Shown: positions 1 to 64,000, numbered from the stretch's first letter. The stretch is 64,000 nucleotides of DNA from Sulfuricurvum sp. PD_MW2 (GCF_002633015.1 NZ_NSIU01000003.1:1-64000), one strand, 5' to 3'. The notes: generated from the sequence alone by a model not told the origin. Program-made: numbers and translations.

Positions 1-1
1 A

Positions 2-79
2 AAAAATAAGATTGAAGATTCAATCTGTGAACATATTCAAAAAGCACTCGCAAAACTAGAATTTGAATTTGACAAATAA
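2..79 (+). CDS. C-terminal fragment of an unidentified protein
   Basis: An open frame enters from the left edge and ends at TAA 77-79, encoding the last 25 residues of a protein. The tail is charged and helix-prone and ends in LEFEFDK. No function can be assigned from so little sequence. The gene starts outside the window, and nothing seen links it to the genes that follow. Confidence 0.4.
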   Translation, partial: KNKIEDSICEHIQKALAKLEFEFDK

Positions 80-125
80 CATTTAAAAAAATAATATTAT
101 AAATTTAACCTCAATGGAGAAGAAA

Positions 126-221
126 ATGATTTATATAAAGTCCTATTTTACACGATTCTTCTCTCAATATGCTTTTGAAAAAGAGGATAGCCGCTATCCG
201 AAATTAGCCACCACCTTTTAA
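126..221 (+). CDS. Possible 31-residue small protein
   Basis: A short frame starts at ATG 126, seven bases after a good GGAG ribosome-binding site at 116-119, and ends at TAA 219-221. It would encode a small protein with an aromatic and basic N-terminal half (MIYIKSYFTRFF) and a polar C-terminal half. I do not recognise it. The well-placed Shine-Dalgarno is the only evidence that it is real; no conserved domain is visible and it could be chance or a gene remnant. The rest of the 80-289 gap is AT-rich and shows nothing else I can support. Confidence 0.3.
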   Translation: MIYIKSYFTRFFSQYAFEKEDSRYPKLATTF

Positions 222-289
222 AAATCCCGCCCATTCAACAATCAAGTGCAACAACGTATATTTTTTGTACACTACACTCGTTTGTCTGT

Positions 290-679
290 CTAAGCATAAA
301 CAGACAATAAAAATTGTGATCGTAAATTAAACTGTATTTGTGCCGTATCATGCGTTTTCAAGATTAAATTTTTGTTTGACTTAATATCGTTTTGTATCTT
401 TGCAATCGACTCTTTCACACCGCTTTGATCATGTTTATCAATAGCGTTTGATAAATCAGAAATATTTTCTTTGAGCTCGGATTGTACTTTACTCAATCTA
501 TTGTTTCGTGTACCTTTTGTATCCATCAATGATTCTGTCTGTTTTAAAAGCTCTTTTGCTCCTGCAAAATCTTTTTTATCTATCGCTTTTTTTATGCTGT
601 CCATAGTGTTCAAAAGCTTATCTTTGTCTTCTTGATAGGGGTTTGTTGTGTTTGTGCTGTAGCTTGATGTTATTCTCAT
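290..679 (-). CDS. Small helical protein with an internal duplication
   Basis: Hypothetical protein of about 129 residues. The frame is open further upstream, but the ATG at 679 (MRITSSYSTN) follows an AAGAAG purine stretch and gives a more natural N-terminus than the hydrophobic upstream extension. The mature part is Lys/Asp/Ser-rich and almost all helical. Two segments align with one another, one around AIDKKDFAGAKE and one around AIDKHDQSGVKE, roughly 45 residues apart, so the protein looks like a tandem repeat of a two-helix unit. There is no signal peptide or membrane segment. It faces away from the TonB receptor gene. The function is unknown; a cytoplasmic or filament-associated helical protein is a guess only. 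Confidence 0.55.
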   Translation of the reverse strand: MRITSSYSTNTTNPYQEDKDKLLNTMDSIKKAIDKKDFAGAKELLKQTESLMDTKGTRNNRLSKVQSELKENISDLSNAIDKHDQSGVKESIAKIQNDIKSNKNLILKTHDTAQIQFNLRSQFLLSVYA

Positions 680-888
680 TATTGCTTCTTTCATGAAAAT
701 TGTTTTTATCCAAATAAAAAGCAACCATCATTCCATATCGTGCTAAGTTCGATGATTACTTAAATTCCCATTTGCTTTTCACTCGCATTATCAGAACGTA
801 AAATATATTCTTAAAAACGCCGTTTATGCTATCATTGTCGATTATATTCGATCAAGCATATCACTCATTTTTTCAAGGCGGAGTAAGA

Positions 889-2958
889 TTGAGACCTTTA
901 TCACTTCTATGTATCTCACTGTTACTCGGACATACCCTTGTTCATGCCGAAAGTAATGATGATCTGGATAAAATGCTTGAAGAAGCAACCACTATCGCTA
1001 CCAAAACAAAACTCAATGCCGATTATGTCCCCGGAACCGTGACCGTCATCAGCGGTGAAAAATTAAAATCACTGGGTATCAACAATCTCGCCGAACAAAA
1101 TGCCTTCGATATGATCGTAGGATTTGATTCATCTACCCTCTCTTTGCGAGGTGCCGGATCAATCTATGGTTCACAAGGGAACAAAATCAAATGGATGATC
1201 AACGACAAACCCATCAGTTCAGAGTTGTGGGGTATGCCGAAACTGGGGGTTGGGCAAATCGTTTTTCCGATCCCGACGGACGCGATAGATCGAATTGAAA
1301 TAGTCAGGGGACCTGGCTCAGCAATTTATGGCGGGAATGCTATTTACGGTGTTGTTAATATTATTACAAAAAAAGAGTCTGGTACACTATTTTCCACACT
1401 GTCTCAGACAGAAAGCAATAAATACGGCAGAGGTATAGGTGCCTACGGAACTTTAGAAAAAAAAGATTTGGAAATCTCTGCTATTGTTTCGGTAGAAAAA
1501 CATGATGGATGGGATTTGATAGCTCAAAGCCAATCACGCCATCAATCCGGAAATCTTCCCAACGCGACTGAAAATAATCTTTTTATGGGTGATGCGAGCT
1601 ACAAAAATTTCGATTTTTGGTTTTATCGATTGCAGCCAAGAAATGATTATTCCCGTGTACTATGGGATCCGACCAACTATCTGCCTCAAGACAATACCAA
1701 CCCGGTTCAATCCAATACCTACACCATGCTCGGTGTCCAAGGGAAATTTGATTTACCTTCAAATGTTTTACTCACAGCAAAAGCAGGTCTCAACCGTTAT
1801 GAGAATTTTGCCAACGTAATGTTTTATCCAGCTTCAATTTTAGGCAATAATCCAAATCATTTGAACGGTATGCGTACAATCAACTATATCGAAAGCACGA
1901 AGTACGCAGAGGCGACTCTTGAAACAACCATAGGTTCAAATCGTATATTAGGTGGGGGCTATGCAGGATTTTTGTCGGTTGATCAAGACGATGTTATACA
2001 AACATGGAGCGGCGCAAATTATCATCCTGGAAGATTCATCAGCCTATTAACAACCAATAATCCCAAAAGAGTCAACAAAGCCCTCTATCTGCAAGACGAA
2101 ATACAACTGGATGATTCATGCACCGCTACTTTGGGAACGCGATACGATACCTATGACGATGGCCGCCATGCCCTTTCCCCTAGAATTGCATTTGTCTATT
2201 TGTATGATGAATTCAATATTTTCAAATCTCAATATTCACGCGCTTTCAGACCGCCTAGTTTCTCGGAACAATATTCTCCAAACAACCAAGCTACACATCC
2301 CCCTTATGAGTCTGAAACTGCCGATACGGTCGAATTGTCTTATATTTTCAAGACAAAGACCTCTTCGTTTAAAACAACCGCATTTCATTCCAGAACCTCT
2401 AATATGATCACGTATCATGACTTTACCTATGAAACGATCAATCTTGCAAGTCCAACTACAGTGGAAGGACTTGAAATTGAGGTTACGAAAAGCACAGAGA
2501 GTGTCAACTTCGGTGCAAATGCTGCTTTTTATAAGTCTCATCGAGGTGAAGTTAAACTTGTTCGGGGGATCTCTATGAACTATGATCCCAGTGAATTTGG
2601 ATTGTCTGCAAAGTTTTTAGCCAATGTATTTGCTACGATCAACACGGATACCAATTACCCTACAACGTTTTGGTATCACTATACCGGCAGTAAAAATCGA
2701 GTTAACAATGCCCTCTTGGATGCCAATGGAAATGTTATCAGTATCTATAGCACCAATGGGTCTACCCCTGTACAAGATTATTTAAATATTACCCAAAAAG
2801 TAAACGGCATAACCAAAAATCTTGATTTGGTGTTCGGTGTTAAAAACGTTTTTGGAAAAACATTGAGAACATTATACTTTCCATTAAACCCACCTGATAC
2901 TACTGATGTTCCATATATGGGACAAACATTTTGGGTTAACGCAGTGTATACATTTTAA
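889..2958 (+). CDS. TonB-dependent outer-membrane receptor
   Basis: Outer-membrane beta-barrel receptor that would import a metal chelate, cobalamin or similar ligand using TonB/ExbBD energy. The start is taken as TTG 889 because a GGCGGAG site lies seven bases upstream and the resulting N-terminus is a clean signal peptide ending LVHA; the earlier ATG at 826 overlaps a probable extended -10 (TG-C-TATCAT, 827-835). After a short TonB-box region comes the plug domain, with the family hallmark IEIVRGPGSAIYG and then GVVNIITK, followed by a barrel of about 500 residues ending in an aromatic residue (AVYTF). About 110 bases downstream are a histidine kinase and a YfiR-like periplasmic protein on the same strand, suggesting ligand-linked signalling. 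The substrate cannot be told from sequence. Confidence 0.9.
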   Translation: MRPLSLLCISLLLGHTLVHAESNDDLDKMLEEATTIATKTKLNADYVPGTVTVISGEKLKSLGINNLAEQNAFDMIVGFDSSTLSLRGAGSIYGSQGNKIKWMINDKPISSELWGMPKLGVGQIVFPIPTDAIDRIEIVRGPGSAIYGGNAIYGVVNIITKKESGTLFSTLSQTESNKYGRGIGAYGTLEKKDLEISAIVSVEKHDGWDLIAQSQSRHQSGNLPNATENNLFMGDASYKNFDFWFYRLQPRNDYSRVLWDPTNYLPQDNTNPVQSNTYTMLGVQGKFDLPSNVLLTAKAGLNRYENFANVMFYPASILGNNPNHLNGMRTINYIESTKYAEATLETTIGSNRILGGGYAGFLSVDQDDVIQTWSGANYHPGRFISLLTTNNPKRVNKALYLQDEIQLDDSCTATLGTRYDTYDDGRHALSPRIAFVYLYDEFNIFKSQYSRAFRPPSFSEQYSPNNQATHPPYESETADTVELSYIFKTKTSSFKTTAFHSRTSNMITYHDFTYETINLASPTTVEGLEIEVTKSTESVNFGANAAFYKSHRGEVKLVRGISMNYDPSEFGLSAKFLANVFATINTDTNYPTTFWYHYTGSKNRVNNALLDANGNVISIYSTNGSTPVQDYLNITQKVNGITKNLDLVFGVKNVFGKTLRTLYFPLNPPDTTDVPYMGQTFWVNAVYTF

Positions 2959-3069
2959 TTCTTTTAAAGAATAGACAAATATACTTTAACTTTAAGATAA
3001 AAAACACAATTTAATTAAGAATTAACAAATTATCATATATTATTATTTTATGTTACTAAGCATTGGATT

Positions 3070-4503
3070 ATGATGACACATTCATTAATCGGTAAATTTG
3101 CATGGGTCTTTTGGCTTCTCTATGTTGCTGTCATTGCTCCCATCTTTATTTTTATCCATTTCAACGTATCATCAGTGCTTATCGAAAGCGAAAAAGCAAA
3201 GATTGAACTTATAAGCCAAACGCTCAAACCGATTATCTCAACCTACCTTACGTTTGATCAGCAAGATATGCTCAGCGATACGATGCGTACCTTCTTTCAA
3301 AATCCAAACATTGTAGATGTCAGCTTAACCGATCCGAAAAATCATGTTATATTTGAGCAGCATTACCCCCATTCCAAGCTCAACGATACAACTTCTTTTT
3401 CGACACCGATAGTTGATTCTATTACGCATCAACAACAAGCTACCCTATCTATCAGTTATTCCAACAACTTTGTCCATGAACTCCAATATAAACTCTTAGT
3501 ACAACTGATGGTTTTATCGTTGTTTGCATTGATGATTTTTTTCATCACCTACTGGTATTTTAGAAATCAATTTTTTGTTCTTCGTCTTTTATCAAACTGG
3601 ATGGGGAACTACAGCGTTGATCAAAGTTCAGAACCGTTCAAAAGTGATAACACGAATACGGAAATTGTTACTATTACCTCATCTGCCAATAAAATGGTAG
3701 AAACTATTGATAACTACCGTTGTCAAATGGAACAAATAAATAATGAACTCGAAAATCGTGTGGAGCGTGAAATAGTACAACGACGAGAAAAAGAGCAGCT
3801 CTTGATCCACCAATCCCGTCTAGCCGCCATGGGTGAAATGATAGAAAGCATCGCTCATCAATGGCGCCAACCTCTCAATATCATCGGATTAGCGGTTGCC
3901 GATATGAGTATGAAACGTGCATTAGGGATATTGGATGATCCGGAAATAGAAAAAAATACAGCAATTATTGATAATAATCTTGCTTTTATGTCCAATACCA
4001 TCGATGATTTCCGCAATTTTTTCAATACGGAAAAAGAGTCACTCTATTTTCCACCGATACAACCTATCCACGATATTTTCGCTCTTCTGGATGAACAGCT
4101 CCGGTATGCCAATATCTCCTATCAAATCAAAGAATCGTGTGACAAAGAGATCTTTGGGGTTGCCAATGAGTTCAAACAAGTTATTTTGAATATTTTGAAT
4201 AATGCGCAAGAAGCGATTAAAAGCCACGATCGATCTTCGCAAGGCTTTATTGAAGTTACCTTACGCTGCGATACGGACAATTTTTACATCGATATCAGTG
4301 ACTCAGGCGGCGGTGTTCCGGTAGAAATTTCGGAGCGGATTTTTGAGCCTTATTTTACGACAAAACTCCACAATAAAGGGACGGGAATTGGACTTTATAT
4401 GTCCAAAGTTATCATTGAACAACATTTTGAAGGGCATCTCAACGTAAGCAATACCGAATTTGGTGCTTGTTTTACACTGAGTATCCCATTGAGACACCAA
4501 TGA
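3070..4503 (+). CDS. Membrane sensor histidine kinase
   Basis: Two-component sensor kinase of 477 residues. Membrane segments at about residues 10-32 and 142-164 bracket a periplasmic sensor region of about 110 residues. A coiled-coil linker follows, then the H-box MGEMIESIAHQWRQPLN with probable phospho-acceptor His263, the N-box (NILNNAQEAI) and G-boxes (DSGGGVP, GTGIGLYMSK). The HQWRQPLN form belongs to the kinase class common in Campylobacterota. No response regulator gene is adjacent, so its partner is elsewhere. It sits between a TonB receptor and a YfiR-like gene, whose ATG overlaps the kinase TGA. Two ATGs occur in tandem at 3070 and 3073, and either could be the start. The 111-base upstream gap is very AT-rich and may hold a separate promoter. 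Confidence 0.9.
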   Translation: MMTHSLIGKFAWVFWLLYVAVIAPIFIFIHFNVSSVLIESEKAKIELISQTLKPIISTYLTFDQQDMLSDTMRTFFQNPNIVDVSLTDPKNHVIFEQHYPHSKLNDTTSFSTPIVDSITHQQQATLSISYSNNFVHELQYKLLVQLMVLSLFALMIFFITYWYFRNQFFVLRLLSNWMGNYSVDQSSEPFKSDNTNTEIVTITSSANKMVETIDNYRCQMEQINNELENRVEREIVQRREKEQLLIHQSRLAAMGEMIESIAHQWRQPLNIIGLAVADMSMKRALGILDDPEIEKNTAIIDNNLAFMSNTIDDFRNFFNTEKESLYFPPIQPIHDIFALLDEQLRYANISYQIKESCDKEIFGVANEFKQVILNILNNAQEAIKSHDRSSQGFIEVTLRCDTDNFYIDISDSGGGVPVEISERIFEPYFTTKLHNKGTGIGLYMSKVIIEQHFEGHLNVSNTEFGACFTLSIPLRHQ

Positions 4504-5027
4504 AAACGCTAATGTATCTTTTCATTCCGTTTTTGTTATACGCCAGTCCGTTCGATTCTAATTTACTTCAAATCGGAGCTAAAATATTCCCCAAAGTGAC
4601 CTTGATGGAAAAAGGGACAAAAGAGCGGATTCAAACCAATGTCAATCTGTTGATTGTTACGACCAACGCCTACAAATCTGACGCTCAGCGCCTCTCAGAT
4701 ATCATTGATGCACAGTACGATGGTACTCTTAGCAATCATTCTTTAAATCTCTCCATCGTTTCACCCAAAGAGGCGTTAGAGCAAAAAAACGTACACGGAT
4801 TCATACTGCTTATAGATCCGAATGATCCAGTCTTACTAACACTTTTAGAACATGCTCAACGCAATAAAGTTCTAACGTTTAGCTTTGACCCTGAATTGCT
4901 CCAAAAAGGGGTGGCAATTTCACTGTATATTGGGCGAAGTGTTAAGCCTTATATCAATCTTTCAATCCTTAAACAAACTCCTTTTACATTTGAGTACGGA
5001 TTTCTCAAACTTTCTCAACCTTATTAA
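4500..5027 (+). CDS. YfiR/DUF4154-like periplasmic protein
   Basis: Exported protein of 175 residues. The start ATG 4500 overlaps the stop of the kinase gene (ATGA), which implies translational coupling. The N-terminus (MKTLMYLFIPFLLYA) is a signal peptide. The remaining pattern resembles the YfiR/DUF4154 family: an early IGAKIFPKV helix, a VNLLIV strand, a central GFILLID strand, and near the end a strand-glycine-strand (KGVAISLYIG) followed by the terminal YGFLKLSQ helix. YfiR-type proteins are periplasmic partners that restrain membrane signalling enzymes. Here the obvious partner is the histidine kinase just upstream. The family assignment rests on pattern only and similarity is weak; a solute-binding-like fold is the alternative. 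Confidence 0.6.
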   Translation: MKTLMYLFIPFLLYASPFDSNLLQIGAKIFPKVTLMEKGTKERIQTNVNLLIVTTNAYKSDAQRLSDIIDAQYDGTLSNHSLNLSIVSPKEALEQKNVHGFILLIDPNDPVLLTLLEHAQRNKVLTFSFDPELLQKGVAISLYIGRSVKPYINLSILKQTPFTFEYGFLKLSQPY

Positions 5028-5076
5028 GCGTTCTCGCGTTATTCTTTCAGCACTTTAATCTTAGTACGGAAATATC

Positions 5077-5337
5077 ATGAACTATTTCACTTGTTTGTGT
5101 TGTGTCGTATTGTGCGTTTCTCATGTTTGTGCCCAAGAGAATGACAAAAAATGGATACCCATACAATCGATCACTCTAAACCAAGCTGCTATTGAGAAAA
5201 ATCAATCAAAACCACTCAACAATAAAATGCCGCAGAACCTTCAAGTGATTAAAAACCTTCTCGATCATGTTGCAAAACATGAAATATCTGAACAAAAATC
5301 CAAAAATTGGTATTCGTTCGAACCATCCGATGAATAA
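5077..5337 (+). CDS. Small secreted protein, unknown
   Basis: Unrecognised 86-residue protein with a Cys-rich hydrophobic leader (MNYFTCLCCVVLCVSHVCA) that reads as a signal peptide cleaved before QENDKK. The mature part, about 66 residues, is polar and lacks cysteine or any known motif. It follows the receptor/kinase/YfiR-like genes after a 49-base gap on the same strand and may be the last gene of that unit. It ends two bases before the stop of the convergent ribbon-helix-helix-like gene. Confidence 0.55.
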   Translation: MNYFTCLCCVVLCVSHVCAQENDKKWIPIQSITLNQAAIEKNQSKPLNNKMPQNLQVIKNLLDHVAKHEISEQKSKNWYSFEPSDE

Positions 5338-5339
5338 GT

Positions 5340-5561
5340 TTAGATCAATCCATCTTTCTGCATCCGCTCTTGCAGTGCGATCAATATATACGCACTCACT
5401 GTTCCTCCATGAAATTCGCGAATTTTTTCTTCCCATAACGTGGGAATCGTAATCAGCTTTTTCTTTTTCTCTTTATCGTTTTTCTGACTCTCTTCGCGTT
5501 CGCTCATTGCAGCAGAACTTTTTACTTTTTCAATATTTTGTAGAAAACTTTTTTTTGCCAT
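5340..5561 (-). CDS. Small ribbon-helix-helix-like partner of ParA
   Basis: A 73-residue protein translated from ATG 5561 behind a strong AAGGA site, 29 bases after the ParA gene on the same strand. The N-terminal half is highly charged and probably disordered (KNDKEKKKK). The C-terminal part has the shape of a ribbon-helix-helix DNA-binding domain: a beta strand (KLITIP), a helix (LWEEKIREF), a GGTVSAYI turn into a second helix ending LQERMQKDG. Small RHH proteins encoded after small ParA ATPases act as centromere-binding adaptors and autorepressors in plasmid partition systems, and that role is inferred here from context. I see no second adaptor gene nearby. Confidence 0.6.
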   Translation of the reverse strand: MAKKSFLQNIEKVKSSAAMSEREESQKNDKEKKKKLITIPTLWEEKIREFHGGTVSAYILIALQERMQKDGLI

Positions 5562-5590
5562 TTTATATCCTTTATATATATTTTAAATAT

Positions 5591-6235
5591 TTATTTTATA
5601 TTTAAAATAGTACGTACTTCAGCAAAAAGATCATCCATCTCTTGATCGGCTTTGCTAAAAATCCGGTACTCTTTGATACTTTTTCCCTCACCGACGGAGT
5701 GTGCGATATCGACACGTTGACGCAGTATGGAAACCATCAATTCGAAATGATCCGACATACAAATAAAATCTACCAAATCCCCAAACCGTTTCATTGCAGG
5801 ATTGATATCATTGAACAATACATGCGTTTTTATCACTTCGCCTTGTATGTCTGAGAGACTTTTGAGTATCTCTTCGTATTTTTGCAAACCCATAAGATCA
5901 AACGGTTTATCGCTGACAGGAGTAATGAGTAAATCAGAAGCGATGATTGCAACACGATTGTGTGCACTATCGAATCCTCCGGAATCTATAATCGTCAAAG
6001 AATCAGGGGTATCAAGCGCTGCATATTCCGCAAACTCCTCAGCAGAATTGAAATGAAGCATTTGTATCGGTGTCAAATTATTCTCTTGACGCAGTGCATT
6101 TGTAACTGTCAAAGAGCGCTGTGTATCCAAATCAATCACCCGCGTATCCATGATTGAGGAGAAATGGACAGCCAAATTCCACGCAACCGTGGATTTTCCG
6201 ACTCCCCCCTTTTGGTGAGAAAGAGTAACAATCAT
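5591..6235 (-). CDS. ParA-family partition ATPase
   Basis: A 214-residue Walker-type ATPase. The deviant Walker A motif KGGVGKST lies at residues 9-16, followed by the VIDLDTQ switch strand and a Walker-B-like LTIIDSGG. The protein lacks an N-terminal DNA-binding extension, so it belongs with small ParA proteins (type Ib or the orphan ParA/MinD-like group) rather than the P1 type. It is read from ATG 6235 with an AAAGGAATAT leader. The gene after it encodes an RHH-like protein; the divergent neighbour is a DUF948-like gene, and the shared promoter holds spaced repeats. No replication gene accompanies it, so it may position a protein or DNA cargo rather than a plasmid. Confidence 0.85.
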   Translation of the reverse strand: MIVTLSHQKGGVGKSTVAWNLAVHFSSIMDTRVIDLDTQRSLTVTNALRQENNLTPIQMLHFNSAEEFAEYAALDTPDSLTIIDSGGFDSAHNRVAIIASDLLITPVSDKPFDLMGLQKYEEILKSLSDIQGEVIKTHVLFNDINPAMKRFGDLVDFICMSDHFELMVSILRQRVDIAHSVGEGKSIKEYRIFSKADQEMDDLFAEVRTILNIK

Positions 6236-6262
6236 ACATATTCCTTTGATATTATTTCAATA

Positions 6263-6329
6263 TATAAAGTATATATTTTATAGACTTAAAGTATATATAC
6301 TGCAATTTATTAAAAGAAATATACTTTTT
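6263..6329. promoter_or_regulatory. Spaced AT-rich repeats in the parA divergent promoter
   Basis: The 12-mer TAAAGTATATAT occurs at 6265-6276 and again at 6287-6298, exactly 22 bp apart, close to two helical turns. The core AAAGTATAT recurs in inverted orientation at 6319-6327. All three lie between the divergent starts of the ParA gene and the DUF948-like gene. Evenly phased short repeats are typical of ribbon-helix-helix operators and parS-like sites, so these are candidate binding sites for the RHH-like protein. The binding role is inferred, and AT-rich sequence makes chance repeats easier. Confidence 0.45.
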
Positions 6330-6368
6330 CGCTGAAGCGATGTATAATTATCTATCAGGAGGATAAGA

Positions 6369-6770
6369 ATGGGAGATATAGGATTACTCACAATTTTTGT
6401 CGGCATCATTGCAATATGTATGGTGATGATTACCGCTGTTATCCTTTTTATCGGGATACAATCGTTTAAAACCATGCAAAAAATACAAGATTTTATCAAC
6501 CATGTAGAAAATGAGCTTAGTTTCCTCTCAACAAAAGGGGCCATGACACTCCATCAGATCAATGAGTTGCTCGTCCATCTCAAAGATGAAACCAAAGAGC
6601 TCAGCGATAAATCGAAACTCTCGCTGCATGAGTTACACGATTTGATCTCATTTCTCCACGATGAGACAAAAACACTTGCCCTTAAAGCATCCAACGGGAT
6701 TGCAAAAGTGACCATCGGATCACTCGCAATCGGAGCGATATCCCAATATCTCAAGAAAAAAAAGGAGTAA
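6369..6770 (+). CDS. DUF948-like membrane protein
   Basis: A 133-residue protein starting at ATG 6369 behind a near-perfect AGGAGG. One N-terminal transmembrane segment (about residues 5-28) is followed by a long helical cytoplasmic region with repeats of the form LHQINELL/HLKDETKEL and LHELHDLI/FLHDETKTL, then a glycine/alanine hydrophobic stretch and a Lys tail. This matches the DUF948 pattern of small anchored coiled-coil proteins seen in Firmicutes and some Campylobacterota. The next gene, two bases away, is YtxH-like; the two families often sit together and are linked to general stress. Biochemical function is unknown. Confidence 0.7.
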   Translation: MGDIGLLTIFVGIIAICMVMITAVILFIGIQSFKTMQKIQDFINHVENELSFLSTKGAMTLHQINELLVHLKDETKELSDKSKLSLHELHDLISFLHDETKTLALKASNGIAKVTIGSLAIGAISQYLKKKKE

Positions 6771-6772
6771 AA

Positions 6773-7075
6773 ATGAATCAGAACAATACACTGAGTTTTA
6801 TACTAGGTGCTGCTATCGGAGCGGCAGCCGGTTATTATCTCTTTAAACACCAAGATGAGATCGTAGACAAAATCCACGAACTAGAAGAGCATTTAAATAT
6901 TGACCATAATGTTCTGATCGACAAAGCCAAAACGAAACTCGATTCTTTGACACAAAGTGTTCAATCAACCATAGAACGCTATACCCATAACGATGAACCG
7001 AACACTGAGCTTCAAGAGATTATGGCAGAATTGGCTAAATTACGAGAAGAGGTCAAATCACTCCAAACATCCTAA
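6773..7075 (+). CDS. YtxH-like stress protein
   Basis: A 100-residue protein following the DUF948-like gene after two bases, with an AAGGAG site in front of ATG 6773. It begins with a short glycine/alanine hydrophobic segment (FILGAAIGAAAGYYLF), the hallmark of YtxH-type proteins, and continues as an amphipathic charged helix to the end. YtxH family members are small membrane-associated proteins induced by general stress in Bacillus; the same role here is only inferred. The pair is probably transcribed from the promoter shared with the ParA gene. Confidence 0.7.
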   Translation: MNQNNTLSFILGAAIGAAAGYYLFKHQDEIVDKIHELEEHLNIDHNVLIDKAKTKLDSLTQSVQSTIERYTHNDEPNTELQEIMAELAKLREEVKSLQTS

Positions 7076-7085
7076 TCACCCTTGC

Positions 7086-7105
7086 AAGGGGAAAATTCTC
7101 CCCTT
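7086..7105. terminator. Hairpin between convergent genes
   Basis: AAGGGGA at 7086-7092 pairs with TCCCCTT at 7099-7105 across a six-base loop, between the YtxH-like gene and the convergent AI-2E transporter gene, whose stop codon it overlaps. There is no clear T-tract on either side, so termination efficiency is uncertain. Confidence 0.45.
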
Positions 7106-8171
7106 ACGCATAAAAGAGTCGATTATTTTTTCTCAACAAACGAAGTGTCGTAAAAGCAAAAGCAACAATCGCAGGACCGAAAATAAATCCCCAAAAGCCG
7201 AAGGTTGCCAAGCCTCCTACAATGGCAAAAAAGATCAAAAACTCATTCATTTTCTGTTTTTCATCGCTCAAAGCACGATTCACATAATTCAAAATAATCA
7301 ACTTCACAATATTGTCGATAAAAAATGCCATCATCGCCCAAGAATACAGTGCAATAATCAATGCATTGCCTATGTGCCCAGCAAAATATTCATGACCCGC
7401 AACGGGTACCCAAATAAGTGCTGTTCCAAATACCGGAATGATTGAAGTTACAGCTGTCATAAAACCTAGAACAAAAGGGTTGTATCCCTCAAAAAAAGCG
7501 ATAAATACCCCAAAAGCGACTCCTTGGGCAATCATCACTCCCATCAAGGTATAAAAGACTACAGCGGTTGTTGACATCATATCGCTAAAAAACTGCCGTT
7601 TAATCGATCGGGCAAGTGGAACAATCGGTAGGACAAACAAAAGCATACTTCGACCGTACCACGTTAGAAAAAAGAAAAAAACAACAATCATGCTCATCTC
7701 GGCAATCATTGACATAAATGTTTTCAAACCGCTTCCAAGCCATGCGGCAAGCGTTGCAATAATTTCATCTTTATGCGATTTGGCAACTGCGATGGCATTT
7801 TCCAAAGGTTCTTTCAACCATGAAAGGTAACTTGGAAGATGCGCTGATAACGTATCAATATGGGTACCGAAGAGTTTAATGACTCTCACGCTATCAGATG
7901 GATGACTAAACAGATTAAATAAGAAAATAGCAATCGGCAACAATAAAATCAACGAAAGTGCCGTTGTCACTACAGTAGCGGATACAAGTGACGAGATTGA
8001 ATGAAATTTCGGAAACGTACGTATTTTCATCTCCAGAACACGATGCAAAGGAGACGTTACAATCGCCAATAAAAAAGCGACAAAAAAGCTTTTCAAAAAT
8101 GGGAAAAACAGCCAAAATACCAAAGCGATAGCGGTAAATATCATACTGCGAACAAAAAGTTTATTTTCCAA
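7104..8171 (-). CDS. AI-2E family transporter
   Basis: Polytopic inner-membrane protein of about 355 residues with the AI-2E/PerM (PF01594) pattern: two N-terminal helices (WLFFPFLKSFFVAFLLAIV), a long soluble loop, then a block of hydrophobic helices including a GYNPFVLGFMTAVTSIIPVFG-type region and a last FGFWGFIFGPAIVAF helix. Members export small molecules or, in some cases, Na+ in exchange for H+; the substrate cannot be inferred. The start is taken as TTG 8171, five bases after GGAGAGG and ten bases after the ABC transporter stop. The longer frame from 8231 would overlap that gene by about 50 bases. It is probably co-transcribed with the ABC transporter. Confidence 0.85.
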   Translation of the reverse strand: MENKLFVRSMIFTAIALVFWLFFPFLKSFFVAFLLAIVTSPLHRVLEMKIRTFPKFHSISSLVSATVVTTALSLILLLPIAIFLFNLFSHPSDSVRVIKLFGTHIDTLSAHLPSYLSWLKEPLENAIAVAKSHKDEIIATLAAWLGSGLKTFMSMIAEMSMIVVFFFFLTWYGRSMLLFVLPIVPLARSIKRQFFSDMMSTTAVVFYTLMGVMIAQGVAFGVFIAFFEGYNPFVLGFMTAVTSIIPVFGTALIWVPVAGHEYFAGHIGNALIIALYSWAMMAFFIDNIVKLIILNYVNRALSDEKQKMNEFLIFFAIVGGLATFGFWGFIFGPAIVAFAFTTLRLLRKNNRLFYA

Positions 8172-8181
8172 CACCTCTCCT

Positions 8182-9945
8182 TTAATGCTGATCGTTGACA
8201 AAACGGTTAAATTTACCATCCATTTTTTCAAGGTTTTCTCGTGTTCCCTCTTCTAAAATCACGCCGTTTTCCAGCACATAGATATAATCTGCACGTGTAA
8301 CGGTACTGAGCCTATGTGCAATGATAATAACGGTTTTATCCTGTAAAAAGCCTTCCAATGCATTGAACAATGCACTTTCAGTATGGACATCTAATGCCGA
8401 AGTTGATTCGTCAAAAATTACCACTTTAGGATTCGCCAATACCATCCGTGCAATACTGAGCCTCTGACGCTGTCCTCCCGAAAGGCGGATGCCGAATTTT
8501 CCAACCTGCGTATCCAACCCCTGCGGAAGGGTAAATACAAACTCTGAAAGTTGCGCTATTCGTAATGCATTCAGAATTTTATCATCGTCTATAGTATCCC
8601 CCATAGTGAGATTGAATCGGAGCGTATCATTAAACATCAACGGTTGCTGCAACACCACAAACACTTCAGAACGGATTGTTGCAAAACCGATTTTATCCGC
8701 ACTTACGCCATTATAAAAAATCGTACCGGAAGTGGGTAAATAAAAGCCGACCAATAATTGAGATAATGTACTTTTACCGCTTCCGCTCGCTCCGATAATC
8801 GCTACCGTACTGCCTGAGGCAATATTGAGATTAATCCCTCGCAAAACCGGTTCTTTCTCATCGTATCCAAAAACCAAATTTTTGGTCTGTATGGATAGGG
8901 CTCTCGTATGTGAAAGCGCTTTGGACGATGAAACCTCTCTTGGCTCCGTCGGAAGAGATAAAAGCTCATTCAAGCGTGAAAGGGCATTTTTCGCGTTGGC
9001 AAAACTATACTGAAGCGATAACAGATCCTGTACCGGAGTCATCATAAACCATAAATAGCCGAAAATTCCGAACATTACCCCGATAGATAGATCCGAATAA
9101 AGGACCATTACCAATCCAAGAGCACGAAAGATCTCAAATCCGCTCAAAAACAGCGTGTATGAATAGCGTTCCCCCATCAGAGCTTTAATGCCGTATTCGC
9201 TCGCACTTTGGCGCAAACGTTTAGACTGCTCAATAGCACTCTGAATAAAACGTTCCTCTTTGTTACTGGCACGGATTTGTCCGAACAGATCACACATCTG
9301 TGTCAAAGTATCGGAGAGTTCGCCGATGGTTCGATTTTGCTCTTTTTTCAGTGCTCCGACCCGAGTCGATATTTTTCGGGTTACAATCATAATAATCGGT
9401 TGAAAGATAAGGATCAAAATCCCAAAGAGAGGGTTTATCCAGATTAAGACGATGGCAACACCGATAAGCGTTGTGATGGAAACAATCAGTTTACTCAGCG
9501 CACTTCCTAAAAACTGCTCAATCGTATCGATATCGGTAATAAGGTGGATGATTACTTTACCGCTCCCCAACCGCTCATACGACGACATCGATACATGTTT
9601 GAGGTGCTCAAGTGCACGGACACGAATTGTAAAACTCAGTTCTTGCGAGAGGGTAATAAAAAACTTTTGTGAGACAACGCTGAGAATGAAAAAAATAAAT
9701 CTCAGTGCGATGGTTACGACCAACACAATCCCGATATAAACAAGAGGTTCGTGATATGAAATCCATCCGTCTATCGTTTCGGTGATTTTTCCCCCTTTTT
9801 TGAGCAGTACCTCATCAACCATCAAAGGGATAAGCAAAGGGATAGGGATTGAAATCAATGTTGCCATAATGGCGATTATATTCCCAAAAAAGAGAGAACG
9901 TTTATAGCGAAGCATCATGTGTAAAAGAAGTTTAAAGGTAATCAT
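8182..9945 (-). CDS. ABC exporter, fused permease and ATPase
   Basis: Half-transporter of 587 residues with a six-helix exporter-type membrane domain (about 15-310) and a C-terminal ATPase domain: Walker A GASGSGKST, Q-loop, signature LSGGQRQRL, Walker B VVIFDES and switch His in AHRLS. The architecture is that of MsbA/multidrug lipid flippases working as homodimers. No second half-transporter is adjacent. The start ATG 9945 has no ribosome-binding site; a TATAAT box at 9952-9957 would place transcription initiation at or next to the ATG, so the message may be leaderless. The next candidate ATGs (residues 10 and 11) also lack a site. The gene is followed ten bases later by an AI-2E transporter. 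Confidence 0.9.
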   Translation of the reverse strand: MITFKLLLHMMLRYKRSLFFGNIIAIMATLISIPIPLLIPLMVDEVLLKKGGKITETIDGWISYHEPLVYIGIVLVVTIALRFIFFILSVVSQKFFITLSQELSFTIRVRALEHLKHVSMSSYERLGSGKVIIHLITDIDTIEQFLGSALSKLIVSITTLIGVAIVLIWINPLFGILILIFQPIIMIVTRKISTRVGALKKEQNRTIGELSDTLTQMCDLFGQIRASNKEERFIQSAIEQSKRLRQSASEYGIKALMGERYSYTLFLSGFEIFRALGLVMVLYSDLSIGVMFGIFGYLWFMMTPVQDLLSLQYSFANAKNALSRLNELLSLPTEPREVSSSKALSHTRALSIQTKNLVFGYDEKEPVLRGINLNIASGSTVAIIGASGSGKSTLSQLLVGFYLPTSGTIFYNGVSADKIGFATIRSEVFVVLQQPLMFNDTLRFNLTMGDTIDDDKILNALRIAQLSEFVFTLPQGLDTQVGKFGIRLSGGQRQRLSIARMVLANPKVVIFDESTSALDVHTESALFNALEGFLQDKTVIIIAHRLSTVTRADYIYVLENGVILEEGTRENLEKMDGKFNRFVNDQH

Positions 9946-9984
9946 GACGTAATTATACCTATATTTTTGTGTATAATTACGTCA
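9945..9984. promoter_or_regulatory. Perfect 14-bp inverted repeat with two mirror-image -10 boxes
   Basis: TGACGTAATTATAC (9945-9958) is repeated exactly inverted as GTATAATTACGTCA (9971-9984) around a 12-base centre. Each arm holds a TATAAT box pointing outward: 9972-9977 for the plus-strand gene at 10001 and 9952-9957 for the ABC exporter. The minus-strand box ends six bases before the exporter ATG. The plus-strand box would start transcription near 9984, leaving room for the AGAGG site in front of 10001. A symmetric site like this could be a dimeric repressor operator controlling both genes; that role is inferred. Confidence 0.65.
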
Positions 9985-10000
9985 AAAAAAAGAGGCTGCT

Positions 10001-10333
10001 ATGGCAAAAGGGTTTGGCGGAAAGTATTTTTCGCTTCAAGCGATTACCGCAACAGTGAATGCAATAACATTGCACAACCATGCAGTTCGTACCTACTCAT
10101 GCCATACTTATCGCTCTTTCTCCAGCGATGAAAGCATTGATGAGAGTCCTCCCAATGAACTCGATCAACTTTTAGAAGCGATTGAACCGTTTACGCCGAA
10201 AGTCTCTCGCTGCCAGTGTCATTGTAACTGTTTCTTCCGACGCCGCACCCGCTGTGCCCTTTATGTAGCTTCATTCGTACCAAAACTCCGTTTTTTATTC
10301 CGCTATTTTCACACCGATACCTCTCCGCCATAA
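10001..10333 (+). CDS. Cys-rich orphan protein
   Basis: Unrecognised 110-residue protein. ATG 10001 is preceded by AAGAGG and by a TATAAT box in the inverted repeat, so expression is plausible. The N-terminal third is neutral, the middle is acidic (DESIDESPPNELDQLLEAIE), and the last third carries a dense cysteine cluster (CQCHCNCFFRRRTRC) followed by basic and aromatic residues. The CxCxCxC pattern could bind metal or iron-sulfur, but spacing fits no family I know. It is transcribed divergently from the ABC exporter and lies 56 bases before metE. A chance frame cannot be excluded. Confidence 0.5.
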   Translation: MAKGFGGKYFSLQAITATVNAITLHNHAVRTYSCHTYRSFSSDESIDESPPNELDQLLEAIEPFTPKVSRCQCHCNCFFRRRTRCALYVASFVPKLRFLFRYFHTDTSPP

Positions 10334-10389
10334 CTGTCGTCATAGCTCTATTCTCACCATTTCTAAAACAAAAATAAAAAGGAAAAAAA

Positions 10390-12612
10390 ATGACAAACCC
10401 TACAGTAGTGCTCGGATTTCCCCGTATCGGAGAAAAAAGAGAGTTAAAAATCGCGTTGGAAAATTATTGGAAAGGCCTTATAAGCTTGAGTGAATTGCAA
10501 CATATTGCCTCTGGATTACGGTTACGGCATTGGGAATTACAACGTGATTCAGGGATTAAAACGGTTAGCATCAACGATTTTAGTTTATATGACAATATGC
10601 TTGATCTTATGGTTATTTTAGGTGCCGAACCGGAACGTTTCAGTGATATATTTGATCCTATTCGCCGCTATTTTACGATGGCACGAGGAGATTCAATCCA
10701 TACCGCAATGGAAATGACGAAATGGTTTAATACGAATTACCATTATCTTGTTCCCGAATTGCATGCACAATTTACCTTCAAGGCGATCAATCCGACCAAG
10801 ATTATTCAGGAATATCATGAAGCTAAAGCGCATGGATTCGAAGGGGTAATTCATCTGATCGGGCCAATGACATTTTTAGCCCTTTCAAAATGCACCGAAA
10901 CGATACGTCAGGCGTTATTTGACAAAGTTTTAGCCCAATACAGCACATTGCTTGAAACATTGAATACACTGGGGGCTTCTATAATTATCCATGAACCTTC
11001 TCTCGTTTGCGATCCTAATCCTTCTGATTTGTCTCTTTTGAAAATCACGTATGATCGGTTGGGTTCTTTGACAAAAATATGGGTAGCAACTTATTTTGAA
11101 CATTCTCAAGAAGCCACAGCAGTTTTGGTGACTACTCCGATTGTCGGATTGGCACTCGATTTTGTCCACGGAGATGCAAATCTGCAATCGCTTGAATCGA
11201 TCGCGAAAAGCAATAAATGTCTCGCTATCGGGATAATTGATGGGCGTAACGTTTGGAAAAACAATCTCTCTCAATCCCTGGAAACTCTATACGAAATTGC
11301 CACTTTCATCCCAAAAGAACGTCTGAGCATCACTACATCTTGCTCACTTTTGCATATCCCTTATTCCCTTAAATATGAAACGACGCTCTCCGAAGAGGTA
11401 AAATTGCTTTTGTCCTTTGCCGAAGAGAAACTCATCGAACTCAACGTGCTATCACACGCCTTTTTTAAAGACAAACCCCTGAACATCGAAACCATCGATA
11501 CAAATCGTATCGATACAGCCGTCCGACAGCGTATCGATGCAATCACACCGATGGATTACAAACGCCCCTATCCTTTTGCTCTTCGGCAACAATCGGCACA
11601 CGATCTATTTGATCTGCCAATTTTACCCACCACAACCATCGGATCATTTCCACAAACTGAAGATATCCGAAAAATTCGTCAAAAGTTTAAAAAAGGGATG
11701 CTTTCAGAGGAAACCTACAACGACTTCATGAAAAAAGCTATCCAAGAGTGTATCGAGTTCCAGCTCTCCATCGACATCGACGTTCTTGTTCACGGCGAAT
11801 TCGAACGCAACGATATGGTCGAATATTTCGGTGAACAATTAAAAGGATTTGCTTTCACTGCTAATGGATGGGTGCAAAGTTATGGAAGCCGATGTGTAAA
11901 GCCTCCCCTTTTGTACGCCGATGTAAGCCGTCCAAAAGCGATGACCCTCAAATGGAGCGCGTATGCGCAAAGTTTAAGCAATAGACCTGTAAAAGGGATG
12001 CTAACGGGACCGGTTACTATTCTTAACTGGAGTTTTGTCCGTGATGATCAGCCTCGTTCGGACACCGCCAAACAAATTGCACTTGCTATCCGAGACGAGG
12101 TTAATGATCTTCAGCAAGAAGGGATCAAAATGATCCAAGTGGATGAAGCGGCATTCAAAGAGGGGTATCCTTTACGCCAAAATAAGCGTGCCGATTACGA
12201 GCAATGGGCATTGGAAAGTTTTCTGCTCTCAACAGCTGTAGCTGAGCGAGATACACAAATCCATACCCATATGTGCTACAGCGAATTTACCGATATCATA
12301 AAAACGATCGAAGCAATGGATGCCGATGTCATATCCATCGAAACATCACGCAGCGGAAACCGTCTGCTAAAGATATTTGCAGAAGTAGGCTATACACAAG
12401 AAGTAGGACCGGGTGTTTATGATATTCATTCACCACGCATCCCCGATATTGAAGAGATGGAACGCCAAATTTATGCATTGCTCGAAGTACTTCCGGCTCA
12501 TCAACTCTGGATCAACCCCGATTGCGGCTTAAAAACACGAGGATGGAGTGAAACCAAAGAGGCTCTGAGCAACATGGTGATTGCTACAAAAAAAATACGC
12601 CAAAAAATTTAA
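10390..12612 (+). CDS. metE: Cobalamin-independent methionine synthase
   Basis: 5-methyltetrahydropteroyltri-L-glutamate:homocysteine methyltransferase, making methionine without B12. The 740 residues match the full family length. The N-terminal domain begins with the typical GFPRIGEKRELK stretch, and the C-terminal catalytic domain begins around LPTTTIGSFPQT. Zinc ligands are visible as His627 and Cys629 (THMCYSEF) and Cys712 (NPDCGLKTRG), with substrate-binding motifs DVLVHGEFERNDMVEYFGEQ and MLTGPVT. The start ATG 10390 follows AAAAAGGA. A short hairpin follows the stop. No methionine riboswitch or MetJ-like box was noticed upstream. Confidence 0.97.
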   Translation: MTNPTVVLGFPRIGEKRELKIALENYWKGLISLSELQHIASGLRLRHWELQRDSGIKTVSINDFSLYDNMLDLMVILGAEPERFSDIFDPIRRYFTMARGDSIHTAMEMTKWFNTNYHYLVPELHAQFTFKAINPTKIIQEYHEAKAHGFEGVIHLIGPMTFLALSKCTETIRQALFDKVLAQYSTLLETLNTLGASIIIHEPSLVCDPNPSDLSLLKITYDRLGSLTKIWVATYFEHSQEATAVLVTTPIVGLALDFVHGDANLQSLESIAKSNKCLAIGIIDGRNVWKNNLSQSLETLYEIATFIPKERLSITTSCSLLHIPYSLKYETTLSEEVKLLLSFAEEKLIELNVLSHAFFKDKPLNIETIDTNRIDTAVRQRIDAITPMDYKRPYPFALRQQSAHDLFDLPILPTTTIGSFPQTEDIRKIRQKFKKGMLSEETYNDFMKKAIQECIEFQLSIDIDVLVHGEFERNDMVEYFGEQLKGFAFTANGWVQSYGSRCVKPPLLYADVSRPKAMTLKWSAYAQSLSNRPVKGMLTGPVTILNWSFVRDDQPRSDTAKQIALAIRDEVNDLQQEGIKMIQVDEAAFKEGYPLRQNKRADYEQWALESFLLSTAVAERDTQIHTHMCYSEFTDIIKTIEAMDADVISIETSRSGNRLLKIFAEVGYTQEVGPGVYDIHSPRIPDIEEMERQIYALLEVLPAHQLWINPDCGLKTRGWSETKEALSNMVIATKKIRQKI

Positions 12613-12613
12613 T

Positions 12614-12637
12614 CCCTTTCCCCTTTTGGGGAAGTGG
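12614..12637 (+). terminator. Hairpin after metE
   Basis: TTCCCC (12618-12623) pairs with GGGGAA (12628-12633) over a TTTT loop, with weaker pairing outside. The downstream tract is only partly T-rich, so this is a modest terminator candidate between metE and the peroxiredoxin gene. Confidence 0.4.
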
Positions 12638-12762
12638 CTCATTTCTAAATAATAAAAATTTTCCTTTAGAAAGAAAAGTTACTTCAATGCAATTTAGTTG
12701 TATTAAAGTTTGTGTGTTACAATTTCTCTACTTTAACATTCAAAACCATACAAGGAAATACC

Positions 12763-13359
12763 ATGCTCGTTACAAAAAAAGCCCCTGATTTTACGGCAAC
12801 AACTGTTCTTGGGAACAACCAAATCGTTGATAACTTCAACCTCTATGAAAACCTTGGTGAAAAAGGTGCCGTACTTTTCTTCTATCCATTGGACTTTACG
12901 TTTGTTTGTCCATCTGAGTTGATCGCATTCGATCACCGTCTTGATGCGTTCACAGAGCGCGGAATCAATGTTATCGGTGTATCCGTTGACTCACAATTCA
13001 GCCACTTTGCATGGAAAAATACTCCGGTAAACCAAGGCGGTATCGGTCAAGTTCGTTATCCGTTGGTAGCAGACCTTAACAAACAAATTTCACGCGATTA
13101 CGACGTATTGTTCGGTGAATCGGTTGCCCTTCGCGGATCATTCTTGATCGACAAAGACGGAACAGTTCGTCACGCAGTCATCAATGACCTTCCACTCGGA
13201 CGTAACATCGATGAGATGCTTCGTATGATCGATGCGATGTTGTTCACCAACGAGCACGGTGAAGTGTGTCCTGCAGGTTGGGCAAAAGGGGATGCAGGTA
13301 TGAAAGCAAGCACTGAAGGTGTAGCTGAATACCTTGCTTCACACGCAGAAAAATTATAA
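12763..13359 (+). CDS. Typical 2-Cys peroxiredoxin (AhpC/TSA)
   Basis: Thiol peroxidase of 198 residues that reduces H2O2 and organic peroxides, using thioredoxin or AhpF-like reductants. The peroxidatic cysteine is Cys49 in DFTFVCPSE and the resolving cysteine is about Cys169 in EVCPAGW, both canonical for typical 2-Cys enzymes (TsaA/AhpC of Campylobacterota). ATG 12763 is chosen because CAAGGAA lies just upstream and the protein then begins MLVTKKAPDFTA as in the family; the frame is open 51 bases further. A TACAAT -10 lies at 12718-12723, giving a leader of about 35 bases. It is monocistronic, with hairpins on either side. No catalase or reductase gene is nearby. Confidence 0.95.
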   Translation: MLVTKKAPDFTATTVLGNNQIVDNFNLYENLGEKGAVLFFYPLDFTFVCPSELIAFDHRLDAFTERGINVIGVSVDSQFSHFAWKNTPVNQGGIGQVRYPLVADLNKQISRDYDVLFGESVALRGSFLIDKDGTVRHAVINDLPLGRNIDEMLRMIDAMLFTNEHGEVCPAGWAKGDAGMKASTEGVAEYLASHAEKL

Positions 13360-13364
13360 TTCTT

Positions 13365-13382
13365 TTCTCCTTTCGGGGAGAA
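13365..13382 (+). terminator. Hairpin after peroxiredoxin gene
   Basis: TTCTCC (13365-13370) pairs with GGAGAA (13377-13382). A TTCTT-rich but interrupted stretch follows. It probably ends the peroxiredoxin transcript and separates it from the FetB-like gene. Confidence 0.45.
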
Positions 13383-13418
13383 GCCTCTTCTTAATCAAAA
13401 ATACTCTATCCTTTCTCT

Positions 13419-14162
13419 ATGCAATACTCTTTTTTAGCCTCGTACCTACTTATTATTTTTGCCCTGTGGTATTCACGGCGTGAACAATTTGGGCTTGAAA
13501 AAATGATCTTGACCAACTCCATACTGGCAATGGTTCAGCTAGGAGTGTTGGGGTATGCCCTCGTCTATCTTTTCAAAATGGAGCACCCATCACTCCTCTT
13601 TTTTGTACTGCTGGGAATGATCACCTTCGGAGCCCATACTGCCAAAAAGCGCTCTCCGTTGGGTGAGCACAGTTTCAAAATTGCTTTTTTCACCATCGGT
13701 GCTTCTTCGGGAATTGTTTTTCTCTCGATGATGGCATTCGGAGTGATTCACATGGTACCCCATGAGATGATCCCTATCGGGGGGATGATCATCGGCAATG
13801 CACTCAACGTCTATACCCAAAGCACCGAACGGTTCCGCGCCGAAGTGAAAAATACAATAGAGACGATCGAGGGGATGGTGGCACTGGGTGCACCTCTCAA
13901 AGAAGCTTTGAGTTTTGCGTCCAAAGCTTCTGTCAAAGCATCTATGATTCCGACACTCAATATGCTCCAAACAGTCGGAATCATCCATATCCCCGGAATT
14001 ACGACGGGAATGCTCCTCGCCGGAGCCGATCCGCTGAGCGCAATCTCCTATCAACTTGCCGTGATGTATATGATGGTCGCCGTAGCACTCCTAGCAGCAG
14101 TATTTAGCACAATGTTTTCGTACCGTGTTATCATCGGAGCGGCGTTTACAACCTCTCGCTAA
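13419..14162 (+). CDS. FetB-like (UPF0014) permease
   Basis: Integral membrane protein of 247 residues with about seven hydrophobic helices and the family signatures TFGAHTAKKR, IGGMIIGNALNVYTQ, KNTIETIEGMVALGAP and PGITTGMLLAGADPLSAISYQ. This is the permease type of FetAB, reported to export iron and raise peroxide resistance in E. coli. The ATPase partner FetA is not adjacent: the upstream gene is a peroxiredoxin and the downstream gene is a convergent helicase whose end overlaps by 17 bases. The nearness to a peroxiredoxin fits an oxidative-stress theme, but that link is inferred. There is no obvious Shine-Dalgarno before ATG 13419. Confidence 0.85.
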   Translation: MQYSFLASYLLIIFALWYSRREQFGLEKMILTNSILAMVQLGVLGYALVYLFKMEHPSLLFFVLLGMITFGAHTAKKRSPLGEHSFKIAFFTIGASSGIVFLSMMAFGVIHMVPHEMIPIGGMIIGNALNVYTQSTERFRAEVKNTIETIEGMVALGAPLKEALSFASKASVKASMIPTLNMLQTVGIIHIPGITTGMLLAGADPLSAISYQLAVMYMMVAVALLAAVFSTMFSYRVIIGAAFTTSR

Positions 14163-15384
14163 AATATTTTGCCTTTGGGTGCACGAAACAAAGCTTTTCC
14201 CACCCTCTGTGAGGCTTAATCAGTGTCACACGGTGTGCTGATACGGAGCGTGAAAGTGCAACGTAAAACTGTGACGGTGCAAAAATCTCATTCGTTTCGA
14301 TGACATAATCGGCCAAACTCATCCCCTGAGATTTATGGATCGTAATCGCAAATGCGAGGGTAAGAGGAAACTGGCTGAGAGTGATGAGCTTTTCTTCTAT
14401 AGTGGATGAGCCTTTTTCAATCCATCGTGTTTTGATTGTATCGACCCGCTCCACTTTCACACTTGCACCGCCCTCTTTTTTAACCCAAATCACATCTTCT
14501 TCGATAGAAGTGATCACTCCCCGCTCACCATTGTAGTAATTCCAAGCATTTCGGGTAAAGAGAATCGGAGCTCCCACTTTCAAAGTCAAAACACCCTCAA
14601 TGCGGCTCTCAATCATAAACCGCTCAACATCCCGATCCTGCATCTTTTTATCGTGGATCGTAACGTAGGTCTCTACCTCCATCATCTCGCCGTGCAGATG
14701 TTCTAACTGTGCGCGATTATGGTTCTGGGCGCTGATATTTTTCCCAAACAACAGTGTCATCGTCGACATATCCTCGTTCAGCGGTTTAACCAACGCTTCG
14801 AGTGCCTCGTGTGCCGCTTCATCGAGACGGGCATGACGCACTTTCTCCAACAGGCTCAAAAACTCCGCTTCATGGGTACGATACGACCCTTCCAAATGGA
14901 GCGTCTCAAATCCAAGCCTCTCCCATGAGGGTGATTCAAAAGCAAAATAGATAGGTTCATTCCCTCGCGTCACCGGGGGAAGCTGCAAAAAATCTCCCAC
15001 CACGATGAGTCGTCCGCCAAACTCCGCTTGCAACAGCCGAAGCCGGATCATATCGAGGAGTTGCGCACCCACCATCGAAATTTCATCGATCACGATTAGC
15101 TGCATCGATCGGATCAATTTGATGATCTTTTTGGCAGGTTCGAGTTTGCCGTTGCGCTCCAGTTCTTCTTGAGAATTGGCAATCCCAAGATCGAAAAAAC
15201 TGTGCAGTGTCTGCCCCCCGATCAGTGTTGCCGCCATCCCCGTAGAGGCGAGACGGGCAACACTTTTCCCTTCTTTTTGATACCTATCGATAATGGCACG
15301 GGTAAGCGTCGTTTTTCCCGATCCCGCACCTCCTGTGATAAAGAGGTTGGAGTTTTCTAAAATACTCAATGCCGTTTCAATCAT
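14146..15384 (-). CDS. PIF1/RecD-like ATP-dependent helicase
   Basis: Superfamily 1B helicase of 412 residues. The Walker A motif GGAGSGKTTLTR is at about residues 18-29, motif Ia includes LASTGMAA, Walker B is VIDEISMVG, motif III VVGDFLQLPPV, and the C-terminal motifs IHKSQGMSL and YVALSRS close a UvrD_C_2-like domain. These features are those of PIF1/Dda-type 5'-3' helicases. It overlaps the VWA/metallopeptidase-like gene by eight bases and is the last member of a four-gene overlapping operon (18698 to 14146). PIF1-like helicases resolve G-quadruplexes and R-loops; the role here is unknown. Confidence 0.88.
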   Translation of the reverse strand: MIETALSILENSNLFITGGAGSGKTTLTRAIIDRYQKEGKSVARLASTGMAATLIGGQTLHSFFDLGIANSQEELERNGKLEPAKKIIKLIRSMQLIVIDEISMVGAQLLDMIRLRLLQAEFGGRLIVVGDFLQLPPVTRGNEPIYFAFESPSWERLGFETLHLEGSYRTHEAEFLSLLEKVRHARLDEAAHEALEALVKPLNEDMSTMTLLFGKNISAQNHNRAQLEHLHGEMMEVETYVTIHDKKMQDRDVERFMIESRIEGVLTLKVGAPILFTRNAWNYYNGERGVITSIEEDVIWVKKEGGASVKVERVDTIKTRWIEKGSSTIEEKLITLSQFPLTLAFAITIHKSQGMSLADYVIETNEIFAPSQFYVALSRSVSAHRVTLIKPHRGWEKLCFVHPKAKYFSERL

Positions 15385-16453
15385 GTTGATCCTTGAGCGC
15401 TATCACTCTTCCAAACGGTGAAGCTACCGTATTTGGTGTCACCCAAATCACTTCGTATGATGGTTCGCTATGGGGGAATTTTCCCTCCAAATCGGTAAAA
15501 TACAAAAGAGATTTTGGAAGACTCGGAAGCGATTCGATCCATTCAAATACGGGACTAAAATCGGTTCCCCCTCCACCGCTAAGGGAATATAGCATAGTCT
15601 CTCCGTTTTCAAAATGGTAGGTACTTCGTATCCGATCATCACACACGACCAGATCAATGCTGTAGGAACCAAAGGTCTCAATGATGGATTCCACCTCCGC
15701 TATAAAAAGAGTGAGCAGTGATTCATCTACCGATCCGGAACTGTCAATCGCAATAGCGAGTTCAAGACGGCGTGAGTGGACTCCCGGCAAATAGATCCCT
15801 TCATAGAGAAGCTTTTTTGAGGGAGGTATGAGAGTATAATCGCTGATATAGTACCCTCCGATCACATCACGAAGCTCGCTTCTCCAATCAATCTGATTTT
15901 TTGCTTGTAGTCCAAAGTGTCGACAAAACGACTCAGAAGAAGGATCATTTTGTTCCATCGCTTCATGTACACGCCGTTCCCTCTGCGCACGGGAAAGCTT
16001 TTCATCCAACCCATCACCTTCTCTGCGATCATCCGCATCCCGATCATTTTGTTCTTGATCCAAAAACTCTTGGGATAACTCGTTATAAATCTCTTCAGCA
16101 CTGAGATTTCCAAACCGCTTATCATAGGTAATTTTCGGCGGAGGGGTAAATCCACTATCAATCAAAAGGGCATTGATCGCGTAATCACATGCCATATCCC
16201 ATAACCATGGGCTTCGATTTCCCCGTCGAAGAGTATGGGAGAGTGCTTCATGCAATGTACCGTTGCACAAAACAAACATCCGCTCCTCCAGACTCAGTGA
16301 TTCGATATACCCCTCACGATACTCTATTGTGTTTTCCCGTACAGCAAAACTCTCGATGTTATCATTGATCACACTCTCCATCCCCGAAGCAATCGTCCCA
16401 AAAAATGGGTAATCAAGTAAAAGTTTGGCTTTGAGAGGAGAAAAATCGATCAT
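15377..16453 (-). CDS. VWA / DUF2201 metallopeptidase-like protein
   Basis: A 358-residue protein with two parts. The N-terminal half resembles the DUF2201 'putative metallopeptidase' domain: an LHEALSHTLRRGNR segment (about 67-80) and WDMACDYAINALL. In the usual family the HExxH zinc site lies just before this; here the aligned positions read NGTLH (64-68), so the first His and the Glu seem lost. A charged linker full of Asp/Glu/Arg follows. The C-terminal half is a von Willebrand A-like domain with the MIDAS motif DSSGSVD. It overlaps the MoxR-type ATPase by an ATGA junction, the classic MoxR/VWA pairing in which the ATPase remodels a target through a VWA adaptor. Confidence 0.85.
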   Translation of the reverse strand: MIDFSPLKAKLLLDYPFFGTIASGMESVINDNIESFAVRENTIEYREGYIESLSLEERMFVLCNGTLHEALSHTLRRGNRSPWLWDMACDYAINALLIDSGFTPPPKITYDKRFGNLSAEEIYNELSQEFLDQEQNDRDADDRREGDGLDEKLSRAQRERRVHEAMEQNDPSSESFCRHFGLQAKNQIDWRSELRDVIGGYYISDYTLIPPSKKLLYEGIYLPGVHSRRLELAIAIDSSGSVDESLLTLFIAEVESIIETFGSYSIDLVVCDDRIRSTYHFENGETMLYSLSGGGGTDFSPVFEWIESLPSLPKSLLYFTDLEGKFPHSEPSYEVIWVTPNTVASPFGRVIALKDQHD

Positions 16454-17442
16454 AACAGATACGCGTACGCCTCAACCCATTCGCCAAAAGCATCGAGATG
16501 CTCCATTACAACACCTTGTCGCTGCAGATCTTGTACAATCATCACGGCAAACTCATTTTTCAAATGTAGACTATACCGTAACACATTACTCACCGCTTCA
16601 TCGCTCGGAGCAAGAAGCAATCGTGACACCAATGCCGACGATAGGGCATAGAGTGTTGAGAGATCTTCACTCACTTCATTATTCTCACCACGTAAAATCG
16701 CCTCAATATCCGGGAGTTTGTCCATCACCTGCACAAACCCCAGGAAATCAACTGCCGCATCGCGTCCTACCGCACCACTGATTGCTTCAAGCCAAAGTTT
16801 TTTTGGCAAAGGGCTCTTCAATATCGTATGTACCGCTTCCCAACTTCGCGGGGTAGGGAAACTTCTCTCATTTTTGAGCGGATCGAACCCAAACAGTGCA
16901 CTGTTGTTAAAAGCGATATAGGCTATAACGCGGGGATCGATGCCCCATCCTATTGCCCAAGTACGCCAATCATCCGCACTCACCTCCATTTCGATATGGA
17001 CAAATCGATTGGCAAGCGGTGAGGGGAGCCGATAAACAACTCCACGATCTCCCTCACGGTTCCCTGCCGCAACAATCGCCCATCCCTCAGGCAATTCATA
17101 TTCTCCGACACGACGATCCAAAATCAGCTGATATGCCGATGCCTGAACAGCTGGAGCGGCAGAATTGAGTTCATCAAGGAACAAGATCCCCTCACCTTCG
17201 CGCGGTAAAAATGAGGGCGGTGCCCACAATGCGCTGTGAGAATCTCTCTCATAAAATGGTATCCCTTTGAGATCGGTCGGATCCATCAACGAAAGGCGCA
17301 AATCGATACATTCGATCTCTTTTTCACGAGCCAACTGTTTAATAATCGACGATTTTCCTATCCCCGGTGCACCCCATAAAAAGGTGGGAATTTTGGAATC
17401 AATCAACGATCTCATCGTCTCTATCGTATCTTTTGGCTGCAT
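16450..17442 (-). CDS. MoxR-type AAA+ ATPase
   Basis: AAA+ ATPase of about 330 residues in the MoxR/AAA_5 group. Walker A is GAPGIGKSS, Walker B is ILFLDELN, sensor 1 lies in AIVAAGN, and the loop DPTDLKGIPF is typical of the MoxR family. ATG 17442 is preferred because AGGA lies eight bases upstream and the ATG overlaps the previous stop as TGATG; an ATG at 17451 is too close to that site. It is co-translated with the VWA protein downstream and the repeat protein upstream. MoxR proteins act as chaperone-like motors that mature metal enzymes or remodel complexes; the client is unknown. Confidence 0.88.
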   Translation of the reverse strand: MQPKDTIETMRSLIDSKIPTFLWGAPGIGKSSIIKQLAREKEIECIDLRLSLMDPTDLKGIPFYERDSHSALWAPPSFLPREGEGILFLDELNSAAPAVQASAYQLILDRRVGEYELPEGWAIVAAGNREGDRGVVYRLPSPLANRFVHIEMEVSADDWRTWAIGWGIDPRVIAYIAFNNSALFGFDPLKNERSFPTPRSWEAVHTILKSPLPKKLWLEAISGAVGRDAAVDFLGFVQVMDKLPDIEAILRGENNEVSEDLSTLYALSSALVSRLLLAPSDEAVSNVLRYSLHLKNEFAVMIVQDLQRQGVVMEHLDAFGEWVEAYAYLL

Positions 17443-18698
17443 CAATGCCATCCTATGTTGTGGGTTTGTATGTGTTTTCCAAAAGCGGGATTGGTTTTTA
17501 CAGAGCGTTCAAAGCGTCGATCCAGAGAGAGTTGATAGAGCAGATAGATCGGAGTAGCGGTATTGGCCGCCAATGCTTCTAACACCTTATATTCTTGGCT
17601 TGCATAGAGTATTTCAAGTTTTTCCGGGGACAAAGAGGAATTTGATCCCAACGCGACTCGATGCTTTCCGCTCTCAAAAATTACCTCGAGAATTTCCTCG
17701 TGCGTCTTTGGATTAGCGGCAAGTGATTCGATTATAGCCTCTTCACCCAATGCAAAAAGACGCTGCTGCATAGAAATACTGCAGCTTTGATTGCTCGCTA
17801 AATACTCTCCGTAAGCTTCTATCAATCTCTCAAAACGCTCCTCACTCATAATCGCATTTGCCGCAATCAACTGAGGAAAATCTCGTTCCAGAGAATCGGT
17901 CCCTTGTTGAGAGAGAGTTTTATTTTGTGCAAGAATAGTGTTAATCTCTTCACTTTTTAATGCCAACAACTCCTCTTCCAACGATAATGGCTCACGGTGT
18001 GCTAACAGCGTCGCTCTCTCTTCAATCAACTTTCGCAAAATAACCTCAGACGTTTGAGGATGGAGTGCTATCGCATCCAATACTCCCGAAAGCGATCTAT
18101 TCGATCGATCCCTCAAAACTTTTGCAATCGGTTCCAAACAGGCAATCGCATCGATCAATTCGGTTGTTCCGTACCGCTCGATCAAATGGGCTAAGCCACT
18201 CATCGCATATTGGACGTTGTGATTACGCTCTAACTCTTTGTAAAAACGTCCGATGATCGATGCTGTTACGTCTCGATTGGTATCCGTATCAAATAACCCC
18301 TCATTCTGCCAATCGTACAATGCGAGCAGTTTAAAATAGAGTTCATTCGTAATGTAGGGATTTTGTAAAAAATCGACAAGGCGCTCTTGGTTTCGGGAGA
18401 GTTTCAAGCTCATTAGCAAACGATTTGGCTCAATACTTTGACACAACCATCGCTCGATTTCGGAAAGCTCCACAATGGGGGCATCTTGTGTTTCATAGAG
18501 ATGTTCTGCTTCAGACTGCTCATATGGATTCATCATCCGCCCTTCGATAATCAATGCTACGGTGGAATCATACACGGAAACTCGAGTCACATTATGGACT
18601 CTCAAGAGTGCATCAAACTCATCACTTTGCAATGCACGCGTTTTCCCCAACAATAAAACCGATTTACCGCTTAAGTCATTATAGTTCATAAGGCGCAT
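17442..18698 (-). CDS. Helical-repeat protein of a MoxR/VWA operon
   Basis: Unrecognised 418-residue protein, first gene of the MoxR/VWA/helicase operon. The N-terminal 60 residues alternate strands and helices (LSGKSVLLLGKT, VTRVSVYD) and could be a small alpha/beta or BRCT-like domain. The rest is built from helical pairs of the leucine-rich-variant/HEAT type with recurring LAANPKTHEEIL-like units (LAANPKTHEEIL, LAANTATPIYLL, IALHPQTSEVIL). Such proteins are usually scaffolds. The ATG at 18698 overlaps a TATAAT box on the same strand (18697-18702), so translation may really start at ATG 18689 from a nearly leaderless transcript. It is divergent from the Sel1 gene. Confidence 0.75.
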   Translation of the reverse strand: MRLMNYNDLSGKSVLLLGKTRALQSDEFDALLRVHNVTRVSVYDSTVALIIEGRMMNPYEQSEAEHLYETQDAPIVELSEIERWLCQSIEPNRLLMSLKLSRNQERLVDFLQNPYITNELYFKLLALYDWQNEGLFDTDTNRDVTASIIGRFYKELERNHNVQYAMSGLAHLIERYGTTELIDAIACLEPIAKVLRDRSNRSLSGVLDAIALHPQTSEVILRKLIEERATLLAHREPLSLEEELLALKSEEINTILAQNKTLSQQGTDSLERDFPQLIAANAIMSEERFERLIEAYGEYLASNQSCSISMQQRLFALGEEAIIESLAANPKTHEEILEVIFESGKHRVALGSNSSLSPEKLEILYASQEYKVLEALAANTATPIYLLYQLSLDRRFERSVKTNPAFGKHIQTHNIGWH

Positions 18699-18767
18699 TA
18701 TAATCCATCAGCCTAAAAAAATTCAGCAACGCTATAATGTCATCAATAGTTTAAAAGGATTTTAACG

Positions 18768-19028
18768 ATGGACGAACTTTATGAGGGCATTGCCGCCTAC
18801 GATGCCGGAGACTATACAAAAGCGTATCAGATTCTTTACCCCTTGGCCGCATATAAGCGTAATTCGGAAGCACAATTTCACATGGGGATGATCTATTTTT
18901 ACGGAGAAGGGGTAGAAAAAGATATCGATCAAGCAATGGAGTGGTGGAAAAAAGCGATGCGTAACGGCCATGTCGACGCCGCCTATCGTCTCAGCGAAAT
19001 CGCGACATCGACAAAAACAACGTTTTAG
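18768..19028 (+). CDS. Short Sel1/TPR-repeat protein
   Basis: An 86-residue protein made of two helical repeat units: a TPR-like first unit (GIAAYDAGDYTKAYQILYPLA) and a Sel1 unit containing AQFHMGMIYFYGEGVEKDIDQAMEWW in shortened form. There is no signal peptide, so it is probably cytoplasmic and a binding module. A TATAAT box at 18733-18738 and an AAAAGGA site precede ATG 18768. It ends overlapping the stop of the convergent exonuclease gene by four bases. Sel1-only mini-proteins are common in Campylobacterota and have no single known role. Confidence 0.8.
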   Translation: MDELYEGIAAYDAGDYTKAYQILYPLAAYKRNSEAQFHMGMIYFYGEGVEKDIDQAMEWWKKAMRNGHVDAAYRLSEIATSTKTTF

Positions 19029-19765
19029 CCTAACACTTTAGAGATGCTGTAGCGCATATCTTCATCCAGACTCTCCATATTGCCCAACATCCAGCTCAAA
19101 TACCCTTTATCGGTTTCGGCAATCTCTTGAAGCGTTTTCCCTTTGTATTTGCCAAATTTGAGCGGCCGTATATAAAACACAGGGGTTTGGGTTAATTCGA
19201 CCATTTTATCAATCGGATTTACTCCTTCATATCGCTCCTGCAACCGCTTACGCAGCTCGGTGAGAAAGAGCTTTAGTACCAAAACATCGCCGATTGCATC
19301 GTGTGCTTTGACCTCTATTCCCAATGCATCAGCTTCTGCTTGCTCGATTTTGTACAATCCCAATCGGTAGCGAAAATACTGCAGTCGGTGCGACTCTTCA
19401 TCATCAAACAAATGGCGTGCACAGCGAAGGGTATCAATAAGACGCATTTGAGAGGTAAAGTTCTCTTTAGAGAGCATCCCTAAATCAAACGGTGCATTAT
19501 GGATGATGAGAACATTATCAGGGGCGTTGAGCTCGCACAGTGTTTGAAACGCAGTTGTTTCGATACACGGCGCTAATCCCTCAATCATTTCAGGAGTAAT
19601 ACCGTGTACCTCCATCGCCCCATAGCTGATCGGAACAGGAGCACTGCACATGTCGTTATAAACATCGACTTGTTTGCCATCGAGTACCATGTATCCGAGT
19701 TGGATGACACGATCCTCTTCTCCCGCACCCGTTGTCTCCGTATCAAGGAGTATATATTTAGCCAT
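19025..19765 (-). CDS. DnaQ-like 3'-5' exonuclease with DUF3820 tail
   Basis: A 246-residue protein with a DEDD exonuclease domain in the N-terminal 170 residues: Exo I DTETTG (8-13), Exo II around HNAPFDLGML and Exo III HDAIGDVLVL. The C-terminal 60 residues carry the DUF3820-type segment PLKFGKYKGKTLQEI. The exonuclease domain resembles DNA polymerase III epsilon, but this fusion is one of the stand-alone exonucleases found in Campylobacterota, not necessarily the replicative proofreader. It directly follows the acidic protein, with a one-base start/stop overlap, and is probably translated from the same message. Confidence 0.88.
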   Translation of the reverse strand: MAKYILLDTETTGAGEEDRVIQLGYMVLDGKQVDVYNDMCSAPVPISYGAMEVHGITPEMIEGLAPCIETTAFQTLCELNAPDNVLIIHNAPFDLGMLSKENFTSQMRLIDTLRCARHLFDDEESHRLQYFRYRLGLYKIEQAEADALGIEVKAHDAIGDVLVLKLFLTELRKRLQERYEGVNPIDKMVELTQTPVFYIRPLKFGKYKGKTLQEIAETDKGYLSWMLGNMESLDEDMRYSISKVLG

Positions 19766-20109
19766 TAATACTGATCGTCTTCATCGTCGAGATCGAACTC
19801 ATCGTAATCGTCCTCGTCCTCGTCTTCTTCCTCATCATAATAGTCATCTTCATCGTCGCCTTCGCGCATCGATGTGAGTTCGGTATATAGCTGTTCAGCC
19901 TCTTCCTCATCAATCTCTCCGCTGTTCAGTTCTTTTAAAAGATCTTTGTATTCATCACGCAACGCTTGCATATCTTCAAGCTGTGCACGCTCTTCAGGTG
20001 AGGCATCTTTTTGAGACGCTATCGATTCAAAAATATCATCGATGTGCTCTTCGACATCGGGAATCAGTTCGTTTTGGATCAAATGTTTTAGTTGTGTTAT
20101 ATAGGCCAT
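19765..20109 (-). CDS. Hyperacidic-tail protein upstream of exonuclease
   Basis: A 114-residue protein of unknown function. The first 80 residues are amphipathic helices rich in Glu, Leu and Gln. The last 30 residues are almost only Asp, Glu and Tyr (for example EEEDEDEDDYDEFD), a nucleic-acid-mimic-like tail. The gene overlaps the exonuclease start by one base, so the two are translationally coupled. Possible roles are inhibition or recruitment of the exonuclease or a chaperone-like function; these are guesses. Nothing suggests a secreted protein. The start ATG 20109 follows AAAAGGATT. Confidence 0.75.
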   Translation of the reverse strand: MAYITQLKHLIQNELIPDVEEHIDDIFESIASQKDASPEERAQLEDMQALRDEYKDLLKELNSGEIDEEEAEQLYTELTSMREGDDEDDYYDEEEDEDEDDYDEFDLDDEDDQY

Positions 20110-20217
20110 AGGTAATCCTTTTGTTTATATATTCGCATTATACTTCAAAAGTGTGACAAAAATGCAAGAGTAAAATCAAAAGTTTTTTGGGGGGTTAGCA
20201 AGAAGAATAAAAGGAAA

Positions 20218-20302
20218 TGGTGCGATCGGCGAGACTCGAACTCGCACACCTGTTGGCACTACCCCCTCAAGATAGCGTGTCTACCAATTCCACCACGATC
20301 GC
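20218..20302 (-). tRNA. tRNA-Leu (anticodon GAG)
   Basis: Read on the minus strand, a seven-base acceptor stem (GCGATCG with CGATCGC), a D-arm with GGTAGAC, an anticodon stem CTATC/GGTAG, a loop TTGAGGG with anticodon GAG (20266-20268), a long class II variable arm and a GTTCGAGTC T-arm are all present. The discriminator is A and CCA is encoded at 20220-20218. The long variable arm and discriminator A fit leucine; GAG reads CUC and CUU. The 5' end abuts the T-tract of the atpE terminator, so it may rely on read-through and RNase P cleavage. Confidence 0.95.
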
Positions 20303-20336
20303 AAAAAAAAGAAAGTTCTCAGCCGAAGCTGAGAGA
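20303..20336 (-). terminator. Strong intrinsic terminator of atpE
   Basis: On the minus strand TCTCAGC and GCTGAGA (20317-20334) form a perfect seven-base stem closed by a TTCG tetraloop, followed by ACTTTC and an eight-base T run (20310-20303). This is a textbook Rho-independent terminator for atpE. The tRNA-Leu gene starts on the next base. Confidence 0.85.
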
Positions 20337-20351
20337 GGAAAGGGTTGAACC

Positions 20352-20729
20352 TTACGCAGCCAAATATGGGTTAGCGTAAAGAGCGATCAAAGCGATAACA
20401 AGTGTATAGATAACTTGAGCTTCGATCATCGCAAGAGCGATGAACATAGTTGTCATCAATTTACCGCCAAGACCTGGGTTACGAGCTGTACCAGCGATAG
20501 TTGCAGCAGCAGTGCTACCCATACCGATAGCTCCACCAAGAGCTGCAAGACCAAGACCAACACCAGCAGCGATCATAGAATACGCTTTCAATGTTTGGTT
20601 AGCAACGTCTGCAGATGCAGCAGCCGCAACAGGTGCAGCTTCAGCAGCCGCTTCAACAACTGCTACCGCTTCGTCAGCACCGAATACAGATGCAACGAGA
20701 GCAAGCAAAAGAAAAAATACTTTTTTCAT
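20352..20729 (-). CDS. atpE: F0F1 ATP synthase subunit c
   Basis: Proteolipid of the membrane rotor of ATP synthase; 125 residues. The first 18 residues look like a signal peptide (MKKVFFLLLALVASVFG), followed by an Ala/Glu-rich linker and the two hairpin helices. The ion-binding carboxylate is Glu103 in AMIEAQVIY, and the loop holds the conserved ARNPG. Helix 1 lacks the Gln and helix 2 lacks the Ser/Thr after Glu that mark Na+ rings, so H+ coupling is expected. The extended N-terminus is usual in this phylum. ATG 20729 is chosen because GGAG lies eight bases upstream. A TATAAT at 20798-20803 gives a leader of about 60 bases. Confidence 0.95.
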   Translation of the reverse strand: MKKVFFLLLALVASVFGADEAVAVVEAAAEAAPVAAAASADVANQTLKAYSMIAAGVGLGLAALGGAIGMGSTAAATIAGTARNPGLGGKLMTTMFIALAMIEAQVIYTLVIALIALYANPYLAA

Positions 20730-20797
20730 GAGTAATCTCCGTATGTAAATCAAAGTCCGTTCGGATACGTTTCCCTACTTATCACTTTGTGGATGGA

Positions 20798-20803
20798 ATT
20801 ATA
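20798..20803 (-). promoter_or_regulatory. -10 box of atpE
   Basis: TATAAT on the minus strand, about 70 bases before the atpE start codon. It lies in the gap after pnp, so atpE probably has its own promoter independent of the upstream operon. No convincing -35 is visible, which is normal for sigma-70 promoters of this phylum. Confidence 0.55.
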
Positions 20804-20822
20804 GTGATCATGAGCTAAAAAA

Positions 20823-23000
20823 TTACTTAGCTCTACCTAATCCGATCTTGTTCCCTTTGAATTCGACGATCTCTACCATCAGTTCGTCCTCTTCACTAAT
20901 TACATCGCTTACACGACTGATATGACCATCCGAGAGTTTGGAAATATGTATCAATCCGTCAACTCCACCCGGCAATTCGATGAATGCTCCGAAATCGACA
21001 ATCTTTTTCACTTTACCTTTGACGACGTCGCCCACTTTGTATTCCACTTTTTCGACCGGAGTAGCCCCGCTGACAATCCCTTCGATATGATCACGAGCAC
21101 CGCGTAAGCCGTCACGATTTTTACCGGTCAGTTTAACAGAACCTTTTTTCTTGTCAATATCGATTGTAACGTCAAAGCGCTCTATAATGTCCCGAATTGT
21201 TTTCCCAGCTTGACCGATAATATCACCGATAAAGCTCGGATCGATATGGAACAAATCGGTACTCGGTAAAGTTCCCTCGTTCAGTTCGATGTGGTCTTCC
21301 GCGCCGATCATAATATCGATGATATGTGCACGTGCCTCTGCTGCTTGATACAACGCTTCTTTGAGAACATCCAAATGGATCCCGCCGAGTTTAATATCCA
21401 TCTGCATTGCAGTGATCCCCTCTTTGGAACCCGCAACTTTGAAATCCAAATCGCCATCATGATCTTCAAGCCCCATAATGTCGGTCAAAATTGCATGACG
21501 ATCTCCCTCGGAAACCATCCCCATGGCCACACCCGCTATCGGATCTGCCATTTCGACATCACCGGCACGCAATGCCATATATCCGCCACACACGGTAGCC
21601 ATCGACGAGGAGCCGTTTGATTCAAGTACTTCTGAAACAAGGCGGATAGTTTGTCCGTTGCGAACGCAAGCGCCTTCTAAAGCCCGCTTTGCTAAATTGC
21701 CGTGTCCCAATTCACGACGGCGCGGTGCGCCTATCGGAGAAGGTTCTCCTACACTGAATCCCGGAAAGTTATAATGAACCATAAACGCTTCGTTTTGCGT
21801 TCCGCTGTCGGTAAGATTTTCGAACATTTGGGCATCTTTAGCCCCTCCCAACGTCAATACAACCAACGCTTGCGTTTGTCCGCGGGTAAACAATGCAGAC
21901 GCATGGGCATTTGGCAATACGTTTGTCTCAATCGAAATCGGACGCACCTCTTTGAGACCCCGTCCATCCGCACGTACTTTTTCATCTAAAATTTGGGCAC
22001 GCACCATAGAGCGTTTCACCGACTCAATCGCTTTTTTGAGCTCATGTTCATCCCATTGCGGTTTTTCTTTCATAATGTTTTTACGAATGGTACGAAGAGC
22101 GGTGGAACGCTCTGTTTTTGCCATTTGGTTAATACCCCGCTTTAAATCATCGCTGTGATTTTCACGAACATACGCAACCATCTCTGCATTAATTTCGCTT
22201 ACAAGTGTTTGGAGTTCAAATGGTGATTTAGCATACGTTTTAAAAGCATTTTCATAAGCACTGTTGGCTTCATACAACGCTTCTTGCGCAGACGCAAGAA
22301 CAGTGATAAGCTCATCTTCACCCATAGCATTGGAGATACGAACCGGTAATGATGCCATGCTCGTTGCTGAATCAATCATCGGATCGAGTGTCATAGAATC
22401 AACCATCTCGACTTCATCCGTTCCAAGAGTCTGCATTTCGATCATCAACATATCGTCTTTGCTTCCTGCCAAATACAAATCCAGTGTGCTGTTTTGCAAT
22501 TGAGTGAGGGTTGGATTGAAAACGATCTCTCCATCGATTTGACCGATACGGACTGCACTGACGGAATTAAAAATATCCACATCTGAGACATACAAGGCTG
22601 CCGATGCCGCGTTGAGCGCTAGTACTTGTAAGTCGGCTTCTTTATCGGCACTGAGAACCATAACCGTGATTTGGATCGGATTGGCGAATCCTTTTGGAAA
22701 CAAAGGGCGGAGCGAACGATCTACAATACGTGAAGTCAGTGTTTCAAAATCGCTCGGTTTCGTTTCACGTTTGATAAATCCTCCCGGAAATTTGCCTGCT
22801 GCATAACTTTTCTCAACGTATTGAACCGTTAAAGGCAAAAAATCTTCATCGACAAAATCGGTCTCATCAACAACGACTGTCGCCAATATAACAGTATTTC
22901 CGCATTTGAGCCATGCAGCTCCGTTTGCCTGAGCTGCCACTTGATTAAACGCGTACGCTTCCGTTTTGTTTTGTAAGGCTAATTCAACATTGTATTTCAT
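20823..23000 (-). CDS. pnp: Polyribonucleotide nucleotidyltransferase (PNPase)
   Basis: Phosphorolytic 3'-5' exoribonuclease of RNA decay; 725 residues. Two RNase PH domains (about 10-140 and 335-550, the second containing FTRGQTQAL and LGHGNLAKRALE) flank an alpha-helical linker. A KH domain with IIGQAGKTIRDI and an S1 domain (VGDVVKGKVKKIVDFGAFIEL) close the protein, so the full family architecture is present. It follows the MCE protein gene after 14 bases and precedes atpE, an order I recall from Helicobacter. The last residues (GNKIGLGRAK) end soon after the S1 domain, as usual for the phylum. Confidence 0.97.
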   Translation of the reverse strand: MKYNVELALQNKTEAYAFNQVAAQANGAAWLKCGNTVILATVVVDETDFVDEDFLPLTVQYVEKSYAAGKFPGGFIKRETKPSDFETLTSRIVDRSLRPLFPKGFANPIQITVMVLSADKEADLQVLALNAASAALYVSDVDIFNSVSAVRIGQIDGEIVFNPTLTQLQNSTLDLYLAGSKDDMLMIEMQTLGTDEVEMVDSMTLDPMIDSATSMASLPVRISNAMGEDELITVLASAQEALYEANSAYENAFKTYAKSPFELQTLVSEINAEMVAYVRENHSDDLKRGINQMAKTERSTALRTIRKNIMKEKPQWDEHELKKAIESVKRSMVRAQILDEKVRADGRGLKEVRPISIETNVLPNAHASALFTRGQTQALVVLTLGGAKDAQMFENLTDSGTQNEAFMVHYNFPGFSVGEPSPIGAPRRRELGHGNLAKRALEGACVRNGQTIRLVSEVLESNGSSSMATVCGGYMALRAGDVEMADPIAGVAMGMVSEGDRHAILTDIMGLEDHDGDLDFKVAGSKEGITAMQMDIKLGGIHLDVLKEALYQAAEARAHIIDIMIGAEDHIELNEGTLPSTDLFHIDPSFIGDIIGQAGKTIRDIIERFDVTIDIDKKKGSVKLTGKNRDGLRGARDHIEGIVSGATPVEKVEYKVGDVVKGKVKKIVDFGAFIELPGGVDGLIHISKLSDGHISRVSDVISEEDELMVEIVEFKGNKIGLGRAK

Positions 23001-23014
23001 TCATTCTCCATTTT

Positions 23015-24412
23015 TTATCGCTTCATCGAAGAAGCACCACCAATAACATATTTCAAATCGCTGTCAATAAATCGCAATCCAAGACCTAAGAAAATATTTT
23101 GGGATTCAGGGTTAAGGAAATTATCCCATCCGCCATACAGTTCGAGATGCTTTAACATCTGATAGCGCACTTGTGCTTTGAGATGTGCATGCGTTCCTCG
23201 AACGTCATTAACCGCATTGAAATCAAAGGCATCTGCACTAAATTTCAATTTATCATGATTCATAAAATAATCAATCCCGATACCACCGGTCGATTCAATT
23301 GCCCCAAAGCGGAGCAATGTATCATCAAATCGTTTTCCATACTGCAACGAGTAATAGGTTTTCCCTTTTTGATGTTTGACAGGAAGCGTCGGTTTGGAAT
23401 AATCATCCGTACTGATGAGATCAAACATATAATAGGTTTCCGGATTCGGGAGATAATTGACTCCAAGATAGACTTTTCCGTATTGATCGCGCATCATATA
23501 ATCGGTATGCATCGCCACTTGCAATTCGCTTGTGGTCAAACTGCCCAACATTGAATCGAGTTTTCCGAATGCTTCTTCACCGCTTTTGAAAAATGATCCG
23601 GCATTGGCAATCGTGTCTTTGAGTGATGATCTATTTTCCGTTAAAATAACACTGACGTTATCTTCAATTTTTGTGAATTTATCCACCGCTTCAGGAAGTT
23701 TATGCTCCAAAGATCCGCTAATATTATCCATCCGTGTGGTCAATGAATTGATCCGTGCCATAATCTCCGGCAAATCTTTATTAACGGTATCGGCAGTTTG
23801 ACTAAACCCTGCCGACATCGCCCGAAAATTGGCGATTGCTGCATGAAGATCAGCTCTGTTTTCAACAATCACACCATCGAGATTTACGCCGACATTTCGG
23901 AACGCGATAATCGCATCTTGGATCGCTTTTCGATGTTCTTCATCCAATGTCGATCTAAAATCACGCAAAAGCAATTCCAGCTCTTTGGCTGCTGCATTGA
24001 CCGAATCACTGGTTTGATCAAAAGATGCATACCGCTTTGACTGAGAAAGGACTTCGCCATTTTGCATATAGGCACTTGAATCCCCGACCACGATATTAAT
24101 CACTTTCGAGCCTAAGAGGGATTCTTGAGCCACAATAACCGATGAATCATTCGGAATTTTGACCCCTTTGTCAATCATAAGGCTCAGTTTGACTCTTTTC
24201 CCCTCGATGCTCAGATCATTCACATCTCCGATCGTTACACCGTTCATAAGTACATGGGTATGTTTTTCTATCCCGGAAGCGTCTTCAATATACGCTTCTA
24301 TCAAATACCCCTCTTTGCCCCATTTTCCGAGCGAAGTTACCTGAGTAGAAAGAAACAGCAAAGCACCCAATGCCATGACAACAAAAAGACCGATTTTCGC
24401 TTCCAGCTTCAT
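23015..24412 (-). CDS. MCE/MlaD-family lipid-transport protein
   Basis: Single-pass periplasmic protein of 465 residues. After an N-terminal membrane anchor (about 5-23) comes one MCE domain (about 35-115, with YIEDASGIEKHTHVLMNGVTIG), then a long coiled coil of about 150 residues, and a C-terminal region rich in beta strands that resembles barrel or YrbD-associated segments. MCE proteins carry phospholipids between the membranes together with an ABC transporter, whose genes are not in this window. ATG 24412 follows AGGGGG and lies ten bases after lptD; the longer frame would overlap lptD. Clustering with lptD supports an envelope-lipid role. Confidence 0.85.
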   Translation of the reverse strand: MKLEAKIGLFVVMALGALLFLSTQVTSLGKWGKEGYLIEAYIEDASGIEKHTHVLMNGVTIGDVNDLSIEGKRVKLSLMIDKGVKIPNDSSVIVAQESLLGSKVINIVVGDSSAYMQNGEVLSQSKRYASFDQTSDSVNAAAKELELLLRDFRSTLDEEHRKAIQDAIIAFRNVGVNLDGVIVENRADLHAAIANFRAMSAGFSQTADTVNKDLPEIMARINSLTTRMDNISGSLEHKLPEAVDKFTKIEDNVSVILTENRSSLKDTIANAGSFFKSGEEAFGKLDSMLGSLTTSELQVAMHTDYMMRDQYGKVYLGVNYLPNPETYYMFDLISTDDYSKPTLPVKHQKGKTYYSLQYGKRFDDTLLRFGAIESTGGIGIDYFMNHDKLKFSADAFDFNAVNDVRGTHAHLKAQVRYQMLKHLELYGGWDNFLNPESQNIFLGLGLRFIDSDLKYVIGGASSMKR

Positions 24413-24422
24413 CCGTTTCCCC

Positions 24423-26564
24423 CTAATTTCCGGCGAATTTATAGTTAAATTCTGATCCACCGATCGGTTTTAATATAATCGAAATAAAAATAAATGAATC
24501 ATCGACCGTATTACTTGTATTGGTATTGGTCAAAACCGGACGACGGTTTTGTACAAAACGTACCCCTAAATCAAAACAGCGTTGAGAATACAGAAGGCCT
24601 ATCTCACCACGCTTCAAAAGTGATTCATGATAATCATACGCGATATTGGCAAAATATTTATAGAACCGATTATAGCGATATGATGCGTCTGCAGTCCAAT
24701 AGGATGCATAAACGGGGATATTATTTCTAAGCTGGTCACTGTAATAATGTCCAATGCCGGCTGCGACTGTTTCACTATTATAGCGTAACGTATTTTGTTC
24801 TTTTGTAATTCGGTTACGATCATGATTAAATGCTGTTTGATTGTACAATGAAACGGCTTTAGTGATTTGCCATTCTAACTCATTTTGCAATTCACCGTAA
24901 TAGCTTCCTTGATCATCATAACGAAAATTCTGCGACAATCGATCTACCACCAATTGACTACCATTTCTAAATAAATAGTTATTTAGCCCTAGTGAGAGGG
25001 TATCACTTGGGGATGAAAGGGTATAAAATTCACACGCCGGATTTGTATTACCCGCGACACATTCTTGATTCGAATGGTAAGTTTGATAGTACCCGCTGTA
25101 ATAACGGCTTCCGGCAGAGGTATAGCTTGCAAAAGGGTTCAATACATGGGTTAAATTTGAATCATATGATTTTACCAATGTCGACCCTATATTAAATGTA
25201 TGATCAAGCTGCGCATATTTACCCTGATCATACATACTCCCCGTTTCATCCGGACGTCCATTTGCATAAAATCCTATTACTTTGGCGGAAGCATTCGATG
25301 TATAGCTCACATCGATATAGTCATCCCACAGAGAGGTTTGGAGGGTAAGAGGAATATTAAAATTCCCCTCTATTGCCCTTTTTCCATTCGGGCGATAATA
25401 GTGCGTTGCCGTTGCATCGCCGCTTACAAGGAGATAATCATCAAAATATGTTTTTAGATAGCGATGATAATGGAGCGTTGGAAGCGTTTGGATCGTTTCT
25501 CCATTATTGTTGATATTGAGGTATTGATAATGTTTAAAGTACGTTCCGTAATAATTATCTTCATTGCTGTAATAAAAATTGATTCGTGATAATATCTGAT
25601 TTGCTGTTACATTTTTTGTTTCATCACTCTGTTGAAGATTCAGATAGTCGACATCATTCATCCATCTGCCATCGGCATAAAGCCCGGATTGACCCTCTAA
25701 ATTGAGATGAAACCACTCTTGCAAAGGGGCTTTATGACGGTATTTAACATCATACCCATAATGCTTATTGTGGGCTAAATCATGCTCTTGGGCATATGCA
25801 TTTTGCTCTTTAAAATATCCGAAACGGAATGAACCTTGAGACGATGCCGTATCAACAAAACGAAAATCTCCATACATCCCCGAACCGCGAGAAGTACGAA
25901 TTTGAGGTCGAAGTTCCAAATCCCACCAATTATGTGGAGCAAAATAAATTGGTTGAAGATAATGAAACCCTTCCGATCCAGAAATTCCTATAAGAGGCAT
26001 CAATAATCCACTTCGACGCGTTGTATCGGTAGGATAGCCAAAATAAGGGAGATAGAATACAGGAATATCTTCAATTTCTAAACGGGCATTATACAAATTC
26101 ACCCACATTTTATCCGTATTGTAATCGCCTGTGCTAAAGCGGATTTTCCATAAGGGATCTGCCGAATCACACCCTGAGACCATTCCGCTTTTCAAATCAA
26201 TATCGTGCTGACATGCCTGTGCCTCGGCACTGCTCATCCATAAACCATTTTGTTGATCTATTCCATAATAGGGAGCAGAATAACGCGTCTCATCAATAAA
26301 ATTGATTCGTGAGTAGTTACTCATCGTATGGTATTGGCCACCTTTAAAAACATTGACTTTACCTGTCGCTTCCATAATACTGGTATTGCGATCATACGTC
26401 AATTGATCGGCGCTAATGATTTGATCTTGATACAAGGCAACCGGATTTCCTGTTGCAGTAGCAATCGAACCGTTTGCATCCACATTAGTTCCATACAACT
26501 CGACACGATCTTCACCCAAAAGAACTGTCGCTGTAATCAAACTAATCCAATAAAATTTACCCAT
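24423..26564 (-). CDS. lptD: LPS-assembly outer-membrane protein LptD
   Basis: Outer-membrane translocon that inserts lipopolysaccharide; 713 residues. A short signal peptide is followed by an OstA/LptA-like beta-jellyroll (about 20-120, with DQLTYDRNTSIMEATG) and then the LptD barrel with the family stretch FYLPYFGYPTDTTRRSG. Cysteines at QACQH and SGCDS are candidates for the disulfide that links jellyroll and barrel, and other Cys residues lie in the barrel. It overlaps the RDD gene by eight bases and precedes the MCE gene by ten, so the three are one operon. A probable LptM-like helper is encoded about 7 kb away. Confidence 0.95.
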   Translation of the reverse strand: MGKFYWISLITATVLLGEDRVELYGTNVDANGSIATATGNPVALYQDQIISADQLTYDRNTSIMEATGKVNVFKGGQYHTMSNYSRINFIDETRYSAPYYGIDQQNGLWMSSAEAQACQHDIDLKSGMVSGCDSADPLWKIRFSTGDYNTDKMWVNLYNARLEIEDIPVFYLPYFGYPTDTTRRSGLLMPLIGISGSEGFHYLQPIYFAPHNWWDLELRPQIRTSRGSGMYGDFRFVDTASSQGSFRFGYFKEQNAYAQEHDLAHNKHYGYDVKYRHKAPLQEWFHLNLEGQSGLYADGRWMNDVDYLNLQQSDETKNVTANQILSRINFYYSNEDNYYGTYFKHYQYLNINNNGETIQTLPTLHYHRYLKTYFDDYLLVSGDATATHYYRPNGKRAIEGNFNIPLTLQTSLWDDYIDVSYTSNASAKVIGFYANGRPDETGSMYDQGKYAQLDHTFNIGSTLVKSYDSNLTHVLNPFASYTSAGSRYYSGYYQTYHSNQECVAGNTNPACEFYTLSSPSDTLSLGLNNYLFRNGSQLVVDRLSQNFRYDDQGSYYGELQNELEWQITKAVSLYNQTAFNHDRNRITKEQNTLRYNSETVAAGIGHYYSDQLRNNIPVYASYWTADASYRYNRFYKYFANIAYDYHESLLKRGEIGLLYSQRCFDLGVRFVQNRRPVLTNTNTSNTVDDSFIFISIILKPIGGSEFNYKFAGN

Positions 26565-27006
26565 TGACGACTAAAGTCCTTCCCGTTCGATCATGCCAGC
26601 TTCGACGATATGGATCGAGCATTGCCCAAATAAACCCAAGATAAAAAAGAATCTCGCTAACGACACGGAAAACGCTACGGTTGAAAGCACTTAAAAATCC
26701 AGGATTAGAGAGAGTTGTGATTTCAATTACACGGATTTTCATTACAATCTTTCCGATTGTCGCACCGTATTGCATCGTAAAAAAAGTTTGATAGACGATT
26801 TTGATACTCATGTACTCAAGTAAAAAGCTATTGGTCAGAGCAATCATATTCTCTAATGTGGTGGCCTTAAGCATCGAATCCCATAAAATAATCATCATGA
26901 TGACCGACAAAAGAATTTCATCGATTCCGAATGCAGCTGCCCGCTGCCGTATGGAAGAGAGTTCCAAATGCTCTCGTTCTAGAAGGGAATCGAGTTTTTC
27001 ATCCAT
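26557..27006 (-). CDS. RDD-family membrane protein
   Basis: A 149-residue membrane protein with three or four hydrophobic segments and the RDD pattern: IRQRAAAFGIDEILL near the N-terminus and GATIGKIVMKIRVI in the middle, ending with YRRSWHDRTGRTLVV. RDD proteins have been linked to Na+ or small-solute transport, but most are uncharacterised. The start ATG overlaps the purD TGA (ATGA) and the end overlaps the lptD start, so it is tightly coupled in the purD-RDD-lptD-MCE-pnp run. Confidence 0.88.
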   Translation of the reverse strand: MDEKLDSLLEREHLELSSIRQRAAAFGIDEILLSVIMMIILWDSMLKATTLENMIALTNSFLLEYMSIKIVYQTFFTMQYGATIGKIVMKIRVIEITTLSNPGFLSAFNRSVFRVVSEILFYLGFIWAMLDPYRRSWHDRTGRTLVVNG

Positions 27007-28274
27007 CAGCGAAGCGCCTGATACGCGATATCACCGCGCAATTTTTTGCCTGCAAAGTGAACTTGTCCACACAGCATGTAGGCACGATCCCGCGCTTCTT
27101 TGATGCTCTCACCGACTCCGACGCATACCAATACACGTCCGCCGGTAGCGTAAATTTTATCGTCTTCTTTAGTAACACCCGCATAAGAGATATGCGTGTT
27201 TTGTGAAATCTCATCATGATGGATTTCATCGACAATGATTTCAGCCGGTTCAGAATTATCATACGGGTAATTTCGGCTTGCCATCACCACACCAACAGCA
27301 TATTTGTTATGAAATTCAACGTTCAGTGCATCCAGTTGTTTGGTAGCCGCTTTATAGAAAAGCTCACTTGCCGGTGTTTTCAATAACGGCATCAAAATTT
27401 CACACTCCGGATCTCCAAAGCGGACGTTAAATTCCAAGGTAATCGGCTCACCGTTAACGATCATCAAACCGATAAAGAGAACCCCCTCAAACGGCGCTCC
27501 CTCTTGCTGCATCCCATCCAATGTCGGTCGAACAATACGATCTTTTACTTTTTCGTAAATCACATCGTCTACCAGTGGAGTCGGTGCATATGCCCCCATT
27601 CCTCCGGTATTCGGACCTTCATCATTGTCCAACAGTCGTTTGTGATCTTGAGCAGCAGGAAGAAGAATAAAGTCTTTACCATCACACAAAGCGAACATCG
27701 AAAGCTCGTATCCATCCAAAAACTCTTCCACAACAACACGTTTGCCGGCATCACCGAACGATTTTCCGCTGAGCATTTCTGAAACGGCAACTTTCGCTTC
27801 TTCATGACTCATAGCAATAATAACACCCTTACCTGCACACAAACCGTCAGCTTTGACAACAATCGGAGCGCTCAACGATTCGATAAACTTGAACGCATCA
27901 CCGATGTGATCGGTTTCGATGTAGCGTGCCGTTGGGATACCGTACTTCGCCAAAAAGTTTTTCATATAGACTTTTGAGCCTTCCAGTTGCGCAGCTGCTT
28001 TGCTTGGACCGAAGATCACCAACCCTTTAGCTTTGAACACATCCACGACACCATCACTAAGAGGTCCTTCCGGTCCGACAATGGTCAAATCAATTTTTTG
28101 ATCAACTGCGAACTGAGCAAGTTCTTCGTAATTTTTAATCGCAACGTTGTCCCCCAACATTTCAGTAGCCCCATTACCCGGTGCAAAGAAGAGTTGACTT
28201 ACTGCAGGATCTTGTTTTAATACCCGCCCGATTGAAAATTCGCGTCCGCCGCTACCGATTACCATTACTCGCAT
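27006..28274 (-). CDS. purD: Phosphoribosylamine-glycine ligase
   Basis: GAR synthetase, second step of de novo purine synthesis (5-phosphoribosylamine + glycine + ATP to GAR). The 422 residues match the family. The N-terminal GSGGREFSIG, the ATP-grasp core with PIVVKADGLCAGKGVIIA, and the signature RFGDPECE are all present. Upstream on the minus strand are AAGGTG at a good distance and a GATAAT-like -10 around 28300, so purD has its own promoter even though a probable 6S RNA gene precedes it. The 366 bases upstream of it hold that RNA and two hairpins. Confidence 0.97.
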   Translation of the reverse strand: MRVMVIGSGGREFSIGRVLKQDPAVSQLFFAPGNGATEMLGDNVAIKNYEELAQFAVDQKIDLTIVGPEGPLSDGVVDVFKAKGLVIFGPSKAAAQLEGSKVYMKNFLAKYGIPTARYIETDHIGDAFKFIESLSAPIVVKADGLCAGKGVIIAMSHEEAKVAVSEMLSGKSFGDAGKRVVVEEFLDGYELSMFALCDGKDFILLPAAQDHKRLLDNDEGPNTGGMGAYAPTPLVDDVIYEKVKDRIVRPTLDGMQQEGAPFEGVLFIGLMIVNGEPITLEFNVRFGDPECEILMPLLKTPASELFYKAATKQLDALNVEFHNKYAVGVVMASRNYPYDNSEPAEIIVDEIHHDEISQNTHISYAGVTKEDDKIYATGGRVLVCVGVGESIKEARDRAYMLCGQVHFAGKKLRGDIAYQALR

Positions 28275-28330
28275 AAATCACCTTGAAAAAATTTAATTAT
28301 CTTATCTGAAATACGCTAACGCTTTTCAAA

Positions 28331-28356
28331 AAAAATAATTCTGCTTCGCCAGAAGC
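28331..28356 (-). terminator. Hairpin with T-tract upstream of purD
   Basis: On the minus strand GCTTC and GAAGC (28356-28352 and 28347-28343) form a stem over a TGGC loop, followed by AGAATTA and a run of eight Ts ending near 28331. It ends transcripts entering from the 6S-like RNA side before the purD promoter. A GCTAGC pair around 28355-28382 could extend the structure. Confidence 0.55.
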
Positions 28357-28420
28357 TAGCTTTAGTAGCCCAAGCGGCTAGCGTAGATGGAGGGATTGTA
28401 TTCCTCTATCGTCAAATTAT

Positions 28421-28615
28421 TAATAAAGCCCGGGCGGGCGTTTCGCAGTAGCTTTGGTTCTCAAAGCCGAATAAAGCCGCTCGAGCGTCATTACTCGGCG
28501 GCAATCTCTCACGCGTACGCGTTCAAGCGAGACCACCGGCACCGAATGACGTCTACGGGTGCGGCTTGTTGAATATGTAGAACCCTCAAAATGCGATTAG
28601 TCGCTTCACCCAGAG
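28421..28615 (-). ncRNA. ssrS: Probable 6S RNA
   Basis: A GC-rich stretch of about 195 bases with no credible frame, read on the minus strand from a TATAAT at 28627-28622. Complementary blocks nest in the order expected of a rod: GGTTCT with AGAACC (584-579 with 461-456 of the 28,000s), AAGCCGC with GCGGCTT (567-561 with 480-474), CGTCATT with AATGACG, and inner GTCTC/GAGA, leaving an unpaired bubble between the first two blocks. It ends with a GCCC-rich hairpin before TTTATT. Length, bubble and the position directly upstream of purD match what I recall of 6S RNA in Campylobacterota. The 3' end is uncertain: it may extend to the T-tract at 28331. Confidence 0.65.
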
Positions 28616-28639
28616 AATATAATTATATCCTCAAAATGC

Positions 28640-29290
28640 TTAAAAGGATAACGTTGAATGGGCAATTTTTTGTGCCAATTCCACCGCTGAAGCGACACTG
28701 TTTTGGGGACTTATCAAGACCTCTTTAGCATCGGCAAAAGCATCTCTTGTTGTTTTACCGATGGCCACGACAGTATGAGTCGGCAGGATCGAATACCATT
28801 TACAAAAACATGTTATCGATGAAGGAGAGGTAAATACCAATATTGCGTTCGCTTCTATCGAAACCCCATGTGCTTCTTCATTGCAGGTCGTCTCATAGAC
28901 AATCGCTTCATCAATATGTATCCCATCCTCTCGAGCCGTCTCAACCCAATCGGTCGCAATCACTTTCGGACGAAGATAAAGCCATCTTTGATTTAGTGCA
29001 AATGATTTTAACACTTTTGGAAGAGAGGTACCGTATCCATCCCCAATTTCGACACGACCTGCACCTCCTTTTCGAGCCGCATCTGCCGTCCCTTCCGATA
29101 CACACACGCATGTTAGTCGTTCCCAGTCAAAGGTATAATGTTCAAGTGCCAAAACAGCTTGTTTAGACGTAAGAATGATTCCATTGTATTTCGTAAAATC
29201 AATATCAGGTTGTAAAAAAGAGATGGTTAAGATAGGGATATGAATGACTCCCGGATGGGGAGTTTTTGAGATCAGATAGATCGGGCGCAA
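28640..29290 (-). CDS. hemD: Uroporphyrinogen-III synthase
   Basis: HemD-type enzyme of haem and tetrapyrrole synthesis, closing hydroxymethylbilane to uroporphyrinogen III; about 216 residues from the TTG start. The family is poorly conserved, but the alternating Rossmann-like pattern (YNGIILTSKQAVLAL, WLYLRPK, VFTSPSSITCF, VVAIGKTTRDAF) is characteristic: the SK/TSPSS and AIGKTT positions are the usual signature. TTG 29290 is chosen because AAGG lies upstream, the N-terminus then reads RPIYLISKTP, and it leaves ten bases after guaA; a longer frame would run far into guaA. It is probably co-transcribed with guaA. Confidence 0.82.
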   Translation of the reverse strand: MRPIYLISKTPHPGVIHIPILTISFLQPDIDFTKYNGIILTSKQAVLALEHYTFDWERLTCVCVSEGTADAARKGGAGRVEIGDGYGTSLPKVLKSFALNQRWLYLRPKVIATDWVETAREDGIHIDEAIVYETTCNEEAHGVSIEANAILVFTSPSSITCFCKWYSILPTHTVVAIGKTTRDAFADAKEVLISPQNSVASAVELAQKIAHSTLSF

Positions 29291-29300
29291 AGGGTGCGCC

Positions 29301-30845
29301 TTATTCCCATTCGATCGTTGCAGGCGGTTTAGAACTGATATCGTACACGACGCGGTTGATACCGTCCACTTCGTTAATGATACGACGACTGATACGTTCC
29401 AACAATGTGTGCGGAAGATGGGCAAATGTTGCCGTCATACCGTCCACCGCTTCAACAACACGGACACATACGGTATTGTCATACGTACGGTTATCTCCCA
29501 TAACACCGACCGATTTAACGTTCAACAAAACGGCAAACGCCTGCCATGTTTTGGTGTAATATCCGCTCGCTTTGAGCTCGTCAAGCAAAATAGCATCCGC
29601 TTCACGCAGCAAATCGAGATCCGGTTTGTTCACTTCACCCATGATACGGATTCCAAGACCCGGCCCAGGGAACGGATGACGATTCACCAATGATTCCGGA
29701 AGACCAAGTTCGATCCCGAGTTTACGCACTTCGTCTTTGAACAAATCACGCAACGGCTCGATCAGTTCAAAATCCATCCAATCCGGCAATCCTCCGACAT
29801 TGTGGTGACTTTTAATCGTTACCGACGGACCGTTGACCGAAACCGATTCGATAACGTCAGGATACAATGTCCCTTGCGCAAGGAATTTAATACCGTCATG
29901 TTTTTTTGCTTCCGCTTCGAACACTTCGATAAACGTATGTCCGATAATTTTGCGTTTTGTTTCCGGATCGGTTACCCCTGCAAGTTTCCCGAGGAAATTG
30001 TCCGCTGCATCCGCAACGATGAGAGGTACTTTGAGATGCACTTTGAAAATATTTTCAACCGACTCACGTTCCCCTTTTCGGAGCAATCCATTATCAACGA
30101 AAACAGGAATCAGCTGATTGCCGATCGCTTCGTACAACAATGCCGCAACAACCGAAGAGTCAACTCCGCCGCTAAGGGCACAAAGAACCTTCCCCTCACC
30201 CACTTGTGCGCGGATTTTGAGTATTTGTTCTTTGAGGAAGTGCCCCATATCCCATTTTTCGGTAATGCCGCAGATTTTACGGGCAAAGTTGCGGAGCATC
30301 AAATACCCCTCTTCGGAATGATTTACCTCAGGGTGATACTGCATCGCATAGACTTGGCGTGATTCGTCGGCGATAGCCGCATACGGAGAATTCGGCGAAT
30401 AAGCAATCGGTACAAAACCTTCCGGCAATACGTCTACTTTATCCGAATGGCTCATCCAAACAACACGCTCGTCTTCGCACCCTTCAAACAGCACAGAGTG
30501 TTGTGTCATATCGATGGTCAGTTCCGCTTTGCCGTATTCGTGATGATCGCTTCGAACAACGCTTCCGCCGAAATCGACAGCGATGCGCTGCATACCGTAA
30601 CAGATACCAAGTACTGGGATACCGAGTGTATACACCCCTTGATCAACAGTGTACGCATCTTTGTTGTACACGGATGAAGGTCCGCCGCTAAGGATAATTC
30701 CTTTTGGATTTTTAGCTTTGATGGCATCGATTTTAGTGTGGTACGGAAGTACTTCACAATACACTTTATCTTCACGCAGTCGTCGTGCAATCAACTGAGT
30801 ATACTGTGAGCCAAAATCTAGAACGATAATATTGACATCTTTCAC
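29301..30845 (-). CDS. guaA: GMP synthase (glutamine-hydrolysing)
   Basis: Converts XMP to GMP using glutamine and ATP; 514 residues. The class I amidotransferase domain comes first (about 5-195) with the nucleophile in LGICYGMQ and the His/Glu of [11 protein letters not shown]. The ATP pyrophosphatase domain follows with the P-loop [12 protein letters not shown], and the dimerisation domain closes with the [10 protein letters not shown] ending typical of GuaA. The hemD start lies ten bases downstream. The 81-base gap upstream (30846-30926) shows no further gene. Confidence 0.98.
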
Positions 30846-30926
30846 GCTTGAGCCTTTGGGGTTGAATGATTAGGAGGGAATAAATACCCTTTGCTTATGA
30901 AAGGATACTCAAAAGATATTTAGGAG

Positions 30927-32243
30927 TTAATAAAGTCCTAAAACCACAAACTGAAAATACCAAACACACAATGACACAATATACCCGATGAGTACCGTCC
31001 AGGCAAGCTTCAAATGAGATGAAAACGTATAAATTCCATGCATTTTACCCATTACTCCGACACCAGCCGCACTACCGAAACTAATGAGCGAACCGCCAAT
31101 TCCTGCAGTCATGGTTACTAACATCCACTGTGCCTGATCAATCGCAGGAGAAGCTTTAAGTACTGCTGACATTACGGGAACATTATCGACAACAGCCGAT
31201 AAAAATCCGACCCCGATATTGACAATCGTAGGATCAAATATTTCATAAAGCTTAGCGGCATAAATCAAAAATCCTGCAAAATGAAGTGCGCCTACTGCTG
31301 CGAGAATACCAAAGAAAAAAAGCAGCGTATTATTTTCAATTTTACTCATTGACTCAAATATACTGACCTCTATATTGTGTTTTTTCTTCAAAAAATACAT
31401 ATATAGTTGCAAAATAGAGAGTCCAAAAAGCATGCCCCACATTGGAGGCAAATGGATAAATTGCTTACCGATTACGGCAAAAGCTATCGTAAGGGCACCA
31501 AAAGCAATGATTACTTTGCCTCCTTTTAATATCTTAATTTTCTCTGCTTCTTCAGGATTCCCATCTTTGTTTGGATCAGCATCGGGTACATATCGGCTGA
31601 GAAGATAGGCTGTAACAAGCCATCCTAAAAATGAAGCTGGAAATAGATAAAGAAACTCACCAAACGTCCCTTTCCCCGCAGCCCAAACCATCAACGTCGT
31701 TATATCTCCAAAAGGGCTCCATGCACCCCCAGCATTTGCTGCCACGACAACATTAATCGCACTTGGAACTAAAAACGGTTTCGTTTTTGAATCAATCGTT
31801 AGCAATACTGTCGAAAGAATAAGTGCCGTTGTAAGGTTATCGGCAACCGGAGAGATAAAAAAAGCCAATACTCCGGTAATCCAAAAAAGTTCCCGATAAC
31901 TATATCCCTTTGCAATCAATTTAGCTCGTAATGCAGTAAACACTCCCCGTTCAATCAATGCTTCGATGTAAGTCATCGCAACAAACAAAAAGAAAAATAT
32001 TTCTGCTATTTCTAAAATCAGATGTTCAATCGCTTCTTCGAAAGGGGTAACATCATACCCTCGGACAACATAATACGATCCGATCATCACAAACATGAGT
32101 GTTCCCATAAAGAGGGCAGGTTTGGCTTTGTCTATATGGTATTTTTCTTCTGTAGCGATAAAGTAATACCCAACGATAAACAGCGTTAGTAATAGCCATC
32201 CAAAAGGAGTCGAGCTCAATGTCACCTGCTCAACAGGATACAT
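30927..32243 (-). CDS. nhaD: NhaD-type Na+/H+ antiporter
   Basis: Polytopic ArsB/NhaD-superfamily antiporter of about 438 residues with roughly a dozen membrane helices. Family segments include FFISPVADNLTTALI, NAGGAWSPFGDITTLMVW and AVVDNVPVMSAV, with conserved Asp, Asn and Thr/Ser residues in two half-repeats. NhaD exchanges cytoplasmic Na+ or Li+ for H+ at alkaline pH. ATG 32243 is preferred: GAGG lies about ten bases upstream. A TTG two codons earlier overlaps the nadB stop and could also serve. It follows nadB directly on the same strand. Confidence 0.93.
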   Translation of the reverse strand: MYPVEQVTLSSTPFGWLLLTLFIVGYYFIATEEKYHIDKAKPALFMGTLMFVMIGSYYVVRGYDVTPFEEAIEHLILEIAEIFFFLFVAMTYIEALIERGVFTALRAKLIAKGYSYRELFWITGVLAFFISPVADNLTTALILSTVLLTIDSKTKPFLVPSAINVVVAANAGGAWSPFGDITTLMVWAAGKGTFGEFLYLFPASFLGWLVTAYLLSRYVPDADPNKDGNPEEAEKIKILKGGKVIIAFGALTIAFAVIGKQFIHLPPMWGMLFGLSILQLYMYFLKKKHNIEVSIFESMSKIENNTLLFFFGILAAVGALHFAGFLIYAAKLYEIFDPTIVNIGVGFLSAVVDNVPVMSAVLKASPAIDQAQWMLVTMTAGIGGSLISFGSAAGVGVMGKMHGIYTFSSHLKLAWTVLIGYIVSLCVWYFQFVVLGLY

Positions 32244-32245
32244 GT

Positions 32246-33697
32246 TCAAGATGCCTCATCGGATGTAATGTAATGAACTCCAATCGATTCTGAGCGCTTT
32301 TGTGCCGAAGTAACAATACTTCGTGCCGTCAGCAGGCGCAAGCGCAATAATCTTCCCACAGCAGATGCAAGCATTTTTTCTATCGCTTCCAACGCCATAG
32401 CCAACCCTTGCGGAGTACGCTTTATAGAGACATTTTCCCACATAATCCGGCGTAGTTCATCTTTTTTCTCTTTGTCACCGTCCAGTTCTAAAGGCTCATC
32501 ACTTAAGCTAAACGTCTCACGGCACCCTTTTGAAGTATTTGCCAAAATAGATTCGGCCGCTTTTTTGGCAAATACCAACCCTTCTAGCAATGAGTTACTT
32601 GCCAAGCGATTCGCTCCGTGCACACCTGTAGATGCAGCTTCACCCGCTGCATAGAGCCCTTTGACTCCAGGGATACTGGCATCAAGATTGGTTTTAATCC
32701 CTCCAACGGCATAATGGAATGCAGGCGAGATAGGAACCCTCTCTTTTGGAAGATGAAATCCCAAATCATTGAGCGATTTGTAAATATTCGGAAAACGTTC
32801 TTTGAAATATTCACTCTCAAAATGTTCGCACGAGAGATAGACCCCTTTTTGGGTACGTTGACGATAATCAAAAATGGCACGGCTCACAATATCACGCGGT
32901 GCCAACTCTCCACGAGGATCGTATTCAAACAAAAAGCGATAGCCGTTTTCATCGACGACATGAGCCCCTTCTCCGCGCAATGCTTCAGAGAGAAGCTGTT
33001 TACGTGCCCAATTATTGGCTACAAATACCGTCGGATGAAATTGCATCATCTCCATCGATTCAAGTTCAATCCCTTTTTCGATGCAAATGCCGTGCAACTC
33101 TCCACTGATCGTAAACGCATTGGTATGATATTCATACAACGAACCGACCCCTCCGCTGGCGATCACAACGTTATCGGCCAAAATCGTTTTCCGCTCTCCT
33201 CGCGTAACCACTTCCACACCACAACATCGGTCTTTTTCGATCAATAAATCGATTACCGTCGTATTACTCAGCATCGGATGGGGATTTTGACCCAACAAAA
33301 AGAAGTGGAGATAGCGTCCTGTCGCATCTCCGCCTGCATGCAAAATTCGGCTCCGTGAATGCGCCGCTTCTTTTGTATAGAGTAGATTCCCCTCTTCGTC
33401 ACAATCAAACTCAAATCCGCGCGCTATCAAATCACGTATTACGCTTTGCGAATTTTCACTCATGAGTTTCACAGCCGTCTCATTACACATCCCTGCCCCT
33501 GCATCCAGGGTATCTTGAACGTGAGAGGGGATGTCATCATCGTTGTATGCTGTTGTTACCCCGCCTTGCGCATAATAGGTATTGCATTCCCACGGATTGG
33601 ATTTATTGATAATCAATACTTTTAAATGTTTCGGCAAAGCGATTGCAGTGTAAAGACCGGCTATCCCCGAACCAATGATAACAACATCATAACGCAA
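32246..33697 (-). CDS. nadB: L-aspartate oxidase
   Basis: Flavoenzyme that makes iminoaspartate for de novo NAD synthesis; 483 residues from the TTG start. The FAD-binding motif VVIIGSGIAGLYTA opens the protein, followed by the capping-domain and catalytic segments YYAQGGV, HAGGDATGRYL, QFHPT and REA-like stretches (LLSEALRGEGAHVV), and GVHGANRLASNSLLEG near the FAD-binding end. TTG 33697 lies nine bases after AAGGA and inside the last codons of the upstream lipoprotein gene (11-base overlap), implying translational coupling. Longer versions add residues unlike the family. NadA and NadC are not in the window. Confidence 0.95.
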   Translation of the reverse strand: MRYDVVIIGSGIAGLYTAIALPKHLKVLIINKSNPWECNTYYAQGGVTTAYNDDDIPSHVQDTLDAGAGMCNETAVKLMSENSQSVIRDLIARGFEFDCDEEGNLLYTKEAAHSRSRILHAGGDATGRYLHFFLLGQNPHPMLSNTTVIDLLIEKDRCCGVEVVTRGERKTILADNVVIASGGVGSLYEYHTNAFTISGELHGICIEKGIELESMEMMQFHPTVFVANNWARKQLLSEALRGEGAHVVDENGYRFLFEYDPRGELAPRDIVSRAIFDYRQRTQKGVYLSCEHFESEYFKERFPNIYKSLNDLGFHLPKERVPISPAFHYAVGGIKTNLDASIPGVKGLYAAGEAASTGVHGANRLASNSLLEGLVFAKKAAESILANTSKGCRETFSLSDEPLELDGDKEKKDELRRIMWENVSIKRTPQGLAMALEAIEKMLASAVGRLLRLRLLTARSIVTSAQKRSESIGVHYITSDEAS

Positions 33698-33812
33698 CGG
33701 ATGATTCCTTGGCAGGGATAGGTTTCTCGTAGTACGGGGGAGCTTTGTATCCGCATCCGCTCGCAAACATTATGATTGCGGCAATGACGCTCAATGCAAA
33801 TATTTTTGACAT
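33687..33812 (-). CDS. LptM/YifL-like small lipoprotein
   Basis: A 41-residue lipoprotein. Translated from ATG 33812 behind an excellent AGGGAG site, it has a basic and hydrophobic leader and a lipobox ending FASGC at residue 20, then GYKAPPYYEKPIP. The GCGxKxPxY signature right after the lipid cysteine is that of the LptM (YifL) / LPAM_2 family. In E. coli LptM binds LptD/LptE and aids LptD disulfide maturation; a similar role here is inferred, and lptD lies about 7 kb away on the same strand. It overlaps nadB by 11 bases. At this length it is easily missed by automatic annotation. Confidence 0.75.
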   Translation of the reverse strand: MSKIFALSVIAAIIMFASGCGYKAPPYYEKPIPAKESSVAL

Positions 33813-33883
33813 TGTTCTCCCTATTTTCTTTAATGACGGATGTTATAATAGCTACCATAAATTATTCATTAAGAGTTTTAGCG

Positions 33884-35692
33884 ATGATTGAGCAAATCCG
33901 TTCCCTTCCGCACCAAGCGGGGATCTATCAATATTTAGACGACGCGGGGAGAATCCTCTACATCGGCAAAGCGAAAGATCTCTCCAAACGGGTTAAAAGC
34001 TATTTCAATCTTACCCCGCACCTTTCTCCCAAAACATCCTTATCCTTACGTATTCAGAAGATGCTTTCCGAAACCGTGGGACTCCATTACATCATCGTTG
34101 AAAATGAACACGATGCCCTGATTCTCGAAAACTCGCTCATCAAACAGCTCAAACCAAAATACAATATTCTCTTACGCGATGACAAAACATACCCTTATCT
34201 CTATATCGATATGGAAGAGACATATCCCCGTTTCGAACTCACCCGGAAGGTCATCAAGGGAAAAGGGATCCGATATTTTGGCCCATTCTCGGTTGGGGCA
34301 CGAGACATTCTCGACTCGCTGTACGAACTGCTAAAGTTGGTTCAAAAAAAAAGTTGCCTCAAAGGGAAAAAAAGCTGTCTTTTTTACCAAACGAAACAGT
34401 GCTTGGCTCCGTGTGAGTTTCCTATTGCACGAGATAGCTATCTGCCAATGGTACATCAAGGGATCGAATGGATTCAAAATAAACGGCTTCTCATAAAAGA
34501 GTTGAGTGCAAAAATGGAATTTTATTCCGAATCTCTCCGCTTTGAAGAAGCGATGGCGTTACGAGACCGTATTGATCGCATTTCAAAAAGTGAAATCACG
34601 TCTCAAATCGATTTGGCATCAACGGAAAACTATGACGTGTTCGCTATTGTGGCGAGTGAATCGCGTGCTTGCATCCTGCGTCTCTTTATCCGAGAGGGAA
34701 AAGTCGCTTCCAGCACACACGATTTTGTCCCGATCACCCCTTATTTTTCACTCGATGAAGCATACGAACGGACTTTGATCGGATTTTACGGAAACGAAAA
34801 ACCTCCTATAATCGCCCCTATCATTACCGCGCACTCGTTTGAATCAAGCGAGTGGGTTTTAGAACACCTCAGTCAGCTCTTCGGGAAAAAAGCAGTTCTT
34901 GAAGTACCGCAGAGGGGTGCAAAAAAAGAGCTGATCGATCTTGCGTTAACAAATGCTCATGAGTTGCTCCGAGCTCCGCAACCTACCAAAGAGGTACTAT
35001 TGGATCAAGTCCGAGAGTTATTCGAACTCGATACCCTTCCGCATCGGATTGAAGTATTTGATAACTCTCATCACGGCGGAATTGGAACAGTCGGGGCAAT
35101 GATTACCTATGAAAACGGTCATTTTGATAAAAAAGGGTACCGTACCTACCATCTCCAAAGCCGCGATGAATACTCCCAAATGTCCGAGATGCTTCGTCGC
35201 CGAATTGAAGGATTCGAATCAAATCCTCCCCCCGATTTATGGGTCATTGATGGCGGTTCAACGCTGCGGACACTGGCAATCGATCTCCTAACTTCTTATG
35301 GAATTTATCTCGATGTCATCGCCATCAGTAAAGAGAAAATCGACGCGAAATCGCATCGGGCAAAAGGTTCAGCCCGCGATATCCTCCATACACAAAATTC
35401 CCTTTTCCGATTGGAACCTACCGACAAACGTCTTCAATTTATCCAAATGCTGCGCGATGAAGCACATCGAAGTGCAATAACATTTCACAAAAAAACAAAA
35501 TTAAAAATGGATCAGGAGTCAAAACTACTGAGCGTGCACGGTATCAGTCAAGCAAAAATACACAAGCTCATCGACTATTTCGGAACATTTGAATCGATAG
35601 CAAAGAGCGATTTTCAGACACTTGTAGAGCTTGTCGGACAAAAAGATGCCGAAAACATACAAAAGCATTATAGAGGAGATGGTTCTAAGTAA
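33884..35692 (+). CDS. uvrC: UvrABC excinuclease subunit C
   Basis: Nucleotide-excision-repair nuclease that makes both incisions after UvrAB damage recognition; 602 residues. The GIY-YIG domain is at the N-terminus (AGIYQYLDDAGRILYIGKAKDL in parts), followed by the Cys cluster, the UVR motif (FEEAMALRDRIDRI), the RNase H-like domain with DNSHHGG and VIDGG, and a C-terminal HhH region (LLSVHGISQAKIHKLIDYFG). ATG 33884 gives the family N-terminus MIEQIRSLP; TATAAT at 33844-33849 lies about 35 bases before it. Longer frames would include that promoter. It is divergent from the lipoprotein/nadB/nhaD operon. Confidence 0.96.
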   Translation: MIEQIRSLPHQAGIYQYLDDAGRILYIGKAKDLSKRVKSYFNLTPHLSPKTSLSLRIQKMLSETVGLHYIIVENEHDALILENSLIKQLKPKYNILLRDDKTYPYLYIDMEETYPRFELTRKVIKGKGIRYFGPFSVGARDILDSLYELLKLVQKKSCLKGKKSCLFYQTKQCLAPCEFPIARDSYLPMVHQGIEWIQNKRLLIKELSAKMEFYSESLRFEEAMALRDRIDRISKSEITSQIDLASTENYDVFAIVASESRACILRLFIREGKVASSTHDFVPITPYFSLDEAYERTLIGFYGNEKPPIIAPIITAHSFESSEWVLEHLSQLFGKKAVLEVPQRGAKKELIDLALTNAHELLRAPQPTKEVLLDQVRELFELDTLPHRIEVFDNSHHGGIGTVGAMITYENGHFDKKGYRTYHLQSRDEYSQMSEMLRRRIEGFESNPPPDLWVIDGGSTLRTLAIDLLTSYGIYLDVIAISKEKIDAKSHRAKGSARDILHTQNSLFRLEPTDKRLQFIQMLRDEAHRSAITFHKKTKLKMDQESKLLSVHGISQAKIHKLIDYFGTFESIAKSDFQTLVELVGQKDAENIQKHYRGDGSK

Positions 35693-35759
35693 TCTTTTAT
35701 GGAGTTTATGCCATATTCCACAGATTATGTTTTCAACAGTTTTTTAGCAAAGGGGTCAC

Positions 35760-36176
35760 ATGATACAAAAACCTACTCCGGTGGATGAAGAATACGAATT
35801 CGAAGGACGTGCCATAGTAAGCGAAACCGACCTAAAAGGGACCATTACCTTTGCTAACCGAAAATTTTGCGAAATCTCCGGTTATAGTGTCGATGAACTA
35901 ATCGGAGAACCGCATAACATTATCCGCCACCCCGACATGCCCAAAGCCGCATTTGCTCAAATGTGGCAAACCATCCAATCAGGAACACTCTGGCACGGTT
36001 TAGTCAAAAATCTACGAAAAGACGGCCGTTACTACTGGGTCGATACCGAAGTGACCCCAACCTATGATGAAAATGGGAAAGTAAAAGGGTATATGGCTGC
36101 ACGTAAACCTGCTTCGCGCAAAAACATAGAAGAAACCGCAGAGCTTTACCGCAAAATGCTTGAGCAAGAACAATAA
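35760..36176 (+). CDS. PAS-domain protein (Aer-like)
   Basis: A 138-residue protein that is essentially one PAS domain: DLKGTITFANRKFCEISGYSVDELIGEPHNIIRHPDMP is the Aer-type core split by a typical RHPDMP turn, followed by WHGLVKNLRKDGRYYWVDTEVTP. This is the redox (FAD-binding) or energy-taxis type of PAS, but without a transducer or kinase domain; a short C-terminal helix with Glu/Lys may pair with a partner. It is followed nine bases later by the HPt protein and then the hybrid kinase, so it probably feeds a signal into that pathway. A ribosome-binding AAAGGGG precedes ATG 35760. Confidence 0.88.
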   Translation: MIQKPTPVDEEYEFEGRAIVSETDLKGTITFANRKFCEISGYSVDELIGEPHNIIRHPDMPKAAFAQMWQTIQSGTLWHGLVKNLRKDGRYYWVDTEVTPTYDENGKVKGYMAARKPASRKNIEETAELYRKMLEQEQ

Positions 36177-36185
36177 GGGGCATAA

Positions 36186-37832
36186 GTGCTATTTTATAAT
36201 CACAAACAAGAATTTATCGGGATTGACGAAGAGGGACTAAAACTCTTGAACTATCCCTCCATTGAAGATCTCTTAAGTGTTTGCAATGACGTTGCTGATC
36301 TTTTTGCCAAAGAACCCGGATATATTCACAATTTCAAAAGTTTCGGATGGATTGACTTTCTTTTGCATGCCGATTCGGATGCACGCTCTGCAATCGTTCA
36401 CGGAAACGGCCGAACATTCTCGTGCACCCTTCATGTCCATAGCCTCTTTTTAGCCGAAAATCCTTCTCAAAACGGCTATATCATCGAGATGACACATATC
36501 CAATCCTTGAGTGGAGAAGAGATTAAGCCTCACCATATTGCAGAGAATCTTAAACAAGAGGTCAAACCAGCACCGATTCAAACACCATCTTATACAGAAA
36601 GTTCACCATCCATTTTACCGAGCTATGAGCATATTATCCCGACAACACTTAGCGAACCAGATGTACTGGATGTTCCCGCTTTCAATGAATCAGGTCTCAA
36701 CGATGAACCATTAGATAATTTGTATGCAAACCTTACATCGCCGCTGAGTGATGAAGAACTTCACTATGAATTTACCCCTGAAGCTTCTTTACCGATAAAA
36801 GAACCGGCACCGGTACAAGAAATTCAACCTGAGCCAAAAGTTGATCTTCCGATGCTGGGAGATGTTAAGTACAGTAACGCAGAAAAAGCATTTATCAATA
36901 CGTTAAAAGTTGATAAATCTTATCGTTTTGACCCGAATGTAGCTGCAAAAGAGTTGGGATTACCGGTTGATCTCATACAAGAGTTTATCGGTGATTTTAT
37001 TCAACAATCCCATGAATTCAAAGAAGAGTTATTCGAAGCAGTCCTCAAAGGGGATATCAACAATCTAAAAATATTATCCCACAAGCTCAAAGGGGTTGCT
37101 GCAAATCTGCGTATTGAAGATGCTTTCGAAACACTCAGCATCATCAATACTTCGTCTGATCCGGTCGAAATTGAAGCAAACCTCAAATATTTTTACAGCA
37201 TTATCAATAAACTGGAAGGGAAAGAGTTATTGCTCAGCAATACTCAACTTATCGAAGAAATAACCCCAAGTATTCCAGCAAATGATGATCTGTATGCCTT
37301 TTCCCCAAAAGATGCAGAAGAACCTCTTTTCCCTGAAGAGAAATCATCGACATCTGCTTTGAATACCTCATTACGTGATGATGACATCTATTCATTTGCA
37401 CTCAAAGACAATGATTCGCTCATCGTTCATGAAGAAGAGCTTTCCCCTACTATTAATCTTGATGAAGATCTCACATCAACCTCCTTTGATAATCAACCGG
37501 CATTCTCCAGTACTGTTTCTGAGCCAATGCAACCTCTAAACTACAACAAAACGGTTGTAGCGGGTGAGCTTGGTATCGAACAGAGTTTCTTCAATGAGCT
37601 TGTCGAGGAATACAAACACGATGCTATGCGCGCTGCAAAAGAGATCAGTGCTTCAATCAGTGCTTTTGACACTCACGCTTGGAAAAAAACTGCCTCCCAG
37701 CTCAAAGGGATTAGTGATAATTTACGCCTTAGTGAGATTTCTGAAGAACTGGCTATATTATCACAGACTAACGATGCACAAGAAGCGAACAAAGCATCCA
37801 AAAGACTCAACAATTTTCTTGAGCAATTATAA
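36186..37832 (+). CDS. Two-HPt phosphotransfer protein
   Basis: A 548-residue protein starting at GTG 36186 behind AAGGGG. The N-terminal 110 residues look like a PAS-related sensor fold. A low-complexity Pro/Glu-rich linker follows, then an HPt domain with the acceptor His299 in LSHKLKGVAANLRI. After a second Ser/Glu-rich linker a copy of the same fold appears at about 460-548, but the aligned segment reads TASQLKGISDNLRL, with Ser504 in place of His, so it cannot be phosphorylated in the usual way. It lies between the PAS gene and the hybrid kinase. The natural role is to carry phosphate from the hybrid kinase receiver to the CheY-like regulator. Confidence 0.85.
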   Translation: MLFYNHKQEFIGIDEEGLKLLNYPSIEDLLSVCNDVADLFAKEPGYIHNFKSFGWIDFLLHADSDARSAIVHGNGRTFSCTLHVHSLFLAENPSQNGYIIEMTHIQSLSGEEIKPHHIAENLKQEVKPAPIQTPSYTESSPSILPSYEHIIPTTLSEPDVLDVPAFNESGLNDEPLDNLYANLTSPLSDEELHYEFTPEASLPIKEPAPVQEIQPEPKVDLPMLGDVKYSNAEKAFINTLKVDKSYRFDPNVAAKELGLPVDLIQEFIGDFIQQSHEFKEELFEAVLKGDINNLKILSHKLKGVAANLRIEDAFETLSIINTSSDPVEIEANLKYFYSIINKLEGKELLLSNTQLIEEITPSIPANDDLYAFSPKDAEEPLFPEEKSSTSALNTSLRDDDIYSFALKDNDSLIVHEEELSPTINLDEDLTSTSFDNQPAFSSTVSEPMQPLNYNKTVVAGELGIEQSFFNELVEEYKHDAMRAAKEISASISAFDTHAWKKTASQLKGISDNLRLSEISEELAILSQTNDAQEANKASKRLNNFLEQL

Positions 37833-37845
37833 ATAGGGAGACATT

Positions 37846-40800
37846 ATGCAATTAGGACTTCGAAACCGACTTCGTGTTATCAGTCTCTTACCGATTCTGA
37901 TATTATTTACCCTTGCGAGTTATTACGTTTACCACTCTTATACAAGCTACAAAGGAGCCGGTCAACTCCAAGTACGATTGGAAGGGAACAAACAGCTTAA
38001 CGACTTGATTAACAACCTCTCCCGTGAACGTGGAATGACTGTAATGTATATGGGGAATGCTTCTCCTGCCACCTTGAAATCTCTTCAAGCACAGCGTGCT
38101 ATTGTTGATCAAAAAATCGATGCATATCAAAAACATCTTTCCAGTATTGAACAAATTAGCCCTGAAGAGGCGAAAAAAGCAACTGCACTTTCTAAATTAA
38201 TCGGTGATTTAGAAAAAAACATTCTCATCTCTCGCCCCTTAGTCGATAAAGGGACAGCCCATTTCAACTATATCTTTAGTGATTTGTACGGGAAAACCGA
38301 AGAACGTTTGATTAACGAACTTGCTGATCTTGCTTCTTTGAATTTTGATGAAGAAGTGAATTCCCTCTCTTATGCTTATCTCTCATTGGTTCGTGCAAAT
38401 GAGTTCAGCAGTATCGAACGTGACTACATTACCTATGTACTTTCACGCGCAACACCGTTATCAGAAGAAGAATTAAACAAATGGCTCTCCCTCATTGCAA
38501 AAGCCGATACCTTCAATCTCGAAGGGATGAATAACAAATCGATTCAATCACAACTCCAATCCACACTTTACAGTGAAGACAATACGGAGCTATTTTTAGA
38601 CATCACTACCGAACGAACGGCTATTTTGCAAAAAAGTACAACCGGAGCCTATGAGACTCAATCGGGCATCTGGTTCGCAATGATTTCCGAAAAAGTCGAT
38701 GCGATCAATGAAGCGGAAAAAGTACTTATCAGCGCGATGGATGAACGGGCATCTGTTGTCAAAAACCAAGCGGTACAAGTGCTTATGATTGCTGTTTCTA
38801 TCTGGATTCTAGGTGTTTTGGTTGCAATTTTGGGTTATTTTTTCTCCGCAGAGATTACTACCAACATTAAAAATCTTGAATCCGTATTGCGCCGTGTTGC
38901 CGAAGACACCCATGACAGTGAAGCCGAAATACTCAGCCATACCATTAATCTCGATACCGCTGCCGGAACTGCACAGGCGTATGCTCTCTTGGAACGTATT
39001 ATCGAACAAACGATTAACGATAAACAATTCGCGATGGAAGCTTCCGAGGCCAAATCGATGTTTTTGGCCAATATGTCCCATGAGATCCGAACACCGCTCA
39101 ATGGTATCGTAGGTTTTACCGAACTGCTTAAAGATACGGAACTTCACGATGAACAGCGTGAATTCATCGATATTATTGAAAAAAGTTCAGAGAATCTTCT
39201 CGAAATTATCAATAATATTCTCGACCTTTCAAAAATCGAAAGTAATAAACTGGAAATTGAAGAGATTGTATTTAATCCGATCGATGAATTTGAAAGTGCC
39301 GTCGAAGTGTATGCCGTCCGTGCCTCTGAAAAGCATATCGACCTTGCTTGTTACATTGATCCGAGTCTTGAACGACCGCTCAAAGGGGATCCGACCAAAA
39401 TCAAAGAGGTTATTATCAACCTTCTCTCCAACGCCGTCAAATTTACAAACAGCGGAGGAGCAATCAGCGTCGATATCCGTCGTGTCGAGTCGGAAACACT
39501 TAACCGTGCATGCGTCCGTTTTCAAGTCAAAGATAACGGAATCGGGGTTACAAGTGAACAACGTTCACGAATTTTTGAAGCCTTTTCACAAGCCGATACC
39601 TCTATTACACGTAAATACGGCGGAACAGGACTTGGGCTTACCATTTCAAGCCGTTTTGTCGAATTGATGGGAAGCAAACTCGATCTTGAAAGTGAACCTG
39701 GTAATGGAACCACGTTCTTCTTTACTCTTGAGTTTGAAGAGATTGAGACGCTCAATGAATCTCTCAAAGGCTCTTTCTCCAATATTAATGCCGTTATTTT
39801 GGAAAGCCACTCCAAGAAAAAACTCCAAAATACCTACCTTAAAGAGTATCTAGATTATTTTGGTGTGAGCTATACAACCTTCCATGAGCTTGATGAACTA
39901 AAAATCTTAGAGCGGCAAGTCAACTACGATTTGCTCTTTATCGATAACGATTACTCAAGCGATGAAGACCTTTTGGCATATTCATCCTCCCAAGAGCAAT
40001 TGGTACTGATTACAAAATCGTTTTATATGAAAAAAATCGACTCTATGGGAATCGATATTTTCAAAGTTCTCTACGAACCGCTCAATAGTTCTAAAATTCG
40101 TTCAACGTTGGATGCTTATGACGCAGAAGCATTCAGCAATCGAAAAGTAAAACTTTCACGCCGCAAAAAATTCGATGAGAAAAACTCCCGCTTTGCTGCG
40201 ACCGCACTCGTTGCCGAAGACAATGTAATTAATCAAAAGCTGATTCGTCGAACGTTAGAGGATTTAGGACTTGAAATCACTATCGCCAATAACGGTCTTG
40301 AAGCATTTGAAAAACGTAAAAACGGCAATTTCGACATCATCTTTATGGATATTCAAATGCCAGTACTAGACGGTATCGAAGCAACCCAAGAAATTTTGGA
40401 TTTTGAAGAGGACTATGGACAAACCCATATCCCGATTATCGCTTTGACGGCAAATGCCCTTAAAGGGGATCGAGAACGATTTATGTCTGCAGGAATGGAT
40501 GAATATACCACAAAACCATTGGTGAGAAGTGAAATTATTACATTGCTTAATAACTTTCTCTCTCACAAAATTATAGAGATCAATACCATCCCAAAATCAG
40601 CCGAAGATATCGTTCATATTTCTCAAGAAACTTCTCCTGCGAGTGAAATAGGTGATATAGCGGAACATACTATTGAAGAAGAAACTATTCTCCCTGTCGA
40701 AGAACCTGTTCATAAAGATGAACCGATCATAGGAATGAATGAAACTGAAAGCCTGAGCATAGAAACTCACCCCGTCTCAGCTTATGATGCCGATATTTTA

Positions 40801-41133
40801 ATAGCCAAACAAAATATGCTGGAATTAAAACTCTTTACCCGTATTTTGGATGATCTTGGTTATACCTATAAAACAGCCACTTCAACCGAAGCATTAAGTA
40901 ATGAACTGCGCGATCATCACTATAAACTCGCTTTATTTGATAAAACACTCAATGGGTTAAACCTCAAGGATCTCTATGATATAATCCATAATACTAAGAG
41001 CGAAACATCGTTAGTGATGCTGATCGATCCAAGCGCTCCGGAAAATAGTGAAGATGCTATGTATGTTCATGAGATCATCAAAAACATCATCAATAAAGAT
41101 TTATTACGTCTTGTTTTTGAAAAATTTATCTAA
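37846..41133 (+). CDS. Hybrid histidine kinase with NIT sensor
   Basis: A 1095-residue membrane kinase. An N-terminal helix (about 9-30) leads to a periplasmic NIT-like nitrate/nitrite-sensing domain (LSRERGMTVMYM, QAQRAIVDQKID). A second helix near residue 310 leads to HisKA with His412 in MSHEIRTPLNG and a HATPase domain with TGLGLTIS. Three receiver-like modules follow: the first (about 650-760) lacks the conserved Lys-Pro, the second is complete with Asp835 in FMDIQMPVLDG and the TKPL lysine, and the third (about 985-1095) has lost the acidic pocket (ILIAKQN). The middle receiver is the probable phosphate exit. Preceded by the HPt gene by 13 bases and followed by a CheY-like gene by 19. 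Confidence 0.9.
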   Translation: MQLGLRNRLRVISLLPILILFTLASYYVYHSYTSYKGAGQLQVRLEGNKQLNDLINNLSRERGMTVMYMGNASPATLKSLQAQRAIVDQKIDAYQKHLSSIEQISPEEAKKATALSKLIGDLEKNILISRPLVDKGTAHFNYIFSDLYGKTEERLINELADLASLNFDEEVNSLSYAYLSLVRANEFSSIERDYITYVLSRATPLSEEELNKWLSLIAKADTFNLEGMNNKSIQSQLQSTLYSEDNTELFLDITTERTAILQKSTTGAYETQSGIWFAMISEKVDAINEAEKVLISAMDERASVVKNQAVQVLMIAVSIWILGVLVAILGYFFSAEITTNIKNLESVLRRVAEDTHDSEAEILSHTINLDTAAGTAQAYALLERIIEQTINDKQFAMEASEAKSMFLANMSHEIRTPLNGIVGFTELLKDTELHDEQREFIDIIEKSSENLLEIINNILDLSKIESNKLEIEEIVFNPIDEFESAVEVYAVRASEKHIDLACYIDPSLERPLKGDPTKIKEVIINLLSNAVKFTNSGGAISVDIRRVESETLNRACVRFQVKDNGIGVTSEQRSRIFEAFSQADTSITRKYGGTGLGLTISSRFVELMGSKLDLESEPGNGTTFFFTLEFEEIETLNESLKGSFSNINAVILESHSKKKLQNTYLKEYLDYFGVSYTTFHELDELKILERQVNYDLLFIDNDYSSDEDLLAYSSSQEQLVLITKSFYMKKIDSMGIDIFKVLYEPLNSSKIRSTLDAYDAEAFSNRKVKLSRRKKFDEKNSRFAATALVAEDNVINQKLIRRTLEDLGLEITIANNGLEAFEKRKNGNFDIIFMDIQMPVLDGIEATQEILDFEEDYGQTHIPIIALTANALKGDRERFMSAGMDEYTTKPLVRSEIITLLNNFLSHKIIEINTIPKSAEDIVHISQETSPASEIGDIAEHTIEEETILPVEEPVHKDEPIIGMNETESLSIETHPVSAYDADILIAKQNMLELKLFTRILDDLGYTYKTATSTEALSNELRDHHYKLALFDKTLNGLNLKDLYDIIHNTKSETSLVMLIDPSAPENSEDAMYVHEIIKNIINKDLLRLVFEKFI

Positions 41134-41152
41134 AGAAATGGGGAAATTTTAA

Positions 41153-41530
41153 ATGGATGAGAAAAAGCTCAAAGTCCTTGCTGTTGATGATGATATGATC
41201 AACCTCAAGCTACTAAAAACCATGCTAATGAAAACTCCCCATGTCTCTTCTGTCGTAGAGGCTAAAAATGGAGCTGATGCCATCGGTGTATTGAAAGCTC
41301 AAAATGACATTGATATTATTCTTTTGGATATTATCATGCCTGTAATGGGCGGAATTGAAATGCTCAAAGTGATCCGCGCCGATGAATCACTGCGACAACT
41401 CCCCGTTATCGTACTTACCACCGATGAAACAAAAAAAGGTGAAGCATTGGAGTGCGGTGCTAACGGTTTTTTAATGAAACCGGTTCGTGAAAAAGATGTT
41501 GTTGCCAAAATAACTCAATTGGCGCTTTAA
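41153..41530 (+). CDS. Stand-alone CheY-like response regulator
   Basis: A 125-residue receiver with no output domain: acidic pocket AVDDD, phospho-acceptor Asp in ILLDIIMPVMGG (about residue 62), the Thr of LTTD and the Lys of MKPV are all present. Such regulators usually act by protein-protein binding, for example on flagellar or pilus motors. It is the last gene of the PAS/HPt/hybrid-kinase operon, 19 bases after it, and is followed by a strong terminator, so it is the likely output. RBS GGGGAAA precedes ATG 41153. Confidence 0.92.
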   Translation: MDEKKLKVLAVDDDMINLKLLKTMLMKTPHVSSVVEAKNGADAIGVLKAQNDIDIILLDIIMPVMGGIEMLKVIRADESLRQLPVIVLTTDETKKGEALECGANGFLMKPVREKDVVAKITQLAL

Positions 41531-41543
41531 TATTCTTTCTCTC

Positions 41544-41578
41544 CTTGATTGCCCTTAAAGGCAATCAAGCTATTTTTT
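41544..41578 (+). terminator. Strong terminator of the phosphorelay operon
   Basis: CTTGATTGCC (41544-41553) pairs perfectly with GGCAATCAAG (41560-41569) over a CTTAAA loop, followed by CTA and a six-base T run. It ends the plus-strand phosphorelay operon just before the stop codon of the convergent pilin operon, and may also serve that operon in reverse. Confidence 0.85.
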
Positions 41579-41581
41579 CTC

Positions 41582-42037
41582 TTACAATTTTTCCCACGAA
41601 CGTTTATGAACTTGGATAGATTCTGTTGATAAATTATGATCTCTCACCGTTGCATCGATTAATACCGTAGTATCATTGCCTGTATTCTCTGCAACCCATG
41701 CACATCCTGCGGCATGTGCTCCTCTAAAACTGTAAACCAATGAAACGCTAATATCAAACATTTCGTTTCCAGCTACTGCACCATTAGAGTTATAAACAGT
41801 AATATTGAGCTGGTTCAAACACGATCCTCCGGATGTATCGATCCCCTGTGCTCTCATAAGGGCATATTCTGTTGCACTTTGTGCCAACAATTCTGCCTGG
41901 CTTCTAAGATAACCATTTGAAATAGATTTGCTTCCGATTGCAGAATTTGATAATAGCAATGTGCCGCCTAATGCGATTAGGACTACTACAAATATGGCCA
42001 AGATCATCGCAAATCCTTTACGATTAGTAGCGAACAT
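41582..42037 (-). CDS. PilX/MshP-like prepilin
   Basis: A 151-residue exported protein. The N-terminus has a class III prepilin signal: NRKG at the cleavage site followed by FAMILAIFVVVLIALGG. Position +5 is Leu, not Glu, as in PilX/GspK-type minor pilins that sit at the tip. The rest is a globular domain with a SGGSCLNQLN motif and several Cys. ATG 42037 is chosen because AAAGGATGG lies upstream; it overlaps the previous gene by 14 bases. It is the last gene of the operon that begins with the 1525-residue protein. The nearest family is MshP; identity is from organisation and the signal only. Confidence 0.72.
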   Translation of the reverse strand: MFATNRKGFAMILAIFVVVLIALGGTLLLSNSAIGSKSISNGYLRSQAELLAQSATEYALMRAQGIDTSGGSCLNQLNITVYNSNGAVAGNEMFDISVSLVYSFRGAHAAGCAWVAENTGNDTTVLIDATVRDHNLSTESIQVHKRSWEKL

Positions 42038-42959
42038 GTACCATCCTTTCACGGCATATTTGATTTGTCGAAATGCTAGAATCACTTAAGTTTTCATCCA
42101 AACCTTCCATGCATATCTTTAATGTATAAATATTTCCGACATTAGAATTCATCTTTGTATTCGAACTATCGTATAAAATCGTAAAGTGGGTCACTTTGTT
42201 CCCCAAAAGATGTGGTGTAAAAGAACTGTATCGCTCATTGTTCCATGGCTGAAAACCACTGTACATATTAAACTCGCCATTTTTGGCACGAAATGCGTAT
42301 GCCGTCCGCATGACATAGGCACGCTTAGCATTTCCGTTAATATTCAATACTCCGTTCAACGTTAAATTGTGATCTCCGTTAATCTGCGCAACTGTACGAT
42401 ACACATCATTTGTATTCGAAGCGTTTGCCCACCCAAAACGAGTACATTCATTCGTTCCCTCAGCAATCCCTTCGCTTCGAAAAATTGCAGTAGGATTATT
42501 AACATCCACCAATGGACTCATACTATTGAGTGCGGTAAAATTGCTATCCAAAGAGATTAATCTATTTCCTATGCTTGTTACATCGCTTGACCATGCAGGC
42601 AATAATCGATTTGCACCACTATTCCAATATCCCCTTTGTCCATCTGTATCTACAGCAATAAACGCAATTGTATAGTCTTTATCGGTATCGGTATTGGTCG
42701 GGATTCCATAACACCCTGTGGCATCGTTTTCATCCAAACGGATAATTGAAGAGGATACTCCGTTTTCAAAGTACTTCGAAATTTGCTCTAGCATATGATC
42801 GGCTTCAGCCACTCGTTTAGTATATTCTCCAGTTTGATAAATGCCGTTATAGTATTGACGAACTGCTTCCAATGCCAACCCGCCGACAATACCTAAAATC
42901 ACGATAACGAACAGCACTTCAATCATTGTAAATGCTTTATTGTGTTTAAGCGTTTTCAT
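42024..42959 (-). CDS. PilW/MshO-like prepilin
   Basis: A 311-residue prepilin. The signal is NKAFTMIEVLFVIVILGIV: Ala at -1, Phe at +1 and Glu at +5, the usual processing pattern. The remainder is a long soluble head with several Cys and a repeated aromatic pattern, typical in size of PilW/MshO-type minor pilins. ATG 42959 overlaps the previous stop (ATGA). The combination of PilV-, PilW- and PilX-type pilins after a large surface protein fits an initiation/tip complex that exposes the big protein. Confidence 0.78.
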   Translation of the reverse strand: MKTLKHNKAFTMIEVLFVIVILGIVGGLALEAVRQYYNGIYQTGEYTKRVAEADHMLEQISKYFENGVSSSIIRLDENDATGCYGIPTNTDTDKDYTIAFIAVDTDGQRGYWNSGANRLLPAWSSDVTSIGNRLISLDSNFTALNSMSPLVDVNNPTAIFRSEGIAEGTNECTRFGWANASNTNDVYRTVAQINGDHNLTLNGVLNINGNAKRAYVMRTAYAFRAKNGEFNMYSGFQPWNNERYSSFTPHLLGNKVTHFTILYDSSNTKMNSNVGNIYTLKICMEGLDENLSDSSISTNQICRERMVHVRY

Positions 42960-43633
42960 TCTGCAAACTTCCCGACATTCGATTTGAAAAACGTGAATGT
43001 CATATCGACATTTGGATTATTTGCGTTATTGACTCTGGCTACAATCCGTTTTAAATGGGTCTGATTTCCGGATGCAGCTGGATTCATGTTCGTCGACGAG
43101 CCCAACGTCCATGTTGCAGTTGCAACACCGTTTGCATTGGGGCCTGTCGCCAAACCAGCGTTCACATAGCTAACGCTGTAGATAATCGGAACAGTATACA
43201 CCGTTCCACTTGTTGCATTGATCTCAAGATTATACGCATTGTTATGCAATTGTTCAATTCCGCGACTCAAGTTTAAGTCCCCGTTTGCAGGTGCAGCTCC
43301 CATCCTTGGAACATTCGAAGAACATGGTATGCTGGAGTTTGGATTGCGTCGATAGAATGTCCCGCTAACGTTTCGATCGCATTGCATATCCCCCGCAATC
43401 TGCAATGGATAGAAGCTAGGTTCGCTTGAATTTTGATCCCATCGAGCCTGAGATACTTTAGTAATTTCTCCCATCATCCTCTTTAGAATATCTTCATCAA
43501 TCATCATCCCTTTTGAAGCGTTATTCGCTATATTCATCATGGATGGAATCGTGATAACACTGATTGCAATAATAACAATTGCAAAGATAAGCTCAATCAT
43601 GGCCATAGCCCTACGCATTGCTATACTTCTCAT
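42956..43633 (-). CDS. PilV/MshD-like prepilin
   Basis: A 225-residue prepilin-like protein. A basic leader (MRSIAMRRA) precedes the hydrophobic segment MAMIELIFAIVIIAI with Glu at +5 if cleavage follows the Ala of RRA. The head is rich in Asn and Ser and has a CDRN...CSS cysteine pair. The start ATG 43633 overlaps the stop of the 1525-residue gene as TAATG, so the two are translationally coupled; an ATG at 43618 is also possible. It is followed by the PilW-like gene with an ATGA overlap. It probably joins the same pseudopilin tip assembly. Confidence 0.75.
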   Translation of the reverse strand: MRSIAMRRAMAMIELIFAIVIIAISVITIPSMMNIANNASKGMMIDEDILKRMMGEITKVSQARWDQNSSEPSFYPLQIAGDMQCDRNVSGTFYRRNPNSSIPCSSNVPRMGAAPANGDLNLSRGIEQLHNNAYNLEINATSGTVYTVPIIYSVSYVNAGLATGPNANGVATATWTLGSSTNMNPAASGNQTHLKRIVARVNNANNPNVDMTFTFFKSNVGKFAE

Positions 43634-46600
43634 TATCGTGTCGCCGGCGTGTAATCATACTGTACACGTGTTTTTGACGTCGCTTTGTTAATTTTATTAC
43701 TGCGCAGTTCCACTTCGGTAGCACTTCCTGCACGACCAATATCCGGTACGATATTGATATTAAAACACGGGTGGGTTTGACAGTTCAGATTTGTTGAAGA
43801 TGGATCAATATAATCAAGTGCATTCACACCATACCACAGCCACGGATCAGTATTGATATGAGCTTTCCCACTATATGGGATATTTCCGGAACCTATTTTA
43901 GTAAAGCTGTAGGTTTCCATCCCTTGATTCGGCGGATTCATCATATCACTGTTAACTGGAAGCGCCAATGTATTGGGTGAAATAATTGTCACATCACTGT
44001 TTCCATCATTGTTATCATCATGCAATCTGTTAATGAACCACAACGGTGCATTTCGACTCGGAGCCAATACATTGCCTGCAAGCATAGGCACTTGATATAC
44101 CTCATACCATCCATTTGCAGTAAAATCAACATTTCCGAATACCCGCACATCAAGCGGATTAATACGTCCATACGCATAAGTAACATTAAAATCCATCGTT
44201 TTTGCACCCAAGGCTTGATGGGTAGCGCTCAAATCTGCCTGCATCTTACACTCGGTGGTCGAAAGACATTTGACATCAAATTCTGAGAACTGCGCGGTAA
44301 TAGGCGTTAATGGCACCGTTACATTACGATCGTAGTTCAACCGGCTTACCGTATACAAAGAACCCGCAGTACTTTTTGTAAAATTTGTATCTGCAATGGA
44401 TGTCAATTTCATGACTAACCCAGAGGTATTAATATTTGTAGCATTGCTATCATAAATTAGATTCGTTGTATTCGTATCTGAGCTATTATAATCTCTGAAA
44501 CGGATTTGGTATTTAGCCCCTTGCGGATGCGTTAAATTATTCTTACTGATCATCGACAAATTCAAATCTTTGGCATAGCAATTTTTTACAAAATTTGAGT
44601 TGACAAGATTGTCATATCCCGCTGCTTTGATATTGCCGGTTGCGCGCAAGGACATATCCATACTGTCATCTCTGCTGATTTTTGACATATAAGAAAATCC
44701 TTTTCCACCTGATGCAATCGTAGTAGGAAGAATACCGGTACCAAAACCGATAGTACTCATATCAAATTTATACGGATGAAATGTCAACAGATAATCTCTG
44801 TATTTAAGACCGGTATCAACATTGTCATGGGTACTGCTGATATCGCATCCAACCAGATTACCTAACGTTGTTCCGGCTAATGTTACAGCAGATGACTGCA
44901 TAGGAACATCATGACTGTTTAGTCCGCACTCTGCACCGGAGAGAAAATGGGTGCCGCTCTGATGCAATTGCTTCATAGAATCCCAATCCACAGCCGTCCA
45001 TGTTTTGTCGATAACATTCAAACGGTATTCACCCACTTGAGACAAATTCGCTTCCGAATTAACCGTACCGTTTATCACATTTATATTTTGAGGTTTACTG
45101 TTGATATCGTTGCACCCAGTTTTTGTACTGGAAGGTTCCCAGACGAGGGTAATATTATAATCTTGTCCTCCCGTTCCGAAGTATCGAGTATACCCTGGGC
45201 TTGCGGCATTTCCAAGATGATTTGTTGCATTGATATCAACTCCATACGTATATCCGCTAGCGACATCGATTCTTCCTGTGTTAGGAACCAATACACCGTT
45301 ATAGCCTGGAGCAAAAACTTGTGCTACTGTATGATTGGTTTGATTCATATCTTTTAACGTTACGGTATAGCTTTCTGGACGAATCGCAAAATTATCTCTG
45401 GAACACAAAACTTGCGTTCTCGCTCCATATAAACACTCCAGACAGATAGCAACATCTCTGTATGTACTGTGATTTCCATTATCTGAACATGCAACCGATG
45501 TTAAATTAGTCGTTCCGCTATTGTTTGGATTGATAACATATTGCTGACAGTGCGGATATACTTGATGAACATTTGAAAAGTTATCGATACGAATCCCCTG
45601 ACTGGTTTGCTGAATATGAATCAGTGAGTCGTTTTGATCAGCTAAAGTATTAAAAGTTACCCTAAAAGCTGCATTCGGTGTTGCCGTTTTGAAAAAATCT
45701 GATGCCAACGTAATAGGTGATGGTTGCCCTGTAATAACATCTGATACCATACCGTTGTTAATCGCATTTTGGATGGTTGCAGCATTAAAACTAACCTGAG
45801 AAACATTATTCTCAAAGCTCATCCATACACGCGGGCTAATAGCACTCGATGGTTCTCGACATGCCGCGTCAACATCATGGAAGGGACTCGCATCTATCAT
45901 CTCTACTGCAACTATCGTTGTAACAGCTTTTGGCTTATCCAGATTTGCAGGTTCAAAAGATGCAATACGAAAATTCCCCGGGCGTTTTACCACTTGTGTG
46001 GTCAAATCGTAATATTTTTTTCCGCTGGTATTATTTGCATTGGTAGCACTGTCATACAGTCCTGCATCAACAACACTAAATATCCCCCATTCAGGAGTGT
46101 AACTGAAGTTCTCTCCCGAACACATTGGCAACCCTGTTCCACCGATCGTAGCGCTATAAGGGAGTGTCAAACTTGTCCCGTTTGCTAAGGGAATGACTAA
46201 ATCATACGAAAAACTTCCCCGTATCGGTGCTCTAATACTTCCAATGCGTTGCGGAATTAATGAATAATAGGTATATGCATACCCTTTTCCTCCGATATTT
46301 CCAAGAGGTATATTATTAATGTTCGTATCACTGACACTAACAGGCCATGCTGCATCTGTTTTATAGGTAGGAGTATACTGATTAGGATATGTTACTCCGA
46401 CACTGTCTCGTTTATATATTACTTGAGTACTGTTGATATCTGAGATATTGAGAAATACATTGTTAGCACTCACATCCGAATTTTCCTGATTACGGATATA
46501 TAACCTCACAGCGATATCCGATGTATTAGGTAATACACCAGTGATATACGGCATTGCTGTTCCATTGTTTTCTTCCGTAAACGGAAGTCCGTTTTGTTCA

Positions 46601-48210
46601 TATCCATAGTCATAACAAAAAGATGGTGTATACAAATCGGTCGAAAATGCGATAACCCCTGGAGTTGATTGATCTCCATTGCTATTACTGAATGTAGCTT
46701 CCAATTTCAACGATGTTGTACTCTGATTGTTTTTCATATAACTTGAAACATTAAACGTATCCAAGTCCATTCCAGGATAATAGCTGATTGCACTATTAAT
46801 AGGGCTACCATCAATTGAAACGGATCCGTTAAATGGATTATTTGCAGGATTCAAGGTATTTGAGACGGTTTGATACGCATTTCCAGCATTTGCATTTTGA
46901 ATATAGAATGCGTCTCTTTGAATAAGCTTTTCTCCTCCTGAAGCATAAAAAAGCATTTCAGCATTCACAGTACCTGATTTTGGCGTTAAAAAACCACTGA
47001 TAGGAATGACAACATTCGATGTTTCATATCCGGTTACAGGTAGTGGAATCATTGCATCGAAACCATTGAATACATTGATATTTTTCAACTTAGTACCCGA
47101 TGGCATGCTTGCCGCATCGTATTTGTATACAACAATTAAAGACCAGTTCCCCCAAAAACCAAATTTAATCCCATCATATTCGGCACCAGGTCCTACATAT
47201 AAATATGAATACCAATCTTGTCCGCTGTTAGCTTTAATATTTCCAACAGTAAATGACTGTGATGTTCCATTAACCAAATGCGATTTTACGAGGGATGTAA
47301 CATCTTTGTACCCTTGATAAAAAGAGCGAAATCCGCCGTCTTGACCTGTTCCATCTCCCCAAAAATCATGGTACCAGACTCTGTCTGCACTTAGGTCTTG
47401 AGTTGTCCCATCAGGAAGACGAAAAGATACATTGCCTCTCTCCTGAACTTTCGTTGATGACGTGTAATGTGCCGCATCTTGATCCGCAATATGCCCTTGC
47501 CAGTATAACCCTGCCCATTGTATTTCTACACCGGTAATATTGGCCGGCAAAGTCAAAATAGACGATGCTGAATTTAATGTCATCGACCCTTCGTTTTTAT
47601 AGATTACATTAGAATCATATAAATAACCATTGTAATTATTGTTACATCCACCAGAACCATTATTCTGGCATAAAACAGAATTACCGGTAGACGTAAAATC
47701 CCCAAACAGCTTTAGTCCGTCATTTCCAAATACAGGGCTAAAGGGATTTTCATGCAAAAGGGCATGCCCTTTGACTGGTTTATTAGCACTAAACGTGTAT
47801 GAAGTGTCTTGATTCGAAGCACCGCCGACCAAATAAAGATAATATGTAGTTCCTGCAGTAACATTAATTGTTGCAGATTGGGAAGAGCCACCTGCCATTA
47901 CTCCTGAAGTCCATACAGATGTTGCGCTACATGTTGCATCACTGTATAAAGTAGCAGTTAATTGACGGTTTGATGAATTATTTGTAACAGATAGATTAAT
48001 TTGTCCACCGACTGGATTTGTAATCGTATAATAATCGGCATCGTCGCTCTGAACAGTACCTGAATGATTATTATAAGTTGATCCACTTGTTGCATTCCAT
48101 GTCCCCATAGAACTAGCAGGTGTAGGACAAACGCCCCAGCTTTGAACGGATAAGGCTATCAACCATCCACATACAGCTATCCATCTCAAAAAAAGTTTAT
48201 TGATAATCAT
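43633..48210 (-). CDS. Giant exported MshQ-like surface protein
   Basis: A 1525-residue exported protein with a signal peptide cleaved after about residue 27 (SVQSWG). The N-terminal 130 residues are a pre-peptidase C-like beta domain (YYTITNPVGGQINLSV, YYLYLVGG). Next comes a DUF3344-like domain of about 350 residues (GVEIQWAGLYWQGHI, YKDVTSLVKSHLVNG, WGNWSLIVVYKY) found in large bacterial adhesins. Many Ig-like, Asn/Thr-rich segments follow, ending in a conserved C-terminal region with numerous Cys. No LPXTG or PEP-CTERM anchor is visible. It is the first gene of an operon with three minor pilins, so it may be the tip adhesin of a type IV pilus, as proposed for MshQ/PilY1-type proteins. Its composition suggests beta structure throughout. 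Confidence 0.8.
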   Translation of the reverse strand: MIINKLFLRWIAVCGWLIALSVQSWGVCPTPASSMGTWNATSGSTYNNHSGTVQSDDADYYTITNPVGGQINLSVTNNSSNRQLTATLYSDATCSATSVWTSGVMAGGSSQSATINVTAGTTYYLYLVGGASNQDTSYTFSANKPVKGHALLHENPFSPVFGNDGLKLFGDFTSTGNSVLCQNNGSGGCNNNYNGYLYDSNVIYKNEGSMTLNSASSILTLPANITGVEIQWAGLYWQGHIADQDAAHYTSSTKVQERGNVSFRLPDGTTQDLSADRVWYHDFWGDGTGQDGGFRSFYQGYKDVTSLVKSHLVNGTSQSFTVGNIKANSGQDWYSYLYVGPGAEYDGIKFGFWGNWSLIVVYKYDAASMPSGTKLKNINVFNGFDAMIPLPVTGYETSNVVIPISGFLTPKSGTVNAEMLFYASGGEKLIQRDAFYIQNANAGNAYQTVSNTLNPANNPFNGSVSIDGSPINSAISYYPGMDLDTFNVSSYMKNNQSTTSLKLEATFSNSNGDQSTPGVIAFSTDLYTPSFCYDYGYEQNGLPFTEENNGTAMPYITGVLPNTSDIAVRLYIRNQENSDVSANNVFLNISDINSTQVIYKRDSVGVTYPNQYTPTYKTDAAWPVSVSDTNINNIPLGNIGGKGYAYTYYSLIPQRIGSIRAPIRGSFSYDLVIPLANGTSLTLPYSATIGGTGLPMCSGENFSYTPEWGIFSVVDAGLYDSATNANNTSGKKYYDLTTQVVKRPGNFRIASFEPANLDKPKAVTTIVAVEMIDASPFHDVDAACREPSSAISPRVWMSFENNVSQVSFNAATIQNAINNGMVSDVITGQPSPITLASDFFKTATPNAAFRVTFNTLADQNDSLIHIQQTSQGIRIDNFSNVHQVYPHCQQYVINPNNSGTTNLTSVACSDNGNHSTYRDVAICLECLYGARTQVLCSRDNFAIRPESYTVTLKDMNQTNHTVAQVFAPGYNGVLVPNTGRIDVASGYTYGVDINATNHLGNAASPGYTRYFGTGGQDYNITLVWEPSSTKTGCNDINSKPQNINVINGTVNSEANLSQVGEYRLNVIDKTWTAVDWDSMKQLHQSGTHFLSGAECGLNSHDVPMQSSAVTLAGTTLGNLVGCDISSTHDNVDTGLKYRDYLLTFHPYKFDMSTIGFGTGILPTTIASGGKGFSYMSKISRDDSMDMSLRATGNIKAAGYDNLVNSNFVKNCYAKDLNLSMISKNNLTHPQGAKYQIRFRDYNSSDTNTTNLIYDSNATNINTSGLVMKLTSIADTNFTKSTAGSLYTVSRLNYDRNVTVPLTPITAQFSEFDVKCLSTTECKMQADLSATHQALGAKTMDFNVTYAYGRINPLDVRVFGNVDFTANGWYEVYQVPMLAGNVLAPSRNAPLWFINRLHDDNNDGNSDVTIISPNTLALPVNSDMMNPPNQGMETYSFTKIGSGNIPYSGKAHINTDPWLWYGVNALDYIDPSSTNLNCQTHPCFNINIVPDIGRAGSATEVELRSNKINKATSKTRVQYDYTPATR

Positions 48211-48429
48211 TTTATCCCCCGTTCAGTTCTAAGGCAGAAAAAATAGAGCTCTGAAGTAATCTTTTAAATCTGATTTCGCCTAAGCAGTTAGTATCGACCA
48301 TTACCTAGTTTTCTAAAATATACTAATCGATAAAGCGCCATTCTTTGATTGTAGTCCTATGTCGATTAAACATTGATTAAAATGTGTTAATAATTATTTT
48401 TGAACGCAGTTTCAAAAAAAAATTTATAC

Positions 48430-48457
48430 TTGACGTTTGTTTTTTGTGTGTTATAAT
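48430..48457 (+). promoter_or_regulatory. Sigma-70 promoter of hpf
   Basis: TTGACG at 48430-48435 and TATAAT at 48452-48457 are separated by 16 bases, a near-consensus promoter, about 38 bases upstream of the hpf start. The rest of the 48211-48494 gap is the divergent leader of the giant surface protein; I see possible weak pairing there but no recognised riboswitch. Confidence 0.75.
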
Positions 48458-48494
48458 CAAATTTTCTTCAATCTTACACTAAGGTGGTACCATT

Positions 48495-49031
48495 ATGAAT
48501 ATCTCTCTCGTCGGACGCCATATCGAGCTCAGCGATGCCATTAAAGATCATCTGATGCACTCTATCGACACACTTGAAAAATATCATCTTGATCTCATCA
48601 GTGTAAACGCTGTTGCAAGTTCAAATGAGCGCAAAAAAGGCGTAAGTATTGAGTTTACTATCAATGTTGCCGGAAAAAATACTATCGTTATTACCCAACG
48701 TGACGATGATCTCTATGCCGCTATCGACATCGCGATTGATCGTGCCCAAAAAGCGCTCCGCCGTCTCCATGACCGATTATCCGATCATAAAAACGAGGGA
48801 TTGAACGAAGCAAAATTGGCTGCAGCACAAAAAGTGAATCTTCACGAAGCAGAAGAAGCGATGGAAGATGAAATCGTCCCTGCCGAACCAATTCTTTTCA
48901 AGCCTCAAGAGGTTGCCGAAGTGCTAGAAAAGCTCAAAGAGAGCGGAAAAATATTTGAAGTTTTTTATGATAATGATGGAAAAATGCGCGTTTTGTACAA
49001 ACGTACCGATGGAAAATTTGGATTGTATTAA
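48495..49031 (+). CDS. hpf: Long ribosome hibernation promoting factor
   Basis: A 178-residue HPF of the long type, which joins two 70S ribosomes into 100S particles in stationary phase. The N-terminal domain (MNISLVGRHIELSDAIKDHL, then ALRRLHDRLSDHKNEG) is the ribosome-binding part. The C-terminal domain (about 120-178) carries IVPAEPILFKPQEVAEVLEKL and VFYDNDGKMRVLYKRTDGKFGLY, the dimerisation module. AAGGTGG precedes ATG 48495 and a near-consensus promoter lies upstream. It overlaps the recG stop by four bases. Confidence 0.95.
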   Translation: MNISLVGRHIELSDAIKDHLMHSIDTLEKYHLDLISVNAVASSNERKKGVSIEFTINVAGKNTIVITQRDDDLYAAIDIAIDRAQKALRRLHDRLSDHKNEGLNEAKLAAAQKVNLHEAEEAMEDEIVPAEPILFKPQEVAEVLEKLKESGKIFEVFYDNDGKMRVLYKRTDGKFGLY

Positions 49032-50812
49032 TCTTTAGAGAGGTCAAGATACTCCTTGACCTCGGTCACGATAGCCTCATCCTCTGCAATATCCGCCCAA
49101 CGAAATTTTTTACCGCTTTGGATACTCCCTTCCAACAAATCTCCACTGGAACGGAATTTTAAATCAAGCGCCGCAATTTCAAATCCACTCATACATCGGG
49201 TAAATGACTCCAAACGCTCATTTTTTCCGCTTTTGTTGCTGTAGAGATAACAATAGCCTTGCAATCCTGTCCGACTGACACGACCACGTAGTTGATGAAG
49301 GGTCGAAAGCCCCAACCTCTCGGCTCCGACAATGACGACCGTAGAGAGACGCGGTAAAGAGATACCCACTTCAACCACCGTTGTAGCAAGCAAAATATTT
49401 CCGCTTTCTCGAAATGTCATCAAAACGGCCTCTTTTTCCTTGTCCTTCCCGTGCGTCACATACACATTTTCAAAATTTTTTTCCCAGTATCCCCGTGCTT
49501 CATCGATGCTTTGATAGTTGATCGTCTCACTTTGTTCTACCAACGGGTAGACAATCAATACCTGATGATCTTGAGCAATCTCGGATCGAATATGCTCTAG
49601 CAATTTCGGAAAATCGCCTTTTCCGATAATACAGGTATCAATATTTTTCGTAAAAGGGGTTTGGACAATCAAGCTTACATCGATATGTGCCGAATCGATC
49701 ATTGCCTGAGTCCGCGGGATCGGAGTGGCGGAGAATTGGAGGTAATGGGGAGAGGTATCATTTTCCGTGAGTTTGGTGAGGGCATGGCGTTGAGCAGTAC
49801 CAAACCGGTGTTGTTCATCCACCATCACGAGTCCCGCTTCGGGAAGTGGGCGATGAAGTAGTGCATGGGTTCCAATGATAAAATCATACTCCTCTAAAGA
49901 GCCCTTTTTTGTTGCATTGGTAACAAGAACAATACGCAAATGGGGTAGAAATTTTTGAGCTTCTTCGTAGAGTTGTGCGGCAAGAATCGTCGTCGGAGCC
50001 ATCAAAATGGAGCGATGCGGACGCATCAAAACAACCGAAGCTAAAATCACCATCGTCTTCCCTGATCCAACATCTCCCACAATCATACGCCGTGATGCGC
50101 ACTCTCCTCTAAGATCCTTCTCGATCTCAGAAATCGCATTTTGTTGATCAGTCGTAAGGGCAAAAGGAAGTGTTTTCATCCATGCATGAACATCCCCAGA
50201 AGCACGGTATGAGGTTTTATGGTAACGCCGTTTGAGTCTGAGACGGCGCATATACTCATATAATTCTGCAAATTTAAGAGCATGCAGCTGCGATTCATTA
50301 AGCGGTGTCGGAAGCTCAGGAAAATGGAGCATATAAAGTTCACTGGCAATACGTTCGGGAAGCCTATCGCCGATAAGATTTTCAACACTAATATACTTTT
50401 CAACCAAGCGACGCATCACATCGGCACGAAGCGGCGTTTTATAGATGGGTACGATCGAACCAACCGCACCAATCTTCATGGGATGAACAATACTCCATTT
50501 TCCCGCTTCCCACTGTGCTTTACCGCTAAAAAATGCCCGCTCCCCGCGAGGAAACTGATGTATCATATAGGGTTTTGGATGAAAAATGACCCCCTCAATC
50601 ACACACTCTAAATTATGGGCAAAAAAGGTAACTTTGAGGGTTTTCGGGGTTCGGATGACGTGTTCAACAGTCGCATCTATAACACAAGATGCGTTATGAA
50701 ACAATTCGTGGCTTAGGCGGCGATCTTCAAATGAATGGGGAGTAATAAGGGAGAGGGCAGTAACACTACCGACCCCTAAACGGTGAAATTTATCAGAATC
50801 TTCTGCAAACAT
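49028..50812 (-). CDS. recG: ATP-dependent DNA helicase RecG
   Basis: Branch-migration helicase for replication-fork rescue; 594 residues, short like other Campylobacterota RecG (E. coli about 690). The wedge/OB domain is followed by a superfamily 2 helicase core with Walker A GDVGSGKT, the DEQH box (VDEQHRFG), SATPIPRT, and a C-terminal domain with TTVVEVGISLP and QLRGRVSRTG, the TRG-like region. It overlaps hpf by four bases. The ribosome-binding site before ATG 50812 is weak, and the upstream gap holds a GC-rich palindromic element. Confidence 0.92.
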   Translation of the reverse strand: MFAEDSDKFHRLGVGSVTALSLITPHSFEDRRLSHELFHNASCVIDATVEHVIRTPKTLKVTFFAHNLECVIEGVIFHPKPYMIHQFPRGERAFFSGKAQWEAGKWSIVHPMKIGAVGSIVPIYKTPLRADVMRRLVEKYISVENLIGDRLPERIASELYMLHFPELPTPLNESQLHALKFAELYEYMRRLRLKRRYHKTSYRASGDVHAWMKTLPFALTTDQQNAISEIEKDLRGECASRRMIVGDVGSGKTMVILASVVLMRPHRSILMAPTTILAAQLYEEAQKFLPHLRIVLVTNATKKGSLEEYDFIIGTHALLHRPLPEAGLVMVDEQHRFGTAQRHALTKLTENDTSPHYLQFSATPIPRTQAMIDSAHIDVSLIVQTPFTKNIDTCIIGKGDFPKLLEHIRSEIAQDHQVLIVYPLVEQSETINYQSIDEARGYWEKNFENVYVTHGKDKEKEAVLMTFRESGNILLATTVVEVGISLPRLSTVVIVGAERLGLSTLHQLRGRVSRTGLQGYCYLYSNKSGKNERLESFTRCMSGFEIAALDLKFRSSGDLLEGSIQSGKKFRWADIAEDEAIVTEVKEYLDLSKD

Positions 50813-50908
50813 GGGAGATCACTTTAAGCACGGTTTACTGTGCGTGGGCTTCCCGCCGAGGGAAACGCAGCGTTAGCGCAGCCTAAAGGGGCTTTGCTCC
50901 TTGGGCGT
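50813..50908. repeat. GC-rich palindromic spacer
   Basis: A 96-base gap of unusually high GC between recG and the M16 gene. It contains several short inverted repeats in a row: GCAC/GTGC around 50828-50843, GGGCTTCCC/GGGAA, GCGTTAGCGC at 50870-50879, and AAAGG...CCTT around 50885-50902. No coding frame makes sense. It could be a REP-like element, a leader or a terminator cluster; no T-tract is clear. Confidence 0.5.
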
Positions 50909-52195
50909 TTATTTTGTCACTATCGCATAACTAAGATCGCGGATTTCGCCGTGGCGTTTGATAAAATCGTTGAGTTCATCCAAGCTCAGCGTACGGATAA
51001 GCTCTAATTCTTGGAGAGAGTATCCCAAAGGTTTGCCTTGGTAGTATTCGCTGAACGTCCGACCCAACCGCTGAGAAAGGGTTTCGACACGCAACGGTTC
51101 GGAGCCGAGCAAAAACTTGCGGGCCTGATCGAGTTCACTCTGAGTTACCCCATCACGGACAAACGAGTCGATCACTTCGACGACCGTTTTTTTCGCCTCA
51201 GCCTGCGATTCGAGTTTCGTTTGAAGATAGCCGCTGAAATAGGTATTGGTTTTAGCGACACTGAGTCGTGAATATGCCGAGTATGCCAAGCCTCGTTTTA
51301 CACGGATCTCTTCCATCAAGCGGCTTCCGAATCCGCTGCTCCCTAAAATGAACATTGCGACACGTGCTTTGTAAAACTCGCTATCACCCTCTTTCATCTC
51401 AAACGGTGCACCGAAATAAAGATACGCCTGTTCGGTTTGCGGACGTTTTAGGATAGATTCTTTGGGAGTTTTACGAGGTTCATAATGACGTTCTTGCCCC
51501 ATTTTTCCTTTCTCGAACGTAGACAAAAATGCTTGAACTTTGGCTTTGGCATCGCTCATCGATATATCACCGCCCATGACGACAAGTGCATTCGAGAGAA
51601 CCAAATGATCTTTTTTAAATCCACTCACATCGCTCAGACGGATTGCTTTGATACTCTCTTTGGTTCCGATGTTAGATACTGCCATCGGGGTTCCCTCGAA
51701 TAGTACCGCTTTAAGTTCATCCGAAGCAACCGTATCAAAATCGGCCTCTTTGCGGGCGATGTCACTCAGTGCCATCGTTTTCACTTTTTCCAGTGTTTTA
51801 TCGGTGAAGTTCGGTTCACGCAGTTGCTCACTTAAAAGAGTAATCCCTGTATCAAACTCCTCTTTGAGCGATCCCAATTCGATAACGAATGTCTCGTTTC
51901 CTGCCGTAGAACTCAATTGAATTGCACGAGCATCCAACGCATCGGCAAAACCGACCGAACCACGTTTCAAAGAGCCCTCATTTAACATTTTGGCACTCAT
52001 ACGCGCCAATCCGTAATGTTTTCCCTCATCAATACTGCCGCTGTGGGTAAATACAATTTGCATCGATACAATCGGAAGACGTTTGTCTTGCTCAAAAATA
52101 AAAGGGACTTTGATCCCGTGAATCTCAATAAAATCCAATGTACTTGCCATAAGTGCTTGCCCTACTAATAAAATCGCTACGAAAAAACGTATCAC
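50909..52195 (-). CDS. M16-family peptidase-like protein without zinc site
   Basis: A 428-residue periplasmic protein with a signal peptide (MIRFFVAILLVGQALMAS) and the two-lobed M16 fold. In active M16 peptidases the HxxEH motif lies in GLAHFLEHM; here the aligned stretch reads GLARMSAKML, so residues 65-69 have lost both His and the Glu. It is therefore likely a non-catalytic subunit, as in mitochondrial MPP-alpha or the second copy of bacterial PqqL-like pairs; no catalytic partner is adjacent. The GTG start (52195) overlaps the mqnC stop (GTGA), so the two genes are coupled. Confidence 0.82.
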   Translation of the reverse strand: MIRFFVAILLVGQALMASTLDFIEIHGIKVPFIFEQDKRLPIVSMQIVFTHSGSIDEGKHYGLARMSAKMLNEGSLKRGSVGFADALDARAIQLSSTAGNETFVIELGSLKEEFDTGITLLSEQLREPNFTDKTLEKVKTMALSDIARKEADFDTVASDELKAVLFEGTPMAVSNIGTKESIKAIRLSDVSGFKKDHLVLSNALVVMGGDISMSDAKAKVQAFLSTFEKGKMGQERHYEPRKTPKESILKRPQTEQAYLYFGAPFEMKEGDSEFYKARVAMFILGSSGFGSRLMEEIRVKRGLAYSAYSRLSVAKTNTYFSGYLQTKLESQAEAKKTVVEVIDSFVRDGVTQSELDQARKFLLGSEPLRVETLSQRLGRTFSEYYQGKPLGYSLQELELIRTLSLDELNDFIKRHGEIRDLSYAIVTK

Positions 52196-53238
52196 TCGAA
52201 TGTCTCTAATATTTCGTACGCCGTATTTCGAATGGCGGGAGTTTCCCCGACATCACGAATCAGCTGAATCATCTCATCTTTCGCCATGCGAAAACCTGCA
52301 CCCGCACTGCGTACTACATTCTCTTCCATCATTGTTGAGCCTAGATCATTGGCTCCGAAAAGAAGTGCCATTTGACCGATGTACGGTCCTTGGGTTACCC
52401 ATGAACTTTGGATATTGGGGAAATTATCCAGATACAAACGCGCTACCGCCAAAAGACGCAGATAACGATTGGAAGATTGTTTTTCAATCTCAGGATGCTC
52501 GATCATCAATTGGGTATTTTGTCCCTGAAACGACCACATGATAAAGGCCCGAAATCCATGTGTTTCATCCTGAAGATTACGGATCAAATCCCAGTGCTCA
52601 ATGATCTCTTCATCCGTCTCGACGGTACCGTACATCATCGTAGCCGTAGACATAATCCCTAATTTATGCGCTTGACGATGAACATCGATCCAATCGAGCG
52701 AATCCATTTTTTTCGGAGCGATGATATCGCGAACCCGATCACTCAAAATCTCTGCCCCTGCGCCCGGAATCGAGGCGAGCCCTTTGGCTTTTAAACGAGA
52801 CAAGCACTCTTGGATCGAGATATGGGAAACTTTGGCGATAAAATCGAGCTCGATGGAAGAAAATCCGTGAATTGTGATCGTCGGATATTTCGTATGGATG
52901 TGTTCTACCAGATCTTCATACCATTCAATTTTGAGTTTAGGGTGAACTCCCCCTTGAAATAAAATCTGGGTTCCGCCGATTTCGAGAAGTTCATCGATTT
53001 TTTGATCGATCTCTTCAAAGGTGAGTACATAGGCGTCTTCATCTTTACCGTGGCGGTAAAATGCACAAAACTTGCAATCAACCCAACAGACATTGGTGTA
53101 ATTGATATTACGATCTACGACAAAGGTCGTAATCCCATAGGGATGAAGCTCTTTTTTACGCGCAGTCGCCATTTTCCCAAGTTCTTTGAGATCAGCATTG
53201 CGGATCAGTTCTAGTGCTTGTTCTTTACTAAGGCGCAT
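52192..53238 (-). CDS. mqnC: Cyclic dehypoxanthine futalosine synthase
   Basis: Radical SAM enzyme of the futalosine route to menaquinone; 348 residues. The CWVDCKFCAFYR motif gives the CxxxCxxC iron-sulfur site. Following strands (GGTQILFQGGVHP) and the ending (NVVRSAGAGFRM) match MqnC. Menaquinone is the main quinone in this phylum and is made this way, not by the Men pathway. It lies six bases after nusB and overlaps the M16-like gene. Other mqn genes are outside the window. Confidence 0.95.
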   Translation of the reverse strand: MRLSKEQALELIRNADLKELGKMATARKKELHPYGITTFVVDRNINYTNVCWVDCKFCAFYRHGKDEDAYVLTFEEIDQKIDELLEIGGTQILFQGGVHPKLKIEWYEDLVEHIHTKYPTITIHGFSSIELDFIAKVSHISIQECLSRLKAKGLASIPGAGAEILSDRVRDIIAPKKMDSLDWIDVHRQAHKLGIMSTATMMYGTVETDEEIIEHWDLIRNLQDETHGFRAFIMWSFQGQNTQLMIEHPEIEKQSSNRYLRLLAVARLYLDNFPNIQSSWVTQGPYIGQMALLFGANDLGSTMMEENVVRSAGAGFRMAKDEMIQLIRDVGETPAIRNTAYEILETFE

Positions 53239-53244
53239 TGTGGT

Positions 53245-53643
53245 TTATTTATCTTTCGAAATAGCGTCGAGGACACCGTTGATAAATTTTGGAGATTGTT
53301 CGCTTCCAAATGCTTTGGCTACTTCGATTGCTTCGTTGATAATAACGGCAGAATCGAGTTCTCCGAACATGATCTCATACGCTCCCAAACGAAGCGTCGC
53401 GCGCTCAATCGATCCAAGACGGTCAAAATCCCAATCTTTGAGATGTTTGACAATCGCTTCGTCGATTTTTTCAAGCTGCTCTGTCACCCCTTTGAACAAA
53501 TCCAGAGCAAAATCACGCTGTTTGTTACGGATCTTTTTCTCTTCGAGAATCTCATCGCTGAAATCGGCGATACTTTGGTTCCCCAAATCATACGCGTACA
53601 AAAGACTTACAACTGCCATACGGGCTTGATGACGTGTTGCCAT
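53245..53643 (-). CDS. nusB: Transcription antitermination factor NusB
   Basis: A 132-residue all-helical NusB that binds NusE and boxA RNA during rRNA transcription. The N-terminal ARMAVVSLLYAYDLGN, the Phe-Ala-Leu-Asp stretch and IERATLRLGAYEIMF, then AVIINEAIEVAKAFG match the family, as does length. It overlaps the ribH stop by one base and belongs to the kdsA-ribH-nusB group recalled from Helicobacter and Campylobacter. Confidence 0.95.
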   Translation of the reverse strand: MATRHQARMAVVSLLYAYDLGNQSIADFSDEILEEKKIRNKQRDFALDLFKGVTEQLEKIDEAIVKHLKDWDFDRLGSIERATLRLGAYEIMFGELDSAVIINEAIEVAKAFGSEQSPKFINGVLDAISKDK

Positions 53644-54110
53644 TAGTTGATCGCCTCATAAAGATCTAACATCTCGATCACAACCGTCATCGCTTCGAAC
53701 CCTTTGTTCCCTGCTTTGGTTCCGGCACGCTCAATCGCCTGCTCGATTGTATCGGTAGTCAACAATCCAAACGATACCGGTTTTTTGTGTTTTAAACTCA
53801 CCGTTGCAATCCCTTTGGTCGCTTCTGCAGAGACATAATCAAAATGCGGAGTTGAACCGCGAATAACCGCACCGAGAGCACATACGGCATCGTATTTGCC
53901 GCTGCTAAGCAACTGCTCTATGACCATCGGCAATTCAAATGCTCCAGGAGCCAAAACATGGGTTAGATCTGCATCGTCTCCGCCGTGACGTGCGAATGCA
54001 TCTTTTGCCCCTTCTACCAAACGATCCACAACGAAATGGTTCCAACGGGTACTAACGATAGCAACTTTTTTACCCGGAATAACGCGGAGCTTACCTTCAA
54101 TCAAATTCAT
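53643..54110 (-). CDS. ribH: 6,7-dimethyl-8-ribityllumazine synthase
   Basis: Penultimate enzyme of riboflavin synthesis, forming icosahedral or pentameric shells; about 155 residues. Family segments [43 protein letters not shown] and [19 protein letters not shown] are all present, including the catalytic His of the TPHFD loop. ATG 54110 is chosen because AAGGA lies eight bases upstream; a TTG two codons earlier is possible. It follows kdsA closely and overlaps nusB. Confidence 0.96.
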
Positions 54111-54112
54111 CT

Positions 54113-54913
54113 TCAATTTCCTTTTAATGTATCAAGTTTTAAAAGCGTCTCGCTAAGCGCTTCAAGTTGTTCTAATTTTAACATATTCGGTCCGTCACTC
54201 AAAGCGCAAATCGGATCAAAATGGGTTTCAAAGAAAAATCCGTCCACCCCTACGGCAGCGGCAGCACGCGCAAGGTGAGGGACCATCGAGCTGTCCCCTC
54301 CCGTTTTACCCGTCCCCGTCCCCGGCATCTGTACCGAGTGCGTCGCATCGAAAATGACGGGAGCGTACTCGCGCATAATGACCAATGAGCGCATATCAAC
54401 TACCAAATTCCCGTATCCGAAAGAGGAACCCCGCTCACACAGTAGTACTCCGTGTTTTTGGGAAGCTTCATAACTCACCTCATCGCATCCGCGGGTTTTG
54501 AGGACTTTTCCTACCGAAAAGCGCATATCGGCAGGGGTCATAAATTGCCCTTTTTTGATGTTTACAATCTTGTCCGTTTTTGCTGCTGCAACCAAAAGAT
54601 CGGTTTGGCGGCACAAAAATGCCGGAATTTGAATCATATCGACCACTTCCGCTGCAACAGGAACTTGGTAACTCTCATGCACGTCGGTGACGATTTTGTA
54701 GCCGAAATCATCTTTTACTTTTTGCAGGATCCGAAGTCCCTCTTCAATCCCAGGTCCGCGATAGCTCTCCAATGAGGTGCGGTTGGCTTTGTCAAAACTC
54801 GATTTAAAATAAAAATCAAAGCGTGGGTCATTTTGGTAACGTTCCAAGCTTTTGGCGATTTTGAAAATCGACTCTTCGCTCTCGATGACACATGGTCCGG
54901 CAAGTAGGATCAT
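54113..54913 (-). CDS. kdsA: 3-deoxy-8-phosphooctulonate synthase
   Basis: KDO-8-P synthase, joining phosphoenolpyruvate and arabinose 5-phosphate for the LPS inner core; 266 residues. The opening [44 protein letters not shown] and ATHSVQMPG are signature positions. The Cys in AGPCVIE marks the metal-dependent type, as in Aquifex. Ends three bases after the next gene's start region. First gene of kdsA-ribH-nusB-mqnC-M16 run; the 36 bases upstream hold no other gene. Confidence 0.97.
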
Positions 54914-54949
54914 TGATAGACTCCTATTAAGTTAATGTTCATATTGTAC

Positions 54950-56113
54950 TCATTTTGGTTTAAAAGAGGTTGAGCAAATCGACAAAGCCGCAACCACCGC
55001 AGAAGCAAACGCCCACTGGAAGTTGTATCCCCCAAGTTCCCCCGTTACATCAACGACTTCACCGATAAAATAGAGCCCTTTGATACGCGTGCACTCCATC
55101 GTAAAGGGATCAATCTCCTCGCACGCGACTCCGCCGCGACACGCTTCGGCTTTGGAGAGACCAAACGTCCCTGACGGAGCCATTGCATAGTTTTGAATGC
55201 TCGAAAGTTTTTCCCATTCTTTGGGGTTCAAACGGTTACACGCTTTATCCTCCAATTCTATCGCTTCTAAAAAAGCTTTCAACAACCGTTTGGGCAAAGG
55301 GAGTGCCGTAGAGATACTTTTTTTCTCATATTTCAGAGTATTTAGATCAAAATCGGGGAGAAAATCGATCACGATCTCCCCTTTGAACCAATAGAGCGAT
55401 GCTGATAGGACAACCAGTCCGCTGATCCCCTTATGGGCAAAGAGCAAATCCTCATCAAGCGTTTTCCCCGCGACATGAATCCGCGCTCTGCAGCTGATCC
55501 CGCTAAGCTCTTTCATCCAAAATTCTTTGGGTTGCAAGGTCAACCCGACCAATGCAGGGGAAAACGGTACCGTTTTGATCCCATAGTTTTGGGCAATTTT
55601 GAGCCCAATGTCACTCGCACCGAGTTCTTTATAACTCGCTCCTCCGGTTGCGACAACCACATTTCTGGCGCTGAATTTCCCTTTATCCGTGGTAACGACA
55701 AAAGGAGACTCTCCCTCTAGTGTGAGGATTTTATGTCCCAAAAGCAAATCACATCCGCTGGTTTTTCCTACCAAAATAGAGATCACTTCATCAGAGCTTT
55801 TCGGGCAAAAATAGTACCTCTCTTTGCGTATCACGGGACGCAAACCGCCCTCTCGAAAATACTCCAAAAGAGCCTTTTGTGGAAATGCTGATAAGACGTG
55901 TTTTATAAGGCTTTGATCCCCTAGATAATGGCTCTCATCGACCTCTACATTAGTGAGGTTGCATTTCCCACCACCGCTGGCTTTGAGTTTGAGCGCAGGG
56001 CGACTATTCCCCTCGATGATAGCGATAGAGAGAGTACTTTTTTGACGCAGCTGTGCCGCACACATCAATCCGCCTGCGCCTCCTCCGAGGATAATAACAT
56101 CGTAGTGTTTCAT
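54950..56113 (-). CDS. YhiN/HI0933-type flavoprotein
   Basis: NAD(P)/FAD-dependent oxidoreductase of 387 residues. The FAD dinucleotide motif VIILGGGAGGLMCAA lies at the N-terminus, with the HI0933 family signature KLKASGGGKCNLTN, then ATGGASYKELGASDIG, and the ending GEVVDVTGELGGYNFQWAFASG-like region. The function of this family is poorly known; in some bacteria it acts on flavins or rRNA-associated substrates. The MsrQ-like gene ends two bases before its start, so they form a pair. Confidence 0.9.
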   Translation of the reverse strand: MKHYDVIILGGGAGGLMCAAQLRQKSTLSIAIIEGNSRPALKLKASGGGKCNLTNVEVDESHYLGDQSLIKHVLSAFPQKALLEYFREGGLRPVIRKERYYFCPKSSDEVISILVGKTSGCDLLLGHKILTLEGESPFVVTTDKGKFSARNVVVATGGASYKELGASDIGLKIAQNYGIKTVPFSPALVGLTLQPKEFWMKELSGISCRARIHVAGKTLDEDLLFAHKGISGLVVLSASLYWFKGEIVIDFLPDFDLNTLKYEKKSISTALPLPKRLLKAFLEAIELEDKACNRLNPKEWEKLSSIQNYAMAPSGTFGLSKAEACRGGVACEEIDPFTMECTRIKGLYFIGEVVDVTGELGGYNFQWAFASAVVAALSICSTSFKPK

Positions 56114-56114
56114 T

Positions 56115-56684
56115 CTAACGCTTAATGAGCCGAAGTGCCAAACCGAGACTTAGCAATGAAACAGCAATGATATGCGTGCTCTCCAACATACGGTAGCCGA
56201 GCAGAAGGTGGACAATGACCAATACGACTCCAATATAGAGAATTTTATACCACGACTTAACTTGCGAAGCAATGGAGAGTACCATCAATGCCCCCAAGCC
56301 GACACTCAAAAAAAGATGATCGATGAATAATTTTCCAATATGGCCAAGAGCAAATTGGTGGGATGCAAAAAATAACACCATATGCAACGTTGCGTATGCA
56401 AGAGCAAAAGCACCGAGCAGTTTTTTAAACTCCACCAGATCAAATCGAACATACGTACGAAGCGGCTGAACCCAAAATGCGAGGATAAAAATCCATAACG
56501 CACTCAACCCTGCGATTTTTGAGAGATAGTAGGGTTTATTCTTCACTACCGGGAATGTAAATCCAAACGCATTTTGCAACCATTGTACGAATGCATCAAA
56601 CCACTCAATCCCAAAACCGTAGAGGAAAAAAACACTCATGGAGATCATCGGGATCAAAGATAAAAAGATTATTAGATATTTCAT
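56115..56684 (-). CDS. MsrQ-like haem membrane protein
   Basis: A 189-residue membrane protein with about six helices, of the ferric-reductase-like/MsrQ (YedZ) type. Candidate haem-ligating His residues lie in AYATLHMVLFF, VIVHLLLGYRM and STHIIAVS. MsrQ passes electrons from quinones to the periplasmic methionine sulfoxide reductase MsrP. No msrP is nearby; the neighbour instead is a YhiN-like flavoprotein, two bases downstream. It may be part of another electron path. First of the pair; divergent from rimO. Confidence 0.78.
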   Translation of the reverse strand: MKYLIIFLSLIPMISMSVFFLYGFGIEWFDAFVQWLQNAFGFTFPVVKNKPYYLSKIAGLSALWIFILAFWVQPLRTYVRFDLVEFKKLLGAFALAYATLHMVLFFASHQFALGHIGKLFIDHLFLSVGLGALMVLSIASQVKSWYKILYIGVVLVIVHLLLGYRMLESTHIIAVSLLSLGLALRLIKR

Positions 56685-56747
56685 GATGAAAGTGTAGCCA
56701 AAAAATGATTGGCTATAATATCACTATAACTATTTTCAAGGCTAAAA

Positions 56748-58064
56748 ATGTCCAAAAAACTTCATATTGTCTCCTTAGGCTGCACCAAAAATCTTGTCGA
56801 TACCGAAGTGATGCTTGGACGACTCAAAGATTTTGAAATGACCGATGCGAGCGATGAAGCGGACGTCATCATCGTCAATACCTGCGGATTTATCGATGCC
56901 GCGAAACAAGAATCTCTCAATACGGTACTCAACCTCGATGCGGGACGCAAAAAAGACTCAGTTCTCGTCATGGCAGGGTGTCTCTCGGAGCGCTATAAAG
57001 AAGAGCTGTCCAAAGAACTCAAAGAGGTAGATATTTTTACCGGTGTAGGCGACTACGATAAAATCGATGAGCTTTTGGCAGCAAAACAAAGCCGTTTCAC
57101 TCCGGAGGTGTACCTCATCGATGGTGCTGAGCGGGTCGTAACGGGTTCCACATACCATGCCTACGTCAAACTCTCGGAAGGGTGTAATCAGCAGTGCAGT
57201 TTCTGCGCCATCCCTTCTTTCAAAGGGAAACTCCATTCCCGTGATCTAGAGAGTATCGCCCATGAAGTTGAAGGATTGGTTGCAAAAGGATATTATGATT
57301 TTAGCTTCGTCTCCCAAGATTCAAGCTCCTATCTACGCGATCAAAATACCACCGATGGGCTTATCCACCTCATCAAACGGATCGAACTGATCGACGGGGT
57401 CAAAAGTGCCCGTATTTTGTATCTTTATCCTTCTACTACATCACTCAAGCTGATCAAAGCAATCGGTGATTCCAAAGTATTTCACAACTATTTCGATATG
57501 CCGATCCAACATATCAATGATGAGATGCTCCGTATCATGAAACGGGGATTCGGAAAAGAAAAAACTCTCGAACTTCTGAATGCTATGAAAGCATTGCCAT
57601 CTTCCTTTATCCGTACCAGTTTCATCGTCGGCCATCCGCAAGAGAGCGATGCCATGTTTGAAGAGATGGCAGAGTTTGCCGCATCATTTGGTTTTGACCG
57701 TCTCAACGTTTTCTCGTATTCCGATGAAGAGGGGACAACCGCGCACGAAATGGAAGATAAAATTTCAACCAAAGTGATCAATGCCCGTGCCAAAAAACTC
57801 GGAAAAATTGCGTCCAAGGTTGAAGAGGAGAGCCTCGCGAAACTTGTAGGAAAAGAGATTCCTCTCGTCATCGACGGGGAGTCTGAAGAGCATGAATTTC
57901 TTCTAAGTAGCAGATCATTGAATTGGGCACCCGATGTCGATGGAGAGATTTACGTCAATGATCGTGAAATCGAAGAAGATCTCCTCTACGGAGTGATCTA
58001 CCGCGCCCGTATTACCGAAATCGCCGGAAAAAATCCACTTGCAACACTCACGGGTCATGCGTGA
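56748..58064 (+). CDS. rimO: Ribosomal protein S12 methylthiotransferase
   Basis: Radical SAM enzyme that adds a methylthio group to an Asp of S12; 438 residues. The MTTase domain opens with SLGCTKNLVDTE, a second Cys in NTCGFI and a third in MAGCLSERY (first cluster). The radical SAM CxxxCxxC is CNQQCSFC. A TRAM domain ends the protein. The TATAAT box at 56714-56719 and AAGG site lie upstream. The tilS ATG overlaps the end by eight bases. Confidence 0.96.
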   Translation: MSKKLHIVSLGCTKNLVDTEVMLGRLKDFEMTDASDEADVIIVNTCGFIDAAKQESLNTVLNLDAGRKKDSVLVMAGCLSERYKEELSKELKEVDIFTGVGDYDKIDELLAAKQSRFTPEVYLIDGAERVVTGSTYHAYVKLSEGCNQQCSFCAIPSFKGKLHSRDLESIAHEVEGLVAKGYYDFSFVSQDSSSYLRDQNTTDGLIHLIKRIELIDGVKSARILYLYPSTTSLKLIKAIGDSKVFHNYFDMPIQHINDEMLRIMKRGFGKEKTLELLNAMKALPSSFIRTSFIVGHPQESDAMFEEMAEFAASFGFDRLNVFSYSDEEGTTAHEMEDKISTKVINARAKKLGKIASKVEEESLAKLVGKEIPLVIDGESEEHEFLLSSRSLNWAPDVDGEIYVNDREIEEDLLYGVIYRARITEIAGKNPLATLTGHA

Positions 58065-59052
58065 GATTCTCCACCTCGATCTCTTAAAACAAGGGCGTTC
58101 TCTCCTCGCTTTTTCTGGAGGTGTGGACTCTACCGCCCTTTTCCACCTTTTGCTCGAACACCATATCACTTTCGATATTGCCCATGTCAACTATCATACA
58201 CGTGCAACGAGTGATGAAGAAGAGCGAAATGCCGAATCTCTCGCTGAGCGTCACAACCTCCACTGCTATACCCATTCCTGCCGTTTAGAAGGGATCAATT
58301 TCGAGCATCGCGCCCGTGAGGAGCGATACCGTTTTTTCGGATACTTGATGAAAAAACATGGCTACACTTACCTGCTCACCGCCCATCAACTGAATGATCG
58401 TTTAGAGTGGCTGATGATGCAGATGTGCCGCGGTTCAGGGTTGCCGGAGATGCTCGGTATCCGTTCACACGATAGACGTGATGAAGTAGAGATTCTACGC
58501 CCACTTTTGGAGTGGGATCGTGATTCGATCGAAGACTATCTTGCAGACCATAACATCCCTCACTATCTCGATCAGAGCAATGCCGATGAGCGCTATACGC
58601 GCAACTTTTTCCGCCACCGTTACAGCGCTCCGATCATGCGTGAATACAAAGATGCCATCCGTCGAAGTTTTCGCTACCTCGAAGAAGACAATGACGCATT
58701 GATCGAAACTATCCATTTTGAAACCGTTCATGAGCTTTCATACACAAGAAACCCTCTCACTGTGAGATCATTGATCTACGGCATCGATCAGTTTTTTAAA
58801 GCTCAAGGGCATCTGCTTACCCAACACGATAAAAATGACCTCAAAAAAGGGGGAGAACATATCATTGGACGAGTGTTTGTCGTCTCTATCGAGCATGACT
58901 ATACGTTTATCGCTCCGTATGAAAGCAATATCGTAATGGATAAGGGATTTAGGGAAGAGTGCAGACGACTCAAAATCGCTTCAAAACTTCGAGGATACCT
59001 CTACGGTACCCCTGAAGCGATGAATCTTATGCGTCGATTAAAAGGCGGCTGA
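58057..59052 (+). CDS. tilS: tRNA(Ile)-lysidine synthase
   Basis: Makes lysidine at C34 of tRNA-Ile(CAU) so it reads AUA; 331 residues. The P-loop SGGVDSTAL sits near residue 26, followed by the HVNYHTRATSDEEE region and LTAHQLNDRLEWLMM. ATG 58057 overlaps the rimO stop by eight bases and gives the usual short lead before the P-loop; the upstream frame would use TTG. It is shorter than the E. coli enzyme (about 430), as usual for Campylobacterota, and lacks most of the C-terminal domain. Its end overlaps lon (convergent) by 26 bases. Confidence 0.94.
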   Translation: MREILHLDLLKQGRSLLAFSGGVDSTALFHLLLEHHITFDIAHVNYHTRATSDEEERNAESLAERHNLHCYTHSCRLEGINFEHRAREERYRFFGYLMKKHGYTYLLTAHQLNDRLEWLMMQMCRGSGLPEMLGIRSHDRRDEVEILRPLLEWDRDSIEDYLADHNIPHYLDQSNADERYTRNFFRHRYSAPIMREYKDAIRRSFRYLEEDNDALIETIHFETVHELSYTRNPLTVRSLIYGIDQFFKAQGHLLTQHDKNDLKKGGEHIIGRVFVVSIEHDYTFIAPYESNIVMDKGFREECRRLKIASKLRGYLYGTPEAMNLMRRLKGG

Positions 59053-61450
59053 GAACTTCTTCTATTCGGCTCACACCAACAATTTCCAAAGACGCTTTCA
59101 CCTCATCGGGAATATCGCTCAAATCACGTTCATAATTTTTCTGCGGAATCAATGCCAGTTTCATCCCCGCACGGTGCGCCGCAATCAGTTTCTCTTTCAA
59201 TCCGCCGATCGGAAGAACATTTCCGGTCAAAGAGACTTCACCCGTCATGGCGATATCGGCACGCACTTTTTTATTGGTCAAAATCGACGCGATGACCGTG
59301 GACATTGCAATTCCGGCACTCGGTCCATCTTTTGGAGTAGCACCATCGGGTACGTGTACATGCAGATCAAATCGTTTATACACTTCACTCGCATCCAACA
59401 ACGTTTCACTTTCACGCTCAGCCGGAGAGAGAGGGATAATCGAGTGATCGACACTGAGTTTCCCCTCATCGATCTGTGTTTTCACTACGGAGAGAGCGAT
59501 ACGTGCGGACTCTTTCATCACATCACCCAAACTCCCGGTCAATTGCAACACCCCTTTACCATTGATACGGATCGCTTCGATTTTGAGCACATCACCCCCT
59601 ACCGCTGTCCAAGCTAATCCGTTCACTACACCGACACGATCGATATGATCGGTTCGATCGATCTCAAAAATCGTTTTTTCCAAAAACTCTTTGAGGTTTT
59701 TGAGACTTACGTTCACTTTTAACGTACTTGGCTCTTCGAGTATCTTTTTCGCTGCTTTTCGGACAATGTCCGCGACACGGCGACGGAGATTACGAACCCC
59801 TGCTTCACGGGTATGTTTTTCGATCACTTCAGACAATGCTGTTTTAGAGATTGAGAGTTCACTCGGTTTGAGACCGTGCTTTTTCAACTCTTGCGGGATC
59901 AAATACTGTTTTGCGATTTGAAACTTCTCTTGCGGCGTATACGAACTGACCGTAATAAATTCCATACGATCGCGCAGTGGTCCCGGGATTTGTCCCACAT
60001 CGTTCGCCGTCGCAATAAAAATCGCTTTGCTAAGATCGAGATTGAAATTCAGATAATAATCTCTAAAATGGGTGTTTTGTTCCGGATCGAGAATTTCGAG
60101 TAATACTGCAGTCGGATCACCACGATGCGATTTCGCTACTTTGTCGATCTCATCGAGAACGATGACAGGATTCATCTTTTTCGCTTCGATCACCCCTTGG
60201 ACAATACGCCCCGGCATTGCACCGATATAGGTACGGCGATGTCCACGAAGCTCATTCACATCTTCCAACCCACCAAGGGCGATTCGCACAAGCGGACGTT
60301 TCAGCGCTTCAGCGATCGAGTTCGCAAGAGATGTTTTACCGACACCCGGAGGGCCTGAGAAACAGAGGATTGCCCCTCGCCCCTCTTTATCGGCAATTCC
60401 GCGCAGTTCCAATAACTCTTTAACGGAGAAATACTCCAAAATCCGCTCTTTTGGTTTTTTGAGCGAAAAGTGATCTTTATTGAGTTGATTCTCAACATCG
60501 TGGATGTTAAGACCTTTTTTTGCCTCTTCGCCAAATGGAATCTCAAGCACCCATTCCAAATACGTTTGCAATAACCCTGCATCGGCACTGTCCGGATGCA
60601 TCCGAGAAAATCGCTCCAGCTGTTTGTTCACCTCTTTATAGGCATCAGCATGCATCTTATCTTTTTTCGCTTCGAGCTTTTTACGAAACTCTTCGATCTC
60701 TTCATCACGATGGGTATCGGTACCCAACTCTTTTTGGATTTGTTTGAGCTGCTCTTTGAGAAAATACTCTTTGTTGACTTTTTCAATCCGCGTATGGACT
60801 TTGGAGCGAATCTCTTTTTGGAGTTTATTGGCTTCCGTCTCTTCGATCAACTCATCGATCAGCATCAAAAAGCGCTGTTCCGGATCACGCTCGATAAAGA
60901 GTTTATAGGCGTTCTCTTTTTTGATTTTGATGGAGCTGCAAATCAGGTCGACAATACGGTTATATTCATGATTCTCTTCGATTGTGCGGAGCAAATCGGG
61001 GGGAAAATAGTTGCTTACCTGAGAAAGCGCGCGTACTTTTTCTCGTAAGACTTCCAAAATCGCATCCATTTTGAGTTCATTGACACTGCTCGATTGGATA
61101 AGATCTACATGTGCTCGAAGCGGATTATCATGAACCATATCTATCACATGGCCGCGTGCAAGTCCTTGAAACAGTACTTTGATTCGACCATCTGGGAGAA
61201 CTACTTTGCGCATGATAGAGCCGATAACACCCGCATCGTAAATCGAATCGCCTTCCCGTTCCCCTTCGTGTTCCGGTTTTACCGGGCATACAATCACCAA
61301 AGAGTTATTTTCTATCGCCTCTGCCGCCGCCGCAATATTTTTTTCATCATTTAAAAACAACGGAGAGATCATAAACGGATATAAAAAAAGCTCATCCTCC
61401 GCAATCACCGGCAAAGTGGTCGGGAAAGAGCTGTAATTACTGAGTTGCAT
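59027..61450 (-). CDS. lon: ATP-dependent protease Lon
   Basis: AAA+ serine protease of protein quality control; 807 residues. The N-terminal LAN domain (about 10-200), a coiled-coil linker, the AAA+ domain with GPPGVGKTSLA and Walker B VIVLDEIDKV, and the C-terminal protease domain with the Ser-Lys dyad (DGPSAGIAM and a downstream GLKEKLIAA lysine) are all present. It lies 19 bases after bamD on the same strand and overlaps tilS at its 3' end. The bamD/lon pair opposite fliW/proC matches what I recall from Campylobacter. Confidence 0.97.
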   Translation of the reverse strand: MQLSNYSSFPTTLPVIAEDELFLYPFMISPLFLNDEKNIAAAAEAIENNSLVIVCPVKPEHEGEREGDSIYDAGVIGSIMRKVVLPDGRIKVLFQGLARGHVIDMVHDNPLRAHVDLIQSSSVNELKMDAILEVLREKVRALSQVSNYFPPDLLRTIEENHEYNRIVDLICSSIKIKKENAYKLFIERDPEQRFLMLIDELIEETEANKLQKEIRSKVHTRIEKVNKEYFLKEQLKQIQKELGTDTHRDEEIEEFRKKLEAKKDKMHADAYKEVNKQLERFSRMHPDSADAGLLQTYLEWVLEIPFGEEAKKGLNIHDVENQLNKDHFSLKKPKERILEYFSVKELLELRGIADKEGRGAILCFSGPPGVGKTSLANSIAEALKRPLVRIALGGLEDVNELRGHRRTYIGAMPGRIVQGVIEAKKMNPVIVLDEIDKVAKSHRGDPTAVLLEILDPEQNTHFRDYYLNFNLDLSKAIFIATANDVGQIPGPLRDRMEFITVSSYTPQEKFQIAKQYLIPQELKKHGLKPSELSISKTALSEVIEKHTREAGVRNLRRRVADIVRKAAKKILEEPSTLKVNVSLKNLKEFLEKTIFEIDRTDHIDRVGVVNGLAWTAVGGDVLKIEAIRINGKGVLQLTGSLGDVMKESARIALSVVKTQIDEGKLSVDHSIIPLSPAERESETLLDASEVYKRFDLHVHVPDGATPKDGPSAGIAMSTVIASILTNKKVRADIAMTGEVSLTGNVLPIGGLKEKLIAAHRAGMKLALIPQKNYERDLSDIPDEVKASLEIVGVSRIEEVLSRLLIDA

Positions 61451-61469
61451 CGAAAAAAATCCTTAATTC

Positions 61470-62186
61470 TTATTTGGTCTTATTATCATCCATAGAGATA
61501 ACGTTACGTGTTTTAGGAATCATAAAATCATACCAGCTGCTGGTACCGTCACCCTCGAAAGCTTTGCGATACCAGGGTATTTGAGCCTGAACAATCTCTT
61601 TAGAATCGATCCACGTCACCGGAGCAATTGAACGATAGAACTCTGCCCCTTTTGGTTTTCCCAAACGCTCGTACAATTGTGCAATGTATTCATTCAATAC
61701 ACCGCGTGCCAGTTGAAGCTGCGTCTCCATAGAGTGAACCAACGGCATATACGTGGAATACGGATAAGATGCCTTAAACGTATCAATATTACGAAGCGTA
61801 TCATCAATTAATCCCTGATCTCGACCCGGATGAGGAAGGGCCAAAAATTTGGCCTTAATTTTCAAAAATTCAGCGTATTCACGTCCGGCGGGATTGGCAT
61901 AGCGACGAATATACTCATCCAAAAAATGTTCTGAAAGTAAATACTCTTCATGTGCCATATGCGCTTGAGCCATAATCATCGTCGCTTCCGCCAAAAAAGG
62001 CGAGCTGATATGTTCACTTTGAAGTGAACTAAAATAACTATCTGCTTTCTCCAAATTTCCGTTGGAGACGGCTGTCACCATTTTTTCATACCAATACTCT
62101 GCGGGTTTATTAAACTCTTCGATATCTTTACCGCATCCGCTTAGCAGAATCAGTGCCGTTACAGCGATCAACCATATTTTTATCAT
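61470..62186 (-). CDS. bamD: Outer-membrane assembly lipoprotein BamD
   Basis: Essential lipoprotein of the BAM complex that inserts outer-membrane proteins; 238 residues. The signal with lipobox ILLSGC at residue 18 leads into TPR helices (PAEYWYEKMVTAVSNGNLEKADSYF-like repeats, then EYLLSEHFLDEYIRRY). Five or so TPR-like pairs are expected. It shares a 130-base divergent promoter gap with fliW. Within the window LptD, the MCE protein and KdsA are related envelope functions. Confidence 0.93.
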   Translation of the reverse strand: MIKIWLIAVTALILLSGCGKDIEEFNKPAEYWYEKMVTAVSNGNLEKADSYFSSLQSEHISSPFLAEATMIMAQAHMAHEEYLLSEHFLDEYIRRYANPAGREYAEFLKIKAKFLALPHPGRDQGLIDDTLRNIDTFKASYPYSTYMPLVHSMETQLQLARGVLNEYIAQLYERLGKPKGAEFYRSIAPVTWIDSKEIVQAQIPWYRKAFEGDGTSSWYDFMIPKTRNVISMDDNKTK

Positions 62187-62315
62187 TGAAAAACCTACGC
62201 TATTTTGAAATTATCAGCTATTTTACCGTAAAGAGATTAAACACCCCTGCATAAACTTGAAACTTTTTAGTTTGATGTGTTAAAATCAGACTATTAATGA
62301 CAGAAGAAGGTAGTT

Positions 62316-62705
62316 ATGCAGTTTGATTTAAAACTCCCCTTACTTGGGTTCGAAGCCGTATCCAAAATGGAACTTCAAAAGATTGATGATATATTCATGC
62401 GTTTGGAGAGTGTGGGAGAAGGACCCTCTTTTACACTTGTGAACCCTTTTGCTCTTCGAGAATACTCTTTTGATATTCCCGCTTCCCTTCAAGCACTTAT
62501 GGAGATCACCCCGGAGAGTAATCTGCTTATTTACAATATCATGATTTTGCAGCGTCCCATCGAAAAATCGACTATAAATTTTGTCGCACCGATCGTTTTT
62601 AATACCGACAATCAAACAATGGCTCAAATCATCGTTGACAATCGCTCAGACTTTGGTATCTCTGAGCCTATCAGCAATTACCTAAAAGGTACCGATAATG
62701 TCTAA
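62316..62705 (+). CDS. fliW: Flagellar assembly factor FliW
   Basis: A 129-residue FliW, which binds flagellin and, when freed, CsrA, to balance flagellin synthesis. The pattern FTLVNPFALREYSFDIP, LLIYNIMILQRPIEKSTINFVAPIVFN and the closing region are typical. CsrA is not in the window. A TTAAAAT -10 lies about 40 bases upstream, and GAAGGTAGT before ATG 62316. It overlaps proC by eight bases. The neighbour order fliW-proC matches what I recall of Campylobacter. Confidence 0.93.
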   Translation: MQFDLKLPLLGFEAVSKMELQKIDDIFMRLESVGEGPSFTLVNPFALREYSFDIPASLQALMEITPESNLLIYNIMILQRPIEKSTINFVAPIVFNTDNQTMAQIIVDNRSDFGISEPISNYLKGTDNV

Positions 62706-63459
62706 GACCATCACCTTTATCGGGAATGGTAAAATGGCATTTGCTCTTGCAAAAGGGCTTTGTTCTACTCATAAAATCGAAGTTGTCGGACGTACGATGC
62801 ATGCACTCGAAGCATTTGAAATTCGTCTTGGTGCACCGATCAAAAAAACACTCTATGCTGATGCCGATATCAATGGAAAAACGATTGTTTTGTGTGTCAA
62901 ACCGGCCAATCTTACCGAAATTGCCCCCTTCCTCAAAGGGAAAGCATCTGAGTTATATTCGGTTTTAGCAGGAACAACCCTCGAATCTCTTCGCATCGTA
63001 TCTGCACACACTTATTGCCGTGCTATGCCAAATCTTGCCGCAGAAACAGGTCATTCTATGACTTCATTGGTCGGAGATACGACAATCGCTTCAAACGCTA
63101 TCGCCTTGTTCGAGGCAATCGGACAAACGCTCTGGCTAAACAGTGAAAAAGAACTGGATATAGCAACCGCTCTGGCAGGTAGTGGTCCAGCTTATCTTGC
63201 ACTTATTGCAGAAGCGCTTTGTGATGGAGCAGTCAGAGAAGGTTTAAAACGCGATGATGCAATGGCTTTAATGCGTGGATTGTTTGATGGATTTGGTTCT
63301 TTAATCCAAACAATCCATCCAGCACTCCTCAAAGACAACGTCATGAGTCCTGGAGGCACAACCGCGGCCGGATACGGAGCACTTGAAAAAGGAAAAGTCC
63401 GAGAAGGGTGTATGGAAGCAATACATGCTGCCCATGAACGTGCCAAGGGGATGAAGTAA
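62698..63459 (+). CDS. proC: Pyrroline-5-carboxylate reductase
   Basis: Last step of proline synthesis, NAD(P)H-dependent; 253 residues. The Rossmann motif TFIGNGKMAFALAKG opens the protein, with AGTTLESL and the C-terminal helix signature MSPGGTTAAGYGALE containing the conserved Ser/Pro-Gly-Gly-Thr. The gene starts eight bases inside fliW, so the two are translationally coupled. A bidirectional terminator overlaps its stop. Confidence 0.96.
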   Translation: MSKTITFIGNGKMAFALAKGLCSTHKIEVVGRTMHALEAFEIRLGAPIKKTLYADADINGKTIVLCVKPANLTEIAPFLKGKASELYSVLAGTTLESLRIVSAHTYCRAMPNLAAETGHSMTSLVGDTTIASNAIALFEAIGQTLWLNSEKELDIATALAGSGPAYLALIAEALCDGAVREGLKRDDAMALMRGLFDGFGSLIQTIHPALLKDNVMSPGGTTAAGYGALEKGKVREGCMEAIHAAHERAKGMK

Positions 63460-63482
63460 ACCTTTTTTTACTTCTCTTTTTT
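63453..63482. terminator. Bidirectional terminator between proC and the PilO-like gene
   Basis: GAAGTAAA (63453-63460) pairs with TTTACTTC (63467-63474) over a CCTTTT loop, with T-rich tracts following (TCTTTTTT on the plus strand). It overlaps both stop codons and serves the two convergent genes. Confidence 0.75.
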
Positions 63483-64000
63483 ATGTTCTGAATCTGTTTT
63501 ATGCGGCGGAGTGAACGGTGAAATAATCTCCGGTTTTTCTTCTGCGGTCTTGTTTGTTTTCTCTACCGGTTTTTCCGAATGTTTAGTATTTTCATTTTTC
63601 TTTGCACCCTTCTCTTGTTCGGAAGGTTTATTATGCACTTTCATCGTAAAACTCGAACGGATTTTATCCCCGTCACGTTCAAAATGAATTGGGAAATTAA
63701 CCCCGATCACCCACTCACTCTTATTGATATTTTCTAAAAACTCATAGAAACTTGTAGGTGATGTAATCTTCGATGTTGCATTCACTTCGTATACTTTAAA
63801 TGACCCATTTGCCTCTGTACTGGTCATTTCCGTCAAATACAAATCGGTAAACTCTTTTTTATAAAGACGTTCAAAACGACCCGGATCAAATACTTTATCA
63901 AACGCACCGATCGTATGTTTATGCTGTTTTTTCAAATCATCCAGACGATTTTTCATGTTATCAAAACGATTTTGCGTAAGTTCAAACTCTTGAAACTCTT
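63468..64000 (-). CDS. PilO-like pilus protein, N-terminus missing
   Basis: Frame open to the right edge, 177 codons seen. The visible N-terminal part is a coiled coil (EFELTQNRFDNMKNRLDDLKKQHKHTIGAF in parts). A compact domain follows: FYEFLENINKSEWVIGVNFPIHFERDGDKI, then a strand SSFTMKVH, in the style of a PilO/GspM ferredoxin-like fold. The C-terminal 50 residues are a Lys/Glu/Pro-rich disordered tail. PilO links the inner-membrane platform of the type IV pilus to PilN/PilP. The assignment is by pattern; the start and membrane anchor lie outside the window. Confidence 0.55.
   Translation of the reverse strand, partial: EFQEFELTQNRFDNMKNRLDDLKKQHKHTIGAFDKVFDPGRFERLYKKEFTDLYLTEMTSTEANGSFKVYEVNATSKITSPTSFYEFLENINKSEWVIGVNFPIHFERDGDKIRSSFTMKVHNKPSEQEKGAKKNENTKHSEKPVEKTNKTAEEKPEIISPFTPPHKTDSEHKKEK

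Follow-up and report, generated by a model that had tools for sequence, protein, structure and literature searches.

The four overlapping genes at positions 41,582 to 48,210 of the window, the 64,000-nucleotide stretch of Sulfuricurvum sp. PD_MW2 analysed here (GCF_002633015.1, NZ_NSIU01000003.1:1-64000), probably encode the tip complex of a retractable type IV pilus of the MSH (MSHA-like) type. In the proposed complex, prepilins resembling MshD/PilV, MshO/PilW and MshP/PilX would together make up the subcomplex that initiates the pilus and serves as its tip; the PilX-like prepilin, which lacks Glu+5, would be outermost. The last 150–300 residues of a giant exported protein related to MshQ would dock onto these prepilins, and its N-terminal head of roughly 1200 residues would be displayed at the pilus end as a putative adhesin. 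Extension and retraction would fall to PilT and to an MSH/Cts machine encoded apart from the operon (secretin, platform protein, extension ATPase). The picture of a plug seated on the PilX-like tip pilin with the head directed outward is drawn by analogy to PilY1, of which the variable N-terminus faces outward and the conserved C-terminus sits on PilX, itself lacking Glu5 (PMC7541494). An earlier note on this DNA had already read the genes as a pilus-tip adhesin module; this reading is supported by the linkage of the giant to the pilins, by its relation to DUF6701 and by the presence of an MSH-type machine, with adhesion and docking as its predicted parts.

The operon and its products

The operon occupies one strand and is flanked by a divergent gene; the features are as follows.

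43633..48210, minus strand: giant exported protein related to MshQ/DUF6701, gene 1 of the operon, 1525 aa (ORF read, relatives, profile match)
47760..48210, minus strand: signal peptide and variable N-terminal module (hydrophobic N-terminus by direct reading)
46621..47736, minus strand: exchangeable head domain, beta-rich, residues about 159–530 (identity pattern; AF2 model)
46141..46635, minus strand: Ig-like beta-sandwich, residues about 526–690 (fold comparison)
43633..44533, minus strand: C-terminal about 150–300 residues, putative pilin-docking end (co-variation with the pilins; part alike among tandem giants)
42956..43633, minus strand: PilV/MshD-type minor prepilin, 225 aa, Glu+5 kept (direct reading; 15 relatives aligned)
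42024..42959, minus strand: PilW/MshO-type minor prepilin, 311 aa, Glu+5 kept (PF07963 and TIGR02532)
41582..42037, minus strand: PilX/MshP-type minor prepilin, about 151 aa, Leu+5 (direct reading; 8 relatives aligned)
48495..49031, plus strand: ribosome hibernation factor (S30AE), divergent neighbour outside the system (PF02482; beside the operon in most loci)

The four ORFs stand where the earlier note had placed them, and all junctions overlap through stop and start codons. The giant runs into the PilV-like gene at a TAATG at 43633 (1-bp overlap), the PilV-like and PilW-like genes share an ATGA (42956–42959), and the PilX-like and PilW-like genes overlap by 14 bp, the start of the former most likely being the ATG at 42037 rather than the GTG at 42085. 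The giant itself starts with an ATG that is preceded by a GGGGGA ribosome site. An Rfam search upstream of the giant found no riboswitch, and control by a c-di-GMP riboswitch is thus unsupported. Elsewhere in the window, a purD RNA motif (RF01069, 76.3 bits) lies at 28428–28556 on the minus strand.

Two of the prepilin motifs, ARRA/MAMIE and NKA/FTMIE, carry Glu+5, and the PilW-type protein exceeds the cut-offs of both N_methyl PF07963 (27 bits, cut-off 21.2) and TIGR02532 (22.7, cut-off 16.3). The motif of the PilX-like prepilin, KG/FAMILA, has Leu at this position, and the eight aligned relatives all have Leu, Met or Thr and never Glu, in agreement with the earlier observation that the last prepilin lacks Glu+5.

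The first gene was described earlier as encoding an Asn/Thr-rich protein of 1525 residues, and both the ORF and the composition match this description (Asn 9.7%, Thr 9.2%, Ser 9.8%; 21 Cys; hydrophobic N-terminus). The window giant gave no convincing model match in Pfam, and a PDB sequence search with it found nothing; a PPC-like domain is weakly indicated at residues 57–127 (PF04151, 18.8 bits, below the cut-off of 25.9). A DUF3344-like domain had also been proposed. PF11824 found no match in the window protein, but the proposal retains limited support from two relatives (G063, G108) that score just above the cut-off of 27.2 bits at the head position (29.4 and 28.9 bits). The AF2 model of residues 145–690 is fair (pLDDT 72); that of the core (residues 531–1525) was discarded at pLDDT 44. 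The Ig-like part resembles Ig domains of surface adhesins and pilins with middling scores (VIA Z 9–11) that indicate a common fold only, and Foldseek with the 145–690 model returned TM values of about 0.3 or less. As the fold matches of this model are only middling, no function is inferred from them.

The relation of the core to a named family was established through relatives. DUF6701 (PF20419), which we take to be the MshQ domain, has no Pfam match on the window giant itself, but exceeds its cut-off in 8 of the 200 genomes scanned, and in several of these the match falls in an ORF that also carries the giant core; in the relative at locus L120 it reaches 83.6 bits. Comparison of the window family with the DUF6701-positive relatives by hhalign extended over 734 columns at a probability of 100 and an E-value of 5.9e-49. 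Because ORFs positive for DUF6701 carry the giant core and the profiles match at this level, the core is, as judged from sequence, a divergent relative of DUF6701/MshQ, and the MshQ-like label of the earlier note is upheld by way of these relatives.

A candidate pilus machine and the Campylobacter jejuni competence locus

Machine genes were read from targeted stretches of the genome. The machine was sought first beside the operon and was found on another contig (C29), where an MSH-type cluster comprises an MshL secretin (L051:13600-15312; TIGR02519 equivalog, 261.2 bits, cut-off 250.2), an AAA ATPase, a TPR protein, PilO, a PilB-type ATPase and a PilC-type platform protein. The earlier expectation that the machine is encoded in the same genome is thus borne out by this cluster, but not by the PilO-like gene near the right edge of the window (63468 onward), for which no Pfam match was found. 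The trio to which this gene belongs (219, 175 and 344 aa; window 63468–63956 and L050:3468-5682) is coupled and has a PilMNO-like layout, but was set aside as PilMNO as it has no Pfam support. In MSH systems, which have already been predicted in Epsilonproteobacteria, the mandatory components are MshL, the extension ATPase MshE, the platform protein MshG, the AAA ATPase MshM and the major pilin MshA, possibly as a loner (PMC6668835). The MshL cluster holds PilB/GspE-type and PilC/GspF-type genes in the roles of MshE and MshG, both scoring below generic equivalog cut-offs, and the AAA_22 protein adjoining MshL, collinear with CtsP, is a candidate for MshM.

Two PilT-family genes lie elsewhere in the same genome. 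Across 200 genomes, PilT was present in 78/78 giant-bearing and in 23/122 giant-less genomes (Fisher p 5e-35, phylogeny ignored), with PilT called at E < 1e-120, where the two modes of the scores are separated. Some of the 23 hold a giant that the core profile missed, as illustrated by two PilT-positive genomes with a 1707-aa ORF ahead of the pilins (G072) or a giant-like ORF after HPF (G221). A second cluster, T2SS- or competence-like, with a secretin, an ATPase, a platform protein and several prepilins, lies on contig C23 (L052:7623-15868) and could serve the operon in place of the MSH-type machine. On the same stretch, three flagellin genes in tandem, each of about 492 aa and sharing the same N-terminus, were observed (L052:2735-7524).

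The C29 machine is also collinear with the cts operon (ctsRDPXEF) of a C. jejuni-type genome (identity 43% for CtsE and 31% for MshL/CtsD), in which ctsE (519), ctsX (195) and ctsP (202) have the lengths given in PMC8308473. In this genus, FliW and ProC are followed by a PilV-like gene of 98–106 aa, a PilW-like gene and a PilX-like gene, and neither giant nor PilT was found. Published annotation places proC at cj1076 and ctsT, of 100 aa and among the genes associated with natural transformation, at cj1077 (PMC8308473); at loci L147 and L148, a ProC of 243 aa is followed by a gene of 100 aa, matching the published lengths. Since the triad directly follows proC with these lengths, ctsT and the next two genes would be the adhesin-less counterpart of the pilin triad, as their position and a weak similarity of profiles suggest; the PilV-like member scores 12–26 bits in the C. 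jejuni type, and its orthology is mainly positional.

The collinearity of the machine and the occurrence of the triad at the ctsT position both favour the idea that the module serves mainly for DNA uptake. The giant would then cap a competence pilus at its outer end, where DNA or particles are caught, and adhesion would be a secondary matter. We consider this unlikely, as the C. jejuni-type genus has retained both triad and machine but has neither giant nor PilT, such that the giant is dispensable for DNA uptake there, and as some giants among the relatives bear adhesin-type or lectin domains (H_lectin, cadherin, Big_9).

A type II secretion pseudopilus, in which the pilins would be GspI, GspJ and GspK and the giant an exported substrate that is released and not displayed, follows the same three-pilin logic. 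A PilX-like protein without Glu+5 suits GspK as well, GspK is its best NCBIfam match, albeit a weak one (17 bits against a cut-off of 130), and PilY1 has been likened to a T2SS substrate (PMC7541494). The cut-offs of the GspK and GspH equivalogs are nevertheless far off, no GspI or GspJ model matches, and the presence of PilT in all 78 giant-bearing genomes together with an MSH-type secretin and the retraction ATPases of this genome points to a retractable pilus, making a pseudopilus very improbable.

Linkage across the Campylobacterota and exchange of heads

The closest named relative is a Sulfuricurvum MAG (79% identity), and the giant is present in 45 of 60 relatives. Searched with a core profile, 166 of 397 Campylobacterota genomes, from 34 of 68 genera, gave a match, and with a PilX profile 254 genomes did. 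Among the matches listed in both searches, that is, the 107 listed giant matches whose genome also has a PilX match, PilX lies 1.4–2.1 kb downstream in the same orientation in 105; in the remaining two, giant and PilX are on separate contigs. Co-occurrence of the giant with pilins in other genomes, on which the earlier note had staked its reading, is therefore upheld, and conservation of the operon across the phylum excludes a chance association. About 40 loci scored with profiles made here show the giant followed by PilV, PilW and PilX with few exceptions. Some genomes have giants without adjoining pilins (L059, L082) or away from them (L161), or pilins without a giant (L128). In Sulfuricurvum, the operon has HPF/RecG on one side and a response regulator/histidine kinase pair on the other; in Sulfurimonas, Sulfurospirillum and further families, it is bordered by Lon-BamD-FliW and HPF-RecG.

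Several variants were observed alongside. Rearranged or orphan copies, with the giant after the pilins or beside the response regulator without intervening pilins, occur in genomes G032 (L059) and G007 (L087 and L072). Giants of about 4079, 3003 and 2300 residues precede the same pilins in other families (L079 of G039, L084 and L085, respectively). In genomes G353 and G221 (L126 and L127), BamD precedes the pilins without an intervening giant, and a giant-like ORF is found beyond HPF instead. In MAGs, giant and histidine kinase genes are frame-split at L037:1-4053 and L060:10451-13374, probably through sequencing errors or as pseudogenes.

The two ends of the giant behave differently. The window head (residues 159–530) is 78% identical to that of a Sulfurimonas giant and 65–68% identical to those of Sulfurospirillum giants, but only 34–38% identical to those of nearer Sulfuricurvum relatives, whose cores are 67–76% identical. 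At L060 and L064, the whole operon has been replaced, with HPF and RecG still 86–94% identical. The last 150 residues, on the other hand, co-vary with pilin distance (partial r 0.88 over 22 Sulfuricurvum loci, RecG controlled), compared with 0.59 for the next 150 residues, about 0.4 for other parts of the giant, 0.00 for the downstream response regulator (at 90% identity a conserved and hence weak control) and 0.25 for the histidine kinase (76% identity); a wider locus set shows the same contrast. Some of the co-variation could arise because the giant's end is physically linked to PilV, although linkage alone would be expected to act also across the other side of the pilins, where the response regulator lies. 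That the giant is itself secreted or surface-located and has no more than an operon in common with the pilins, as the few giants away from pilins (L059, L082, L161) might suggest, is hardly credible given the near-complete linkage and the co-variation of the giant's end, which the adjoining response regulator lacks.

Genome G063 carries tandem giants (L136:4772-15361) whose 3' ends are 99% identical over 2341 bp and whose heads have diverged, with an apparent truncated PilV start between them; this reads as a recent head-exchange event. Tandem giants recur in unrelated genomes (L155, L156, L157, L158 and L159), and in those of L155 and L158 nucleotide likeness is confined to the last 558 and 252 bp, respectively. 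The common reading of these patterns is that the giant consists of a constant plug and exchangeable heads. A wider proposal, in which our confidence stops somewhat short of an even balance, is that in the Campylobacterota the three pilins form a conserved socket for interchangeable giant adhesins, with heads swapped across genera and tandem alternatives sharing a common C-terminal plug, such that one recombination event could direct the pilus to a new target. On this view, the C. jejuni transformation locus (ctsT and the two following genes) would be this socket, having lost both the adhesin and retraction.

Relation to known pilus systems and significance

The closest known arrangement is mshD-mshO-mshP-mshQ of the MSHA systems of Vibrio, Shewanella and Aeromonas, which likewise combine three minor pilins and a large MshQ-type protein with an MshL-type secretin, PilT retraction and an MshQ that differs in length among strains (PMC7439477). 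The operon described here differs in that the giant gene is first, whereas the Vibrio order runs from mshB to mshQ with Q at the end (PMC4624765), confirming the earlier statement that the order is unlike that of Vibrio msh. It is furthermore unlinked from its presumed machine, the giant has diverged too far in sequence to reach the Pfam threshold, heads are variable, and giants may stand in tandem. MshQ has been termed a putative MSHA adhesin, and mshQ loss reduces surface MSHA in Vibrio (PMC7096442), which fits an initiation role for an MshQ-type protein as well. PilY1 with PilV, PilW and PilX of type IVa pili offers a second likeness, being a soluble protein with a variable N-terminus and a conserved C-terminus that forms a tip and priming complex with a PilX lacking Glu+5 (PMC7541494). 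The C-terminal beta-propeller of PilY1 (PF05567) has no match in the window giant, nor in 200 genomes, where the controls were silent as well.

By sequence, then, the operon is an MshDOPQ-like tip module marked by a reversed gene order, by heads that are exchanged and by a counterpart at the C. jejuni competence locus. MshQ and the minor pilins of MSHA have names but are poorly understood, with MshQ, MshM and MshF listed as MSHA components without assigned function (PMC9815625), and the exchanged heads and constant end seen across the phylum mark a candidate target-binding part and a candidate pilin-binding part. The tie between ctsT and a pilus-tip operon suggests that DNA uptake and adhesion by a retractable pilus go back to a common origin. 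As the operon occurs in many of the sampled free-living sulfur-oxidising Campylobacterota, it may play a part in how these bacteria attach in sulfidic habitats.
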